Source of the DNA: Bordetella sp. LUAb4
GTDB lineage: Bacteria > Pseudomonadota > Gammaproteobacteria > Burkholderiales > Burkholderiaceae_B
DNA: 64,000 nucleotides
NCBI RefSeq assembly: GCF_021325795.1
Contig: NZ_JAHPZX010000010.1
Span: forward strand, 124,001-188,000
Direction of reading: 5' to 3'
The notes beneath the pieces are model-generated. The model ran no database searches and was not told the DNA's origin. It worked only from the letters and a program-made list of their open reading frames with translations. The position numbers were made by a program, and so were the translations under genes. Of the stretch, positions 1 through 64,000 are shown piece after piece. How positions within the stretch are numbered: position 1 is the stretch's first letter; the number at the start of each line of letters is the position of its first letter.

Positions 1-242
1 AGGCCCAGGCGCTGGGCCGGCCGGTGGTCGCGGCCGATCTGCCCGTGCTGCGCGATGAGTTCGGCGAGCAGCCGGCGGGCTGGTTCTTCAAGGCCGGTGA
101 TGCCGCCGATCTGGCGAAAACCTTGGGCCGGGCTTTGAGCGACCGCGCGGCGCTGGCGGCGGCTGGCGCGCGGGCCCGGCAATACGCCGTCGCGCACCGC
201 AGCTGGAGCGCCTACATCAAAGACGTCTTACCTGGTGTTTGA
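1..242 (+). CDS. Glycosyltransferase, C-terminal end only (partial at left edge)
   Basis: The reading frame is open from base 3 and ends at the TGA at 240-242, so only the last 79 or so residues are visible. They contain the motif GRPVVAADLPVLRDE followed by GWFF and an alternating helical tail, as in the C-terminal nucleotide-sugar-binding half of GT-B (GT4-type) enzymes, where a conserved glutamate/aspartate region contacts the donor. The substrate cannot be read from this fragment. It lies 30 bases upstream of another glycosyltransferase on the same strand, so it is probably the end of a longer glycan-synthesis operon that begins outside the window. Confidence 0.6.
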   Translation, partial: AQALGRPVVAADLPVLRDEFGEQPAGWFFKAGDAADLAKTLGRALSDRAALAAAGARARQYAVAHRSWSAYIKDVLPGV

Positions 243-272
243 AGACAGCATCAACCTGAAGCAGGAAACAGC

Positions 273-1358
273 ATGATCGGCGGATTGATAAGAACGGTCG
301 GATCGTTGGTGTACGACTATCCCGCGGTGGCACAGGATGTCCCTGGGGCGGGGGAATTCGGCCAGTTGAAAGTCGCGTTGGTCACTGATGCGTTCACAGC
401 GGACTGCCTGTCGATCGAGTGCCGGGTGCGCATCCTGACACCGGGCAATTATCGGGAAGTGATAGAAGAATGGAAGCCGGACCTGGTTTTCGTCGAATCG
501 GCCTTCCATGGCGCGGACGGCAGTTGGCGCTATCGCCTGGCCAGGCAACCGGCGTGGTTGCGCATCGGACCACCCAAGGTGATCCTGCGGCTGGTCGAAC
601 TGGCGCGGGCGCGCGGCGTGCCCACGGTGTTTTGGAACAAGGATGACGGCGCCTTCTTCGATGACTTCATCGAAACGGCACAAGTCTTTGATTACGTGTT
701 CACCACCGATCAGGACCGGGTGGCCGATTATCGGCGGCGCGTGCCGGCCCATGTGCCGGTCCACACACTGAGCATGCCGTATCAGCCGGCCTATCATCAT
801 TTCACCGGTTTTCACTTCGAGCTGCGGGAAGCCTGCTTCACCGGCAGCTACTACCGCCGTATCCTGAGCGAGCGCCGGCGCTTCCTGGACATGATTTTCG
901 GCGCTTGCGCGGCGGCGACGTTGCCGCTCAATGTGTACGACCGCAATCATGACCGCTTGTCGCGATCATTCGAATTCGAGTATCCGCGGCATGCCCAGTT
1001 GCGCATCCATGAAATGGTGCCGCACAGGCGCACGGCCGATATCTACAAGCAGCACGTGATTTCGCTGAACGTGAATTCGGTGACCGCGTCGGCCACGATG
1101 TATTCGCGCCGCCTGTTGGAAATCCTGGCTTGTGGCGGCATCGCCGTGACCAATCCCAGCCTGGCCGTGGCGCGCGATTTTCGCGACTTCTGCCATGTGG
1201 TGGACTCCACGGAGCAAGCCCGCGAGCTGTTCGCCAGGCTGCGTCACGGCCCCGCCGCGGACGATCTGGCACGCGCCGAGGCGGGGGCCGCCTATGTGAA
1301 GCAGCATCACACGTGGGCCCATCGCCTGAGGGATGTCTGCTCGGTCGTGAAAGGCTGA
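273..1358 (+). CDS. CgeB-like glycosyltransferase family protein
   Basis: 361 residues, ATG preceded by an AGGAAAC ribosome-binding site. The N-terminal half has a Rossmann-like pattern with VFWNKDDGAFFDDF and YVFTTDQDRV. The C-terminal half has ISLNVNSVTASATMYSRR, then LLEILACGGIAVTNPS, typical of the CgeB/YkvP-type GT-B proteins in which the conserved R-x2-E-x3-C-G segment lies near the donor site. No signal peptide is seen, so it is probably cytoplasmic. It stands between a GT-B fragment and a membrane GT2 enzyme and probably adds a sugar in the same pathway. Donor and acceptor are unknown. Confidence 0.7.
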   Translation: MIGGLIRTVGSLVYDYPAVAQDVPGAGEFGQLKVALVTDAFTADCLSIECRVRILTPGNYREVIEEWKPDLVFVESAFHGADGSWRYRLARQPAWLRIGPPKVILRLVELARARGVPTVFWNKDDGAFFDDFIETAQVFDYVFTTDQDRVADYRRRVPAHVPVHTLSMPYQPAYHHFTGFHFELREACFTGSYYRRILSERRRFLDMIFGACAAATLPLNVYDRNHDRLSRSFEFEYPRHAQLRIHEMVPHRRTADIYKQHVISLNVNSVTASATMYSRRLLEILACGGIAVTNPSLAVARDFRDFCHVVDSTEQARELFARLRHGPAADDLARAEAGAAYVKQHHTWAHRLRDVCSVVKG

Positions 1359-1367
1359 GCCGCGACG

Positions 1368-11980
<10,613 letters not shown>

Positions 11981-12491
11981 AAAACTGTCCTTACAGCGTT
12001 ACGTCTGGTTCATGCCGCAAGCGTGTTTGGCAAGGGCGCTTTCGATCGGGCTGGGTTATAGGTGTGCCACTTTACTTGGAGGTTTGGAGAAGTTGAATTG
12101 ACGTTTCAATTGATACTCCGGCGCGGAAAAAACGTAATCTCCGGGTGGGCCATGTGACGTGCCTGGTGCACGTGGATGTCTCGAGGTTTTTGAATATCGC
12201 GGTTGCCGCGTTACGTATGTGCGGGCGAAGTGCTTTGGGGGAGTGGCATCGTAAGTGGCGCAGAGCAAGCTTTGCCTTGCTTCCTCCTCGGCTGCCTTGC
12301 CTGCCTTGCGTTTCCGTCGACCTATCCGCGCGCAAGCGCAGGCGAGACTATCGACCTCCGTGCGCGGCTATCAGAGCCCTGTTACCGTAATCATCGAATC
12401 GGGCCACGTTGGACAAGCGCAAAAAAGTATGTATAATTCGGCCTCTCAGCAGTTGCAGCGCGGTACGAAGTGCCTAGCGATGTAGCGTGCC
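11981..12491. other. Intergenic region upstream of the PKS gene and tRNA-Lys
   Basis: About 510 bases with no convincing gene: the small open frames here lack ribosome-binding sites and family features. It must hold the leftward PKS promoter, although I could not pick out clear -35/-10 boxes for it. The rightward tRNA promoter lies at 12409-12437. Confidence 0.5.
12409..12437 (+). promoter_or_regulatory. Sigma-70 promoter of tRNA-Lys
   Basis: TTGGAC (12409-12414), a 17-base spacer rich in A, then a perfect TATAAT (12432-12437). Transcription should start near 12444, about 48 bases before the mature tRNA. Confidence 0.8.
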
Positions 12492-12567
12492 GGGCTGTTA
12501 GCTCAGTTGGTAGAGCAGCGGACTCTTAATCCGTAGGTCGAGTGTTCGAGCCACTCACAGCCCACCA
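12492..12567 (+). tRNA. tRNA-Lys (anticodon CTT)
   Basis: A 76-base cloverleaf with acceptor arms GGGCTGT and ACAGCCC, a D-arm containing AGCTCAGTTGGTAGAGC, anticodon loop CTCTTAA with CTT at the centre, T-arm GAGTG/CACTC around TTCGAGC, discriminator A and an encoded CCA. CTT reads the lysine codon AAG. The gene has its own promoter and is followed by a terminator hairpin. Confidence 0.95.
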
Positions 12568-12595
12568 GAATTCTTCTTGTTAGATCAAGCGCATA

Positions 12596-12622
12596 ACGCC
12601 ACTCCTTCGGGGTGGCGTTTTT
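12596..12622 (+). terminator. Rho-independent terminator after tRNA-Lys
   Basis: A ten-pair stem ACGCCACTCC / GGGGTGGCGT (one G-T pair) around a three-base loop, followed directly by five T residues. It lies about 30 bases beyond the tRNA 3' end. Confidence 0.85.
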
Positions 12623-12733
12623 CGTTGGCGGACGAAATTGACCAAGACTTGACCGTGTTGGCGTAGGCCGCCATTACTTGAAAGCGAATTCTGCCCTCGC
12701 GCTCGTGGCGCACTTCAGGGCCGTCGATCTCGC

Positions 12734-13201
12734 ATGCTACGCTGTCCCGAGCCGTCGCTGGTCGATCACTTCACCGCCGGCAAGACGGCTGACGACCGCA
12801 ATATGCCCAGCGCTGCGCTAGGCATACTGGCGGCACTTCTGCCCGCATTGCTGATGCTCGTGCACGCGCTGGCCGAGGTCTTGCTGCCCAAGGGGTCGGC
12901 CGTGCTGCATATGGCGGGGTTCCTGGGCAACCCGGTTATCGCGATGCTGCTGGGCGTGCTGTTTGCCTCCGTTGCGCTGGTGTTGGTCCGCGGTGGCGAT
13001 GCCGAAAAATTGCGTGACGCGCTGGCGGGAAGCCTCAAGCCGATCACGGGCATCGTGATGATCATTGCGGGGGGCGGCGCATTCCAGCAGATTCTTACCA
13101 GCGCGAAAGTCGGGGATGCAATTGTGCACGTGACGCAGCAGTTCGCCTTTCCGCCACTGGTGCTGGGTTGGCTGATCGCCATGCTGCCCCACCTGGGCTG
13201 A
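12734..13201 (+). pseudogene. Remnant of a GntP-family gluconate permease
   Basis: A 155-codon frame whose residues from about 28 onward match the middle of GntP/GntT gluconate:H+ symporters: a membrane stretch LGILAALLPALLMLVHAL, then AEVLLPKG, FLGNPVIAMLLGVL, IIAGGGAFQQIL and a final PLVLGWLIAMLP. The family is normally about 440-450 residues. Both the N-terminal spans and everything after this point (the conserved GSATVA region and later helices) are missing, and the frame stops at TGA. It is therefore a decayed internal fragment, not a working transporter. Its place about 110 bases beyond the tRNA-Lys terminator suggests a past rearrangement beside the tRNA. Confidence 0.7.
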
Positions 13202-13213
13202 TCCGGTACGCGC

Positions 13214-13247
13214 GGCCCTCATCGCTCGAAAACGAGCGCAGGGGGCC
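13214..13247. terminator. Strong GC-rich hairpin downstream of the quinone oxidoreductase operon
   Basis: Arms GGCCCTC-AT-CGCTCG and CGAGCG-CA-GGGGGCC around an AAAA loop, 13 pairs with a two-base internal mismatch. It lies between the ends of two converging units. There is no T-tract on either strand, so termination is plausible but not certain. Confidence 0.4.
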
Positions 13248-13273
13248 GACCGGGTTACCGACCTGGCTTGCCT

Positions 13274-14287
13274 TCAAATAAAGGCCACCGCCTTGCCCAC
13301 CTGTTCGCGCGCTTCGATGCGTTCGTGTCCTTTGGGGATCTCTTCGAACGCATACCGGTCTGTGATCTCGATTTTCAGGTTGCCGTCCAGGATCGCGCCG
13401 AAGATATCGTCGGCGCGTTCCTGGACGGTGGTGGCGTCGGCCATGTGATCCGCCAGCCGCGGCCGCGTAAGGAACAGTGAGCCCGCTTCGCCCAACTCGT
13501 AAGGGTCCAGGTCCTTCACTGAGCCGGATACATTGCCGTAGTTGATGACCAGCCCGCGTTTGCGTGTCGCCCGCATGCTGTCGCGCAGCGTCGCCTTGCC
13601 CAGCGAGTCGAACACGACGTCGACCCCGCGCCCCGAGGTCGACGCCCGCACCCGGTCCGCGAAGCCGCCGTCGTCGTAAGGCAGCACCACGTCGGCGCCG
13701 CGTGCCAGCGCCACGGCCCGCTTTTCCTCCGAGCTTGCCGTTGCATACACGGTGACGCCTTTGCGCTTGGCCATCTGGATCAACAGCTGCCCGATGCTAC
13801 CGGACGCCGCATGCACCAGGCAGCTGGCGCCGGCATCCAGCGCCGCCACGTCGTTCAGCAGATAGTGCGCGGTACAGCCCTGGAACATGGCCGATGCGGC
13901 GGTATCGAAGTCGATTTCGTCAGGCAGCACCGCCGCCAGCCGTGCCGGAATCGCCGCATACTGCGCGAAGCTTCCCCACGCGATGCACCAGGCGACGCGC
14001 TGGCCAATGGCTGGACGCGTCACTCCCGGCCCCGTCGCCACCACGACACCCGCGCCTTCCATTCCCAGCGTGCAGGGAATGCGGACGGGGTAGGTGCGCG
14101 AATCAGCGTACTTGCCCTGCCGCGTATGAATGTCCATGAAGTTCACCCCCGCGCACACCACCTGCACAAGTACCTCGCCCTCGCGCGGTACCGGCACCGG
14201 CGCATCGTCGCGCATCCGCACGACCTCCGGCCCACCGTAGCGCTCTATTGTCATCGCCCGCATCGTTTCAACCATTTTCGCCTCCAC
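13274..14287 (-). CDS. NADPH:quinone oxidoreductase (zinc-less MDR family)
   Basis: 337 residues. A GroES-like N-terminal domain (YGGPEVV, VCAGVNFMDIHTRQGKY, LGMEGAGVV) is followed by a Rossmann domain with SGSIGQLLIQMAKRKG in place of the usual GGVG, and a C-terminal IPKGHERIEAREQVGKAV that matches quinone oxidoreductases. The structural-zinc cysteines of alcohol dehydrogenases are absent. The enzyme is expected to reduce quinones or enones with NADPH in the cytoplasm. It is the last gene of an operon after the PrpD gene (8-base gap) and the Bug gene, so it may act on an unsaturated product of that pathway. The exact substrate is unknown. Confidence 0.85.
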   Translation of the reverse strand: MEAKMVETMRAMTIERYGGPEVVRMRDDAPVPVPREGEVLVQVVCAGVNFMDIHTRQGKYADSRTYPVRIPCTLGMEGAGVVVATGPGVTRPAIGQRVAWCIAWGSFAQYAAIPARLAAVLPDEIDFDTAASAMFQGCTAHYLLNDVAALDAGASCLVHAASGSIGQLLIQMAKRKGVTVYATASSEEKRAVALARGADVVLPYDDGGFADRVRASTSGRGVDVVFDSLGKATLRDSMRATRKRGLVINYGNVSGSVKDLDPYELGEAGSLFLTRPRLADHMADATTVQERADDIFGAILDGNLKIEITDRYAFEEIPKGHERIEAREQVGKAVAFI

Positions 14288-14295
14288 TCCACGCC

Positions 14296-15759
14296 CTAGA
14301 GTAGCGCGACCAGTGCTTCGATATCGGGCAGCGACTCCAGTCCACCGACGAGTTCGACGATGCGATGGGCGGCGTCGCCAGGGATTCGCTGCGCGACATT
14401 GAGGAAGAATTTCTCCTCGACCTCCGCGGGCGTCACGGGGCTTTCGGGGCTGCCCCGGCGCGCCCAGGCATCATGTTCCAGCACCGCGCCTGACCGCGTG
14501 AACACCTTCACCGTGGCGGCATGCCGGAACGCCGGACCGCGCGACTCGATGCGTTCGTCCTCGAAGGCATGAATGCGGCTGCTGAAGTCCAGCACAGCGG
14601 GATCGGCGATGCGCGCCTCGATGTAATCGTCGGCGCCGAGTCTGCCGCGCAAGGCAAGCACGCTCAGCCCGTAGAACAGGTTCATCTGCGCCGCCGTGAC
14701 GCCGGCCGGCTTGTAGGGCCAGGCGACGTGCACATAGGTCATGCGCCCGCAACCGACTTCGATCCGCTCGATATCGTCCGCCTTCAGCTCGTGCTTGACC
14801 TGCAGGTAGCGATAGGCGTCCAGGGCCGCGTGCATGCTGGTCACGTTGGGGTACATCTTGAAGCCGACCTTGCCGGCCTCCCAATCCTCGCCCAGGCCTT
14901 CCGTCAGCCGGTTGATGCGGTAGTCGCGCGCGAAAGCGCTGAGATAGCCGCCATACTCGGCCTCGAGGATGTTCTCGATGCCGGTGAAGCCGCGCTGGGC
15001 CAGCAAGGCCGCCTGCAGACCGGCCTGTGCCGCGCGGCCGCCATGCAGGCGCTTGACCATCGCGCCCTCCTGCGCGGCCATGAGGCCGGCACCCAGTGAG
15101 CCCGCGATGCCCAGCGCGTGCTGCATCGCCGTCCCATCCAGGCCCAGCAGGCGTCCCGCTGTCGCGGCGGCCACGAAGGGCCCCGTGACGCCCTGCGGAT
15201 GAAAGCCGTTGAGGAACAGCGCGGTCGTCGCGGCGTTGCCGGCGCGAGTGCCCACTTCGTACCCGGCCACGATGGCGGTCAGCACGTCGCGGCCGTTGCA
15301 GCCAGGAAACGCCTGCGCCAGAGCAAAGGCAACGGGCACCGCCAGCGAGTTGGGGTGGAGGATGGATTCCTTGTGGATGTCGTCCATTTCAAAGGCATGG
15401 CCGGCGGTGCCATTCACCAGCACGGCCTGCGACACCGAGGTGCGCGCGGCCGCGCCGCCGCCGTGCCCCCACAACGTGGCGGCGCTGTTGCCGCCTTCCG
15501 CCAGCACCATGTCCGCCACGTACCGCGTCCAAGGCAGCTGCGCGCCTTGCAGGCAGACACCGATGCCGTCCAACACGTGCAGGCGGATCTGCGCGATCAG
15601 GTCAGTCGGCAGGTCCTCGTATTGCAATCCTGCCGCGAATTCCGCCAGGCGTCGCGTGGGCCCGTCCGCCTGCGCTTGATCCAGGGGCTGCGCGTGTGCC
15701 GTTTGTGGCGGACGCGCCTGCGGTCCTTGGGACTTCGAAGTATTTGCTACCTTGTCCAT
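14296..15759 (-). CDS. MmgE/PrpD family dehydratase
   Basis: 487 residues, near the usual family length. PrpD-type features include HVLDGIGVCLQGA, LVNGTAGHAFEMDDIHKESILHPN, the HPQGVTGPFVAAATAGRLLGL segment and the C-terminal domain with KMYPNVTSMHAALDA. PrpD dehydrates 2-methylcitrate in propionate use, but many paralogues act on other hydroxy acids (for example iminodisuccinate epimerase and cis-aconitate decarboxylase relatives). No prpB or prpC lies nearby; instead it sits between a Bug solute-binding protein and a quinone oxidoreductase, so a different imported hydroxy acid is more likely. Its start is five bases after the Bug stop codon, indicating co-translation. Confidence 0.8.
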   Translation of the reverse strand: MDKVANTSKSQGPQARPPQTAHAQPLDQAQADGPTRRLAEFAAGLQYEDLPTDLIAQIRLHVLDGIGVCLQGAQLPWTRYVADMVLAEGGNSAATLWGHGGGAAARTSVSQAVLVNGTAGHAFEMDDIHKESILHPNSLAVPVAFALAQAFPGCNGRDVLTAIVAGYEVGTRAGNAATTALFLNGFHPQGVTGPFVAAATAGRLLGLDGTAMQHALGIAGSLGAGLMAAQEGAMVKRLHGGRAAQAGLQAALLAQRGFTGIENILEAEYGGYLSAFARDYRINRLTEGLGEDWEAGKVGFKMYPNVTSMHAALDAYRYLQVKHELKADDIERIEVGCGRMTYVHVAWPYKPAGVTAAQMNLFYGLSVLALRGRLGADDYIEARIADPAVLDFSSRIHAFEDERIESRGPAFRHAATVKVFTRSGAVLEHDAWARRGSPESPVTPAEVEEKFFLNVAQRIPGDAAHRIVELVGGLESLPDIEALVALL

Positions 15760-15764
15760 ATCTC

Positions 15765-16856
15765 TTACTCGGGTTTGATGTCCGCCGCGGCCACTGCCTG
15801 CTGCCAGCGTCGGGTTTCGGTTTCGATGAACTTGCCCAGCCCTGCCGCCTCGACGGGCAGCAGATCGTGCGCGGCGGCCGTCAGCGACTGCTGCACGACC
15901 TGGGATTGCGCGGCCTGGGCGAATGCGGCGGATAGCGTCGACACCACGGCCGCCGGCGTGCCGCGCGGCGCCAGCACCGCATTCCAGGCATAGACCTGGA
16001 AGTCCGGCACGCCCTGCTCGGCAACGGTCTTGAGGTCCGGCATCGCGGGATAGCGGTCCAGCGTGGACACGGCGATGGCCCGCACCTTGCCGGCATTGAC
16101 CAGCGGCAGCAGCGCGCCGCCGGAATCGAACACGATCTGCACGTCGCCGCCGATCAGGCCATTGAGCGCGGCGGGCGAGCCTTTATATGGCACGTGGTAC
16201 GCGTCAAGGCCGGTCGCGGACTTCAGCATCTCCATGGCCAAGTGGGAGGTTATGCCGATGCCGCCCGAGCCGAAGCGCAGGGTGCCGGGGTGCGCCTTGG
16301 CGTATGAAAGCAACTCAGGCAGGCTGTGCACAGGCAGGTCCTTGTTGACCACAAGAAAAAGGCGTCCGCGCGCAATCGGCGCCACGGGCGTGAAGTCCCT
16401 GGCCGTGTCGTAGCTCAAGTGTGCGTACAAGCCTGGGTTGATCACCATCTGGCCCGACGTGCCGAACAACAGCGTGTAGCCGTCGGGATCCGCCCCCTTC
16501 ACGACCTGCGCGGCGACGATGCCGTTGGCGCCCGCCTTGTTGTCCACGATGACGGGCGTCTTCAGGATGTCGTTCAGCGCCACGGCATAGGCCCGCGCAA
16601 TTGCATCGCTGGTCTGGCCCGGCGGGAATCCCACTACCATCCGGATCGGGCGCGCAGGGAAGTTTTCCGCGGCTCGGGCCTGGGGCGCCAACCAAGGCGC
16701 GGCCCCCAGCAGCGCGGACCCCGCGGCTGCCTGCAGGAAAGCGCGCCTGCGGTGGTCCGCCGGACGGGCGGCAACGCTGGCGAGGGTTGCGCAGCTATCC
16801 CCTGGCGAGCCAGGCGGCGTGCATTGCGCCGTACCACCGGTCGTGTACTTGCTCAT
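15765..16856 (-). CDS. Bug/TctC-family periplasmic solute-binding protein
   Basis: 363 residues. An n-region of about 37 residues leads to the Tat-like motif RRAFLQ and a hydrophobic stretch ending APQARA, then the family start FPARPIRMVVGFPPGQTSDAIAR. The mature part shows VDNKAGANGIVAAQVV, DGYTLLFGTSG and FTPVAPIARG. Bug proteins bind carboxylates, keto acids or amides in the periplasm and feed a tripartite tricarboxylate transporter, whose membrane subunits are not in the window. A strong AGAGGAGA site supports the start. It is the first gene of the operon with PrpD and the oxidoreductase, and a LysR regulator is divergent. Confidence 0.9.
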   Translation of the reverse strand: MSKYTTGGTAQCTPPGSPGDSCATLASVAARPADHRRRAFLQAAAGSALLGAAPWLAPQARAAENFPARPIRMVVGFPPGQTSDAIARAYAVALNDILKTPVIVDNKAGANGIVAAQVVKGADPDGYTLLFGTSGQMVINPGLYAHLSYDTARDFTPVAPIARGRLFLVVNKDLPVHSLPELLSYAKAHPGTLRFGSGGIGITSHLAMEMLKSATGLDAYHVPYKGSPAALNGLIGGDVQIVFDSGGALLPLVNAGKVRAIAVSTLDRYPAMPDLKTVAEQGVPDFQVYAWNAVLAPRGTPAAVVSTLSAAFAQAAQSQVVQQSLTAAAHDLLPVEAAGLGKFIETETRRWQQAVAAADIKPE

Positions 16857-16947
16857 TGCTGTCTCCTCTTATGACCGAGAGGCAGTCTAGACACGCTCCT
16901 GCTGTGTGTCTAATATATTGAACACCCATTCGCAATACAAAACTTGT

Positions 16948-17838
16948 ATGGACCTGCGTCGCTTGCGCTATTTCCTCATCGTGGCTGAAGAGCTCCACTT
17001 CACGCGTGCCGCGCAGCGTATCGGCATTGCGCAGCCACCGCTGACTTACCAGATAAAAATGCTGGAACGCGAGCTGGGTGTCAGCCTGTTCGACCGGCAG
17101 CCCGGGCATATCCGGTTGACCGAAGCGGGCGCCGTGCTGCTGGAAGATGCGCGCGACATCCTGGACCGCGTCGGGCAAGCGGCGGTCCGCTGCCAGCGCA
17201 GCGCGCAGGGGCTGATCGGGCGCATAGGTGTCGGGTTCACGGAATCGGCATCGTTCTGCGTGGAGGTGACCACGGCGCTGCACCGCTACCGCGACCGTTA
17301 TCCGCGGATAGAGATGACGCTCGAAGAAAACCGGTCCGTGCCGTTGGTGCAGTCGCTGCGCCAAGGCCGCATCGATCTCGCCTTCGTGCGCCTGCCCATA
17401 GGCATGGATGACGACGTGCATTTCAGGCTGATCTCCACCGAACCCATGGTGGTTGCGCTGCCCCGCATGCATCGCCTCGCCCGGCGCAAAAGCCTGCGGC
17501 TACACGAACTGCGCGACGAGCCTTTTCTGCTATATCCGCGTGCCACCCGCTTCGGCCTGTCTGACACCATCGTGACCGCCTGTGAAAAGCGCGGCTTCAG
17601 TCCCCGGATCGTGCAGCAAGCCCCGCAGATATCCTCGACCATCAATCTGGTCGCCAGTTCATTGGGCATCACCATCGTACCGGCCTGCATGCAGCAGGCA
17701 CGCGTGGACCAGGTGCGCTACGTTCCCTTGAAAGACGACGATCTCAGCGCCAGCTTGGGTGTGGCCTTCCGCTCGGGGCCTTTGCCGCCCGCCGTGGCGA
17801 ACCTGCTGGCCATGGTGGCCGCTTCGCCTGGCTCGTAA
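16948..17838 (+). CDS. LysR-family transcriptional regulator
   Basis: 296 residues from ATG 16948 (MDLRRLRYF), the usual LysR start; the frame is open further upstream, but that would add 14 residues with no LysR character. The N-terminal winged helix-turn-helix includes EELHFTRAAQRIGIAQPPLTYQIKMLERELG in pieces, followed by the inducer-binding domain with RIGVGFTESA, RLPIGMDDDV and a GITIVPACM region. It is divergent from the Bug-PrpD-oxidoreductase operon, with a shared upstream stretch of about 90 bases, and probably activates that operon in response to its substrate. Confidence 0.9.
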   Translation: MDLRRLRYFLIVAEELHFTRAAQRIGIAQPPLTYQIKMLERELGVSLFDRQPGHIRLTEAGAVLLEDARDILDRVGQAAVRCQRSAQGLIGRIGVGFTESASFCVEVTTALHRYRDRYPRIEMTLEENRSVPLVQSLRQGRIDLAFVRLPIGMDDDVHFRLISTEPMVVALPRMHRLARRKSLRLHELRDEPFLLYPRATRFGLSDTIVTACEKRGFSPRIVQQAPQISSTINLVASSLGITIVPACMQQARVDQVRYVPLKDDDLSASLGVAFRSGPLPPAVANLLAMVAASPGS

Positions 17839-17986
17839 GTCTCCTGATGCTATGTCGAGATATGGGATCGGGTGCTGATGGACGTTCCTGTGCGCTTCCC
17901 TGCCCGAGGCCCGCATAGTCCGGCTATGAGGCAGAGAGTGCGACGTTATGAGCGAATCCTACCGCGTCGTTGACATCCTGGCGCTG

Positions 17987-19768
17987 TTAATGCGAATGCC
18001 GCGGATCGCCCCGCTGTTCGACCACCTTCAGATACAGCGTTGCCGGTTCCAGGCACATGCCGGTCGAGAGTTGCCCGGTCAGGCCGCGGAACAATTCCTG
18101 CCATGGCGTCTGTGGGGGTGGGATCTCGATCGTCGGTTCGCCTCGGCGTGCTTCCAGTTCAGCAGGCTCTACGGCCAACGTAACGGTGCGTGCGACGAGG
18201 TCCACACGTATGCGGTCGCCAGTGCGCAACAGGGCCAAGCCGCCGCCCACCGCCGCCTCGGGCGACATGTTCAAGATGGACGGGCTTGCCGAGGTGCCGC
18301 TTTGGCGCCCGTCGCCCATGCAGGGCAAGGAGTCCACGCCCTGGCGGATCAGGCTGGCGGGCGGCGCCATGTTCACCACCTCGGCGCCGCCAGGGTAGCC
18401 GACCGGACCCGCGCCGCGGATCACCAGGATGCAGCGCGCGTCGATGGCGAGCGCCGGATCATCGATGCGAGCGTGATAGTCCTCCGGTCCATCGAAGACA
18501 ACGGCGCGCGCCTCGAACGAATTTTCATGGCCGGGTTCGGATAGATAAGCCTTGCGGAAATCCTCGCCCACGACCGACATTTTCATGATCGCGCTGTCGA
18601 AGAAGTTGCCCGACAGCACGATGAAGCCGGCGCGTTCTTTCAGGGGCGCGGCGCATGTGCGGATCACGTCGCGGTCCGTGGTAACGGCCGGGCCGGCGAT
18701 GTCGGCCACGGTCTTGCCCGATACGGTCAGGCAGTCTCCATGCAGTCGTCCAGCCGCCAGCAGCTCATGCTGGACGGCCGGCACGCCGCCGGCGCGGTGG
18801 AAGTTCTCGCCCAGGTATTCTCCCGCCGGCACGCAGTTGACCAGCAAGGGCACGTCTTCGCCGCAGCGTTGCCAATCGTCCAGCGATAGATCGACGCCCA
18901 TGTGCCGCGCGATGGCGATAAGGTGCGGCGGGCAATTGGTGGATGCGCCCAGGGCGGACGCTACGACGATGGCGTTCTCGAACGCCTTGCGGGTCATGAT
19001 GTGCGACGGACGCACGTCCTGGCGCACCATTTCCACGATGCGCAGCCCCGTGGCGTACGCCATCTGGCCGCGTTCGCGGTATGGCGCGGGAATGCTGGCG
19101 CAGGTGGGCAGCGACATGCCCAGGGCCTCGGCCAGCGAATTCATCGAAAGCGCCGTGCCCATCGTATTGCAATGCCCCACCGATGGCGACGACGCGGTTG
19201 CCAGCGTCATGAAACCTTCGTAGTCGATCTTGCCGGCGGCCATCAAGTTGCGGGCATGCCAGATCACCGTACCAGACCCGACGCGCTTGCCTTCGTGCCA
19301 ACCGTCGAGCATGGGGCCGCCGGACAGCACGATGGCCGGGATGTCCACCGTGGCTGCCGCCATCAGACAGGCCGGCGTCGTCTTGTCACAGCCGGTGGTC
19401 AATACCACGCCGTCAATGGGATAACCATGAAGAATCTCCACCAGACCCAGGTAAGCCAGGTTTCGATCAAGCGCGGCGGTGGGGCGCCGGCCTTGCTCGG
19501 CCAGGGGATGCACTGGAAATTCCATGGGAATGCCGCCCGCGTCCCGTATCGCCGCCTTCGTACGCTGCGACAGTTCCAAGTGATGCCGGTTGCATGGTGC
19601 CAGGTCGCTGCCGGTCTGGGCAATGCCGATGATGGGGCGGCCAGACTGCAGCTCGCTGCGCGTCAGGCCATAGTTCAGATAACGTTCGACATAGATGGCC
19701 GTCATATCGGCGTGTGAAGGATCATCGAACCATTTCTGGCTACGCAAACGTCTTGCGGTATCGGACAC
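17987..19768 (-). CDS. IlvD/Edd-family dehydratase, probably sugar-acid (aldonate) dehydratase
   Basis: 593 residues starting at GTG behind an AGGAGA site. The three iron-sulfur cluster cysteines of the family are visible: Cys59 in DLAPCN, Cys127 in TTGCDKT and Cys200 in VGHCNTMG. The serine-containing GTSASPSILNMSPEAAVGG region corresponds to the active-site segment. Length and sequence pattern are closer to pentonate dehydratases such as L-arabinonate dehydratase than to the valine-pathway IlvD. It is the last gene of a TRAP-transporter operon controlled by a LacI-type regulator, so it should dehydrate the imported acid to a 2-keto-3-deoxy acid in the cytoplasm. The actual substrate is not decidable from sequence alone. 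Confidence 0.85.
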   Translation of the reverse strand: MSDTARRLRSQKWFDDPSHADMTAIYVERYLNYGLTRSELQSGRPIIGIAQTGSDLAPCNRHHLELSQRTKAAIRDAGGIPMEFPVHPLAEQGRRPTAALDRNLAYLGLVEILHGYPIDGVVLTTGCDKTTPACLMAAATVDIPAIVLSGGPMLDGWHEGKRVGSGTVIWHARNLMAAGKIDYEGFMTLATASSPSVGHCNTMGTALSMNSLAEALGMSLPTCASIPAPYRERGQMAYATGLRIVEMVRQDVRPSHIMTRKAFENAIVVASALGASTNCPPHLIAIARHMGVDLSLDDWQRCGEDVPLLVNCVPAGEYLGENFHRAGGVPAVQHELLAAGRLHGDCLTVSGKTVADIAGPAVTTDRDVIRTCAAPLKERAGFIVLSGNFFDSAIMKMSVVGEDFRKAYLSEPGHENSFEARAVVFDGPEDYHARIDDPALAIDARCILVIRGAGPVGYPGGAEVVNMAPPASLIRQGVDSLPCMGDGRQSGTSASPSILNMSPEAAVGGGLALLRTGDRIRVDLVARTVTLAVEPAELEARRGEPTIEIPPPQTPWQELFRGLTGQLSTGMCLEPATLYLKVVEQRGDPRHSH

Positions 19769-19810
19769 TGTGGATCTCCTGCTTTGCTTCGGCGCGTTTT
19801 TGCTCGGGCT

Positions 19811-19830
19811 CCCGGGGCGCTTGCCCCGGG
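19811..19830. other. GC hairpin between the dctP-like and ilvD-like genes
   Basis: A perfect eight-pair stem CCCGGGGC / GCCCCGGG around a GCTT loop, with no T-tract. It lies in the 98-base gap after the solute-binding-protein gene. Such hairpins often protect the binding-protein mRNA so that it exceeds the downstream enzyme message. Confidence 0.5.
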
Positions 19831-19866
19831 TTCCCGCGTTTCAACATTATTCAATGCTTCAACGCT

Positions 19867-20886
19867 TCAGCCTTTGCGCGCTTTGTTGATTTCGTCCTGC
19901 AACTGCTTGACCAGCTCCGGGCCGAGTTCCTGAGTGTATTTATCCACCACCGGCTGCGACTTTTCGCGCAAGCGCTGCAGCTCTTCCGGCGAGACCGTAT
20001 TGATCTTCATACCAGCCTCTTTCAGCACATTCATCGACTTGGCCGAATCGGCACGGCTGTCCTTGCGCTCGAAGTCGCGCGACGATGCAGCGGCCTGGCG
20101 GATCAGCTTCTGCTCGTCGGCGGACAAGGTGTTCCACCATTTCTTCGATGCCAGCAGGACCCACGGCGTATAGACGTGCCGCGTCATGCTCAGGTAAGGC
20201 TGCACTTCATAGAATTTGCTGCTCTGGATGGTAGTGACAGGGTTCTCCTGGCCATCCACCGTGCGCGTCTCCAGCGCCGTGAACAACTCCGAGAACGGCA
20301 TGGGCACCGCGTTGGCGCCCAGTGCGCCGAACACCCCCAGTGCTATCTTGTTTTGCATCACCCGCAGCTTGATGCCGTCCAGGTCCTCCGCCTTCACGAT
20401 GGGGCGCTTGGAGTTCGTCACGTTGCGAAAACCGTTTTCCCAATACACCAGGCCGACCAGGCCCTTGTCATCCAGCATCTTCAGCAGCTTCTCGCCGAAA
20501 GGTCCGTCGAGCACCGCGTCCGCTTCTTTGTCGTCATTGAACAGGAACGGCAGGTCGTAGATGCCGAATTCCTTCACCATGGTGGCCAGCGGCGCCGTGG
20601 ACCCGACCATCATCTCCTGCGCACCGCCCACCAGTGCCGCCTGCATCTGCTCGTCGGATCCCAGGTTGGCCGAGCCGTAGGTGCGCATTTTCAGCTTGCC
20701 GCCACTGATCTTGCCCAGCTCCTCGGCCAGGTAACGGGCCGCGCGACCCTGTACGCTTTCGTCGTTCAGGCCGTAGCCGAAGCGAATGATGCGGGTCTTT
20801 ATTTCCTGGGCATGGGCCAGGCTGGCCACACTGCAGGCCGATATCGCCGCCAGCGCGACGATCAGTTTTTTCGTGCGAGTGAACAT
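19867..20886 (-). CDS. TRAP transporter periplasmic solute-binding protein (DctP family)
   Basis: 339 residues starting at ATG 20886 (MFTRTKK) with a GGAGACTC site just upstream; the longer open frame above it is only an out-of-frame reading of the permease gene. A classic Sec signal (KKLIVALAAISACSVASLAHA) precedes the mature domain. Family features include IRFGYGLNDES, YGSANLGSD, the conserved carboxylate-contacting arginine in GIKLRVMQN, and TVDGQENPVTTI. It captures an organic acid in the periplasm for the DctQ/DctM permease encoded upstream in the same operon. The pairing with an aldonate-type dehydratase suggests a sugar acid as ligand. Confidence 0.9.
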   Translation of the reverse strand: MFTRTKKLIVALAAISACSVASLAHAQEIKTRIIRFGYGLNDESVQGRAARYLAEELGKISGGKLKMRTYGSANLGSDEQMQAALVGGAQEMMVGSTAPLATMVKEFGIYDLPFLFNDDKEADAVLDGPFGEKLLKMLDDKGLVGLVYWENGFRNVTNSKRPIVKAEDLDGIKLRVMQNKIALGVFGALGANAVPMPFSELFTALETRTVDGQENPVTTIQSSKFYEVQPYLSMTRHVYTPWVLLASKKWWNTLSADEQKLIRQAAASSRDFERKDSRADSAKSMNVLKEAGMKINTVSPEELQRLREKSQPVVDKYTQELGPELVKQLQDEINKARKG

Positions 20887-20945
20887 GTTGAGTCTCCTCA
20901 GGGTTACCTTGATGGTTATCGCGCTACGGGTTGCTGCAACACAAA

Positions 20946-22232
20946 CTAGTGGATCCACTTCGCGGGGACGGTGATCAGCTCGGGAAAAATCACCATCAGC
21001 ACCAGCAGCAGGGTGTACGCGACGACATAGCGCCAGGCGCCACGGATGATGGTTTCCATGCGGATCCGCGCCACGCTGGCAACGACGTTCAATACCGTGC
21101 CGACCGGGGGCGTGAGCAATCCCACGCACCCGACCATGACGAACATGACCCCGAAGTAGACCGGATCGATACCCGCTTTCGTGATCACTGGCATCAGTAC
21201 CGGGGCCAGGATCAGGATCGTTGGCGTCAGGTCCATGGCGGTCCCCACCAGGGTAAGGAGGATCAGCAGCGCGAACATCAGCCACTTCGGATGGTCGAGA
21301 AAGGGCGCCAGCAATGCGACCAGGTCCTGCGGCATGTCCGCCAACGTGATCATGTACGAGGACACCATCGCGGCCGCGACCAGGAACATGACGATGGCGG
21401 TGGTATTCGCGGCACGCAAGAAGAGCGGCCCCAGGTCCTTGAAGCGGATTTCCCGATAGACGAACAGGCTGATCAACAGCGCATACACGGCCGCCACCAC
21501 GGCCGCTTCGGTCGGCGTAAAGATACCGCCGCGCAAGCCGCCGATGATGATGACCGGCAGGAACAGCGCCCAGATGGATTCGCGTAGCGCCCGCAAGCGG
21601 GCCGACCACGGCTGCCTGGGTGTCGGCGCGACACGCGCGCCGCCGCTGCGCCGCGAGGTCCACGTCCACACGGCGATCAGTGTCAGCGCCATCAGCAAGC
21701 CGGGCGCGATGCCGGCAAAGAAAAGCTTGGTGATCGATACGTTGGTCGCCACGCCGTAGATGATGAAGGAGATGGACGGCGGGATGATGGGAGCGATGAT
21801 GCCGCCGGCGGCAATCAGGCCGGCCGAGTCGCCTGCCTCATAGCCCTTTTCGCGCAGCATGGGTATCAAAAGCGAACCCAGCGCGGCGGCGTCGGCTACG
21901 GCCGAACCGGACAGCGCGGCCAGCAGGACGCTGGCGAAGATCGCCACGTAGCCCAGGCCGCCCCGGATATGGCCGACGAACATCGACGCAAGGTTCACGA
22001 TGCGGCGCGATATCCCACCTTCATTCATCAATTCGCCGGCGAGCATGAACAGCGGAACAGCCATCAGCGTGAAACTGTTGGCACCGGAAAGCATGTTCTG
22101 CGCAATGATCTGGGGATCGACGAAATCGAGCTGGAACATCATCGGCACTGCGCTGATGATCAGGGCGAATGCGATAGGCATGCCCAAGGCGAGCAGGCCT
22201 AGCAAGACAATCAGAAAGACGGAAAGAATCAT
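20946..22232 (-). CDS. TRAP transporter large permease subunit (DctM family)
   Basis: 428 residues with about twelve hydrophobic segments across the whole length. DctM landmarks are visible: LGMPIAFAL near the start, GLGYVAIFASVLLAALSGSA, PPSISFIIYG, FTPTEAAVVAAVYAL, and DLTPTILILAPVLMP. This subunit carries the sodium-coupled substrate path in the inner membrane. It lies between dctQ and dctP homologues in the order Q-M-P, on the same strand, and all should be transcribed from the palindrome-bearing region near 22923. Confidence 0.92.
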   Translation of the reverse strand: MILSVFLIVLLGLLALGMPIAFALIISAVPMMFQLDFVDPQIIAQNMLSGANSFTLMAVPLFMLAGELMNEGGISRRIVNLASMFVGHIRGGLGYVAIFASVLLAALSGSAVADAAALGSLLIPMLREKGYEAGDSAGLIAAGGIIAPIIPPSISFIIYGVATNVSITKLFFAGIAPGLLMALTLIAVWTWTSRRSGGARVAPTPRQPWSARLRALRESIWALFLPVIIIGGLRGGIFTPTEAAVVAAVYALLISLFVYREIRFKDLGPLFLRAANTTAIVMFLVAAAMVSSYMITLADMPQDLVALLAPFLDHPKWLMFALLILLTLVGTAMDLTPTILILAPVLMPVITKAGIDPVYFGVMFVMVGCVGLLTPPVGTVLNVVASVARIRMETIIRGAWRYVVAYTLLLVLMVIFPELITVPAKWIH

Positions 22233-22335
22233 GGCGTCCGGGGATGATGACTGGCGAAAGGCTGCTTACGGCTGCCCGTACGCAGGGTTGCGGCAATGCC
22301 GCGCACGAAAGAGGAAGGCGCTCCTGGGCCCGGGT

Positions 22336-22878
22336 TCAACTGAGCGGGTCGGTGGCGCTGGCATCCAGTGGCGGCTCGGCGCCCCCCAGCGTCAATACGA
22401 TGTCGGCCAGCGTCAGCAGGGCCATGGCAATGGCGGCATACAGGCAGGCCAGGTCGAAGAGACCCGCCGGCAGTCCGGTTACGGGAAGCTGCGTACCCAT
22501 GCCGATCTGGGTCTGCGCCCAACTGCCCTTTATCCACATGCAGAGCACCGCCAGGATCAGCGCCTGGCAGAACAGATGTGAGATACGGCGGGAGGCGCGG
22601 CCGAAACGCTCGACCAGCATGGTCACGCCCATGTGGGTGTGCGTTCGTGTCGCCAGCACGGAGCCGATGAAGATCAGCCACACGAAGGCCAGCCGCGACA
22701 CTTCGTCGGAAATGTTGATGCCCGAATTGAACAGGTAACGCAGCGCGACGTTGCCGAACAGCAGTACGACCATGGTGACCAGACAGGCCACCATCAGCCA
22801 GCTCTGGATGCGGAAAACCAGAGCGAGCGCGCGGTCGAACGCGCGCGGGGCCGGGCCCGGCGGAGGAAATGTTTGCAT
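22336..22878 (-). CDS. TRAP transporter small permease subunit (DctQ family)
   Basis: 180 residues from ATG 22878 (MQTFPPPG), preceded by a GGGAGACAA stretch; the longer upstream frame runs back through the operator and is not coding. Four membrane spans are visible, with the conserved family segment SRLAFVWLIFIGSVLATRTHTHMGV between spans two and three (family hallmark of an aromatic/E-x-R-L type helix). DctQ is the accessory membrane subunit that pairs with DctM. It is the first gene of the operon. The 103-base gap to dctM holds nothing I recognise. Confidence 0.88.
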   Translation of the reverse strand: MQTFPPPGPAPRAFDRALALVFRIQSWLMVACLVTMVVLLFGNVALRYLFNSGINISDEVSRLAFVWLIFIGSVLATRTHTHMGVTMLVERFGRASRRISHLFCQALILAVLCMWIKGSWAQTQIGMGTQLPVTGLPAGLFDLACLYAAIAMALLTLADIVLTLGGAEPPLDASATDPLS

Positions 22879-22922
22879 CGTTGTCTCCCTGCGTTTTTTT
22901 GGCTTTTCTCGACGCGAGGAGG

Positions 22923-22938
22923 ATGGTAGCGCTACCAT
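22923..22938. promoter_or_regulatory. LacI-type operator palindrome
   Basis: A perfect 16-base palindrome, ATGGTAGCGCTACCAT, centred on CG/GC as expected for LacI/GalR-family sites and similar to gluconate-repressor operators. It lies between the TRAP operon start (22878) and the divergent LacI-type gene (23019), so it can control both. Confidence 0.8.
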
Positions 22939-23018
22939 GTGGCTCTTGCCAACCCCTGCTCGGGTTTGTCCCAACATCGGCTTTGGGTCAAACTTGCCGC
23001 TTTTGCCTCTGCTCACCC

Positions 23019-24044
23019 ATGACGGTACGAAGGTCCAGGAGTTCACACCGCAACGGCGTCACGATGGCCGACGTCGCTCGTGCCGCGGGCGTCGGCGCCA
23101 TTACCGTGTCGCGCGCACTGAGTACGCCCGACAAGGTGCAGCCGGAGATGCGCGCCCGTATCAAGGATGCGTGCGATCGCCTGGGTTATGTGCCCAACCA
23201 TGCCGCCAGTGCGCTGGCGTCGGCGCGTTCACGCACCATTGTGGTGCTGATTCCATCGCTGACCAATGTGGTCTTCGTGGACATCGTGGTGGGTATGAAA
23301 GAGATATTGGACGCCCACGCCTACCACATGCATATCGGGCTGACCGGTTATTCGGCGCAAGGGGAAGAAGCCCTGCTGCGCACCTATCTGCAACACTCTC
23401 CTGATGGTTTGATCCTGACCGGCATCGATCACCGGCCGGCCACCTGGAAGCTGCTGGAGTCGCTGAAGATCCCCACGGTTCATACCATCGAGACCTTGTC
23501 CGGCGACTCGGGAATGAGCGTGGGTTTTTCGCAGTTCGACTCCGGGTATGCGGCGGGCCGCCATCTGGTGGAGCGCGGCTACCAGCATATCGGCATCATC
23601 GGCGCGCAATTGGACCCGCGTTCACTGCGCCGGTGCGAGGGATGCCGGCAAGCCTTGCGCGACGCCGATAGGTACGATCCCGAACTCGAGATCATGACGC
23701 CGACCAAATCGTCGCTTGGTCTGGGCGCCGAACTGCTTGAAGCCATGCTGCGCGATCACCCTGAATGCGATGGGCTGTTCTTTTGCAACGATGACCTTGC
23801 CCAAGGCGCGGTGTTCCAATGCGGACGCATGGGCATCGAGGTACCCGCCCGCATGGGCCTGGTGGGATTCCATGACCTGAGCGGTGCCGCGTGGACAACG
23901 CCGCCTTTGTCCACGATCGCCACGCCGCGCTACGAGATCGGCCGCTCGGCCGCTACGCTGCTCTTGAACGAACTGGAGGGACGGCCGAATCCACAACGTC
24001 ACCTGGACTTGGGGTTCCGACTCGTACAACGGGAAACCACCTGA
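23019..24044 (+). CDS. LacI/GntR-type transcriptional repressor
   Basis: 341 residues from ATG 23019. The N-terminal helix-turn-helix reads VTMADVARAAGVGAITVSRAL with a hinge YVPNHAASALASARS, followed by a periplasmic-binding-like effector domain containing VVLIPSLTNVVFVDI and GLVGFHDLSGAAW. It resembles the gluconate-regulator branch of the LacI family. The gene is divergent from the TRAP/IlvD operon, with a perfect palindromic operator between them, so it most likely represses that operon until the sugar acid or its keto-deoxy product binds. Confidence 0.9.
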   Translation: MTVRRSRSSHRNGVTMADVARAAGVGAITVSRALSTPDKVQPEMRARIKDACDRLGYVPNHAASALASARSRTIVVLIPSLTNVVFVDIVVGMKEILDAHAYHMHIGLTGYSAQGEEALLRTYLQHSPDGLILTGIDHRPATWKLLESLKIPTVHTIETLSGDSGMSVGFSQFDSGYAAGRHLVERGYQHIGIIGAQLDPRSLRRCEGCRQALRDADRYDPELEIMTPTKSSLGLGAELLEAMLRDHPECDGLFFCNDDLAQGAVFQCGRMGIEVPARMGLVGFHDLSGAAWTTPPLSTIATPRYEIGRSAATLLLNELEGRPNPQRHLDLGFRLVQRETT

Positions 24045-24102
24045 GCCTGTCCGTCCACTGGCGGCGCCTGGATCAGCGCCGTGCTGGTCTCCTTGCGCCG
24101 TG

Positions 24103-25092
24103 CTACTCGACCTTGATCCCGGCGTCGCGGATCAGCTTGCCCCACTTCGCATGTTCGCTCTGTATCACCTGTGCGAAAGCCTGCGCGGTTCCGCCCAGCG
24201 GTGCGTTGCCTTCGGCGAGCAGGCGGTCCTGAACCTCTTTGCTCGCCACCACGGCGTTGACCGCCTTGTTCACCGCAGCCACTACATTCGGCGGCAATCC
24301 GGCCGGTCCCACCAAGCCCAGCCACGTCGTCGCTTCGAAATCCGGATAGCCCTGTTCCGCAACGGTCGGTAGATCGGGCAGCCCCGGCAGACGCTGGGCG
24401 GAAGTGACCGCCAGGCCGCGGATCTTCTTGGCCTGCAACTGCGGCATCACCGAGGCCGCGCTGCCGAAGTACGTGTCCACCTGGCCACCTAGAAGATCGG
24501 TCATGGCTGGACCCGCTCCCTTGTACGGCACCTGCATCATCTGGATGCCGGCCGCGCGGATCAGCATTTCGCCAGCCAGATGACCCACCGTGCCCAAGCC
24601 GGCCTGGGCGACGGTGTACTTGCCCGGTTCGCGCTTGGCGGCCTGGACCAGGTCAGCAAGCGTCTTGAAGGGCGACTCATTGCGGACCACCAGCACGACA
24701 GGCTGTGCGCAGACTTCGACGATGGGCGTCAGGTCCTTCAAGGGATCGAAAGGCATGCTGGCATACAACGCCGGGTTGATCGCCATATTGGAGGTCTGCG
24801 CCATCGCCAGCGTATAGCCGTCGGGGCGGGCCTTCGACACCTGGTCCAGGCCGATATTGCCGGCCGCTCCAGGACGGTTGTCGACGATCACTTGCCATTT
24901 GTCCAGCACGGTCAGCTTCTCCGCCACCAGCCGGGAAACCGTATCGGTGCCACCGCCGGGCGGAAAAGGCACCACCAGCTTGATGGGTGACTTGGGCCAA
25001 TCGGCCGATTGCGCGCTGGCCCAGGCGGGCATGAGCGCGGAGGGCAGCAGCGAGGCGGCTGCCGCGGCCTGGAGGAAATGACGTCGATCCAT
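24103..25092 (-). CDS. Bug/TctC-family periplasmic solute-binding protein
   Basis: 329 residues. The signal MDRRHFLQAAAAASLLPSA carries a twin-arginine-like RRHFLQ, cleavage probably after ASAQ. The mature domain begins WPKSPIKLVVPFPPGGGTDTVSR, the family hallmark, with DNRPGAAGNIG, DGYTLAMAQTSN and a C-terminal HAKWGKLIRDAGIKVE. It binds a small carboxylate-type ligand in the periplasm. It is the last gene of the five-gene leftward operon that begins at 28978, after a 111-base gap, and the second Bug protein in that operon. Confidence 0.9.
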   Translation of the reverse strand: MDRRHFLQAAAAASLLPSALMPAWASAQSADWPKSPIKLVVPFPPGGGTDTVSRLVAEKLTVLDKWQVIVDNRPGAAGNIGLDQVSKARPDGYTLAMAQTSNMAINPALYASMPFDPLKDLTPIVEVCAQPVVLVVRNESPFKTLADLVQAAKREPGKYTVAQAGLGTVGHLAGEMLIRAAGIQMMQVPYKGAGPAMTDLLGGQVDTYFGSAASVMPQLQAKKIRGLAVTSAQRLPGLPDLPTVAEQGYPDFEATTWLGLVGPAGLPPNVVAAVNKAVNAVVASKEVQDRLLAEGNAPLGGTAQAFAQVIQSEHAKWGKLIRDAGIKVE

Positions 25093-25203
25093 GATGGGAG
25101 GTCTCCTGTTTTTATCGCTGCTGTGGTCGCTGATTTCAGCGCCGAGCTTATCGTAACGGCTGCGCCGAGGCCCGCGCGGCCTCGGTAATGAAACAATTCT
25201 TCT

Positions 25204-25944
25204 TCAAACGGGCAGGCCCTTGGCCCGCAATACCGCATCGAATCGCTCCGGATCGGCGGTCCCGCTGCGATTGGTCTCGCGTATCTTGGCCTCCTTCTCC
25301 AGATGGGCGCGCGTGCGCGCCAGGATGTCGGCGGCTTCATCGGCACGCACGGCGATCACGCCGTCGGCATCGGCCACGATGAGGTCGCCCGGCAGCACCG
25401 CCATGCCCGCGCAGGTGATCGGCACGTTGATCTCTCCCGGGCCGTCCTTGGTCGGGCCGCGATGCGTGTGGCCACGGGCCCAAATGGGCATGCCATCTTC
25501 GGCCCATTCGACCAGGTCGCGCACCGCGCCGTCGATGACCAGCCCAGCCAGCTTGCGTGCCACGCAAGTGGTGCGCATCAGTCCGCCAACCAACGCCTGA
25601 GTCAGGTCCGCGCCGCCATCGATGACCAGCACGTCACCCGGCTGCACCATCATCAAGGCCTTGTGGATCATCAGATTGTCGCCAGGGCGCACGCGCACCG
25701 TGAAGGCCGGCCCGCAGATCGTCGTATCCAGTCTGGCGTGATACTGCCTCAATCCCAAGGTGCCGACGTTGCGGCTCATGGCGTCGCCGATGGCCGCCGC
25801 GGGCAGGCCCTGGAAGCCCTGCACGATGTCGGAGGCGGGGCCAGCCGCGCGCGGATTGATGCGGTAGCCGGCAGGCCAAGACGGTTGAGCGGCGGCATTC
25901 GTCGGGGCTTGCGTTGGATCTTGCGTCGGGTTTTGCATAGTCAT
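25204..25944 (-). CDS. RraA-like protein, probable 4-hydroxy-4-methyl-2-oxoglutarate-type aldolase
   Basis: 246 residues from ATG 25944, chosen because GGAG lies four bases upstream; an in-frame GTG 21 bases earlier is possible. The domain has GDAMSRNVGTLG, VRVRPGDNLMIHKAL, VLVIDGGADLTQALVGGL and the metal-site segment LAGLVIDGAVRD. This G-G-x20-R-D pattern is that of the HMG/CHA aldolases that share the RraA fold, rather than of the RNase E inhibitor itself. Expected reaction: metal-dependent retro-aldol cleavage to pyruvate plus a second keto acid. The neighbours (lactonase-like amidohydrolase, hydroxyacid dehydrogenase, Bug proteins) favour catabolism. Confidence 0.8.
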   Translation of the reverse strand: MTMQNPTQDPTQAPTNAAAQPSWPAGYRINPRAAGPASDIVQGFQGLPAAAIGDAMSRNVGTLGLRQYHARLDTTICGPAFTVRVRPGDNLMIHKALMMVQPGDVLVIDGGADLTQALVGGLMRTTCVARKLAGLVIDGAVRDLVEWAEDGMPIWARGHTHRGPTKDGPGEINVPITCAGMAVLPGDLIVADADGVIAVRADEAADILARTRAHLEKEAKIRETNRSGTADPERFDAVLRAKGLPV

Positions 25945-25984
25945 TCGCTCCAGAAAATCTTGCACAAGGAAAATCTGCTTTGCT

Positions 25985-26980
25985 TCAAACCGGCGCCACG
26001 GCGGTTCGCGCCAGAACCTCTGCGTTCACGCAGGCGGCGGCATCGGCAGGTTCTCCACGCAACCAGCCGAGCACATTGCGCGCTGCGCCGGCCGCCATGC
26101 CTGCCAGCGCCGCCGGCGTGGACCCGCCGACGTGCGGCGTAAGCACCACGTTGCGCAGCTGCAGCAGCGGGCTGCCCGGCGGCAGGGGCTCGACCGCCAT
26201 GGTGTCCAGGCCCGCGGCATAGAGATGGCCCGCTTGCAGCGCGGACACCAGCGCGGCTTCATCCACCACTTCGCCACGCGCGGTGTTCAAGAGGATGGCG
26301 CCCTTGGGCAGGCGTGCCAGACGTTCGCCGTTCAGCAAATCGCGTGTATGGGCATTCAAAGGCACGTGCAGGCTGAGCACGTCACAATGCGGCAGCATGT
26401 CGTCAAGCGTATCCCACAGCGTGACATCGGCAACCGGGCTGGCTGTTCCGCGCAATGCCGGATCATAAGCATGCACGCGCATCCCCAGGGCCAGGCAGAC
26501 GCGCGCCACGCGCTGCCCGATCTGGCCGAAACCCACCAGGCCCAGCGTGCGGCCTTGCAGTTCAAGGCCGTCCTGCGCGCGCGACCAGCGGCCGGCACGC
26601 AGCTCGCCATCCATCCAGTTGATGCGGCGCGCGGCGGCGAACAGCAAACCCAAGGTCATTTCGGCGACGGACTGGGCATTGGCGCCGGGCGTCATGTAGA
26701 CAGGAATGCCACGTTCGGTGCAGGCAGCCACGTCGATATTGCTGACGCCAACGCCATGCTTGGAGACGACCTTCAGCGTCGGGCAGGCTGCGATGGCCTG
26801 GGCATCCAATGCCACGGTACGGGAGATGACGGCATCGATGGGCTCGCGAGCCATGATGGCGCGCACGCGCTCGACGTCATCGGCATCGGGCAGGTAGATC
26901 ACGCGCGCGCCGGCGGTCTGCAGCAGGTCGACGCCGGCTTGCGCCAATTTGGGTGCGGTAACGAAAACGGTATGAGTCAT
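25985..26980 (-). CDS. D-isomer 2-hydroxyacid dehydrogenase
   Basis: 331 residues. The NAD-binding motif is seen in LGLVGFGQIGQRVARVCLALGM, with an aspartate (AYDPAL) at the end of the next strand indicating NAD preference. The catalytic triad of the family is present: arginine in ILLNTARGEVVDE, glutamate in the later VEPLPPGSPL region, and histidine in LTPHVGGST. Such enzymes reduce 2-keto acids or oxidise D-2-hydroxy acids. It resembles SerA-type sequences but lacks an ACT domain, so a catabolic role is more likely than serine synthesis. It is nine bases from the amidohydrolase gene in the same operon. Confidence 0.88.
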   Translation of the reverse strand: MTHTVFVTAPKLAQAGVDLLQTAGARVIYLPDADDVERVRAIMAREPIDAVISRTVALDAQAIAACPTLKVVSKHGVGVSNIDVAACTERGIPVYMTPGANAQSVAEMTLGLLFAAARRINWMDGELRAGRWSRAQDGLELQGRTLGLVGFGQIGQRVARVCLALGMRVHAYDPALRGTASPVADVTLWDTLDDMLPHCDVLSLHVPLNAHTRDLLNGERLARLPKGAILLNTARGEVVDEAALVSALQAGHLYAAGLDTMAVEPLPPGSPLLQLRNVVLTPHVGGSTPAALAGMAAGAARNVLGWLRGEPADAAACVNAEVLARTAVAPV

Positions 26981-26989
26981 GAGACATTC

Positions 26990-27946
26990 TCAGGAAGAAA
27001 CGTGCATGGTGGCGGTGCTCTTGTGCTCAGAGAGGGATGGCCCGAAGCCGTAGAGCCGGCCGGGGTTGTCCCACAAGATGGCGCGACGCAGCGCGGCATC
27101 CGGTACCGCGGCGGACATCCAATCGAGCAGCGCGGCATCGTCGGGCATGGGTTCGCCGCGGCAAGCCGTAGCGGGATGCGGCCAATTCGTCCCCCACACC
27201 ATGCGATCCGCCGCGATGTCCACCAGCCGGCGCGCCAGCGCTGCCTGCGGCCGGTAAGCCGGCGCGTTTTCAGCACCGTCCAGTTCCAGGCCGGACAACT
27301 TGATCCAGGTGCGGCCCTGTGCCAGCAGCCTGGCAATGGCCGTCATGGCGGGATGTTCATCCCATCCTTTGGCGGGCAGACGTCCCATGTGATCGATCAC
27401 CAGCGGCACCGGCAGGTCCGGCAGGGACGGTGCCATGGCCGCGATGGTGTCCGCGGCGGCATGCAGTTGCACATGCCACCCCCACGCCGCGATGCGACAC
27501 GCAACCCTGGCCAGCGCGTCGGCCGCCACCGGCGTGGGACGCAGCAGGTTGAAGCGGACGCCGCGCGCACCGGCCTGATGCAGCGCCGCCAGGCCGGCTT
27601 CGTCGATGTCCGGATCGATGACCACCACCGCGCGCGCTGCCACGCCTTCCTGGTCGAAGCGCTGTACCGCATCCAACGTGCAGCGGTTGTCCAGGCCGTA
27701 GCTCGAAGGCTGGACCACGACCACGCGGGCGATCCCCAAGGCCTGCCGCAGCGGCCGATACGTAGCCACGGTGGCCGGAGGCGGATGCAGGTCCGCGCCC
27801 GGCGCGTAGGCATAGGCAGGATCATTGATATGGATATGGCAGTCGCAGACGGTCAGCGCGGGCTTGGGCGTGGCAGCGGCCAGGGGCGAGGCTGGCCCCG
27901 CTACCGGTAGCGCGAGTGACGATGCGGGCAACAGCGAAGACGCCAT
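26990..27946 (-). CDS. Amidohydrolase family 2 (pyrone-dicarboxylate lactonase / galactarolactone isomerase-like)
   Basis: 318 residues starting behind a very strong AGGAGGTAAGA site. After a hydrophobic alanine/leucine-rich N-terminus comes the metal-binding start VCDCHIHI, then VVVQPSSYG, GVRFNLLRP, the strand VIDHMGRLP and the late aspartate region MVWGTNWPHP. This arrangement matches the COG3618 branch that includes 2-pyrone-4,6-dicarboxylate lactonase (LigI) and D-galactarolactone isomerase. With an RraA-type aldolase in the same operon, a lactone or ring-cleavage product that yields a branched keto acid is a reasonable guess. The N-terminal stretch may be a signal peptide; that is not certain. 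Confidence 0.8.
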   Translation of the reverse strand: MASSLLPASSLALPVAGPASPLAAATPKPALTVCDCHIHINDPAYAYAPGADLHPPPATVATYRPLRQALGIARVVVVQPSSYGLDNRCTLDAVQRFDQEGVAARAVVVIDPDIDEAGLAALHQAGARGVRFNLLRPTPVAADALARVACRIAAWGWHVQLHAAADTIAAMAPSLPDLPVPLVIDHMGRLPAKGWDEHPAMTAIARLLAQGRTWIKLSGLELDGAENAPAYRPQAALARRLVDIAADRMVWGTNWPHPATACRGEPMPDDAALLDWMSAAVPDAALRRAILWDNPGRLYGFGPSLSEHKSTATMHVSS

Positions 27947-27961
27947 TCTTACCTCCTGCCG

Positions 27962-28978
27962 TCACTCATCCACCGAGACGTGCGCCTGCTGGGCGGCACG
28001 CGCCCAGCGCTGCGCGTCGGCGCGTACGTAGTCAGGGAACTGTTCCGCCGACAAGGTGGAGACGTCCGCGCCGATCTCCTGGAAGCGCTGGCGGACGGCA
28101 TCGTTGCGGCGCACCTGGTCCATCGCCTGTGCCAGCTTGGTGGTAACGGCGGCCGGCATGCCAGCCGGTCCGAACAGGCCGGTATAGATGATGGAGGTCA
28201 GCTCGGGGTGGCCTTGTTCGGCCATCGTGGGCACATCGGGCAGCAAGGGCGAACGCTGCTCGCCTGTCTGGGCGACTGCCTTGACGCGTCCATCGCGCAC
28301 CAATGGCGCGGCCGTGGTGATCTGGTCGACCATGGCGTCGAGCTGCTGTCCCATCAGGTCCGTCGCGGCCGGCCCGGTGCCTTTGTACGGCACGATGGTC
28401 GCTTTCAGTCCACCTTTGTCATTGATCAGCGCGGCCACCAGATGCGTATAGGAACCGTATCCCGCGATCCCCATCGTGACACCCTTCTGTTGGGACAGCG
28501 CGTATTGCTGGAATTCCTTGAAGTCCCGCGCGGGCACCTTGGTCGAGATCGTCAGCACGGACGGATTGGTGGTGATCGCGGAAATCGGCGTGAAACTGGT
28601 AACGCCGTCATAGGGCACCCGCTTGCTGACGGCATTGGCCACCGCATTCGGACCGGAGTTGCCCAGTAGCAGGGTATAGCCGTCCGGTTTTGCGCGCGCC
28701 ACGTAGGTCGCGCCGATCACGCCGCCCGCGCCGGCGCGGTTTTCCACCACCACGGACTGGCCCAGCTGGCGACCCAGCTCGGCGGAAATGATGCGGGCCG
28801 TCGTATCGATGTTGCCCCCGGGTGCGAAAGGCACGACCAGGGTGATGGGACGCGCGGGGTAACGATCGTCGGCGTGTGCCGCGGCGGACAGGCACAGCGC
28901 GGCGGCGCACGCCAGGAGGCGTCCTGTCCGGGCAGGACGCGTAACGCGCCCGCCCGGAGTGCTAGGCGATGAGGTCAA
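27962..28978 (-). CDS. Bug/TctC-family periplasmic solute-binding protein
   Basis: 338 residues from a TTG at 28978, with GGAG seven bases upstream. The signal RLLACAAALCLSAAAHA precedes YPARPITLVVPFAPGGNIDTTAR, the family start. ENRAGAGGVIGATYVARA, DGYTLLLGNSGPNA and FTPISAITTNPSVLT follow. It is the first gene of the leftward operon with the amidohydrolase, hydroxyacid dehydrogenase and RraA-like genes, and a LysR gene is divergent. It probably recognises the initial substrate of that pathway in the periplasm. No TctA/TctB membrane genes are in the window, so it must use permease subunits encoded elsewhere. Confidence 0.9.
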   Translation of the reverse strand: MTSSPSTPGGRVTRPARTGRLLACAAALCLSAAAHADDRYPARPITLVVPFAPGGNIDTTARIISAELGRQLGQSVVVENRAGAGGVIGATYVARAKPDGYTLLLGNSGPNAVANAVSKRVPYDGVTSFTPISAITTNPSVLTISTKVPARDFKEFQQYALSQQKGVTMGIAGYGSYTHLVAALINDKGGLKATIVPYKGTGPAATDLMGQQLDAMVDQITTAAPLVRDGRVKAVAQTGEQRSPLLPDVPTMAEQGHPELTSIIYTGLFGPAGMPAAVTTKLAQAMDQVRRNDAVRQRFQEIGADVSTLSAEQFPDYVRADAQRWARAAQQAHVSVDE

Positions 28979-29145
28979 GATTCGTCTCCATCTTGTTGTT
29001 CGTTGTGTGGCCAGGGCGGCCTTGTCGCGCGTGACCAGGCCTTCAAGGCGCTTGGTCCGTGCACTGGCAAAATTGTCGGCGCTGATGATTGATCCGGTCT
29101 ACTGTAAAATTTTGATCAATTGAGTCCTTTTGGATATCAAATTTC

Positions 29146-30054
29146 ATGGACCTGCGTGATCTCAAGTATTTCGTCGCTTTGGCCCAGGCCGGCAATACGC
29201 GGCGCGCGGCGGATGCCGTGCATCGTTCCCAGCCGGCGTTGATCAAGGCCATCACGCGCCTGGAGGCGTCGGTGGGGGCGCGGCTGTTCGAACGTGTAGG
29301 CCGTGGGCAACGCCTGAGCGCGGCGGGCGCGGCCCTGCTTGCGCGCGCCACGCCGCTGCTCAACGCGGCGGATGCCGTGCGGGATGAAGTCGCCGCGTTG
29401 GGGCAGGGCACGGCCGGCATCGTGCGCTTGGGCTGTGGACCGCTGGGCGCCGAGTACCTGCTGCCGACCATCTCGCAGCGCTTGCTGCAGGAGGCACCCG
29501 ACGTGCAGCTCAAGCTGTTGATCCGCATGAATTACGAGTCGCGTATCGAATTGCGCGACGGTAATCTGGATCTGGTGTTGGGCTTCGTGCCTGAACATGA
29601 CGATGCTGACTTCGTCTACGACACCTTGCTGGAAGATATCGTGGTGGTGGCCGCGGGTGCCGGGCATCCCATCCTGCGCGCCCGCAAGCCGGTCACCTTG
29701 GAGCAACTGGCGTGTTATCGCTGGGCTTTGCCCAATGTGAGCGTCGCCAGCCGGGTATGGCTGGACCAGGTTTTCGAATCGCGCGGGCTGACGCCGCCGC
29801 AGACGCAGATCGAGACCAATTCCATACCGCTCATCCCACGCGTCATCGCGGACACGCATCTGCTCAGTTTTGTTTCTCGCCGTACCATCCAGGCAAGCCG
29901 GGGGCGTCTGCGTGAGATCCCGCTCGAGACAACGACGCTGGTGCGCAATTTCGGTCTGACCTATCCGAAGGATGTCAGTCTTTCACCCGCGGCAGAGAAG
30001 TTGGTGGATCTGCTGCGTGAACACGGACAAGCGCTGTTCCATAAAATGGATTGA
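29146..30054 (+). CDS. LysR-family transcriptional regulator
   Basis: 302 residues, ATG followed by MDLRDLKYFVALAQAG, a normal LysR start. The helix-turn-helix NTRRAADAVHRSQPALIKAI precedes FERVGRGQRLSAAG, and the effector domain includes VRLGCGPLGAEYLLP and VVVAAGAGHPIL. It is divergent from the Bug-amidohydrolase operon. The shared 167-base region carries ATTGATC at 29088 and TTGATCAA at 29112-29119, possible LysR contact sites. It likely activates the leftward operon on binding a pathway metabolite. Confidence 0.9.
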   Translation: MDLRDLKYFVALAQAGNTRRAADAVHRSQPALIKAITRLEASVGARLFERVGRGQRLSAAGAALLARATPLLNAADAVRDEVAALGQGTAGIVRLGCGPLGAEYLLPTISQRLLQEAPDVQLKLLIRMNYESRIELRDGNLDLVLGFVPEHDDADFVYDTLLEDIVVVAAGAGHPILRARKPVTLEQLACYRWALPNVSVASRVWLDQVFESRGLTPPQTQIETNSIPLIPRVIADTHLLSFVSRRTIQASRGRLREIPLETTTLVRNFGLTYPKDVSLSPAAEKLVDLLREHGQALFHKMD

Positions 30055-30076
30055 TGCGTCTCGAAGGAATTTGCCC

Positions 30077-30457
30077 ATGCCGGCGGCCTTGAATTCACTC
30101 GCCTGGATTTTTGACGTCCTCGAACGCGAGGAAACCTATTTACCCAAGCCGATGTTCGGCTGCCTGGCCGCGTATCTGGATGGGCAGCTGTGCCTGGTGG
30201 CCGCGGATCGGGATGAGCCCTGGAATGGCCTGCTCGTATGCACCTCGCAAGACCGCCACGCGGCGCTCATCGAAGACCTGCCGGCGCTGCGTCCGCATCC
30301 TGTGCTGGGGAAGTGGTTATATATTCCCGAAACCGATCCGGGGTTCGAGGACACCGCGCGGCAGGCAGCGGCGCTGGTGCTTGCTCACGATGAACGGATA
30401 GGTGTAGAACCCAAGCCGAGACGCAAAGGCGGGCGGATGTCCTTGCCCAAGGAATAG
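30077..30457 (+). CDS. Hypothetical protein, weakly TfoX/YjbR-like
   Basis: 126 residues from ATG 30077, preceded by GAAGGAAT. The sequence LPKPMFGCLAAYLDGQLCLVAA resembles the opening strand pair of TfoX N-terminal/YjbR-like domains, with a hydrophobic core continuing through GKWLYIPETD. The C-terminal tail is basic (EPKPRRKGGR). No signal or membrane segment is seen. It lies 22 bases after the LysR gene and may be co-transcribed with it. I cannot assign a function; the family resemblance is only by eye. Confidence 0.6.
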   Translation: MPAALNSLAWIFDVLEREETYLPKPMFGCLAAYLDGQLCLVAADRDEPWNGLLVCTSQDRHAALIEDLPALRPHPVLGKWLYIPETDPGFEDTARQAAALVLAHDERIGVEPKPRRKGGRMSLPKE

Positions 30458-30567
30458 GGCGCGGCCGTTGAATCGGGCTCCGGGTCATGGTGATGCCAAC
30501 GGCAGCGGTTGCCAAGGCGACGCCGCCGGGCAAGAGCGCTGGGGCCGATTCCGCGGTTTGAAGGAGG

Positions 30568-31533
30568 CTAGGCACTCAGTTGCGCCATGCTTATATCCTT
30601 CGCGAGCAGCTCGCGTCGGACCATGGCGTGTATGCCTTTATTGCCATCGACCAGCTGGGTGACGTGCAAATCGCAAGCGAGGCTGCAGAAGGTATAAGCG
30701 TCCTGTTCGGACCATCCCTGGGTTCTGGATAGCAGGGCGATCATCTTGCGTAGCGCGATCTTGGCGGCATCGTCCAGGTCTTCGTGGAATGCCATGGTGA
30801 TGATATGCGTCGCGGTTTTGGCGATGGGAAGATTCAGTGCGACCTGCTTATGCAAGACGAATTGGAAAGTCCCGGTCAGCGAGGTTTCGAGCGCTGTCAG
30901 GCAGACCTCGCCGTCTCCCTGCACGGCATGCCCATCTCCCGTGGAAAACAACGCCAAGGGTGTTTGCACCGGAAAGAACGTGGTCGAACCCACGCCGAGT
31001 TCCTTATTGTCCATATTGCCGCCGTATTCGCGGGGTTCGATGGAGCTGACGGGACCGTATTCGGGACGGGGCGCCACGGCCATGACGCCGAAGAAGGGTG
31101 CCAGGGGGATCGACGGACCAAAAGGCATATTGGCGAGCATGCGTTCTTCATCGATGGGAATTGCCATGATGCGCCGGTTGGGAAAATCTTCGGGCAGCGT
31201 GCCGCGCAGAGGCAGCTGTGAGTTCCATCCCCATGGGTAGCGCAGCTTGATGTCCAGGACCCGCACCTCCAGCACATCTCCGGGTTCAGCGCCGCGAATG
31301 CCGATAGGACCGGTAAGGATGTGGCCGGCGAACATGGGTTTGCATTGTTCATGGATCAGGCGATGCTCGGGGAGCAGGTCGAGCCCGAGTTCGTTCAGAT
31401 AACCCGGCCCTCCGCTGACGGTATCAATGACGACCGTATCGCCGGAGTCGACGATGACGGAAGGCTTGAGCGCGGCGCTCAAGTATCCCCAGTGGATGGT
31501 TTCAGGGGATGCGGGCAGGTGATGGGAGGGCAT
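30568..31533 (-). CDS. Acetamidase/formamidase family protein
   Basis: 321 residues. The N-terminal beta-rich segment TIHWGYLSAALKPSVIVDSGDTV, GPIGIRGAEPGDVLEVRVLDI, and the later GGNMDNKELGVGSTTFFPV and GDGHAVQGDGEVC match the FmdA/AmdA family, which hydrolyses formamide or acetamide to ammonia and the acid. HAVQGDGEVC is the conserved active-site region. It is read in the same direction as the hydroxyproline-type genes but separated from them by about 150 bases, so its link to that pathway is uncertain. Nitrogen release from an amide would fit the catabolic context. Confidence 0.85.
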   Translation of the reverse strand: MPSHHLPASPETIHWGYLSAALKPSVIVDSGDTVVIDTVSGGPGYLNELGLDLLPEHRLIHEQCKPMFAGHILTGPIGIRGAEPGDVLEVRVLDIKLRYPWGWNSQLPLRGTLPEDFPNRRIMAIPIDEERMLANMPFGPSIPLAPFFGVMAVAPRPEYGPVSSIEPREYGGNMDNKELGVGSTTFFPVQTPLALFSTGDGHAVQGDGEVCLTALETSLTGTFQFVLHKQVALNLPIAKTATHIITMAFHEDLDDAAKIALRKMIALLSRTQGWSEQDAYTFCSLACDLHVTQLVDGNKGIHAMVRRELLAKDISMAQLSA

Positions 31534-31686
31534 GGTCCGATCGATTCGAGAGGGGGGGACTCTCTATGATGGACTTTGGCCACTAATACTGGAATGAGGC
31601 CTATCCCTAGCCGCCGGCATAAACATGGCGAGACGTGGCGATGACGGCCTCGAGCGGAAATGGACTTGCAAGAAATCGACGCTCGT

Positions 31687-32997
31687 TCAAAACCGCGACA
31701 CTGAAAACGCCTTCAGGTCGATGCTGGGACGCGCATTCGTCAATAACTGCCCAATCAAGGAGGCAGTCGTCGCCGACTGCGTCAAACCCAGATGGCCATG
31801 GCCGAATGCGTATAAGACGTCTGGATTCATTGGGGAAACGCCGATCACCGGCAGGGAGTCCGGGGTGGTCGGGCGATTGCCCATCCATTGTTTGGCGCCC
31901 GCATCCTCCAGATCCGGAAGATAGCGGCGCGCCAGCTTCAACAAGGCCTCGCTGCGTTTGAAGTTCGGCGCGGCGTCCAGTCCCGCGAATTCGGCCGCGC
32001 CGCCGATGCGCAGGCCTATCGCCAATGGCGTGGCGACGAACATGCGCTCCGCGAAGATGACTTCGCGATTCAGGCGGCCAGCGCTGCCGGGAAGCGTGGT
32101 GTTATAGCCGCGCTCGCTTTCGACCAATGCATGGTCGCCCACGGTGCGCGCGAGCCGCGCGGACCATGCTCCCGCGGCGATAAGGACCTTGTCGCCCGTC
32201 ACCAGCCGGCCGTCGCCGGTACGCACCGCCACGGCACCCGCGCTCGCCGAGTCACCGGCACTACCCAAGCCAGCCGAGCCACGGGGACCGCCAGGGCCAC
32301 CGGCGCCCCCTACGCTGCCCGCTTCAACGCCCGTGGCATCACCTCGGATGAAAGTCGCACCGCGTTCCTGAACTTTCTGGCGCAACACATCGACGATGCG
32401 CTTGGGATCATCGATGTGCGCCCAGTCTTCCAGCATGACCGCATGCTTGAAGACCGGCGCCAGCCCTGGCTCCAGTTCCCGCAGCTCGCTCAAATCGACG
32501 GGGCGCCAGCGCACGCCGCGCTCACGCTTGAATTGCCAGGACGCCCGCTCGTCCGCGTAAGCCGCGTCGGTTTCATAAACGGTCAAGGCCCCGCGTTTGT
32601 GCAGATCCGCCCATAGGCCGAGATCCCCAAGCATGGCTTCGAAGTCCGCCAGGCACAGGCTGTTCAGGGACGCCAGGGCGTCACCTATGCGTGCATAGTT
32701 GGCCGGATCCCCGACTTTGCGCAGCGCGAGATACCACGGCAGCAGACGCGGCGCATGACCGGGCCGGATGGCCAGTGGCCCCAGCGGATCCAACAGCCAG
32801 CGCAGCGGCTTCAGTCCCAAGCCCGACAGACTGAGCGGTACGCATTCGGACACGGCGATGCCGCCGGCGTTGCCATGGGAGGCCCGGTCTCCTTCGAAAT
32901 CCCTATCCACCACGGTGACGCGGAAGCCACGCCCTTGGGCCGCCCACGCGCAACTGAGGCCGACGATGCCGGCTCCCACCACGACCAGATGCCGCAT
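31687..32997 (-). CDS. FAD-dependent D-amino-acid dehydrogenase (DadA-like), probable cis-4-hydroxy-D-proline oxidase
   Basis: 436 residues from ATG 32997; an upstream in-frame start would add nine residues before the FAD motif. The N-terminus is the dinucleotide fold VVVGAGIVGLSCAWAAQGRGF. The C-terminal GNRPTTPDSLPVIG and FGHGHLGLTQS are DadA-type signatures. A glycine/serine/alanine-rich insert of about 30 residues lies before the strand TGDKVLIAAGAW and is not a normal DadA feature. It lies next to the hydroxyproline-epimerase gene, and in known pathways such an oxidase converts cis-4-hydroxy-D-proline to the pyrroline acid. General D-amino-acid oxidation is the alternative. Confidence 0.85.
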   Translation of the reverse strand: MRHLVVVGAGIVGLSCAWAAQGRGFRVTVVDRDFEGDRASHGNAGGIAVSECVPLSLSGLGLKPLRWLLDPLGPLAIRPGHAPRLLPWYLALRKVGDPANYARIGDALASLNSLCLADFEAMLGDLGLWADLHKRGALTVYETDAAYADERASWQFKRERGVRWRPVDLSELRELEPGLAPVFKHAVMLEDWAHIDDPKRIVDVLRQKVQERGATFIRGDATGVEAGSVGGAGGPGGPRGSAGLGSAGDSASAGAVAVRTGDGRLVTGDKVLIAAGAWSARLARTVGDHALVESERGYNTTLPGSAGRLNREVIFAERMFVATPLAIGLRIGGAAEFAGLDAAPNFKRSEALLKLARRYLPDLEDAGAKQWMGNRPTTPDSLPVIGVSPMNPDVLYAFGHGHLGLTQSATTASLIGQLLTNARPSIDLKAFSVSRF

Positions 32998-33086
32998 TCC
33001 TGCTCTCCAAAAAATCGAAGTCACTTACCAGAGCGTTTGTTTTCGTGGGGAGGCCCCAATGTCCCTGTGACGTCCGCCCCGGCCGA

Positions 33087-34085
33087 TCACTTGACCAGAA
33101 ATCCCTTCCACAGGGGATCACGATCATTGACGAAGATGGTGTTGTGGCCGGTGATGCGTGCCCAGCCTTCAACACTGGGACGAATGCCGTCATAGTCGCC
33201 GACCTTGACAGCCTCTACCGCGATGCCATTGAACGACGTGCCGATGATGCTCTCATGGACGAATTTTTCGCCGAGCGCCAGCTTTCCCCGCGCGACCAAT
33301 TGCGCCATCCGCGCCGACGTGCCCGTGCCGCAGGGCGAACGGTCGATCGCCTTGTCCCCATAGAACACCGCATTGCGGGCGCTGGCGCCTTGCATATGGG
33401 GCTTGCCGGTCCACATGACGTGGGACAGGCCGTTGATCTCCGGCGTTTCAGGATGCACGAAGGTGTATTTCTCGTTGGCCTTGCGCCGCAAGAGGGGACT
33501 CAAGCGTTGGATGTCGGAAGGCGAGAGACTGTCCAGGTCGGCAAAGTTGGGCTGGCTTTCGACGATGGCGTAGAAGTTGCCGCCATAGGCGACGTCGAAG
33601 CGGATCTCCCCCAGGCCATCGACGTCGACGGACAAGTCGCGCGAGTGAAGGAAGGAGGGAACAATGGTCAGCCGCACGGATTCGACGTGCTCGCCGGTCA
33701 TCGTGTAGTGGGCGAGCACCAGGCCAGCCGGGGTGTCCAGGCGCAGAACGCCGGGTTCGCGCGGCTTGACCAGTCCGTTCTCGATCAAAAAGGTCACGGT
33801 GCCTATGGTGCCGTGCCCACACATGGCCAGGCAGCCGCTGACTTCGATGAAGAGTATCGCCACATCGCAGTCCGGCCGCGTCGGTGGGTAGATGATCGTG
33901 CCCGACATGATGTCATGGCCACGCGGTTCGAACATCAAGGCCGTGCGTATCCAGTCGTACTCGCGCTCGAAATGGGCGCGCCGCTCGATCATCGAGTTCC
34001 CTTGCAAGGCAGGGGCGCCACCGGTGACGAGGCGGACAGGATTGCCGCAGGTGTGGCCGTCGATACAAAAGAAGGTGTGGTTCAT
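33087..34085 (-). CDS. Proline racemase family, probable 4-hydroxyproline 2-epimerase
   Basis: 332 residues from ATG 34085 (MNHTFFCIDGHTCGNPVRLV). Both catalytic cysteines are present: Cys89 in AMCGHGTIG and Cys252 in DRSPCGTGTSARM, so it should be a true racemase/epimerase rather than a dehydratase, in which the first cysteine is replaced. Family members with this context convert trans-4-hydroxy-L-proline to cis-4-hydroxy-D-proline, the first step of breakdown. The adjacent DadA-like oxidase and the DHDPS-family gene upstream complete the classical order of activities. Proline racemase itself is a less likely alternative. Confidence 0.88.
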   Translation of the reverse strand: MNHTFFCIDGHTCGNPVRLVTGGAPALQGNSMIERRAHFEREYDWIRTALMFEPRGHDIMSGTIIYPPTRPDCDVAILFIEVSGCLAMCGHGTIGTVTFLIENGLVKPREPGVLRLDTPAGLVLAHYTMTGEHVESVRLTIVPSFLHSRDLSVDVDGLGEIRFDVAYGGNFYAIVESQPNFADLDSLSPSDIQRLSPLLRRKANEKYTFVHPETPEINGLSHVMWTGKPHMQGASARNAVFYGDKAIDRSPCGTGTSARMAQLVARGKLALGEKFVHESIIGTSFNGIAVEAVKVGDYDGIRPSVEGWARITGHNTIFVNDRDPLWKGFLVK

Positions 34086-34137
34086 TGCATGAATCCTGGT
34101 TCGAAGGGAAAGCAAGGAAAGCGTGCGGCATGAAAAA

Positions 34138-35376
34138 TCAGAGAAAGGGTTGGCGCACCCACGTCCCGCCTTTCATCACCCCCACGATCTTCTCTCCTTG
34201 ATTCTTGACGAGTACCGAAATATCTTCGACGGGATTGCCGTCGACCACCAGCAGATCGGCGTAAGCGCCTTCCGCGATCACCCCCAGTTTGCCCTGGCGG
34301 TCGAGAATCTCCGCGCCTATGGCAGTGGCCTGGCAGATCACCTCGAAATTACCCAGCACCTTGGCCCGTATTTCCAGTTCTTCCGTCTGGTACTGCTGCA
34401 TGTCGCCCAGCAGATCGCTGCCGATACCCATCTTCACACCATGGCGTTGCAAAATCTTCAGCGCTTCGATGCCCTGCAGGCGCACGTTCTCGTTCTTTGC
34501 CAGCGTGTCGTCCGACAAACCTTGCTGCTTACCGACCTTGCTCATGGCATCGTACGTGACGAGCGTAGGTACTGCATAGGTGCCGTGCCGCGCCATGACG
34601 GCGGCTGCCTCGTCGTCGATCAGGTTGCCGTGCTCGATCGTCTTCACGCCCAGCCTGGCGACGCGGCTGATGGCGGCCGCGGTGTAAGCGTGGGCCATCA
34701 CGTAAGTCTGGTGAGACTGCGCTTCCTCGACCACGGCCTTGATCTCGTCGACCGAGAACTGCAGATTGCCGATAGGGTCGGTCGGCGAGGCAACCCCACC
34801 AGAGGCCATGATCTTGATCTGGTTGGCCCCCGATCGCATCTCCTCACGGACCGCCTTTCTGATGGCGTCGACGCCGTCGACGATGCGCCCGATCGCACCG
34901 GCATTGCGGTTGCACCCACACGGATCCGGGTCGGAATGATCGTAGCGATCGCGGAAATCGGCATGTCCGCCGGTTTGCGACAGGGCTTTGCCGCTGATGA
35001 AGAGACGCGGGCCATCTATGGTGCCGTCCTCGATGGCACGGGTCAGTGCGTAGTCGGCGCCGCCGGCGTCGCGTACCGACGTGAACCCCCGTTCGAGCAT
35101 GCCTTGCAGAATGGGCACGGCCCTGAGTATGGCCAAGGTATTCGGCAGGCGCCCGTTCAAGCCCAGGTTCGCCACGGAAGCAATCACGTGGACATGGCAG
35201 TCGATCATGCCCGGCATGACGGTCTTGCCTGCCACGTCGACAACGGCTGCGTCTTTCGCGGGCAGCTCGCCGGCGGCGATCCGTTGAATCTTGCCATCGA
35301 CCACGAGAATGGAATAGAGCGTCGCGTCGTCGGGATGATGGATATCGAGAACCTTGCAGTTTTTCAGGATGATCAT
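34138..35376 (-). CDS. Metal-dependent amidohydrolase (imidazolonepropionase/prolidase-like)
   Basis: 412 residues. Metal ligands of the amidohydrolase superfamily are visible: HVH in PGMIDCHVHV, a lysine in QIKIMASGGV, histidines in VMAHAY and TIEHGN, and the aspartate in MGIGSDLLGD. The family of this layout includes Xaa-Arg/Xaa-Pro dipeptidases and N-acyl-amino-acid deacylases. Its place within a hydroxyproline-type operon suggests that it may free proline or hydroxyproline from short peptides or acylated forms; this is inference only. No signal peptide is seen, so it should act in the cytoplasm on an imported compound. Confidence 0.8.
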   Translation of the reverse strand: MIILKNCKVLDIHHPDDATLYSILVVDGKIQRIAAGELPAKDAAVVDVAGKTVMPGMIDCHVHVIASVANLGLNGRLPNTLAILRAVPILQGMLERGFTSVRDAGGADYALTRAIEDGTIDGPRLFISGKALSQTGGHADFRDRYDHSDPDPCGCNRNAGAIGRIVDGVDAIRKAVREEMRSGANQIKIMASGGVASPTDPIGNLQFSVDEIKAVVEEAQSHQTYVMAHAYTAAAISRVARLGVKTIEHGNLIDDEAAAVMARHGTYAVPTLVTYDAMSKVGKQQGLSDDTLAKNENVRLQGIEALKILQRHGVKMGIGSDLLGDMQQYQTEELEIRAKVLGNFEVICQATAIGAEILDRQGKLGVIAEGAYADLLVVDGNPVEDISVLVKNQGEKIVGVMKGGTWVRQPFL

Positions 35377-35390
35377 CTGGGTTTCCAGGG

Positions 35391-36014
35391 TTAGACGGTT
35401 TCCAGCGCGACGCCGGGCGGTAGTTCACCGTCCAGGGTCGCCGCCGTTTCGGACAGGGCGGCGGCCAGCAGTTGCGCGACGATGGTGGCGGGAGCCAGGT
35501 CCACGCCATCATAATTGGCGGCGTGATCGAGCAGGTTGAGAGATCCCACGACCGTGCCCCGATTGAGCACGGAGATGTTCAATACGCTACCCAGGCCATG
35601 GCTGGTCAATAAGGCATGATCGGAAAAGACGGCGGCCAGGTCAGCGGGGGAAGAGCCGACGTAGCCGGTGCCAGCGAGCAATACCCGGTCTACCCAAGGG
35701 CTCTGCGTGACCCGTTTGATGCCGCCAACGGGATTGATGTCGGGGCGGCTGCTATAGAGTCGCTGCAGCAGCCTGGCCTTGGTGTCGAAGGCGAGTATCG
35801 TGTACAGGCGGTGACCATAGAGCGCCTGTAGCGCCACATCGCTGGCCTGCCACCGTTGTGCGGGTGTCGTGGCCGCGCCGAGCGCCGTCGCCAGGTGGGC
35901 GAGGATGTCCAGCTTAGCGGGTCGTTGCAAGAGCGTCTCCCGTAGCGGCGCCGCCTGCGCGGGTATTGGATGCCGCGATGTCTTCCAGTGTCCTGCCGGT
36001 CGTGTTGATGCCAA
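35391..36014 (-). CDS. GAF-domain protein
   Basis: At most 207 residues; the 3' part of the MFS gene overlaps the first 100 bases, and a TTG near 35937 with GGGAGAC upstream could be the true start. The core, LYGHRLYTILAFDTKARLLQRLYSS through VLNISVLNRGTVVGSLNLLDH, matches a single GAF domain without an attached output domain. GAF domains bind small molecules, so this may be a sensor or a small-molecule-binding partner for the operon. It sits between the transporter and amidohydrolase genes with tight spacing, implying co-transcription. Function otherwise unknown. Confidence 0.7.
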   Translation of the reverse strand: MASTRPAGHWKTSRHPIPAQAAPLRETLLQRPAKLDILAHLATALGAATTPAQRWQASDVALQALYGHRLYTILAFDTKARLLQRLYSSRPDINPVGGIKRVTQSPWVDRVLLAGTGYVGSSPADLAAVFSDHALLTSHGLGSVLNISVLNRGTVVGSLNLLDHAANYDGVDLAPATIVAQLLAAALSETAATLDGELPPGVALETV

Positions 36015-37326
36015 AGAAGAGGACCGCGAGCGCGCCGGTCAGAAGGACCAGCGTGGTCATGCCGAACACGCCGGCGAAACCCAGGGTAGGGTATATCGCG
36101 CCGACGATGGTGGGCGATGCGATGGCACCCAGACGCGCGAAGGATGACGCGGTGCCCATGCCGGTGGCGCGCATATGCGTGGGATAGAGCTCGGGGGTAT
36201 ACGCATATTGGCCGGCATTCACGCCATTCATGCCAAAGGACAGGAAGATCGACGCGACGAGGATGCCGGTCGGATCCTTGATGAATACCAGCGCGATCGC
36301 CGCGGCGCAGGCAAAAGCCATGTACATCACGATGGTCGCTTTACGGCCTATCTTGTCGTTGAAATACGCGGCGGAGTAGTAGCCGGGGATCTGGGCCAGA
36401 TAGATGGCGATGGAATACGAAAAGCTCTTGGTAATTGTCAGCCCTTGCTGAACCAGCAGCCCCGGGATCCACGTGAAAAACGCGTAGGAGCAGAAGGTGA
36501 TCGAAAGCCAGAAGGTCCACGTCATGGCGGTGATGCCACGCCAGGGCGGCTGCCACAAGGCCAGCAGCTGAAGGTGAAACGGCGTCGTCTTGGCGGTGTG
36601 GGTGACCGGCGGCGCGGCGTCGGGCTTCAGGGCCGGCAGCGGCGTGCCCAGGATGCGTTCGGCCTTCGCTTCCAGCTTGCTGACGACGGCGTCGGCTTCG
36701 GCATCACGCCCTTGGCTTTCGAGCCAGCGCGGCGATTCGTCCAGGGCCTTGCGCCACCACAGAAGCACCAGTACCGGCGCGGCGGTGATGAATAGCGCCC
36801 AACGCCAGCCATCGTCCGCCAGTGGCACGATGAAGTAACCGAGCAGCGCCGCCGCCACGAAACCAAAGGAGAAAAATCCCGCCAAAGCGCCCGTGAAGCG
36901 TCCTCGATAGCGGCTGGCGACGAATTCCGCCAGGAACGGCGCGATGATGGCGCCTTCCGCGCCCATGCCTATCCCGCCCAGCACGCGGAAGGTCAGGAAC
37001 CAGTGCCAGTCGTGGGTCAGTGCATTGGCAACGGACATGACGCAGAAAATGGATAGCGCCCACATCATGACGCCGCGGCGGCCGAAGCGGTCTCCCAGCA
37101 GACCCGCGGCCAACGCCCCAATCAGGAAACCGACGTAGGTGCTGCTGGCCAGCACGCCCACCTGGATGCTGCTCAACTCCCACTGTGTGCGCAGCACGGG
37201 CAGGACGAAGGCAATGATGCCTGCGTCCAACGCTTCGAAGGCAAAGCCGAGCCCGCCCATCAGCAGGAGCATCAGGTGGGCCCGGCAGAACGGAATGCGC
37301 TCCAGGCGCGCTGAGACCATGGACAT
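35914..37326 (-). CDS. Major facilitator superfamily transporter (sugar/organic acid:H+ type)
   Basis: 470 residues from ATG 37326, preceded by AAGGGAAG; the frame is open further but without coding character. Twelve hydrophobic spans are visible. MFS signatures include GLLGDRFGRRGVMMW between spans two and three, GIGMGAEGAIIAPFLAEF, and DKIGRKATIVMY in the second half, with PELYPTHMRATGMG near the end, which place it in the metabolite:H+ symporter (aromatic acid/sugar-like) group. It follows the DHDPS-family gene in the operon and probably imports the pathway substrate, perhaps hydroxyproline or a peptide of it. Confidence 0.88.
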   Translation of the reverse strand: MSMVSARLERIPFCRAHLMLLLMGGLGFAFEALDAGIIAFVLPVLRTQWELSSIQVGVLASSTYVGFLIGALAAGLLGDRFGRRGVMMWALSIFCVMSVANALTHDWHWFLTFRVLGGIGMGAEGAIIAPFLAEFVASRYRGRFTGALAGFFSFGFVAAALLGYFIVPLADDGWRWALFITAAPVLVLLWWRKALDESPRWLESQGRDAEADAVVSKLEAKAERILGTPLPALKPDAAPPVTHTAKTTPFHLQLLALWQPPWRGITAMTWTFWLSITFCSYAFFTWIPGLLVQQGLTITKSFSYSIAIYLAQIPGYYSAAYFNDKIGRKATIVMYMAFACAAAIALVFIKDPTGILVASIFLSFGMNGVNAGQYAYTPELYPTHMRATGMGTASSFARLGAIASPTIVGAIYPTLGFAGVFGMTTLVLLTGALAVLFFGINTTGRTLEDIAASNTRAGGAATGDALATTR

Positions 37327-37471
37327 AGTGGTACTTCCCTTGTTGTAGTGGAGAACGCGCTTGCGGCACTGGCGTCGCCATATCAACTTCCTTGGGCCGA
37401 CGAGTCCCCTCGAGCGCTGCATGCAAGGCGGGAATGCGTTGGCCGAAGCGCGCAACGCTTCGGCCAGCAGC

Positions 37472-38374
37472 TTAGTAGCCGAGCGCCTTGAGATCGGCGA
37501 GCGTCTTCTTGATGATGGCGATGGTTTTTTCGCGCTCCGGTCCTTCCAGGTCCAGGCGAGGCGGTTTGACCGTCTCGGCGGATCCGCTGACGATGTTTTC
37601 CGCCAACTTGATGTGCTGGACCAGCTTGACGACGGTGTCGAGGTGGAACAAGGGCGTCAGTACCGCGTAGAGTTCGCGGGCCTTGGCGAAGTCGCCGGCG
37701 ACGGCAAGCTTGAGCAATTCGACCGACTCCCTGGGCAGGGCGTTGGCCATGCCGGATACCCATGCTTTCGCGCCCAGGGCCGCGCTTTCCAGGATCAAAT
37801 CGTCAACGCCGCAGACAACGTTCAACCGGTCGCCGAACCGCGAGATGAGATCGGTGACGCGCGTGGTGTCATAGGATTCTTCCTTGATGGCGGTAATGGT
37901 CGGCGCCGCCATGAGTTCCGCGACGACGTCGGGCGTCAGGTCGATGCCATAGCCACGGGGATTGTTGTAAAGCAGGATTTCGAGCTTGGACGCGTTGGCG
38001 ACGGCCTTGTAGAAGGCGACCGTCTCGCGGTTGTCCGACTTATAGGTCAGGGCGGGGAAAACCATCAATCCATCGACGCCCAGCTTCTCCGCTTCCTTGG
38101 CATAGGCGACCGCTTTTTCAGTGCTGGTTTCCGCCACGCCGGACACGATGGGCACACGGCCCTTGACGGTTTCCTTGGCCGTGCGCAGTACGGTCAGCTT
38201 TTCTTCGGGGGACAACTGGGCATTCTCGCCCACCATGCCCATCATCACGACGCCACCGACGCCATTGGCGATGAGTCGTTCCAGGCCGGCGCGGATCGCG
38301 TCCACGTCCAAAGAAAAATCGGGTTTGAGTTTGGTGGTGACTGCGGGGAAAACGCCTTGCCACTGGATAGTCAT
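37472..38374 (-). CDS. DHDPS-family lyase, probable pyrroline-4-hydroxy-2-carboxylate deaminase
   Basis: 300 residues, a complete TIM-barrel member of the DapA family. The Schiff-base lysine is Lys164 in TAIKEES, and the catalytic tyrosine is Tyr136 in ILLYNNPRG. The first loop reads GMVGENAQLS, whereas DapA has GTTGE, so a role in lysine synthesis is unlikely. In hydroxyproline catabolism a DHDPS relative (HypD/LhpC) turns the pyrroline product of the oxidase into alpha-ketoglutarate semialdehyde with loss of ammonia. The epimerase and oxidase genes downstream support this. AAGGAAG precedes the start, and it is the first gene of the operon. Confidence 0.85.
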   Translation of the reverse strand: MTIQWQGVFPAVTTKLKPDFSLDVDAIRAGLERLIANGVGGVVMMGMVGENAQLSPEEKLTVLRTAKETVKGRVPIVSGVAETSTEKAVAYAKEAEKLGVDGLMVFPALTYKSDNRETVAFYKAVANASKLEILLYNNPRGYGIDLTPDVVAELMAAPTITAIKEESYDTTRVTDLISRFGDRLNVVCGVDDLILESAALGAKAWVSGMANALPRESVELLKLAVAGDFAKARELYAVLTPLFHLDTVVKLVQHIKLAENIVSGSAETVKPPRLDLEGPEREKTIAIIKKTLADLKALGY

Positions 38375-38753
38375 GTCGGGCTTCCTTGGAAAACGAGGGA
38401 GGAGTCGTGATTGGATTCCAGGCTACTTTATATTGGATCCAATTCATGTCGCCGAAAAAATAGTCAGCCGACGGTGTTCGAGAACAGACGCCACGCTGAC
38501 AACGGGATCCTGGATCCAATATTATCGAAGGCGGCCGCGTTTGTGCCGCGCTGTTTGTCCGGGTTTTCCCTCGATTGGGGCATTTTTCTGCCGTCTGTCC
38601 AACAGCCGATGGGGTCCAGGCGGGTTCGGAGCAAGCCGAAGTGGTCCAGGTAAATGGGAAGAAACTGGCGCTTAAACTGCAGCCAGTTTCAGGAGAAGAT
38701 GACGCCTTGCCGGGCGGCTGTCCGGTCAACGCTTCCTCCTCGCAGGTCATGCC
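38375..38753. other. Divergent intergenic region with repeated operator-like sites
   Basis: About 380 bases between the leftward catabolic operon and the paiB-like gene. Three copies of a TTGGATcCA-type element are present; the rest, from about 38530, shows no gene or strong hairpin. Confidence 0.5.
38432..38443. promoter_or_regulatory. Operator palindrome ATTGGATCCAAT
   Basis: A perfect 12-base palindrome 58 bases upstream of the DHDPS-family start codon. Related sites are ATTGGATTCCAG at 38410 and CTGGATCCAATA at 38510. TTGGATCCAA-type palindromes are typical of GntR/FCD-family repressors, which are often linked to DHDPS-type operons; no GntR gene lies in the window. Confidence 0.6.
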
Positions 38754-39386
38754 ATGTACGTTCCCGAACACTTCGCCGTCCCGCAGCTTGATTCGCTGCA
38801 TGATCTGATTCGTGCCCACCCCTTCGGCACCTTGATCACCCACGGCCGTGCCGGGTTGGATGCCAATCATCTGCCCTTCGAACTGGAAACCGGTGCCACC
38901 ACCACGCTGCATGCGCATGTCGCCCGCAGCAATACGCTCTGGCAGGACGTCGAGGAAGGCGATGAAGTCCTGGTGGTGTTTCGCGCGGCGGATGCGTATA
39001 TCTCGCCTAACTGGTATCCGAGCAAGCATGAGTTGCACAAGCAGGTGCCGACCTGGAACTACATGGTCGCGCATGCCCATGGCCGGATCACGGTCAGGGA
39101 CGACGAACGCTATGTGCGCGGCGTGGTCGCCCGCCTGACCCGCACGCACGAGGCCACACAGCCCAAGCCGTGGAAGATGACAGACAGCACGCCCGAGTAC
39201 ATCGATACCTTGCTCAAGGCGATCGTCGGCATCCAGGTGGAAGTCACGCGCCTGGTCGGGAAGTACAAGCTGAGCCAGAACAAGGATCGGCGCGATATCG
39301 AAGGCGCGGCTCACGGCGCCATCGCGCAGGGCGGTGAAGAAATAGGGGAGGCGATGCTCGCCTGTGCGAGCGAAAAGTCGCGCTGA
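38754..39386 (+). CDS. paiB: PaiB-like FMN-binding split-barrel protein
   Basis: 210 residues, the normal length. PaiB landmarks are MYVPEHFAV at the start, HPFGTLITHGRAGLDANHLPF, VFRAADAYISPNWYPSKHE, VPTWNYMVAHAHGRI and the C-terminal LVGKYKLSQNKD. The protein has a flavin-binding split-barrel fold; in Bacillus it represses sporulation and protease genes, but in proteobacteria the role is little studied. It is divergent from the hydroxyproline-type operon and stands alone. Only a weak AGG precedes the start codon. Confidence 0.88.
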   Translation: MYVPEHFAVPQLDSLHDLIRAHPFGTLITHGRAGLDANHLPFELETGATTTLHAHVARSNTLWQDVEEGDEVLVVFRAADAYISPNWYPSKHELHKQVPTWNYMVAHAHGRITVRDDERYVRGVVARLTRTHEATQPKPWKMTDSTPEYIDTLLKAIVGIQVEVTRLVGKYKLSQNKDRRDIEGAAHGAIAQGGEEIGEAMLACASEKSR

Positions 39387-39957
39387 GTGGGCTTGACTGC
39401 CTGCCTGTCCAGGCAGCCCTCTGATCGCAACCCTCGGCAGCCAGCCCGTAGCGGACCCTCCATTTTTCCTCAATATTTACGTCCGCGTTACTCCATCTTT
39501 ACTACAGCTTTACGACGCATTTCCCGTTAAGTAATGATCTTTGCGTATCTATTCGGCCTAGACAACAGGCACCGGGATAGGCCATTATTTCTTTGCGTTT
39601 ATATTAAATAAGACAAAAGACACGCTTTTAAATATCTATAAATAACTGGGCGTCGTCCGCGTGTTGCCGTTTCTGTAATGAATGTAATTTATTGCGGTGA
39701 ATTACGGGTTTCCCCGGGTCTACCTTGATTCATTTTCAGAGCAATCAAAATTTTTAGAAAGAAAGTTGCTCTGGCCTCCGTCTAGGATTCGCCGTCGATC
39801 TACTTCATCCGAACGGATGTAGCCGCATCGTCGATCTGTAAACGTTCTTAGTAGTGCACCCGCGCTAAATAAGACAAGACGTTTCCGATATATGTCGAAT
39901 TGTCTAGGCGCGTCGACTCCTAGTGTCATCGACACGATGAGAAATTGAGAGGTAGCA
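39387..39957. other. AT-rich regulatory region upstream of the capsule locus
   Basis: About 570 bases, much richer in A and T than the rest of the window from 39480 onward, and without a gene. TAAATAAGACAA occurs twice, at 39605-39616 and 39866-39877. A short perfect hairpin CTGCCTG-TC-CAGGCAG lies near 39400 just after paiB. The region most likely holds the capsule promoter and its regulator sites. I cannot fix a single -10/-35 pair. Confidence 0.55.
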
Positions 39958-41235
39958 GTGGTCAAGAAAATCGCAGTGTGTGGCCTTGGATATGTGGGCC
40001 TTCCGGTAGCCGTGGCGCTTTCCAAGCGCTTTGATGTGATCGGCTTTGATGTCGATAAACGACGAATCGAACGCCTCAAAGAGGGGGACGACTGGACCGG
40101 CGAGATCGAACGTCACCTGTTGATTGATTCTCCAATCCGCTTCACCGATAGCATCAAGGACGTGGAAGGCTGCGATTTCTTCGTGGTCGCCGTGCCCACC
40201 CCCGTGGACGAGAAGAACAACCCGGACTTCTCCCTGCTGGTGAAGGCTTGCCAGTTGATCGGCCCGGTCCTGCGCCCCGGCTGCATCGTCGTCTTTGAAT
40301 CCACCGTCCACCCCGGCGCCACCGAGGAAATCTGCGGACCGGAGCTGGAGAAAGCCTCCGGCCTGCGTTGCGGCATCGACTTCAAGCTGGGCTACAGCCC
40401 CGAACGGATCAACCCGGGGGACAAGGAACATCCGCTGGAAAAGATCGTCAAGATCGTGTCCGGCCAGGATGAAGAGGCGCTGGAAATCGTCGCCGGTGTC
40501 TACGAGAAGATCATCGACGCGGGTGTTCACCGCGCATCGTCGATCAAGGTGGCGGAAGCCGCCAAGGTGCTCGAGAACACGCAACGCGACATCAACATCG
40601 CGTTGATGAACGAGATGTCGAAGATCTGCGATCTGGTCGGCATCCGCACCTCGGAAGTGCTGGAAGCCGCCGGCACCAAGTGGAATTTCCTGCGCTTCAC
40701 GCCGGGTCTGGTCGGTGGCCACTGCATCGGCGTCGATCCCTATTACCTGACGTCCAAGGCGCAGGAGCTGGGCTATCACCCCGAAGTGATTCTCTCGGGC
40801 CGCCGTATCAACGACGGCATGGCCAATCACGTCGCCTCGCGCGTGGTGCAGACGCTGGCCCGCAACGGCCGCCTCAATGCCCAGACCAAGGTCGGCATCC
40901 TGGGCATGACGTTCAAGGAGAACGTGCCCGACATCCGCAATTCCAAGGTGGTCGATCTGTACAACGCCCTCGGCCAGTACGGGATTTCTCCGGTGGCTTG
41001 CGACCCCATGGTCGACAAGGCCCAGATGGAGCACGAGTACGGCATCAAGCTGGTCGACCGTGCGCATTTCAACGACATGGACGTGCTGATCCTGGCCGTT
41101 CCTCACCGCGAAACCATGGACTCGATCTGGGAAGACATGCCGGATCTGGTCAAGCGCGGCGGCATGGTGTGCGACTTGAAGTCCGTGCTGGACAGCAGCC
41201 GCCTTCAGTCTGACGTTTTGTACTGGACGCTGTAA
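39958..41235 (+). CDS. tviB: UDP-N-acetylglucosamine 6-dehydrogenase (Vi capsule precursor)
   Basis: 425 residues from GTG 39958 with GAGAGG upstream. The NAD-binding motif GLGYVGLPVAVALSKRF opens the protein; the catalytic cysteine is Cys256 in GLVGGHCIGVDPYYL and the conserved lysine lies in AEAAKVLENTQRDINIALMNE. This TviB/WbpO-type enzyme oxidises UDP-GlcNAc to UDP-GlcNAcA in the cytoplasm, the first step to Vi-antigen-like amino-uronic acid polymers. It is the first gene of the capsule locus. The normal next enzyme, the C4 epimerase TviC, is not encoded after it; the next start comes 40 bases downstream and belongs to a TviD-like gene. Confidence 0.92.
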   Translation: MVKKIAVCGLGYVGLPVAVALSKRFDVIGFDVDKRRIERLKEGDDWTGEIERHLLIDSPIRFTDSIKDVEGCDFFVVAVPTPVDEKNNPDFSLLVKACQLIGPVLRPGCIVVFESTVHPGATEEICGPELEKASGLRCGIDFKLGYSPERINPGDKEHPLEKIVKIVSGQDEEALEIVAGVYEKIIDAGVHRASSIKVAEAAKVLENTQRDINIALMNEMSKICDLVGIRTSEVLEAAGTKWNFLRFTPGLVGGHCIGVDPYYLTSKAQELGYHPEVILSGRRINDGMANHVASRVVQTLARNGRLNAQTKVGILGMTFKENVPDIRNSKVVDLYNALGQYGISPVACDPMVDKAQMEHEYGIKLVDRAHFNDMDVLILAVPHRETMDSIWEDMPDLVKRGGMVCDLKSVLDSSRLQSDVLYWTL

Positions 41236-41274
41236 GCGTTCCGGCCGTCGATCTAACACTTCAGGAGACCATGA

Positions 41275-43755
41275 ATGGTTGCTTTCACGACCGCTCCCAT
41301 TGGAACTTGCCGAATTCATACCCCCTTGCGGGGTGCGGTAGGGCGCTACCCGATCAAGCTGCAACTGGGGCGCAACTACGGTTTCGTGCATACCAGCACG
41401 GAGGCGCTGCAACAGGCGCGCTTCATGTTCGGCAAGGGCGATATTCCCGTCGCCGTTCAAAGGCTGGTTTTCCGGCCATCGAATGGCGAGCAGGCCCGTC
41501 GCGGGACGCATAAGCCGGCCGACCTGTACATCGTCGAGCTGTCTTCGCGCAAGCTGCTGACGATCGACGGCCACCCCATCCAATCCAATTATGTGGGTCG
41601 CTATTTCAGCGAGTTCTTCGCTGATCGCACGCGCACTCGCACGTTCTGGTCCATGGCCGTCGCCGACAAGCTGGCGGAACGGCGCGCCTGGCTGGATCAG
41701 GATCCGGTATTCAAGAGCCTGCCGGCGGACGACAAGGCGTTGCTGGCCCGCATCGTCAAGCGCGATCTCACGGACGATGAGATCGAGAGCGAGATGCGCG
41801 AGATCGTCGACCTGCTGGGCAAGAACAAAGTGGTCTTCGTGACCCACGTCAATGCCTTGACGCCCGACAACGTCACCATCGAGCAGCGCGAGCAGTTGAT
41901 CGCTGCCGTGACGACGGCGGCGCAGCGCATCGGCGTGCCTTGCTACGATCCCACGCCCTTGATGAACAAGATTGGCCAGGCCGATGCCTTGGAAGACGGC
42001 GGGCTGGACCTGACGCATTACTCGGAAGCGTTCTCTGAACGCCTGTGCGCCGAGTGGTACAAGAATTTCATGCGGCCGAAGATGAGTGCCTCCACGCCGC
42101 AGTCGTCGGCGCCGAAGCTGACCGCCGACGAAAGTGCCGAACGCATCGAGAAGATCTGGGACGCGGGCAATCTGCGCGAGGCCTCGCGGCGTGTGCGCGA
42201 TGTGCTGCGCCGGCATCCCGCGCTGCCTGATCATGTGCTGCTGATGGCGCGTATCCAGGAAGAGCTGGGCGACTACGAAGGATCGCTGGCGCTGCTGGGG
42301 CCCGCCGACGGTGCGCTGGCGTCGGGCAGCAAGGCCGAACAGATCCTCATGCGCAATCACTTCAAGCTTGGGCATCACGACCTGGCGTACTCGCTGGCGG
42401 CCGGCTTGCTGGGCGACGAGAACGAAACCCCGGAAATCATACGCATCGCCGCGGTGTCCGGTGCCCAGCTGGGCAATGGTGATGAAGCACTGGGCAAGTG
42501 GAAGCAGTTGTTCCGTATCGCCGCGCCCACCGATGCGTGGGCGGTCGAAGCCGCCGACACCGTGCTGTCCATGCTGCAGGCTAGTGGCGACATGGAAAGT
42601 GTCATGCGCTGGGTCAATGAAGTCCGCCAGACGCTGCCGTCGCACGGCCGCAGCTTCACCATGCTGTGGCGCGACCGTCTGGTGTCTGGCGATCGCGCGG
42701 GGCTGCGCGCCCTGGCCGCCGAATCGCCTGTGCTATCGGAAAAGGAAGCGCTGGAATTGGTCAAGGAAGCGTCGTGGCGCGGTAGCGTCATGGCAGCTTG
42801 CGCCTTGGCGGTTTCTTGCGGACTGAACAAGAGCGACAACGAAGAGATCTCTTCCTGGTTGCAGGGGCAGGCCGCGGCATGGGCCGACGAAGGCGCCCGC
42901 GCGCTGGAAGAAGGGCGCCTGCGCGACGCCGCGGACATGATCTGCGGACATCGCCTGCTTGCGCCCGGCACCTTGACCAGCGTGCGTGCGCAACGCGCAT
43001 TCGAGCGCGCGCTGCGCTTGGGCGTGCGCGCCGCTTTGCTGGCCGGCAACCACAAGGAAGTGATCGAACTGACGGATCTGGCGCTGGATACCCAGATCGA
43101 CTTCCCGGAACTCGATGCCATGCGCGGCCGCGCCGCCGATGCCCTTGGCGACAAGAAAACCGCCATGCACCACCTGGAGCAGGCAGCGGCGGACGATTCC
43201 GCCCAACTCAGCACGCAGCTGTACTTCGCCCGGGTGGCGTTCAACGGCGGCTGGTTTGGCGAAGCCATCGATGCCTACAACGCCGTGCTCGCCCATGCGT
43301 CCGCCGACCAGGCGGCGAAGGACGAAGCGCAGCGTCAGCTGGCCAGGCTGGGACCGCGTGCGATCCGCGCTTCGCGGGAAATTCTTGCCGCGGGTGATCA
43401 CAAGGCCGCCTGGCAGTTGTTGGACCGTATCGGACAGTCGTGGCCGGATATGACGGAAGTTCCCCACGAGAAGCGCCGTATTCTCGGCGCCCTGTATGCC
43501 GAGGCCCGTGCGTTGGAGCCGTCCAGCACCACCGAGCGCCTGGACCTGGGCGAACGCATCCTGGCGCTGGTTCCGGATGATGCCATCGGCCTGCGTCTGG
43601 CTGCCGTCGGGGCGATGCGTCTGCACCGCTTCGAGCAAGCCTTGCCCTACTGGCAGCGGCTCAACGAGCAATCGGAGGATGGCAAGCAATTCGAGCATCA
43701 GGTCAAGCGTTGCCAGATCTGGATCGAGAAGATCAACCGGAGGAAGGCCGCATGA
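41275..43755 (+). CDS. tviD: TviD-like capsule protein: SGNH-like domain plus TPR repeats
   Basis: 826 residues, close to the 831 of Salmonella TviD. An N-terminal domain of about 270 residues begins APIGTCRIHTPLRGAV (possible nucleophile region) and ends with the D-x2-H motif in GGLDLTHYSEAF, as in SGNH/GSCFA-type esterases and acetyltransferases. From about 285 to 820 the protein is helical with repeated 34-residue TPR-like units. TviD is linked to O-acetylation of Vi, so acetyl transfer to the capsule is the likely job, with the TPR part as scaffold. GGAG lies seven bases before the start. The gene overlaps the next by four bases (ATGA). Confidence 0.8.
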   Translation: MVAFTTAPIGTCRIHTPLRGAVGRYPIKLQLGRNYGFVHTSTEALQQARFMFGKGDIPVAVQRLVFRPSNGEQARRGTHKPADLYIVELSSRKLLTIDGHPIQSNYVGRYFSEFFADRTRTRTFWSMAVADKLAERRAWLDQDPVFKSLPADDKALLARIVKRDLTDDEIESEMREIVDLLGKNKVVFVTHVNALTPDNVTIEQREQLIAAVTTAAQRIGVPCYDPTPLMNKIGQADALEDGGLDLTHYSEAFSERLCAEWYKNFMRPKMSASTPQSSAPKLTADESAERIEKIWDAGNLREASRRVRDVLRRHPALPDHVLLMARIQEELGDYEGSLALLGPADGALASGSKAEQILMRNHFKLGHHDLAYSLAAGLLGDENETPEIIRIAAVSGAQLGNGDEALGKWKQLFRIAAPTDAWAVEAADTVLSMLQASGDMESVMRWVNEVRQTLPSHGRSFTMLWRDRLVSGDRAGLRALAAESPVLSEKEALELVKEASWRGSVMAACALAVSCGLNKSDNEEISSWLQGQAAAWADEGARALEEGRLRDAADMICGHRLLAPGTLTSVRAQRAFERALRLGVRAALLAGNHKEVIELTDLALDTQIDFPELDAMRGRAADALGDKKTAMHHLEQAAADDSAQLSTQLYFARVAFNGGWFGEAIDAYNAVLAHASADQAAKDEAQRQLARLGPRAIRASREILAAGDHKAAWQLLDRIGQSWPDMTEVPHEKRRILGALYAEARALEPSSTTERLDLGERILALVPDDAIGLRLAAVGAMRLHRFEQALPYWQRLNEQSEDGKQFEHQVKRCQIWIEKINRRKAA

Positions 43756-45812
43756 ACTCCGCACTGGCTGCCGAACAAGAGAACGATTTATCCGACCTCA
43801 GATCGGTTCATGCTCAGTTGGAGGAGATTGTCGCGGCGTCCCCGCGTGTGCAGCTGGCGCAGGGCAACCTGCCGCGCGCTATCGTCCTGGCCCGCGAGCA
43901 TATGGCGGACACCAAAGTCCGCTTCCTGCTGCTGCGGTTGAAGGAGCTGGCGGGCGTCAACGAAGGGATGTCCGAGCAGTGGCAGGAGCTGTTGCGCGAG
44001 TGCCCGGATGACCTTCAGGTCGTCCGGTATAGCGCGACGCGCCTCGTCAAGGAAAGGCATGTCGACGAAGCCCTGGCCCTGATCGAACGCCATGTGCCGG
44101 AGATGAGCGGCAACTGGGACATGCTGTTCGCCCGGGCCAAGCTGCTCAACGACATCCGCGCTTACGAGCAGTCGGATGATCTGTTCCGCCGGCTCATCGC
44201 GCAGCGCGAAGATCGCAACGTGCGTATCGAGTTCGCCAAGCGCCTGCGCAAGCGGGGCCTGCTCGCCGATGCGTTCGAGGTCATCGAACCCGTCATGGGC
44301 GTGCTCGCGCCCGGCAGCAAGGCGGCCGAGCTGGCGAGCGGGCTGGCCAATGACTATGCGTTCTACCAGGACTTCGAGCCCAAGGACGAACTGTCTGGCC
44401 AGGACATCCGGATCGTGTCGATGAAGCACGCGATCCTGCATTTTCGCAATCGCCGGATCGCCGAGCAGCCGCCGGAACGGCCCGTGTCGATTGCGCTGGT
44501 GACCGGCAGCCTTGGGCCCGGCGGCGCCGAGCGCCAGTTGACGCGGCTTGCCGGGGAGCTGAATCGCTTGGCGGGCACCGACGAGCCTTTGCCGACGCCA
44601 ACGAGCTTGCGGCCGGGCGATGTCGCGGTGCTGGTGAAGCAGCACACCGAACCTTCCGGAACGGGCAAGAAGCAGGGTTTGAATTTTTTCCTGCCCGTGC
44701 TGCTCAACGCCCAGATTCCCGTGACGGAAATCAACCGGCTGCCGCCGGTCTCGGTTTCCCATCAGGTCGTGCCCGATCCGGGCTTGACCCGTTTGCTGGA
44801 ACAACTGCCGCCCCCGGTTCACTACGGCGTCACGCGGCTCACGCCGCACTTGCGCGCGAACGAGTTCGACGTCGTCAGCCTGTGGCAGGACGGCACGTGC
44901 CTGTTCGGGGCGCTGGCGGCCCTGCTGGCCGGCGTGCCCACGATACACCTGGTGTTCCGCGGGCTGCCGCCCAATATACGCAAGGACCGCTTCCGCGAGG
45001 AATATCCGGTGCTGTATCAGGCCCTGGCACGCGTGCCCGGCGTCTCATTCGCCAGCAACAGCCTGGCGGCCGCGGAAGCCTATTCGCAGTGGCTGGGCAT
45101 TCCACTGGAGCGCTTCCACATTCTGTACAACGGCGTCCCCGAACTGACCACCGGTTCTTCGGAAGAAGATGAGCGCAAGTGGACGGAATTCGAAGCCAAT
45201 ACCGCTGATGCCACCGAAACGATAGGGGGCGTGTTCCGCCTGGAGCCCGACAAGCGTCCGCAACTGTGGATCAAGCTGGCCGCGCAATACCTCAAGGATC
45301 GCCCGCAGGCGCGCTTCGTCATCGTCGGCGATGGCCGCCTGCACGACATCATCGTCGGCTTGGCGGATGAACTGAAGGTGACGGAACGGCTCTTGCTGGT
45401 GGGCCTGTCCAATCACGTCGGTTATTGGTATTCGCGCATGGATACCAGCGTGCTGTTATCGAGGTTCGAAGGTTTGCCCAATGTATTGATCGAAGCCCAG
45501 CTGCTGGGAGTGCCGGTGGTGTCCACACCGGCGGGCGGCGCGGGTGAATGCTTTGTGCAGAACGTGACAGGTCATCTTATCGATGACCTCGACCATCCGA
45601 ATTTGAACGAAGCCTGCGGCAAGATCGCGTCCATGGTGGACAAGGTCCGAGGCAATGATGTGTTGCGGGAGCATTGCCGGCAACGTGCGCGCGACTTGTT
45701 TTCGCTGAGCGCGATGCTGGAGCGGTTTCTCGGTCTGTGCGTACCTTTTATCCGCACGCCCGAAAACGACGAACGTATCGATCTCGGGCCGATGCGTCTG
45801 ATGGAGGCCTGA
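43752..45812 (+). CDS. tviE: Vi-type capsule glycosyltransferase (GT4) with TPR-like N-terminus
   Basis: 686 residues from ATG 43752, overlapping the tviD stop and preceded by GGAGGAAGG. The first 240 residues or so are helical and TPR-like. The GT-B catalytic part starts at ALVTGSLGPGGAERQLTRLAG and contains the E-x7-E motif in SRFEGLPNVLIEA followed by GVPVVSTPAGGAGE, as in retaining GT4 enzymes. It is longer than Salmonella TviE (578 residues). Position after tviD and before the export genes supports a role as the capsule polymerase or its essential partner. The sugar donor should be a UDP-amino-uronic acid. Confidence 0.85.
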   Translation: MNSALAAEQENDLSDLRSVHAQLEEIVAASPRVQLAQGNLPRAIVLAREHMADTKVRFLLLRLKELAGVNEGMSEQWQELLRECPDDLQVVRYSATRLVKERHVDEALALIERHVPEMSGNWDMLFARAKLLNDIRAYEQSDDLFRRLIAQREDRNVRIEFAKRLRKRGLLADAFEVIEPVMGVLAPGSKAAELASGLANDYAFYQDFEPKDELSGQDIRIVSMKHAILHFRNRRIAEQPPERPVSIALVTGSLGPGGAERQLTRLAGELNRLAGTDEPLPTPTSLRPGDVAVLVKQHTEPSGTGKKQGLNFFLPVLLNAQIPVTEINRLPPVSVSHQVVPDPGLTRLLEQLPPPVHYGVTRLTPHLRANEFDVVSLWQDGTCLFGALAALLAGVPTIHLVFRGLPPNIRKDRFREEYPVLYQALARVPGVSFASNSLAAAEAYSQWLGIPLERFHILYNGVPELTTGSSEEDERKWTEFEANTADATETIGGVFRLEPDKRPQLWIKLAAQYLKDRPQARFVIVGDGRLHDIIVGLADELKVTERLLLVGLSNHVGYWYSRMDTSVLLSRFEGLPNVLIEAQLLGVPVVSTPAGGAGECFVQNVTGHLIDDLDHPNLNEACGKIASMVDKVRGNDVLREHCRQRARDLFSLSAMLERFLGLCVPFIRTPENDERIDLGPMRLMEA

Positions 45813-47033
45813 TTGCCCGGCAATATTTGCGCGACCCCAAAAATAATGAACGTGATGATGAATTGCCCGGCCGCCGGCGCGCGGCCGGATTTCCTGAAAC
45901 GCCTGGCGGCCCTGTTGATGCTCGCTTGCGCCGGCCTGGCGCTGACGGGATGCCAGTTGCCCCGTTCGGGTCCGATGCTCAGTGAAATGGTGGGCGCGCA
46001 CGACGACAAGGATGTCGTGGTGGTCCCTGTCTCGCGGCAGAACGCGATGCAAAGCAATGTGCCAGAAGTCCTGGACTTCCCCGCTCGCTACCGCGACTCG
46101 ACGAATGCCGGCTTCGATCGGCTGGTGCCTGGCGACGGCATCAATGTCACGGTGTGGGAGCGCGATGGCTTGGGGGTGTTCGCCGCCAATCCGTCCGGCG
46201 TCAGCGACTTGGGCAATCAGGAAATAGACCGGGCCGGCAATCTCTATCTGCCGATGCTGGGTAAATTCCGTGCCGCCGGCATGACGCTGGCGCAGTTGCA
46301 TGACGCCGTGGTCGCCCGCTTGAGCAAGCTGATCGTCGGTTCCGATGTCAGCGTCACCCGTGTCGCCGATGCGCGCGGGCAGATGGTCACCGTGCAGGGC
46401 AACCTGACCAAGCCCGGCCTGTACCCCATCACGCAGACCACCCAGCGCTTGAGCAGCGCGTTGGCGCAGGCCGCGCCGGTGCAAACCAATCCCGAAGCGC
46501 TCGTCATCACGCTGCGGCGCGGGACGGAGGTCACCTCCTTGCGGCTGTCCGATATCTACCGCAACCAGGACAACGACATCCTGCTGCACGCGGGCGATGT
46601 CATCACCGCCCACGATTCGCGTGAATTCCTGACCGTGCTGGGCGCGGCGGGCACGCAAGGCCGCGTGGCGATCAGCAAGCGCAACTACAGCGTGCTGGAT
46701 GCCTTGGCGGATTCCAAGGGCCTGGACGACAAGACGGCGGACCCCCGCTCGGTCTTCCTGTTCACGCCCGCCAAGCCCGGCACCCAAGGCAAGCCGGATC
46801 AGTTGCCTGTCGTTTATCAATTCGACCTGACGCGTCCGGAGCAGGTGGCGTTGGCGGGTCAATTCAGCGTACGCGAGGGGCAGGCTATCTATATTTCGGA
46901 TGCACCGTTTACCCAGGTACAGAAGGTGTTGTCGGCATTCCGCGTGACGATGAGCGCGGGCTTCAGCGCGACGCGAGCGATCGATCAGGATTCCGGCGGC
47001 GGCTCCAGCACCAACAACAACGTTACTCAATAG
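45813..47033 (+). CDS. vexA: Outer-membrane polysaccharide export lipoprotein (Wza/VexA type)
   Basis: 406 residues if the TTG at 45813 is used: it directly follows the tviE stop and has GGAGG five bases upstream. ATG 45846 is an alternative with a poorer site. The lipobox LALTGCQL marks a lipoprotein signal. The body has a polysaccharide-export domain (RLVPGDGINVTVWERDG, GNLYLPMLGKFRAAGMTLAQL) and SLBB-type repeats (VTVQGNLTKPGLYPIT; FLTVLGAAGTQGRVAI). It forms the outer-membrane exit pore of an ABC-dependent capsule export system, together with the VexD adaptor. The final residues are asparagine/serine/glycine-rich. Confidence 0.9.
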   Translation: MPGNICATPKIMNVMMNCPAAGARPDFLKRLAALLMLACAGLALTGCQLPRSGPMLSEMVGAHDDKDVVVVPVSRQNAMQSNVPEVLDFPARYRDSTNAGFDRLVPGDGINVTVWERDGLGVFAANPSGVSDLGNQEIDRAGNLYLPMLGKFRAAGMTLAQLHDAVVARLSKLIVGSDVSVTRVADARGQMVTVQGNLTKPGLYPITQTTQRLSSALAQAAPVQTNPEALVITLRRGTEVTSLRLSDIYRNQDNDILLHAGDVITAHDSREFLTVLGAAGTQGRVAISKRNYSVLDALADSKGLDDKTADPRSVFLFTPAKPGTQGKPDQLPVVYQFDLTRPEQVALAGQFSVREGQAIYISDAPFTQVQKVLSAFRVTMSAGFSATRAIDQDSGGGSSTNNNVTQ

Positions 47034-47040
47034 CGCGTAG

Positions 47041-48381
47041 ATGAGTAACGAGGATAGGATCAAAGGGTGGCGTTCGCGCCGGAAAGAGAGCAACTACGCG
47101 GTAGGTTCGGGCGTCGCCGCCTGGCGCCTGGACCTGACGGCCTTGTTCGACGCCGACGCCTCGGTGGCGGTGGTGCTCAAGCAGCTGGCCGCCCGGCTGC
47201 AGGGGGAGCCGCACGGTAGCGTGGCCGCCCGCCGCGCGGTGTACGACGCCCTGCAGACCGAGTTGGACGAAGAGATCAATCGTAGTGGTCACGATGATCT
47301 GGCCGCCGACTTCGCCCGGCGCCGTCTGCGCATCGTCGTGCGGCTGCTCGAAAACGATATCCGCGCGGGCGTGGCGGTGTTCGAGCCGGGATATATGCCG
47401 GCCAAGCTGCTGGCCGAAGATGAGCGCTTGTGTGCGGCCATCGCGCGACGGGTCGAGCGGCGCAAGACCGAAGAGGCGCAGAGCGCCCGCCGGCACGCAT
47501 CGCGCAATGACATCGCGATGGAGATCGAGCTGTTGCCGGAGGAAGTCGGCGATCTGGCGATCCTGCGCGACCGGATGCGTGGCTTGCATGACGGTTATCG
47601 GGCGGGCGACGTGGACGAGGGTCGGCCCCGTCTGCGCACGTTGTTGCCGCTGTTCATCTATCAGTTGCACGTGATGCATGGCGAAAGCCGGATCGCCTTG
47701 CTATGGGCCCTGGTGGGCCCGGTCGTCCTGCTGACGCTGATCTCTTCCCTGTATTTCCTGATGGGTACGCACTACATCCTGGGGATGGACGTGCCGACGT
47801 TTTCCCTGTTGGGCGCGACCACGTGGATCATGTTCCGGCAGATCATCTTCCGCAGCAGTACGGGGTATGTGTCCGCGCGGGCGATGTTGAACTTCCAGGG
47901 CGTCACGCCGCTGATGTGCGCGCTGGTACAGGCCATGATCTACGTGACGGTGTACCTGGTGGTGTTCGGCGTGCTGATCACCGCCGGCCACGCGCTCGAT
48001 CTGATCACGCTGCCGGAGAACGTGGCCGCATTCGTACTGTTCGTCGTGCTGATGGGCGTGGGCGGCGCGGCCATGGGGGTATTGTTCGGCTCGCTGGCGA
48101 CGGGGTGGCATTTTTTCCTCAGGATGGCGCCCGTGATCGAGCGGTTTCTGCAGATTTTTTCCAGCGTGTTCTTCGTTTCGGAGCAATTGCCGGAACAGCT
48201 GCGCTCTTATTTCCTGTGGTCGCCGTTCGCCCACGGCATGCAGCTCTTGCGTTCGGTGTACTTCACCAGCTATCCCTCGCAGAACGCGAGCCTGAGTTAT
48301 TTCCTGACTGCCCTGGTATTCCTGGCAGTCTTCGCCCTGGCCGCGGAGCGTCTTGTCCGCAGCCAGGTCCAGCCGATGTGA
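47041..48381 (+). CDS. vexB: Capsule ABC transporter permease with a large N-terminal extension
   Basis: 446 residues. The last 245 or so form an ABC-2-type permease with six hydrophobic segments, starting LFIYQLHVMHGESRIALLWALVGPVV and ending with WSPFAHGMQLLRSVYF, matching KpsM/VexB proteins, which are about 260 residues in total. The first 195 residues are charged, helical and without a membrane span or known motif, and have normal coding character. The permease should form the inner-membrane channel for the undecorated or lipid-capped chain. The next gene would supply its ATPase, but that protein lacks ATPase motifs, so the extension may be functionally linked to that oddity. Confidence 0.85.
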   Translation: MSNEDRIKGWRSRRKESNYAVGSGVAAWRLDLTALFDADASVAVVLKQLAARLQGEPHGSVAARRAVYDALQTELDEEINRSGHDDLAADFARRRLRIVVRLLENDIRAGVAVFEPGYMPAKLLAEDERLCAAIARRVERRKTEEAQSARRHASRNDIAMEIELLPEEVGDLAILRDRMRGLHDGYRAGDVDEGRPRLRTLLPLFIYQLHVMHGESRIALLWALVGPVVLLTLISSLYFLMGTHYILGMDVPTFSLLGATTWIMFRQIIFRSSTGYVSARAMLNFQGVTPLMCALVQAMIYVTVYLVVFGVLITAGHALDLITLPENVAAFVLFVVLMGVGGAAMGVLFGSLATGWHFFLRMAPVIERFLQIFSSVFFVSEQLPEQLRSYFLWSPFAHGMQLLRSVYFTSYPSQNASLSYFLTALVFLAVFALAAERLVRSQVQPM

Positions 48382-48390
48382 GCGACGACC

Positions 48391-49110
48391 ATGATCCATC
48401 TCCACGGCGTAACCGATGAACCCTATGCCTTCGGCGACAAGCAGGCGCTGCTGTCCAATGTCGACATCGACATTCCGGTGGGGCGCTATGCACTGCTATC
48501 GCCGGCGCCCGAGCTGCATCGCCAGCTGATAGACGTGATGTGCCGCTTGCGGCCGCCACGGCAGGGTTTCGTGACGCACGACGGCAGCGTGTCGTGGGCG
48601 ATCGGACGGCAGGGTTTCATACGCGGCAAGGCTACCGGCCTGAACATCATCGAGTTCGTCGCCGATCTGTACGAGATCGACGCGGATGCGACGTTCGAAC
48701 TGGTTGCGGATCTCATCAGCGATCCCAGAGTCCTGGCGCGGCCCATGGAACATTGGCCGCTCTACCTGCGGCAGGAATTCTCGTTCGCGCTGGCGTTGGC
48801 ACCCGCTTTCGACGTCTATGTCATCGAAGGGGCCATCCCTTTCGAGCCCTGCCGTTTCACCCGTCTATGGCTGTCGCTGTTCGAAGAACGGCTGATAGGC
48901 CGGACGCTTATTTTTTCCAGTTATCGCCAGAACCAGATGGCAGATTACTGCCTCAAAGGCCTGATTTATGAACGAAGCACCCTCAGAATCGAAGACGACC
49001 TCGACCAGTGCATCCGCAAATTCCCCCCAAGACGATCGAGGAGTGAATCCGGCAGCGCAGGCGAGGACGTCCTCGGAGGCAGCTTCGGGGACGGCCAGCT
49101 CGGCTTCTGA
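48391..49110 (+). CDS. vexC: VexC/KpsT-type ABC protein with degenerate nucleotide-binding motifs
   Basis: 239 residues, collinear with KpsT/VexC ATPases (start MIHLHGVT; strand VSWAIGRQGF, then GKATGLNIIEFVADLY). The catalytic motifs are absent: the Walker A position (about 36-44) reads LSPAPELHR with no G-K-S/T; the signature region (about 122-131) reads WPLYLRQEFS in place of SSGM; Walker B (141-147) reads DVYVIEG, lacking the D-E pair; and the H-loop histidine is Tyr in SSYRQ near 178. The frame is open with no frameshift that restores them. It is thus probably a non-hydrolysing relative. Its last 47 codons overlap the vexD start. Confidence 0.75.
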   Translation: MIHLHGVTDEPYAFGDKQALLSNVDIDIPVGRYALLSPAPELHRQLIDVMCRLRPPRQGFVTHDGSVSWAIGRQGFIRGKATGLNIIEFVADLYEIDADATFELVADLISDPRVLARPMEHWPLYLRQEFSFALALAPAFDVYVIEGAIPFEPCRFTRLWLSLFEERLIGRTLIFSSYRQNQMADYCLKGLIYERSTLRIEDDLDQCIRKFPPRRSRSESGSAGEDVLGGSFGDGQLGF

Positions 49111-50257
49111 GGGATCATCGGAAATCGAGCGCCGTCGCCGGGAGCGCCAGTCGTCGCTGCGCGGCCGCCGCCGTTATCGCTGGATCAACGCGGTCATTGT
49201 CGTCGCGCCGGTCGTGCTGGCCCTGGTCTATGTATTCCACGTCGCCACGCCGCGCTACGAAGCGGAGTCGCGCTTTTTCGTGCAGTCGAGTTCCGGCCAG
49301 CAGGGCGGAGGCGCGGCCAATCTGCTTACCACCGGCAATATGGGCGGCATGCTGGGCGGTTTCGTGGATGGATGGGCCGTGACCGACTTCCTCAAGTCGC
49401 GCGACTGCATGCGGCAGCTGGATCAGAAGATCGGCTTGCGCCGTTACCTGGTCAACAAGGGGCTGGACCCGGCCAACCGTCTGGCGGAAGACGCCAGCGA
49501 AGATGAGCTCTATCGCGCGTATCAGGCGTCGGTCACGGTTTCCTTCAACGTGCTGGAGCAGATCGACGTTCTGCGTGTGAGCGGGTTCTCGCCGCAGGAT
49601 TCGGAGACCCTGTCGAAGGCCTTGATCAGCCTGGCCGAAGACTTCGTCAGCCAGATGAACGAGAAGGGCGTGGCCGACAAGTTGAAAGTGAGCCAGGAGT
49701 CGCTCACCCGGGCGGAGCAGAAGGCACGCGATGCACGCGATGCGCTGACGGCCTGGCGCACGGCCCACGGCAATATCGATCCGACGGCGACGGTGTCGAT
49801 GCTGTTGAATCTGTCGGGCCAGCTCGAAGGAGAGCTGAGTAGCGCGCAGATCAATCTGGACAAGATCCGCGCGCTGGGCAATAAGGATCATCCCATGCTG
49901 CGGCCTGCCGAACTGCAAGTCGCGGCGCTGCAGAAACGGCTGGTGTCTTTGCGGCATCGCCTGAGCGGACAGGGCACCACGGAGGCGACGATGCTCAAGT
50001 CCTATGAGGGGCTGCGCAATACGCAGATGTTCGCCGAGTCCAACCTGACGCTGGCGCAGCAGTCTTATCAGCAGGCCATGGTGGATACGCTGAGATTGCA
50101 GCGCTATCTGTCCATCATCGCGCAGCCCGTGCCCACCGACCGGCCCAGCAGCCCGCGCCTGGGTATCCTGTTGCTGGAAGCGCTGGCCCTTGGTTTCGTG
50201 CTGATGTTCATCTTCCGCATCGCGCTGGCTTTGTTGAGGGGGCTACGTCATGGTTGA
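48968..50257 (+). CDS. vexD: Capsule export periplasmic adaptor (KpsE/VexD, PCP family)
   Basis: 429 residues from ATG 48968. The first 55 residues are a serine/alanine-rich, probably disordered tail, then an arginine-rich patch before the first membrane span INAVIVVAPVVLALVYVFHV. A long periplasmic coiled-coil part follows (LKVSQESLTRAEQKARDARDAL and later), and the second span, IFRIALALL, is at the C-terminus. This two-span layout is that of polysaccharide co-polymerase proteins that bridge the ABC transporter and the outer-membrane pore. The start lies 143 bases inside vexC in another frame; a GTG near 49042 with CGAGGA upstream is an alternative that would shorten the overlap. Confidence 0.88.
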   Translation: MNEAPSESKTTSTSASANSPQDDRGVNPAAQARTSSEAASGTASSASEGSSEIERRRRERQSSLRGRRRYRWINAVIVVAPVVLALVYVFHVATPRYEAESRFFVQSSSGQQGGGAANLLTTGNMGGMLGGFVDGWAVTDFLKSRDCMRQLDQKIGLRRYLVNKGLDPANRLAEDASEDELYRAYQASVTVSFNVLEQIDVLRVSGFSPQDSETLSKALISLAEDFVSQMNEKGVADKLKVSQESLTRAEQKARDARDALTAWRTAHGNIDPTATVSMLLNLSGQLEGELSSAQINLDKIRALGNKDHPMLRPAELQVAALQKRLVSLRHRLSGQGTTEATMLKSYEGLRNTQMFAESNLTLAQQSYQQAMVDTLRLQRYLSIIAQPVPTDRPSSPRLGILLLEALALGFVLMFIFRIALALLRGLRHG

Positions 50258-52292
50258 TATGGCTATCGAAGATCGTCCTGGGAATGGGCTTGTAAGTCCG
50301 GGGGTAAGTCCGGGGGTAAGTCCTGACGCAAGTCTTGACGCAAGTCCTGGCGCGGGTTCCGCCGCGGATTCCGGCTCGGCGGGCGCCGCCGCGTCAGCCG
50401 ACGCCACGGCCATGGCCGCTTTGCTCGATGTCATCAAGGCTATACGCGGCGCGGCGGATCCTGGCAGGGAAATGCCCCGGCTTGCCGCCGCGCTGGCGCA
50501 GGCGCGGCCGGCCAATGGGCGGCGCGAGATCAAGCGCCTGCTTGTGTCTCCTTTCGTGAAGGAAGGGGCGTTCGCGCCCGCCATCGCCGCGCTCGACATA
50601 CTCGTGGACGCCTACCCGTCGCACGCCGACGATCACCGTATGCTGGCGAGCCTGTTGGGACGGACGGAACAGTGGGATCGCGCCATCGCCCAGGCCGACA
50701 CCGCCGGCGCGATAGAACCCGATGCGGCGGTGCTGCAGGGCGCGCGGATTCAGCTGCGCTTGCAGGCGGGGCGGGTGGCCGATGCGGCGGCCGTTGCGCG
50801 GGCCACGCTCGGCCTGGTCGAAGGGGCTCGGCGCAATTCGTCCGGCGCCGACGTATCCGTCTGGATGCTGGCATTCATGCGCAACGGCGATACCGCCGAG
50901 GCAGCGGAAATCGCCGCGGCGCTGGATCCTCAAAAGCTGCCCAACGAACGCGTGGCGACGATGGCCGTGCGTGCCTTGCTCGAGGATGGCAGGGTAGGGA
51001 CTGCCGTGTGGCTCGGCGCCGCCGCCTTGAGCGCGGGTCACGATTGCGCGGCCTTGCGCACCAGTCTGGGCCAGGCTTATCTCAAGCGCGGTAGCGAGGA
51101 AGACCGCAAGGTGCATGCGCTGGCGCAGTTCGAGGCTGGCCTGGCGCTGGCGCCGACGGACGTGCGCCTGCTGTCCTTGCACGGCGAAACGCTGTTGCGC
51201 GCCGGACGCTACAAGGCGGCCTTGGCGCCTTTGAAGCAGGCCGTCGAACTGGCACCGGACCTGGAGCAGACGCGGGGGCTCTATGCGCGCGCGCTGCGTT
51301 ATTCCATGCAGTACGGCGAAGCCGCGGACCAGATGAAGGCGCTGCTGGAAAAATCCCCCGACAAGGTGCTGTGGCAGCGCGCCACCATCGGTGCGCTGTC
51401 CCAGGCCGGCCGCAAGGACGAAGCGCACGCCCTGTTCAAGCTGTACGTGGCGAAGCGAGGTGCCCAGCTTCCAGAGACCTTTCAGGAAGCGCTCGCGCAA
51501 CTTGAAGAACGGCTCGATACGGCGCCCATACCGCGGGCTCGCTTCGACTGGGCGTGGTCGCTGCGTGGCGATACCACGATCGACCGTGCCGAGTGGGAGC
51601 GCAAGGCACGCTGGGGCCATTTGATCGATCACCTGCTGTTCGATTGGCTCGAATGCCGTGAGGACCAGGTCGAAGAGGCGATGACCGTGCTTGGCGACCT
51701 GGACCGTGGCGAACGTTTCTTCGCGCCGTTGCTGGCCGCCGGCCGGGGCGTCGTGGTGGCCACGGCCCACGTCGGCCCCATGTACGCGGGGCTGATGGCG
51801 CTGGAGTTGCTGGGCATTCCGTCACGTTGGCTCGCCACCGCGCCGACCATCGCCCAGAGCAGCTATGCGCCCGCTTTGATCTCCACCGCCGACCAGACCG
51901 AGGCCCAGGTAGCCAAGGCTTGCCTGCGCGCGCTCGGATCGGGTTACGTGTTGTGTCTGGCGATCGACGGTGCCGCGAACCCGGCCGCGCCCCGTACGAC
52001 CTTCGAAGGACAGGATGTCACCTACTCGAGTTTCGCGGCGCATATGGCGCATCGCCTCGGCGTGCCATCGGTGTTCTATGCCCCGCGCTGGGAAGACGGT
52101 CACGTTACGTACACCCTCGAAATGCTTCCCGCGGCCAAGCCGGGCGAAGATGCGGAGGCTTATGCGCAGCGCTGGCAGCAGGCTTATTTCGAACGGCTCA
52201 GGGAACACCTGGCCGGGCCGCCGGAGAATCTGCGCATGAGCGGCGGCATCTGGCGGCACGTGCAGCCGGCGGATCGATCCGCGTTGCCCTAG
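50250..52292 (+). CDS. vexE: VexE-like protein: TPR region plus LpxL-type acyltransferase domain
   Basis: 680 residues; ATG 50250 overlaps the vexD stop. Residues 15-35 carry a short tandem repeat (VSPG/ASLD), about 90-400 are TPR-like helices, and about 430-670 match the lysophospholipid/lipid A acyltransferase fold (RWGHLIDHLLFDWLE, GRGVVVATAHVGPMYAG, IDGAANP). LpxL enzymes use H-x4-D/E; here the histidine is followed at +5 by tyrosine (HVGPMY), so catalysis is uncertain. In Salmonella, VexE is needed to attach the acylated terminal sugar that anchors Vi at the cell surface. The locus position supports that job here. Confidence 0.8.
   Translation: MVDMAIEDRPGNGLVSPGVSPGVSPDASLDASPGAGSAADSGSAGAAASADATAMAALLDVIKAIRGAADPGREMPRLAAALAQARPANGRREIKRLLVSPFVKEGAFAPAIAALDILVDAYPSHADDHRMLASLLGRTEQWDRAIAQADTAGAIEPDAAVLQGARIQLRLQAGRVADAAAVARATLGLVEGARRNSSGADVSVWMLAFMRNGDTAEAAEIAAALDPQKLPNERVATMAVRALLEDGRVGTAVWLGAAALSAGHDCAALRTSLGQAYLKRGSEEDRKVHALAQFEAGLALAPTDVRLLSLHGETLLRAGRYKAALAPLKQAVELAPDLEQTRGLYARALRYSMQYGEAADQMKALLEKSPDKVLWQRATIGALSQAGRKDEAHALFKLYVAKRGAQLPETFQEALAQLEERLDTAPIPRARFDWAWSLRGDTTIDRAEWERKARWGHLIDHLLFDWLECREDQVEEAMTVLGDLDRGERFFAPLLAAGRGVVVATAHVGPMYAGLMALELLGIPSRWLATAPTIAQSSYAPALISTADQTEAQVAKACLRALGSGYVLCLAIDGAANPAAPRTTFEGQDVTYSSFAAHMAHRLGVPSVFYAPRWEDGHVTYTLEMLPAAKPGEDAEAYAQRWQQAYFERLREHLAGPPENLRMSGGIWRHVQPADRSALP
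50292..50351 (+). repeat. Five 12-base tandem repeats in the vexE 5' region
   Basis: Units 50292-50303 and 50304-50315 are identical (GTAAGTCCGGGG). 50316-50327, 50328-50339 and 50340-50351 are variants (GYAAGTCYTGRC pattern). Each unit adds four residues in frame. Confidence 0.85.
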
Positions 52293-52309
52293 GGCCTGTG
52301 GGCAGGCCC
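52292..52309. other. Hairpin between vexE and vexL
   Basis: A perfect seven-pair stem GGGCCTG / CAGGCCC with a TGGG loop beginning at the vexE stop codon. There is no T-tract, so it is more likely an mRNA-stability element or weak attenuator than a full terminator. Confidence 0.45.
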
Positions 52310-52384
52310 CGGTTCGCTGAAACGTTGAAAGCGACGATCTCAATGTTTTCAGAGGACTAGCAAGTGAAGACGGAGTGATGTTTC

Positions 52385-53653
52385 ATGAATGCGAAGATGA
52401 ACAGGATGCGCTGGCTGCTTGCCTGCGCCGTGGTATCCGGCCTGGCGGTCGGCGCAGCGGCGAACGCCGCCAGTGCTGCCCGTGGGTCCAGCGCTACGAG
52501 AGAAACCAGTGCTGCCGGTGCCAGCGAATCATGCAAAGTCGCGGACCAGCAATGTCCCTTCGTGTCATCGCTGCTGCAGCAACGTGAAGGTTACGGTGCC
52601 AAGGCGACGGGCGGCCTGGGAGGCCAGGTTGTCGAAGTCACATCCGACCAGGACTCGGGACCCGGCACCTTGCGGGCCGCCTTGGAGCATGCGAAGAAAG
52701 GGCCGACATGGATACGCTTTGCTTCTGACCTGACCATCACGCTGGACAAGCAGTTGCGCGTGCCCTCGAACACCACGGTCGATGGACGCGGCAGGAAGGT
52801 CACCCTGCTGGACGACGGTCTGGGCGTGTACGGCAGCACCAACGTCATCCTGACGCATGTCACGATAGACGGCCGCCTGAAGCGATTCACCCAGGCGGTG
52901 AACGTGGCCAACGACTGCCGCGATGTGTGGGTGGACCATATGGATCTGTCACGCATGTCCGATCGGCTGCTGAATGTGAAGAACGGCTCGACCGATGTCA
53001 CGGTATCTTGGAATAAATTCCATAACTCAAACAAGGTGATGTTGCTCAACAACATTACTTCCAAGGATCTTTTCAAGAACTACGAACGCGACAGGATTGC
53101 CCGCGTGACGGTGCACCACAATTATTTCGTCGACACGATGCAGCGCAATCCGCGCGCGCAGTTCGGCACCTTCCATCTGTTCAACAACTTGCTGGAGAAC
53201 TGGGATTTCTACGGCATGAGTTTCAGCCTGCAGGCGCGGGCCCTGGTCGAAGGCAATATGTTCAGCAATTACGCCCAGCGCAGGTGCACGGAGCCTACTT
53301 TTTTTCCCACGACGGAGGGCGTGAAGGCCAACTATTGCAACTACATCCCGGGCGCGCCCAAGCGTAGCGCCTTGGGCAATGGCGAATCCGATCGGGAGAA
53401 CTACGAGCGGTCTAAGGGGCAGTATGGCTACAAGCACGACTACCTGGCGTCGCTGCGTCTGAGGGACAATCTGTACTTGGGGGATGCCAAGCCGGCATTG
53501 GAAGACCATCAGGCCGACGAGGTACCCGCGCCGCCATACTGCTATGGATACGAAAAGGCGACCCCGGAGCTGGCGGAAAAAATCCGCAAGTTCGCCGGCA
53601 ATACCTCCGAGACCACGCCGGTATTCACGCCGCGCACCGGGGTGTGCCCCTGA
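52385..53653 (+). CDS. vexL: Periplasmic polysaccharide lyase (pectate-lyase fold, VexL-like)
   Basis: 422 residues with a Sec signal MNRMRWLLACAVVSGLAVGAA. The body is a parallel beta-helix lyase: GGQVVEVTSDQDSGPGTLR, RVPSNTTVDGRG, then the PL1-type core DVWVDHMDLSRMSDRLLNVK followed by VTVSWNKFHNSNKVML. In Achromobacter a lyase of this kind, VexL, cleaves Vi antigen and acts in the periplasm during export. The gene is last in the capsule locus, 92 bases after vexE, so the enzyme probably trims or clears misdirected capsule. A plant-pectin role is less likely because no uptake or other pectin genes are near. Confidence 0.85.
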   Translation: MNAKMNRMRWLLACAVVSGLAVGAAANAASAARGSSATRETSAAGASESCKVADQQCPFVSSLLQQREGYGAKATGGLGGQVVEVTSDQDSGPGTLRAALEHAKKGPTWIRFASDLTITLDKQLRVPSNTTVDGRGRKVTLLDDGLGVYGSTNVILTHVTIDGRLKRFTQAVNVANDCRDVWVDHMDLSRMSDRLLNVKNGSTDVTVSWNKFHNSNKVMLLNNITSKDLFKNYERDRIARVTVHHNYFVDTMQRNPRAQFGTFHLFNNLLENWDFYGMSFSLQARALVEGNMFSNYAQRRCTEPTFFPTTEGVKANYCNYIPGAPKRSALGNGESDRENYERSKGQYGYKHDYLASLRLRDNLYLGDAKPALEDHQADEVPAPPYCYGYEKATPELAEKIRKFAGNTSETTPVFTPRTGVCP

Positions 53654-53851
53654 CGGTGCCGCACGCGGGTCACTGACACCGCTTCTCACGCAGATGCGCC
53701 TTTGCGGCGGCATCTGCCCGGGCGGGGGGACGCCTGAATTTCTGTCCGGGCCAATTTCAAAGATTGGCGCAACAATCTGTTGCTAGCCTGTTTTCCTGGG
53801 TTGACGCACTGGCTGTGAGCCAGAAGCGCGATGCCGTCGAGGGGAAGCACG

Positions 53852-54847
53852 GTGAAACATTCCGCCAAAGTGCCAGCAGGCTTCAAGGTTCATGCCGCCC
53901 GTCATCCGATGTCCGGACTGGCGGACGGCGGGCCGGACCATAGCGAATCGAACCATAGCGGGTCGGACGGCGGGCCGCGCTCAGCGCGCGGCCGTGCGTC
54001 CGATTGGACCTATCACTGCGCCCTCAATCTGCTTAAGTTTCCTGTCGACGAAGCGATCTTCCGGCAGTTGGCATTCATGGGCGAGGACGCCAGGGTCGAC
54101 CGAGCCTGGTTGCTCGAATACAGCGGCGACATGCTGCGCTTTCGTAATACCCACGAGTGGTGCCGCGAGCGGACCCCCTCGTTTGTCGCCGAATTGCAGG
54201 AAGCGCCGACCACGCTGATCGCCTGGCTACACAAATACATGATGCGGGGACAGGCGGTTGCTGTATCGGATACGGCGCATTTGCCACGCACGGCACGCAC
54301 CCTTCAGGTCGAGTTCCTGCGCCAGGGAAACAGAAGTGTCCTCAGCGTGCCGGTTCTTCATGAAGGGAAGCTGTACGGCATCGTCGGTTTCGATACCGTG
54401 GTCGATCAGCGTGCCTGGACCGACGACGAGATCGACGCCTTGTTTCGCTGCGCCGGCCTGATCGCGCAGGCCAGGTTCGGTAATGGCCCGCGGCTTGGCG
54501 CGGACGGGCGGCCGCCTTCTCTCATTTACTTGAGCATGCGTGGCATGGTTCGCGGCGTCGAGCCCGAATCCATCGTGGGCGTGCGCTCGGCGGGCAACTA
54601 CAGCGAAATCTGGTTGGATAGCGGGGCCATGGTGCTGGATTCGCGTGCCCTGGGCATGTGGTCGAGTCTGCTGCCCGGAAAGTTCTTCTTTCGCATCCAC
54701 CGCAACGCCATCATCAATTCCCTGCACGTACTGGACGTGGATCGCCGCAGTGTCGACCGCTGGCAGATACGCATGCGCTCGGCCGAGCGCAGCTGGTCGG
54801 TGTCGCGTTCGTATCGGCAGCATCTGCGGCAGCGCATGGGAATCTGA
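53852..54847 (+). CDS. GAF-LytTR transcriptional regulator
   Basis: 331 residues from GTG 53852, chosen because GAGGGGAAG lies just upstream; ATG 53831 is possible but has a weak site. An N-terminal GAF domain (about 35-205; VDRAWLLEYSGDMLRFRNTHEWC, SVPVLHEGKLYGIVGFDTV) is followed by a LytTR DNA-binding domain (about 225-325; ESIVGVRSAGNYSEIWL, KFFFRIHRNAIINSLHVLDV). LytTR regulators bind paired direct repeats and often control cell-wall, capsule or virulence genes. Here the gene lies between the capsule locus and a beta-lactamase-like operon, either of which could be its target. The signal sensed by the GAF domain is unknown. Confidence 0.88.
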   Translation: MKHSAKVPAGFKVHAARHPMSGLADGGPDHSESNHSGSDGGPRSARGRASDWTYHCALNLLKFPVDEAIFRQLAFMGEDARVDRAWLLEYSGDMLRFRNTHEWCRERTPSFVAELQEAPTTLIAWLHKYMMRGQAVAVSDTAHLPRTARTLQVEFLRQGNRSVLSVPVLHEGKLYGIVGFDTVVDQRAWTDDEIDALFRCAGLIAQARFGNGPRLGADGRPPSLIYLSMRGMVRGVEPESIVGVRSAGNYSEIWLDSGAMVLDSRALGMWSSLLPGKFFFRIHRNAIINSLHVLDVDRRSVDRWQIRMRSAERSWSVSRSYRQHLRQRMGI

Positions 54848-54989
54848 GCCAACCCGCAATCTCACCGACGCATGCGATTCATCAAACCGGCATGTCGTTT
54901 CGTCCTTGTGTAGTAGCCATACGCATGGTTTTTGGGATGATTTCATCTGGCTTGAAATTCCCGCCATGCGCACTTTAGAGAGAATCGGC

Positions 54990-56135
54990 ATGTTCACTTC
55001 CCGCATCCTATCGAACGTTCCCACGCTTGCCTTGGCCGCCGCGTGCGCGCTGGGCGTGAACCAGGCGCGCGCGACCGATCTGGCGCTGAATGACGCCGTG
55101 TCCATGGCGGGCATGCAACTGTTCCTGGATTCGGGCGCCCCCGCCGTCATCATCGGCGTGGTGCGTGGCAACGAGACTGTCATTCAGGAGTATGGCGAAA
55201 CCGCCCCGGGTAGCGGCGTCGAACCGGATGCCCGTTCGATCTTCCGTATCGCCTCGGTGTCCAAGGTGTTCGCCGGTGATGTGCTGGCGTCGCTGGTGGC
55301 CAAGGGCAAGGTCGGCCTGACCGATCCGCTTTCCAACTACGCACCGGACGGGGGGCGCGTCGAGGCCAATGGCCGTCCCCTCACCCTGCTGGATCTGGCC
55401 ACGCACGGGGCCGGCCTGCCGCGTGAGCTGCCGGACCCGGATGCCAAGCCTTCGGACAATCCGTTCGGCGCCTTCAATCGGGCGTACTACTGGAAGTGGA
55501 TCGGCAGCAACAAGCCGGCGGCGGTGCCCGGCACCACCACGCTGTATTCCAATCTGGGCTACGGCTTGTTGGGCGACGCGCTGGGCAAGGCGGGCGGGGC
55601 GGATTATTCGACGGTGCTGGCCAATGAGGTGTTGAAGCCGGCCGGCTTGACGGATACGACCAATGTGCTCAACGACGAGCAGAAGAAGCGCCTGATGGTG
55701 GGCCTGGATCCGATGAACAAGCCCGATCCCAATGCGCCGGCCCCGGACATCATGTACGCCAGCGCGGGTGTCTACACGACGGCCACCGACATGGTGCGCT
55801 GGATGAAGTGGCATCTGGAGGGCGCCAAGCAGCAGAAGCCGGAAGCCCTGTTGGCGCATCAGATGTGGCTGCCCTATGACGGCTTGAAATCCGTGGTCGG
55901 CACCGAGGTCACCGATGCCGACGGCATGGGCCTGGGCTGGGTGGTCAGCCTGCCGCGCAACGGCACGCCTTTGTTGCTGGGGAAAAGCGGCGGCCTGGGC
56001 GGCTTCATGACGTATGTGGTGCTGTCGCCGAATCGCGACTTGGGAATCTTCGTGATGGCAAGCCGGGTGAATTTCGGCATGTTCAACGGCATTCATTCCC
56101 AGGTGCGTGAGCTGGCGGCTGAACTTGGCCGGTGA
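54990..56135 (+). CDS. Serine beta-lactamase-fold protein (AmpC/AmpH-like)
   Basis: 381 residues from ATG 54990 with GAGAG upstream; ATG 54966 is an alternative. A Sec signal (LSNVPTLALAAACALGVNQARA) targets it to the periplasm. The penicillin-binding motifs are present: S-x-x-K as SVSK (Ser89, Lys92), Y-x-N as YSN in TTLYSNLGYG, and KSG in LLLGKSGGLGG. These belong to class C beta-lactamases, D,D-carboxypeptidases and esterases of the same fold; sequence alone does not separate them. It begins an operon with an outer-membrane barrel and a second beta-lactamase-fold gene, just downstream of the LytTR regulator. Confidence 0.85.
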   Translation: MFTSRILSNVPTLALAAACALGVNQARATDLALNDAVSMAGMQLFLDSGAPAVIIGVVRGNETVIQEYGETAPGSGVEPDARSIFRIASVSKVFAGDVLASLVAKGKVGLTDPLSNYAPDGGRVEANGRPLTLLDLATHGAGLPRELPDPDAKPSDNPFGAFNRAYYWKWIGSNKPAAVPGTTTLYSNLGYGLLGDALGKAGGADYSTVLANEVLKPAGLTDTTNVLNDEQKKRLMVGLDPMNKPDPNAPAPDIMYASAGVYTTATDMVRWMKWHLEGAKQQKPEALLAHQMWLPYDGLKSVVGTEVTDADGMGLGWVVSLPRNGTPLLLGKSGGLGGFMTYVVLSPNRDLGIFVMASRVNFGMFNGIHSQVRELAAELGR

Positions 56136-56157
56136 GGGGTTCGTGGGTAGCGTTGCG

Positions 56158-57345
56158 ATGAAGCCGAGACGGGCAGCGCTGGTAGGACTGGTGCTGCTGG
56201 CTTTCGCTGCGCAGCCGGTGCAAGCGCAAGAGCAGGCGCAGGGGAAGGGGCCACCGCCCGCCGATATCTTCAAGACCGAGATCTTCCTTACCCCCTATAG
56301 CGAGCTGGGAGATGGCGCCGGCTTTCCCCGTTTCAACGGCAAGATCCTCGGGCTGACCGGCTACACCAATTACTTCGGCATACGCGATGACAACGGCCAG
56401 ATCCCCCGATCCCACTGGAGCAGTACGCAGCCGCAGGTGGAAGGCGCTTTCGTCCTGCAGTTGACGCAGCGTTTTTCGATACGGACCAAGGCCACCCTGA
56501 ACTCGTCGACGAACGAGACCAAGGACAACGCTTTCTCCGACCTGGGCACCGACCTGAACAATCTGTTCGCCGCCTATACGGCCGACAACTACGCGCTGTA
56601 CGCCGGCAAGGTGGATGTCGGCTACGGCGACGCCTGGCACGTCATCGACGGGCTGTACAGCGGCTTTACCGATGGCTCCGAGTTTCGCGGCGCGGTGGGC
56701 CTGGGCAGCCGCTACACCTTCGATGCGCCGCCAGGCATGGGGACGCACTCTTTCGCCGCGGTGCTGTTCAAGCGCGACGACAGCGGGCTGGGCAAGCGCA
56801 TGAGTTTCAACGATGGCTTCATCAAGCCGGACGAGCCACCCGCGTACAGCGACCAGTTGAAGTCTTTCGTCCTGTCTTATGACTTCCGCGACCTGCCGGG
56901 GCTGGATGGGATCTCGGGCGGTGTGGACGCGGGCCGGCTGCAGGCGCAGCCGGGTTATGGCTCCAGCGCCAACACGGTATCGGCGCGCTTGCGCTACGAC
57001 CGGGCGCTGCAAAGCGGGTGGAACCTGAGCTGGTTCAACGAGGCCACCCATGCCAGCGCGTTTCATGGCGCGCCGGTCGACAACAACAATGTCGTGACGT
57101 CGATGTCGTTCTCGCGCGACCGTTGGCAGTTGGTGGCGACCGCGGCCGCGCGCAAGCTGTCGGCCAGCGATGCCACGCTGGCCCGCTATGGCCTGCGCGG
57201 CGAGTGGGACTGGGCGGTCTCCGGCGCGGTCACCTATGTGACACCCATAGGTTTCATTTTCCAGGCGGGGTTGACGCGCCAGCGCGACCAGTCGCTCGTT
57301 ATCAACCAGGGCGTGTTCCGTATTGCCTATCAAATGGAATTCTGA
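56158..57345 (+). CDS. Outer-membrane beta-barrel protein (unknown family)
   Basis: 395 residues from ATG 56158 (MKPRRAALVG). The signal peptide ends AQPVQAQ. The mature part alternates short amphipathic strands with aromatic girdles (TEIFLTPYSELG, IRTKATLNSS, FVLSYDFRDLP) and ends in phenylalanine after IAYQME, as outer-membrane barrels do. About 16 strands are likely. I do not recognise the family. It is 22 bases after the first beta-lactamase-fold gene and 7 bases before the second, so the three are surely co-transcribed and may form an envelope uptake or peptidoglycan-recycling unit. Confidence 0.7.
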   Translation: MKPRRAALVGLVLLAFAAQPVQAQEQAQGKGPPPADIFKTEIFLTPYSELGDGAGFPRFNGKILGLTGYTNYFGIRDDNGQIPRSHWSSTQPQVEGAFVLQLTQRFSIRTKATLNSSTNETKDNAFSDLGTDLNNLFAAYTADNYALYAGKVDVGYGDAWHVIDGLYSGFTDGSEFRGAVGLGSRYTFDAPPGMGTHSFAAVLFKRDDSGLGKRMSFNDGFIKPDEPPAYSDQLKSFVLSYDFRDLPGLDGISGGVDAGRLQAQPGYGSSANTVSARLRYDRALQSGWNLSWFNEATHASAFHGAPVDNNNVVTSMSFSRDRWQLVATAAARKLSASDATLARYGLRGEWDWAVSGAVTYVTPIGFIFQAGLTRQRDQSLVINQGVFRIAYQMEF

Positions 57346-57352
57346 GGTGATC

Positions 57353-58990
57353 ATGATCAGCAAACCTTCTCTTATCGCGGCGGCTGTCCTGCTGGCCGTG
57401 GGCGGCGTGACGGCGGCGGGGGCTCAGCCGGGGTCAGGGGCGCAGCCAAAGTCGGCCCCCCTGGCGGCGTCCCCAGTGGAATCGCCGGTGGTGCCGATTG
57501 CCTTGGGCGCCAGCCCGCCCGCGGATGCCGTGGCAATGCCCAAGGGCAGCCGCGAGCAGGCGGTCCAGGCCCTGCCTCGCATCATCGACAGCGTGCTCAA
57601 GCGCAGCCACGTGCCCGGCATGGCCGTGGCCGTCGTGGTCGATGGCAAGACCGTATTCGCCCAAGGCTACGGCAAGCGCCGGGTAGGTGAAGAGGGTGTC
57701 GTGAACGCGCAGACGGTGTTCCAGATCGCCTCGATCTCCAAGTCGATCTCGGCCACCGTGGCGGCCATCGAGGTGGGCAAGGGAGCCGTGTCGTGGAACG
57801 ATCCCGTGTCCCGTTATCTGCCCAACTTCAAGCTGAGCGACCCTTACGTGTCGATGCATGGCACGATAGGCGATTTCTTCGCGCATCGCAGCGGCTTGCC
57901 CGGTACCGCTGGCGATGACCTGGAAGATCTGGGATTCAAGCGCGCCGAAGTCATCGAGCGCCTGCGGCTGTTGCTGCTGGATGATTTCCGCACCTCCTAC
58001 CACTACGCCAACTTCAGCACGACCATAGGTGCCGAGGCCGTGGCGGCCGCCGTGAAGCAACCGTGGGAAAGCCTGGCCGAGGAGCAACTGTTCAAGCCCT
58101 TGGGCATGGCGACGACCAGCTATCGATACCGTGACTACGTCGCGCGTCAGAACCGCGCGTCCCTGCACGTCTACCATCACGGCGTGTTCGAGCCGCTGGG
58201 CCAGCGCGATGCCGACGAGCAGGCCCCCGCCGGCGGCGTTTCGTCCAGCGTGGTCGATCTGGCGGAATGGCTCAAGTTGCTGCTTGGTGATGGAAGCTAT
58301 CAAGGCAAGCCACTCATCGCGCCGGCGGCCCTGCTGCCGGCGCTGTCGCCGCAATCGTTCAGCGCGCTACCGCACGCGATCGACGCGCGGCCTGGGTTCT
58401 ATGGCTATGGTTTCAACGTCAATACCGAAACGGGTGGGCGTCCTGCCATGGGGCATTCGGGCGCCTTTCTGCTGGGGGCGGGAACGGCATTCAGAATCGT
58501 GCCGTCGGCGGGCATCGGCATCGTGGTCCTGACCAATGGCGCGCCGGTGGGCGCGGCCGAGGCCGTGGTCGCGGAATTCCTCGATACGGCCTTGTACGGC
58601 AAGGCCAGCCGCGACTGGTTCGCTGCCTACAACGGCGTCATGCAGGGCTTTTTCGCGCCGCAGGCGGATCTGTCGTCGCAGAAGCCCCCGGCCAAGCCGG
58701 CGCCCGCGCAGCCCTTGCAGCAGTACACGGGCCATTTCGACAATCCCTATTACGGACCGGCGGAGATCCGCGAGGTGAACGGTGGCCTGACCTTGACGCT
58801 GGGACCCAAGGCGATGGTATTCCCGCTGAAACACTGGGACGGCGCCACGTTCGCCTTCACGCCGGCCGGCGAGGCGGAATTGGTCGACTCGCTTGCGTCG
58901 ATGACTTTCACCGGAACGCCGGACCAGGCGCGCGGCTTCGTCATCAAACTTTACGACGAGAACGGGGTAGGGCGCTGGACCAGGAAATAG
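57353..58990 (+). CDS. Serine beta-lactamase-fold hydrolase with C-terminal beta domain
   Basis: 545 residues from ATG 57353 (MISKPSLIAAA). A signal peptide ending AAGAQ and a proline/alanine-rich linker precede the hydrolase domain, with S-x-x-K as SISK, Y-x-N as YAN, and HSG in MGHSGAFLLGAG in place of KTG. The last 110 residues or so, after a second proline-rich linker, form a small beta domain (YTGHFDNPYYGPAEIREVNG) of the DUF3471 kind found in esterases and AmpH-like peptidases. The HSG motif points to an esterase, peptidase or D-amino-acid amidase rather than an efficient beta-lactamase. It is the third gene of the operon. Confidence 0.83.
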   Translation: MISKPSLIAAAVLLAVGGVTAAGAQPGSGAQPKSAPLAASPVESPVVPIALGASPPADAVAMPKGSREQAVQALPRIIDSVLKRSHVPGMAVAVVVDGKTVFAQGYGKRRVGEEGVVNAQTVFQIASISKSISATVAAIEVGKGAVSWNDPVSRYLPNFKLSDPYVSMHGTIGDFFAHRSGLPGTAGDDLEDLGFKRAEVIERLRLLLLDDFRTSYHYANFSTTIGAEAVAAAVKQPWESLAEEQLFKPLGMATTSYRYRDYVARQNRASLHVYHHGVFEPLGQRDADEQAPAGGVSSSVVDLAEWLKLLLGDGSYQGKPLIAPAALLPALSPQSFSALPHAIDARPGFYGYGFNVNTETGGRPAMGHSGAFLLGAGTAFRIVPSAGIGIVVLTNGAPVGAAEAVVAEFLDTALYGKASRDWFAAYNGVMQGFFAPQADLSSQKPPAKPAPAQPLQQYTGHFDNPYYGPAEIREVNGGLTLTLGPKAMVFPLKHWDGATFAFTPAGEAELVDSLASMTFTGTPDQARGFVIKLYDENGVGRWTRK

Positions 58991-59050
58991 CGCGACGGCG
59001 GTGCCGGGAGGCGTGATGCCTACCGCGATCATGCGGCGACGGACTGGCGT

Positions 59051-62000
59051 TCAGAACCGGTAAGCCGCCCTCAGGGTCAGGGCCTGGTCCCGATAATTGC
59101 CGCTGGCCCGCAAGGCATATTCCGTCTTCAATTCCCACTTCTTGGCCGTCACGTATTCCAGGCCCGCCGCCAGGTTGCCGTAGGTCCGGGGCATGCCGGA
59201 GCGCAGGGAGAACGGCGCGGCGTTGACGTTGCTCAGCTGCATGCTGGTCACGACGTCACCGCCGCTCAGGAAGCTGGCACCGGCGGCGACGTAGCTGCGC
59301 AAGGTGGCGCCGCCTTTCAGGTCATGGCGGCCACCCAGCTCCAGCATCGGCGACACCATATAGGACGTGGTGCGATTACCCGCCACCTTCAGGTCGAACA
59401 GGTCGCTGCCGGATTCCTGGTACCGCTTCTGGCGCACATGGTTCACATCCAGATCCACATAGGGCCGCAGATACCAGGACGGCTGGCTGAACTCGTACGC
59501 GGCGCGCAAGCGGCCAGCGACGAAGGCGGCGTCCGGGGTGCTCTTGGCCGTGCCGTCCAGCGTGTCGCGCGACATGCGGCTGTTGTCCACGCCGGCATGC
59601 ACGGCCATCGAGATCTGCCAGGGCGCGTTGTTGTACTTCAAGGCCAGGCCGCCCGCATACGTGTCGCTATAGGCCCGCACGCCCGATGCGGTGGTCTTGC
59701 CGTAGGAATAGTTCAAGGTGCCGCCCAGGAACCAGTTGCGGGCGATCTCGTGCTGGCCGCCCACCGTGAGCGTGGTCTGGCGGATGCGATAGGCTTCATC
59801 GGAAGCCGTGCCGTCGCGCGAAGTCCAGTTGGTGTCCACACGCGTCCACGTGCAATTGCCCTCGCGCAGGATGGTGTTCTCGCCGACGAAGGTCGGGCAG
59901 CTCATCATGCGGTTCATCGACGTGTAGGATGAATGGATCTGGTTGGCGGCTCGTGCGAACTGGCCGTCATGGGCGACCTTGTTCAAGGCGTCGCGATACT
60001 GCTGCGCGTTCTGCACGCCGGTGAACTTGTCGAACACCGCGCCGTCGCCGACCTGGCCCTGCTCCCACAGGCCTTGCAGCGAATTGGCGATGTTCATGCG
60101 GTCGGCCGACAGCCCCAGCGATGGCGCCACGAAATTGGCGGTGACGGACACCAGCGGGTCGCGCCAGCCGCCTGCGCCGTTGTTCTTCAGTTGATAGTCG
60201 AACAGCGGGCTGCTGCTGGCTACCGCGGGAATCGTGCCCTGCGCTTCGTCGAAATGGCCGATGCCCAGCCAGATGTCCTTCACCGGATTGTGCAGCACGG
60301 GCGTCAACGTGCCGCCGAAGCTGGCCGGTCCCGCGACCGAGATGAAGTCGCTATTGTGATGGCCATAGTCCAGGTCCGGGCTGTAGGTTCCGGTGTTGTT
60401 GAATGATCCCTGGATGCGCGTGGCCATGAAGTTGCCCGGACCGCCCGGATTGAGCACGCCCGCATTGGCCAGATTGCCCTGCAGCCGGCTGCCGCTATAC
60501 AGGCGGCCGCCCGAGTCGTTGTTGAAGCTGCTGCCGGCGGGCAGGAGCACGTCGCCCGCCACGATGCCGGTATTGTTCACGGTGGCCAGGTTGGTGGCTT
60601 CGATGGCTGTCCTGCCCTGGATGGTGCCGGCGTTGTTGATGGTGGTGGCCGCCAGCGGCGCGATGGCAAGGATGGCCGTGCCGGAATCGCCATTGGCGCT
60701 GAGCAGGGCGTTCTGGTCCAGCGTGATGGCGATCGCCTGGCCGCCGCCGTTGGCGCCGTTGCTGACGGCCGCCAGGGCAGGGGTGTTCGCGGCGGTGGCC
60801 ATGACGCGCGCGTTCTGTTCGAGATGGACGCTGATGGCGCCGCCGCGCGCGGCCTGGCCGGCGGGAAGGTCATATTGATAGAACGTGCCGTCCTTGAATA
60901 CCGCGCCACCGCCCGCGCTCATGGCCAGGATGGCCGGCGCGTTGCCGCCCGTGGTCTGGATCGTCCCGCCGCTGCTCACGGTGATGGCCACGTTGCCCCC
61001 ATCGCCCAAGCGGCCGCTCAGGTTGGCATCCTGGATCAGGCTGCTGGAGTAGCTGGCGGCGGCTTGATCGCCGGTGATGCCGCCACCGCCCCCCACGCTT
61101 TGCGCGAACAGGCCGATCGCGCCATTGCCCGTGGTCGTCACGGTTCCCGCGATCGAAAGGGTGATCGCGCCGCCATTACCGCTATTGCCGTCGCCGTCAT
61201 TCTGGCCTTGCGGGCTGCCCGCCAGTGTGCTCGAGGCGGGCTGTGTGGCCAGGCCGGCGATGCCGCCGCCCGCGCCTATGCTTTGCGCCACGATGCCGTG
61301 CGAATCGATGCCGGCGGTGTGGATGGCGCCGCCCGCGCCCTGGCTGACCGTCACGGTGCCCCCGGCGCCGGTCTGCCGGGCGAGGGACGCGAAGGTAATC
61401 TTGCTGGCCGTTGATGCGGGCGCGCCGCCGTTGTCCAGGGTGACGTAACCGCCGCCGCCGCCCACGCTCTGGGCGAGAATGCCGAAGGACAGCGCGCCGC
61501 CGGTATTGATCACGCCATTGGCATTGGCGACGGTGACGGCGCCGCCGCTGACGTCGAGGCTGCCGTTCGCGGAGCCGGTGATGGAACCGATGGCGGGTGC
61601 AAGGCTCCCCAGCTGGATATCGACGCCGCCCAAGGGGACGCTGGACGACACGATGGCCACGCCGCCGCCACCGCCGACGCTTTGCGCCAGGATGCCGGGC
61701 GACAGCGCACCTTGCGTGGTGATGCGGCCAGTGGTGTTGCTGACACTCACGGCACCGCCCGATTCCGCGGCGGTGTTGCCGAAGCCCTGCATGGTCCAGC
61801 CGTATTCGCCCCCCAAAGTCAGCGCCAACGATGCCGCCTGCGTAGTGGTGGCGCCCGCGGCCGCGGCTGTCTGGACGATCTGGCTGAGATCGAGCGTGGT
61901 GATGCCGCCGCCACCGCCCACGCTCTGCGCCAGGATGCCGGCCGAGCCAGGGCCGTTGGTGGTGAGCGTGCCGCCGTGCATGACGGTCGTCTGGCCGCCG

Positions 62001-64000
62001 TTGCTGGTGCTCTGGAACAATGGCAGATCACCCGTGCCGCCCAGCGCCACGGTAGCCGTGATGCCGCTCCACGGGAACAGCGTCTGATCGACGGCGGTCA
62101 GGCCGCCGCCGCCACCCACGCTCTGGGCGAGGATGCCCGGGGCTTGACTACCCTGGGTGCTGATCACGCTGCTGCCAGCGCCGGCATCGACAGTGACCGC
62201 GCCGCCCGCGCCGCTGGCCCCACCTGTGCCGCCCGTATGCAGATTGACCGCCGAGTTCAGCGCGGACACGCCCTTGGAGCCCAGCAGGTTGATGATGCGT
62301 GTGATCTTGTCCAGGATGGCGGGCGCATCGCCGCCGGCGGCCGCGGTGACGACCTCTTGCAGGCTTTGGCTGCTGGACGCAGCGCGCCCGCCGCCACCGC
62401 CGACGCTTTGCGCCACGATGCCCGCCGAACCCGTGCCTTACGTGGCGATGACGCCCGTGTTGATGACGGTGCTGGGCGTGGCCGCCGAGCCGCCGCCGTC
62501 GCCGCCCGAACCGCCATCGCCACCCACTTGCTGGGTGGCGCCGAATTGCGGCAAGCCCACGGAGAAGATGTTCTGTCCCGCGGAGGTTGCGGCCTGGATC
62601 AATGCATCGAGGCTGCCCAGCAGGGAAGACACGCCGCTGGCGTCTATCGTGCCGGCATTGCCGCCGCCTCCGCCTATGCTTTGCGCCAGGATGCCCGGCG
62701 CGTGGTCGCCCGCCGTGGTGATGCGGCCGTCGTTGCGCACAGTGAAGGCACTGGCCTGGCTGCCCGAGCCGCCGCTGCCGCCTACCGTGACGCCCATCGT
62801 CAAGTTGATGGTCTTGTTGGCGGTGACTTCGGGTCCGCTTTCCAGCCAGGTGGCGGCTTTCGCGAGCAAGCCGGATACGCTGGCCGGCGATCCCAGTATG
62901 TCGTTGAACGAGGCGGCATCATGGGATTGCACGATGCCGCCGTTGCCCCCGCCCCCACCTATGCTCTGGGCGACGATGCCGGCCGACCCGGTGGCCTGGG
63001 TCGTGACGATGCCCGTCGCCGAATTGGTGATTTGCACCTCACCGCCCGTGCCGCCGGCGCCGCCCTGCGCACCTTGGCGCAGGCTGAATTGCACGTCGAA
63101 CATGGACGAACCGATGGTGGGCGATTTCAAGGGCGCGATGACCGCGCCGCCGTTGCCGCCGCCCCCACCCACGCTTTGCGCCACGATGCCGCTGCTTTGC
63201 GCGGCGGCGGTCGTGATGCTGCCGTCATTGATGATCTGGATCAATCCGCCATTGCCCGCGGTCTGGCCCTTGCCGCCATGGGTGACCACCACGGCTACGG
63301 TTCCCGTTGGGTTGTCGCCGGTGGGCGGCGCGATGGTGATGCTGCGGGAGTCGGCCATGCCGCCATTGCCGCCGCCCCCGCCTATGCTTTGCGCCAGTAC
63401 GCCATTGCTCTGAGCGCCCAGGGTGCTGATCGACCCACGCCGGCCCTGCGAGAGGACCACCATGCCGCCCGAACCGCCACTGCCGCCCTGGCCCCCGGTA
63501 GCCACCGTGACATCCAGGCCGACGCCCACGCCCACTGCGGTGGCCGAACCGGCATTGCCACCGCCGCCGCCTATGCTTTGCAGCAGCACGCCGGACGAAC
63601 CATCCCCCTGCGTGCTGATCTTGCCGGCACTGCCCAATTGCACTTCGGCACCGTCACCGGCGGCGCCGCCGCTGCCGCCGATGGCGATGGCGGCGATCAC
63701 GCCGGTGGCGTTGGCGTCGCCGCCGAAGCCGCCGCCGCCTCCTATGCTTTGCAGCGACACGGCGGGACTGTGGTCGCCCGTGGTGGCGATGTCGCCCAGG
63801 TTGAGCATGACGATATTGCCGCCATTACCCGCCGCGCCGCCGTGGCCGCCGCCGACGGCGATGATGCCGTTGGCCGAGCCGGCCAAGCCGCCACCGCCAC
63901 CGGCGCTGGTCGCCAGTACCGCGGCGGCATCGTCGCCCTGGGTGCTGATGGTGCCCGAGTTGCCAAGGGTGATGGCCCGGCCGGCCTGGCCGCCCGATCC
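59051..64000 (-). pseudogene. Giant glycine-rich autotransporter interrupted by an in-frame stop (partial at right edge)
   Basis: One continuous reading frame of about 1650 codons on the minus strand, open at 64000 and ending at 59051, broken once by TAA at 62438-62440. The passenger consists of many repeats around AQSVGGGGG, each followed by a small beta-helix rung. The C-terminal 270 residues or so are an autotransporter barrel (CTWTRVDTNWTSRDGTASDEA onward) that ends in YRF. The stop falls between GVIAT and GTGSAG, where repeats elsewhere read TQG, so a CAA-to-TAA change is the simplest cause. Downstream coding character is intact. It may be a recent null allele, a sequencing error, or an allele read through. 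The N-terminus is outside the window. Confidence 0.85.
61400..64000 (-). repeat. AQSVGGGGG repeat array in the autotransporter passenger
   Basis: Between about 61400 and the right edge the coding strand repeats a block reading G-I-x-A-Q-S-[VI]-G-G-G-G-G roughly every 50-85 codons (for example at 63725, 63555, 63370, 63165, 62955, 62665, 62395, 62110, 61905, 61670 and 61455). It encodes beta-helix rungs. The repeats are protein-level and spaced irregularly; they are not a CRISPR array. Confidence 0.8.

What the first reader, a model, noticed from the sequence alone, without database searches (positions are those of the whole stretch)
48391..49110. Capsule ABC ATPase VexC has lost all catalytic motifs
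Seen directly: no G-x4-G-K-S/T at the Walker A position (LSPAPELHR), Walker B reads DVYVIEG without the D-E pair, no SSGM-like signature, and the H-loop His is Tyr. Yet the frame is intact over the normal length and flanked by intact export genes. Established: KpsT/VexC dimers energise capsule export by ATP hydrolysis. Inference: either export uses another ATPase in trans, the protein is a structural or regulatory pseudo-ATPase, or export is dead. A retained pseudo-NBD in a capsule exporter would be new to me.
Basis: partly seen in the sequence, partly recalled or inferred. Interest (0 to 1): 0.82.

Follow-up and report, generated by a model that had tools for sequence, protein, structure and literature searches.

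The report
Capsule exporter with a dead ATPase
The protein that should power export of a Vi-like sugar capsule still resembles its ATP-using relatives but has lost the residues needed to use ATP, and the same loss is conserved in relatives from many bacteria, so these cells may export the capsule without its usual motor.

Summary
Confirmed, and larger than the finding says. Window 48391-49110 encodes a 239-aa KpsT/VexC homologue (profile E 5e-18 to a solved KpsT, residues 1-213) without Walker A, signature, catalytic Glu or H-loop His. It is no local lesion: 67 of 67 aligned rows (54 distinct proteins; Achromobacter, Bordetella, other Burkholderiales, Mesorhizobium plasmids) share the loss. 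Median dN/dS is 0.14, below five operon partners (0.19-0.28). Catalytic residues are gone; ten other positions conserved in KpsT are kept in 67/67.

The permease VexB carries a ~200-aa N-terminal extension that KpsM models lack. A P-loop pattern is absent from nine operon proteins. Of 24 genomes with this VexC, 14 hold a KpsT-class ATPase elsewhere, 7 only a Wzt-type one, and in 3 (one complete) neither was found, so a dedicated ATPase in trans cannot be general. Three VexE-bearing loci outside the clade keep Walker A but vary at catalytic Glu, signature or H-loop.

Best reading: a retained pseudo-NBD under VexB, with export driven by something other than its own ATP hydrolysis; synthesis-coupled extrusion is my guess. 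No experiment was seen for such a strain, the fold prediction failed (pLDDT 44), S. Typhi VexC was not seen, and two key Vi papers were not held.

The parts
48391..49110 (+). pseudo-NBD VexC, 239 aa; overlaps vexD by 143 nt
48490..48525 (+). residues 34-45, position of Walker A: ALLSPAPELHRQ; no P-loop
48592..48642 (+). residues 68-84, SWAIGRQGFIRGKATGL: Trp/Gly framework around the Q-loop kept, Q-loop position is Arg78 (67 of 67 rows; intact KpsT: Gln 10, Glu 3 of 13)
48742..48774 (+). residues 118-128, position of the ABC signature: PMEHWPLYLRQ (EHWP invariant in all 67 rows)
48805..48840 (+). residues 139-150, position of Walker B: AFDVYVIEGAIP; Glu146-Gly147 in place of Asp-Glu
48901..48936 (+). 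residues 171-182, position of the H-loop: RTLIFSSYRQNQ; His replaced by Tyr178
47041..48381 (+). VexB permease, 446 aa; the KpsM model matches residues 204-435
47041..47640 (+). N-terminal extension of VexB (about 200 aa), begins MSNEDRIKGWRSRR; no Pfam family above cut-off
45813..47033 (+). VexA-like outer-membrane polysaccharide export protein
48968..50257 (+). VexD, BexC/CtrB/KpsE family co-polymerase, 429 aa
50250..52292 (+). VexE-like protein (870 bits to the Vi VexE model, below its 1200-bit cut-off)
43710..45812 (+). TviE-like glycosyltransferase (924 bits, above the 733-bit cut-off of one Vi TviE model)
41275..43755 (+). 826-aa protein upstream of TviE, TviD position (name by position, not tested)
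39958..41235 (+). UDP-sugar dehydrogenase, TviB position (name by position)
52385..53653 (+). pectate-lyase-like protein, VexL position (VexL as Vi depolymerase of A. denitrificans: PMC9597891 passage; identity with VexL not tested)

Best explanation
VexC here is a retained pseudo-NBD. It descends from a KpsT/VexC-type ABC ATPase, keeps fold-core positions and the Trp/Gly framework around the Q-loop, a region that in ABC transporters faces the permease (recalled), and has lost the known residues for binding and hydrolysing ATP. It most likely sits as a structural and gating subunit under VexB in a VexB-VexC-VexD-VexA conduit. Translocation is then not powered by VexC. I think the most likely drive is chain synthesis itself: the TviE synthesis machinery is held at the mouth of VexB, perhaps by its ~200-aa extension, and pushes the lipid-anchored polymer through a passive channel, as in synthase-dependent polysaccharide secretion. 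Shown: loss of motifs, conservation, selection, operon context, VexB extension, no P-loop pattern in nine operon proteins, no KpsT/Wzt-class ATPase found in 3 of 24 genomes. Inferred: docking under VexB, export activity, passive channel, synthesis-coupled drive (alone about 0.35).
For: Homology to KpsT over residues 1-213, E 5e-18. Motif loss in 67 of 67 rows, 54 distinct proteins, 36-97% identical to the window. Of 69 columns conserved in at least 12 of 13 intact KpsT, the eight Walker A ones (G41, N43 to T49) are kept in 0-2 of 67, SSGM in 0, Walker B Asp in 3, catalytic Glu in 0, H-loop His in 0, while G63, S72, W73, G76, G83, G87, D148, F163, F171, C194 are kept in 67 of 67. Median dN/dS 0.142 against 0.192-0.275 for VexA, VexB, VexD, VexE, TviE (20 of 67 rows). 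15 pseudo rows form one group, support 100/100. Extended VexB (over 350 aa) in 66 rows, two Mesorhizobium among them. VexE and pseudo-VexC occur in the same 3 of 399 genomes of the order and in the same 7 plasmid records. No P-loop in 9 of 9 operon proteins. In 3 of 24 genomes no KpsT/Wzt-class ATPase was found.
Against: I saw no experiment on a strain shown to carry this VexC that proves export by this route. In the canonical system one Walker B change in KpsT (E151Q) abolishes detectable secretion (PMC11041684 passages) and a vexC insertion holds Vi in the cytoplasm (PMC3448643 passages), so an ABC exporter that works without ATP would break precedent. 14 of 24 genomes, this one included, hold a KpsT-class ATPase. 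Several conserved KpsT positions that are not catalytic are lost too (K12, Y14, G19, R52, D58, R136). Docking under VexB is read from sequence only: AlphaFold gave pLDDT 43.7, which supports nothing. The VexB extension matches no family, so its role as a synthase dock is a guess. The conserved new residues (EHWP, Arg78, His43-Arg44) could equally form a new binding site.
Confidence: 0.6

Rival explanations
1. ATP-driven export in trans: VexB is energised by another genome-encoded NBD (KpsT, Wzt or a promiscuous ABC ATPase), and VexC is an accessory.
For: This genome holds a KpsT-class ATPase with Walker A at about C1:106644-108041, some 65 kb upstream of vexC, with its own export protein and 280-aa permease. 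14 of 24 genomes hold a KpsT-class and 7 more a Wzt/RfbE-type ATPase.
Against: In G002 (one contig, completeness 100), G016 and G031 the best hit to a KpsT query, pseudo-VexC aside, is 52, 58 and 66 bits; in the same search the KpsT of G075 scores 309 bits (the query's own gene in G081: 486) and Wzt-type proteins 107-121 bits. The set in this genome has its own permease. Generic ABC ATPases cannot be excluded.
Confidence: 0.17
2. Neofunctionalised VexC: the old nucleotide pocket has become a different site (for example for the lipid-linked primer, a sugar nucleotide, or a non-canonical nucleotide) that senses substrate and gates VexB.
For: New residues in the lost motifs are themselves invariant: P40, R78, E120-H121-W122-P123, R127, E129 in 67 of 67 rows, H43-R44 in 65 of 65 Burkholderiales rows. 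dN/dS is lower than for five partners.
Against: Conservation alone does not show a ligand; the same pattern fits a protein-protein surface. No usable structure.
Confidence: 0.2
3. Dead or decaying export: the operon no longer exports.
For: Loss of the catalytic motifs of the supposed motor.
Against: dN/dS 0.14-0.28 over six operon genes; vexA-vexE homologues kept across Alcaligenaceae, Burkholderiaceae and, in another gene order, Mesorhizobium; A. denitrificans is named a Vi producer, and A. xylosoxidans genes hypothesised to act in Vi capsule synthesis were hit in a cytotoxicity screen.
Confidence: 0.02

Closest known systems
KpsT of KpsMT-KpsE capsule exporters (PDB 8tsh/8tsi; that these entries belong to PMC11041684 is recalled)
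   Same: Aligned over residues 1-213, E 5e-18; same kinds of neighbours (permease, co-polymerase, outer-membrane export protein).
   Different: KpsT has the ATPase motifs and its Walker B Glu is required for secretion (passage); here they are gone, and the permease partner is 446 aa, the KpsM model 257 positions.
VexC of the Salmonella Typhi Vi exporter (model NF011724; PMC3448643)
   Same: Same operon type: TviE model above cut-off; VexA, VexE, KpsE-family and KpsM models match below theirs. One Mesorhizobium pseudo-VexC has NF011724 as its best model, 25 bits.
   Different: The window protein does not match NF011724 at E 0.01; its best model is TagH, 21 bits. The paper calls S. Typhi VexC an ATP-binding protein; its sequence was not seen here.
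VexC of three other VexE-bearing loci (G900, G659, G1077)
   Same: TviE, VexA, VexB, VexD and VexE homologues around it; NF011724 is the best model for G900 and G659 (133 and 119 bits; G1077 not scanned).
   Different: Walker A present in 3 of 3; catalytic Glu altered in 2, H-loop His altered in 2, signature altered in 1; Q-loop position His in 3. VexB short (frames of 288-318 aa before start choice).
Heterodimeric ABC exporters with one degenerate site (PMC12038006, start of abstract seen in a search listing)
   Same: An NBD with impaired catalytic residues kept in a working transporter.
   Different: There a partner NBD keeps one site active (recalled); here no NBD with a P-loop is encoded in the operon and the pseudo-NBD itself offers neither Walker A nor a signature.
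BcsE N-terminal domain of cellulose secretion (PMC7439463 passages)
   Same: A predicted RecA-like fold with diverged Walker A kept in polysaccharide secretion.
   Different: Other family, other role; not an ABC NBD beside a permease.

Membership tests
KpsT/VexC-type ABC ATPase (descent) | sequence homology over the whole NBD | tested here: met
   A1 profile vs KpsT 8tsh, residues 1-213 to 1-217, E 5e-18
ABC ATPase (functional family) | Walker A, signature, Walker B D-E, H-loop His | tested here: not met
   Walker A, SSGM, catalytic Glu and His absent in 67 of 67 rows; Walker B Asp kept in 3 of 67; 0 of 42 match Pfam ABC_tran at E 1
ABC ATPase (functional family) | Q-loop Gln | tested here: not met
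   Arg in 67 of 67; but 3 of 13 KpsT-class proteins have Glu, so this position is less strict
ABC ATPase (functional family) | binds and hydrolyses ATP | not testable with these tools
   needs purified protein
VexC equivalog NF011724 | score above the curated cut-off of 313 bits | tested here: not met
   not listed at E 0.01 for the window protein; 25 bits for Mesorhizobium L068, 15.7 for L058
Vi-type (VexE-bearing) capsule operon | TviE, VexA, VexB, VexD and VexE homologues in one operon | tested here: met
   TviE 924 bits (above cut-off); VexE 870, VexA 164, KpsM model 61, KpsE-family 200 bits (these four below cut-off)
Degenerate-site heterodimeric ABC exporter | an intact partner NBD in the same operon | tested here: not met
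   no P-loop pattern in 9 of 9 operon proteins
KpsM permease | about 260-aa ABC-2 permease | tested here: inconclusive
   permease domain present (residues 204-435), but 446 aa with an N-terminal extension

The most novel reading that the evidence does not exclude
A clade of 'ABC' capsule exporters that has given up ATP as its motor: the NBD survives only as a conserved scaffold, the permease has grown a domain that couples it to the polymerase, and chain synthesis drives export. It would be an evolutionary bridge between ABC-transporter-dependent and synthase-dependent polysaccharide secretion, with VexE-bearing loci that keep Walker A but have altered catalytic residues as possible intermediates.
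Probability: 0.35. Interest if true: 0.9.

Novelty: new variant of a known kind. Interest (0 to 1): 0.74.

Why it matters
ABC-transporter-dependent capsule export is understood to run on ATP hydrolysis at KpsT/VexC. A strictly conserved clade without those motifs, in species related to a named Vi producer, means either that ATP hydrolysis by the cognate NBD is dispensable in this pathway or that it is replaced by an unrecognised energy source. That makes the open question of what pushes a long polysaccharide through such a channel testable by simple gene removals in natural strains, and gives structural work a motorless exporter to compare with KpsMT.

Tried and rejected
Sequencing error or pseudogene: rejected (67 of 67 rows, dN/dS 0.142). 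Fold test: AlphaFold of VexC on A1 (42 of the 67 rows: the window and 41 named contig loci) gave mean pLDDT 43.7, pTM 0.40; I did not run a fold search with it. VexB was never folded: the queue was full at every try. Tree: pseudo-VexC and the three motif-bearing VexC do not group together, the KpsT group has weak support (37/11) and long branches meet, so changes in these three may be independent of the full loss. Hidden ATPase in the operon: no P-loop pattern in 9 proteins. Pfam on the VexB extension: nothing above cut-off. The S. Typhi VexC sequence was not reached, so whether it is canonical is untested here. Papers: Liston et al. 2016 (PMC4914157) and the Achromobacter depolymerase paper (PMC6003464, identifier recalled) are not held; they may already mention this VexC. 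Searches for print mentions: 15 of 119 papers listed; 10 of 15 listed; none of the titles and abstract starts shown describes a motif-less NBD in a capsule exporter. The Bordetella pertussis KpsT paper (PMC4264864) was seen only in the listing: the find call failed on a short term. Correction: an earlier count said 11 of 24 genomes have no KpsT-class ATPase above 60 bits; after the count is 14 KpsT-class, 7 Wzt-type only, 3 neither. The search scored only 76 candidates a genome and missed a Wzt-type protein in G098 that one search found. Order and phylum searches scored 7 candidates (pseudo-VexC) or 2 (VexE) a genome, so absences there are not proof.

Full report
What is there. The frame at 48391-49110 (+) is a complete 239-codon gene between an ABC-2 permease (47041-48381) and a KpsE-family co-polymerase (48968-50257), in an operon with matches to the Vi models for TviE (above cut-off), VexA and VexE (below cut-off). 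A profile of 42 relatives finds a solved KpsT as its best match in the PDB, residues 1-213 against 1-217, E 5e-18. None of the 42 matches Pfam ABC_tran at E 1.

The observation. Registered on KpsT, Walker A, signature (WPLYLR-like), Walker B Asp-Glu (Glu146-Gly147), D-loop and H-loop His (Tyr178) are lost. The Q-loop position is Arg78 in 67 of 67 rows, but 3 of 13 KpsT-class proteins with Walker A have Glu there, so this counts for less; the tyrosine at the A-loop position (name recalled) aligns with Pro11, but 49 of 67 rows have an aromatic close by, so I do not count it.

It is a conserved state. Relatives came from one scan of genome contigs (44 loci), a search of 151 genomes of the family (24 with this VexC, the window's own included) and the plasmid collection (7 close records among the 20 listed of 300; 3 of the 7 fetched). 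67 rows were aligned; they hold 54 distinct proteins, since some genomes turn up in two collections. None of the 67 has Walker A. Of 54 distinct proteins, 54 have Arg at the Q-loop position, 53 Gly and 1 Ala at the catalytic Glu, 52 Tyr and 2 Asn at the H-loop His, 51 Glu and 3 Asp at the Walker B Asp. 49 columns are invariant from Mesorhizobium to Achromobacter, among them new residues inside the lost motifs (EHWP, Arg78). All 67 share a one-residue gap just before Walker A, and the 15 pseudo rows put in the tree form one group at 100/100. One origin is the simplest reading.

Selective loss. Of 69 columns held by at least 12 of 13 KpsT-class proteins, those of Walker A, signature, catalytic Glu and H-loop His are kept in 0-2 of 67 rows and the Walker B Asp and D-loop Asp in 3 of 67 each, while G63, S72, W73, G76, G83, G87, D148, F163, F171 and C194 are kept in 67 of 67. 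Several other columns without a known catalytic role also changed (K12, G19, R52, D58, R136), so the split is clear but not perfect. Median dN/dS (20 of the 67 rows, picked by hand to span the set; 189 of 190 pairs usable; codons 1-190) is 0.142, below VexA 0.215 (165 of 190 pairs), VexB 0.224, VexD 0.192, VexE 0.263 and TviE 0.275 (17 rows, 127 of 136 pairs).

The partner has changed too. VexB is 446 aa; the KpsM model of 257 positions matches residues 204-435. The extension is conserved in Burkholderiales and, in part, in Mesorhizobium; it has no Pfam family. Its first residues, MSNEDRIKGWRSRR, are a marker: the pattern N[EKQD][DEQK]R[IL]xxWR is present near the start of 61 of 66 VexB (L058 and L061 have near variants; L060 and the two Mesorhizobium do not show it) and of 0 of 69 first-table VexD rows. 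In 2.06 million six-frame residues of the loci held, duplicates included, it occurs 74 times: 62 in the matched VexB frame; by sequence and place the other 12 are further VexB copies or the VexD start of G900, G659 and G1077 (the assignment of the 12 is my reading). A profile comparison of the two N-termini finds a 14-residue match only (probability 52, E 1.5e-4). So a short N-terminal element sits on VexD in three motif-bearing systems and on VexB in most motif-less ones.

Who could pay? None of nine operon proteins has a P-loop pattern. This genome has a KpsT-class ATPase with Walker A in a second export set (Poly_export protein, 280-aa permease, ATPase, UDP-GlcNAc 2-epimerase, dehydrogenase) about 65 kb upstream. 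Over the 24 genomes, 14 have a KpsT-class ATPase, 7 only a Wzt/RfbE-type one, 3 neither. The classes rest on scores, Walker A text, the tree (the ATPases of G000, G062 and G098 were not in it) and a KpsT query run on 10 genomes, 8 of them of the 10 without a KpsT-class hit (G059 and G063 were not in it). In G002, G016 and G031 its best hit, pseudo-VexC aside, is 52, 58 and 66 bits; the KpsT of G075 scores 309 and the query's own gene 486, Wzt-type proteins 107-121. G002 is one contig with completeness 100 and holds TviE, VexA-E and VexL homologues. A dedicated NBD in trans is therefore not general; a promiscuous generic ABC ATPase cannot be excluded.

Loci with VexE outside this clade. VexE and pseudo-VexC are found in the same 3 of 399 order genomes and in the same 7 plasmid records, which also hold the long VexB. 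Two further plasmid records matched VexE weakly (27-28% identity over about a third of it) and were not examined. In a phylum sample VexE was found in 4 of 398 genomes, two of them (G900, G659) without pseudo-VexC; a third (G1077) came from 199 genomes of their family. Their VexC have Walker A. The catalytic Glu is Asp in G900, Gly in G659 and kept in G1077; the H-loop His is Arg in G900 and G1077 and kept in G659; the signature is SSSMR in G659 and SSGMR in the others; the Q-loop position is His in all three. At catalytic Glu, SSGM and H-loop His the 13 KpsT-class proteins do not vary. Whether the S. Typhi VexC is canonical I could not see.

Literature. Passages of PMC9597891 call A. denitrificans a Vi producer and describe Vi export as ABC-driven. 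Passages of PMC11041684 report that KpsT E151Q abolishes detection of secreted polymer. Passages of PMC3448643 report that vexB, vexC and vexD mutants hold Vi in the cytoplasm. Passages of PMC9430717 report genes hypothesised to act in Vi capsule synthesis among cytotoxicity mutants of A. xylosoxidans GN050; another genome of that species (strain B_1, L050) carries the pseudo-VexC. Passages of PMC7439463 describe a predicted RecA-like domain with diverged Walker A in cellulose secretion. None of the passages seen mentions a motif-less VexC; the two papers most likely to do so are not held.

Verdict. The pseudo-NBD itself is close to certain by sequence (about 0.9). That it still serves export, docked under VexB and not as a motor, I hold at 0.6; that chain synthesis is the drive, at about 0.35. 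The structural part rests on homology only, because the fold prediction failed.

Noticed in passing
window 47041-47082 (VexB N-terminus); L108, L109, L114 (VexD N-terminus): The N-terminal element NEDRIxxWR starts VexB in 61 of 66 motif-less loci but starts VexD in three loci with Walker-A-bearing VexC; a rare pattern, apparently confined to these two genes in the loci held.
   Followed up: partly
window 48968-49110: vexC and vexD overlap by 143 nt in different frames; overlaps of 137-143 nt in the 18 Burkholderiales rows printed. Many, not all, VexC tails end in GQ(L/F)G(F/L/V)-like residues.
   Followed up: partly
L108 12871-13569, L109 13523-14221, L114 9468 onward: VexC of VexE-bearing loci with Walker A but altered catalytic Glu, signature or H-loop residues: a possible half-way state.
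   Followed up: partly
L115 7260-16232 (genome C1:105260-114232): Second capsule-type export set with a Walker-A-bearing KpsT-class ATPase and a 280-aa permease about 65 kb from vexC.
   Followed up: partly
L068, L070: Mesorhizobium nodule-isolate plasmids carry the pseudo-VexC with long VexB near AMP-binding, acyl carrier and NusG-like genes.
   Followed up: no
L058 and L061: Caballeronia pedi LMG 29323 has two loci, each with its own pseudo-VexC.
   Followed up: no
L059 4385 and 4571: Paraburkholderia metrosideri VexB carries the NDDRIxxWR element twice.
   Followed up: no
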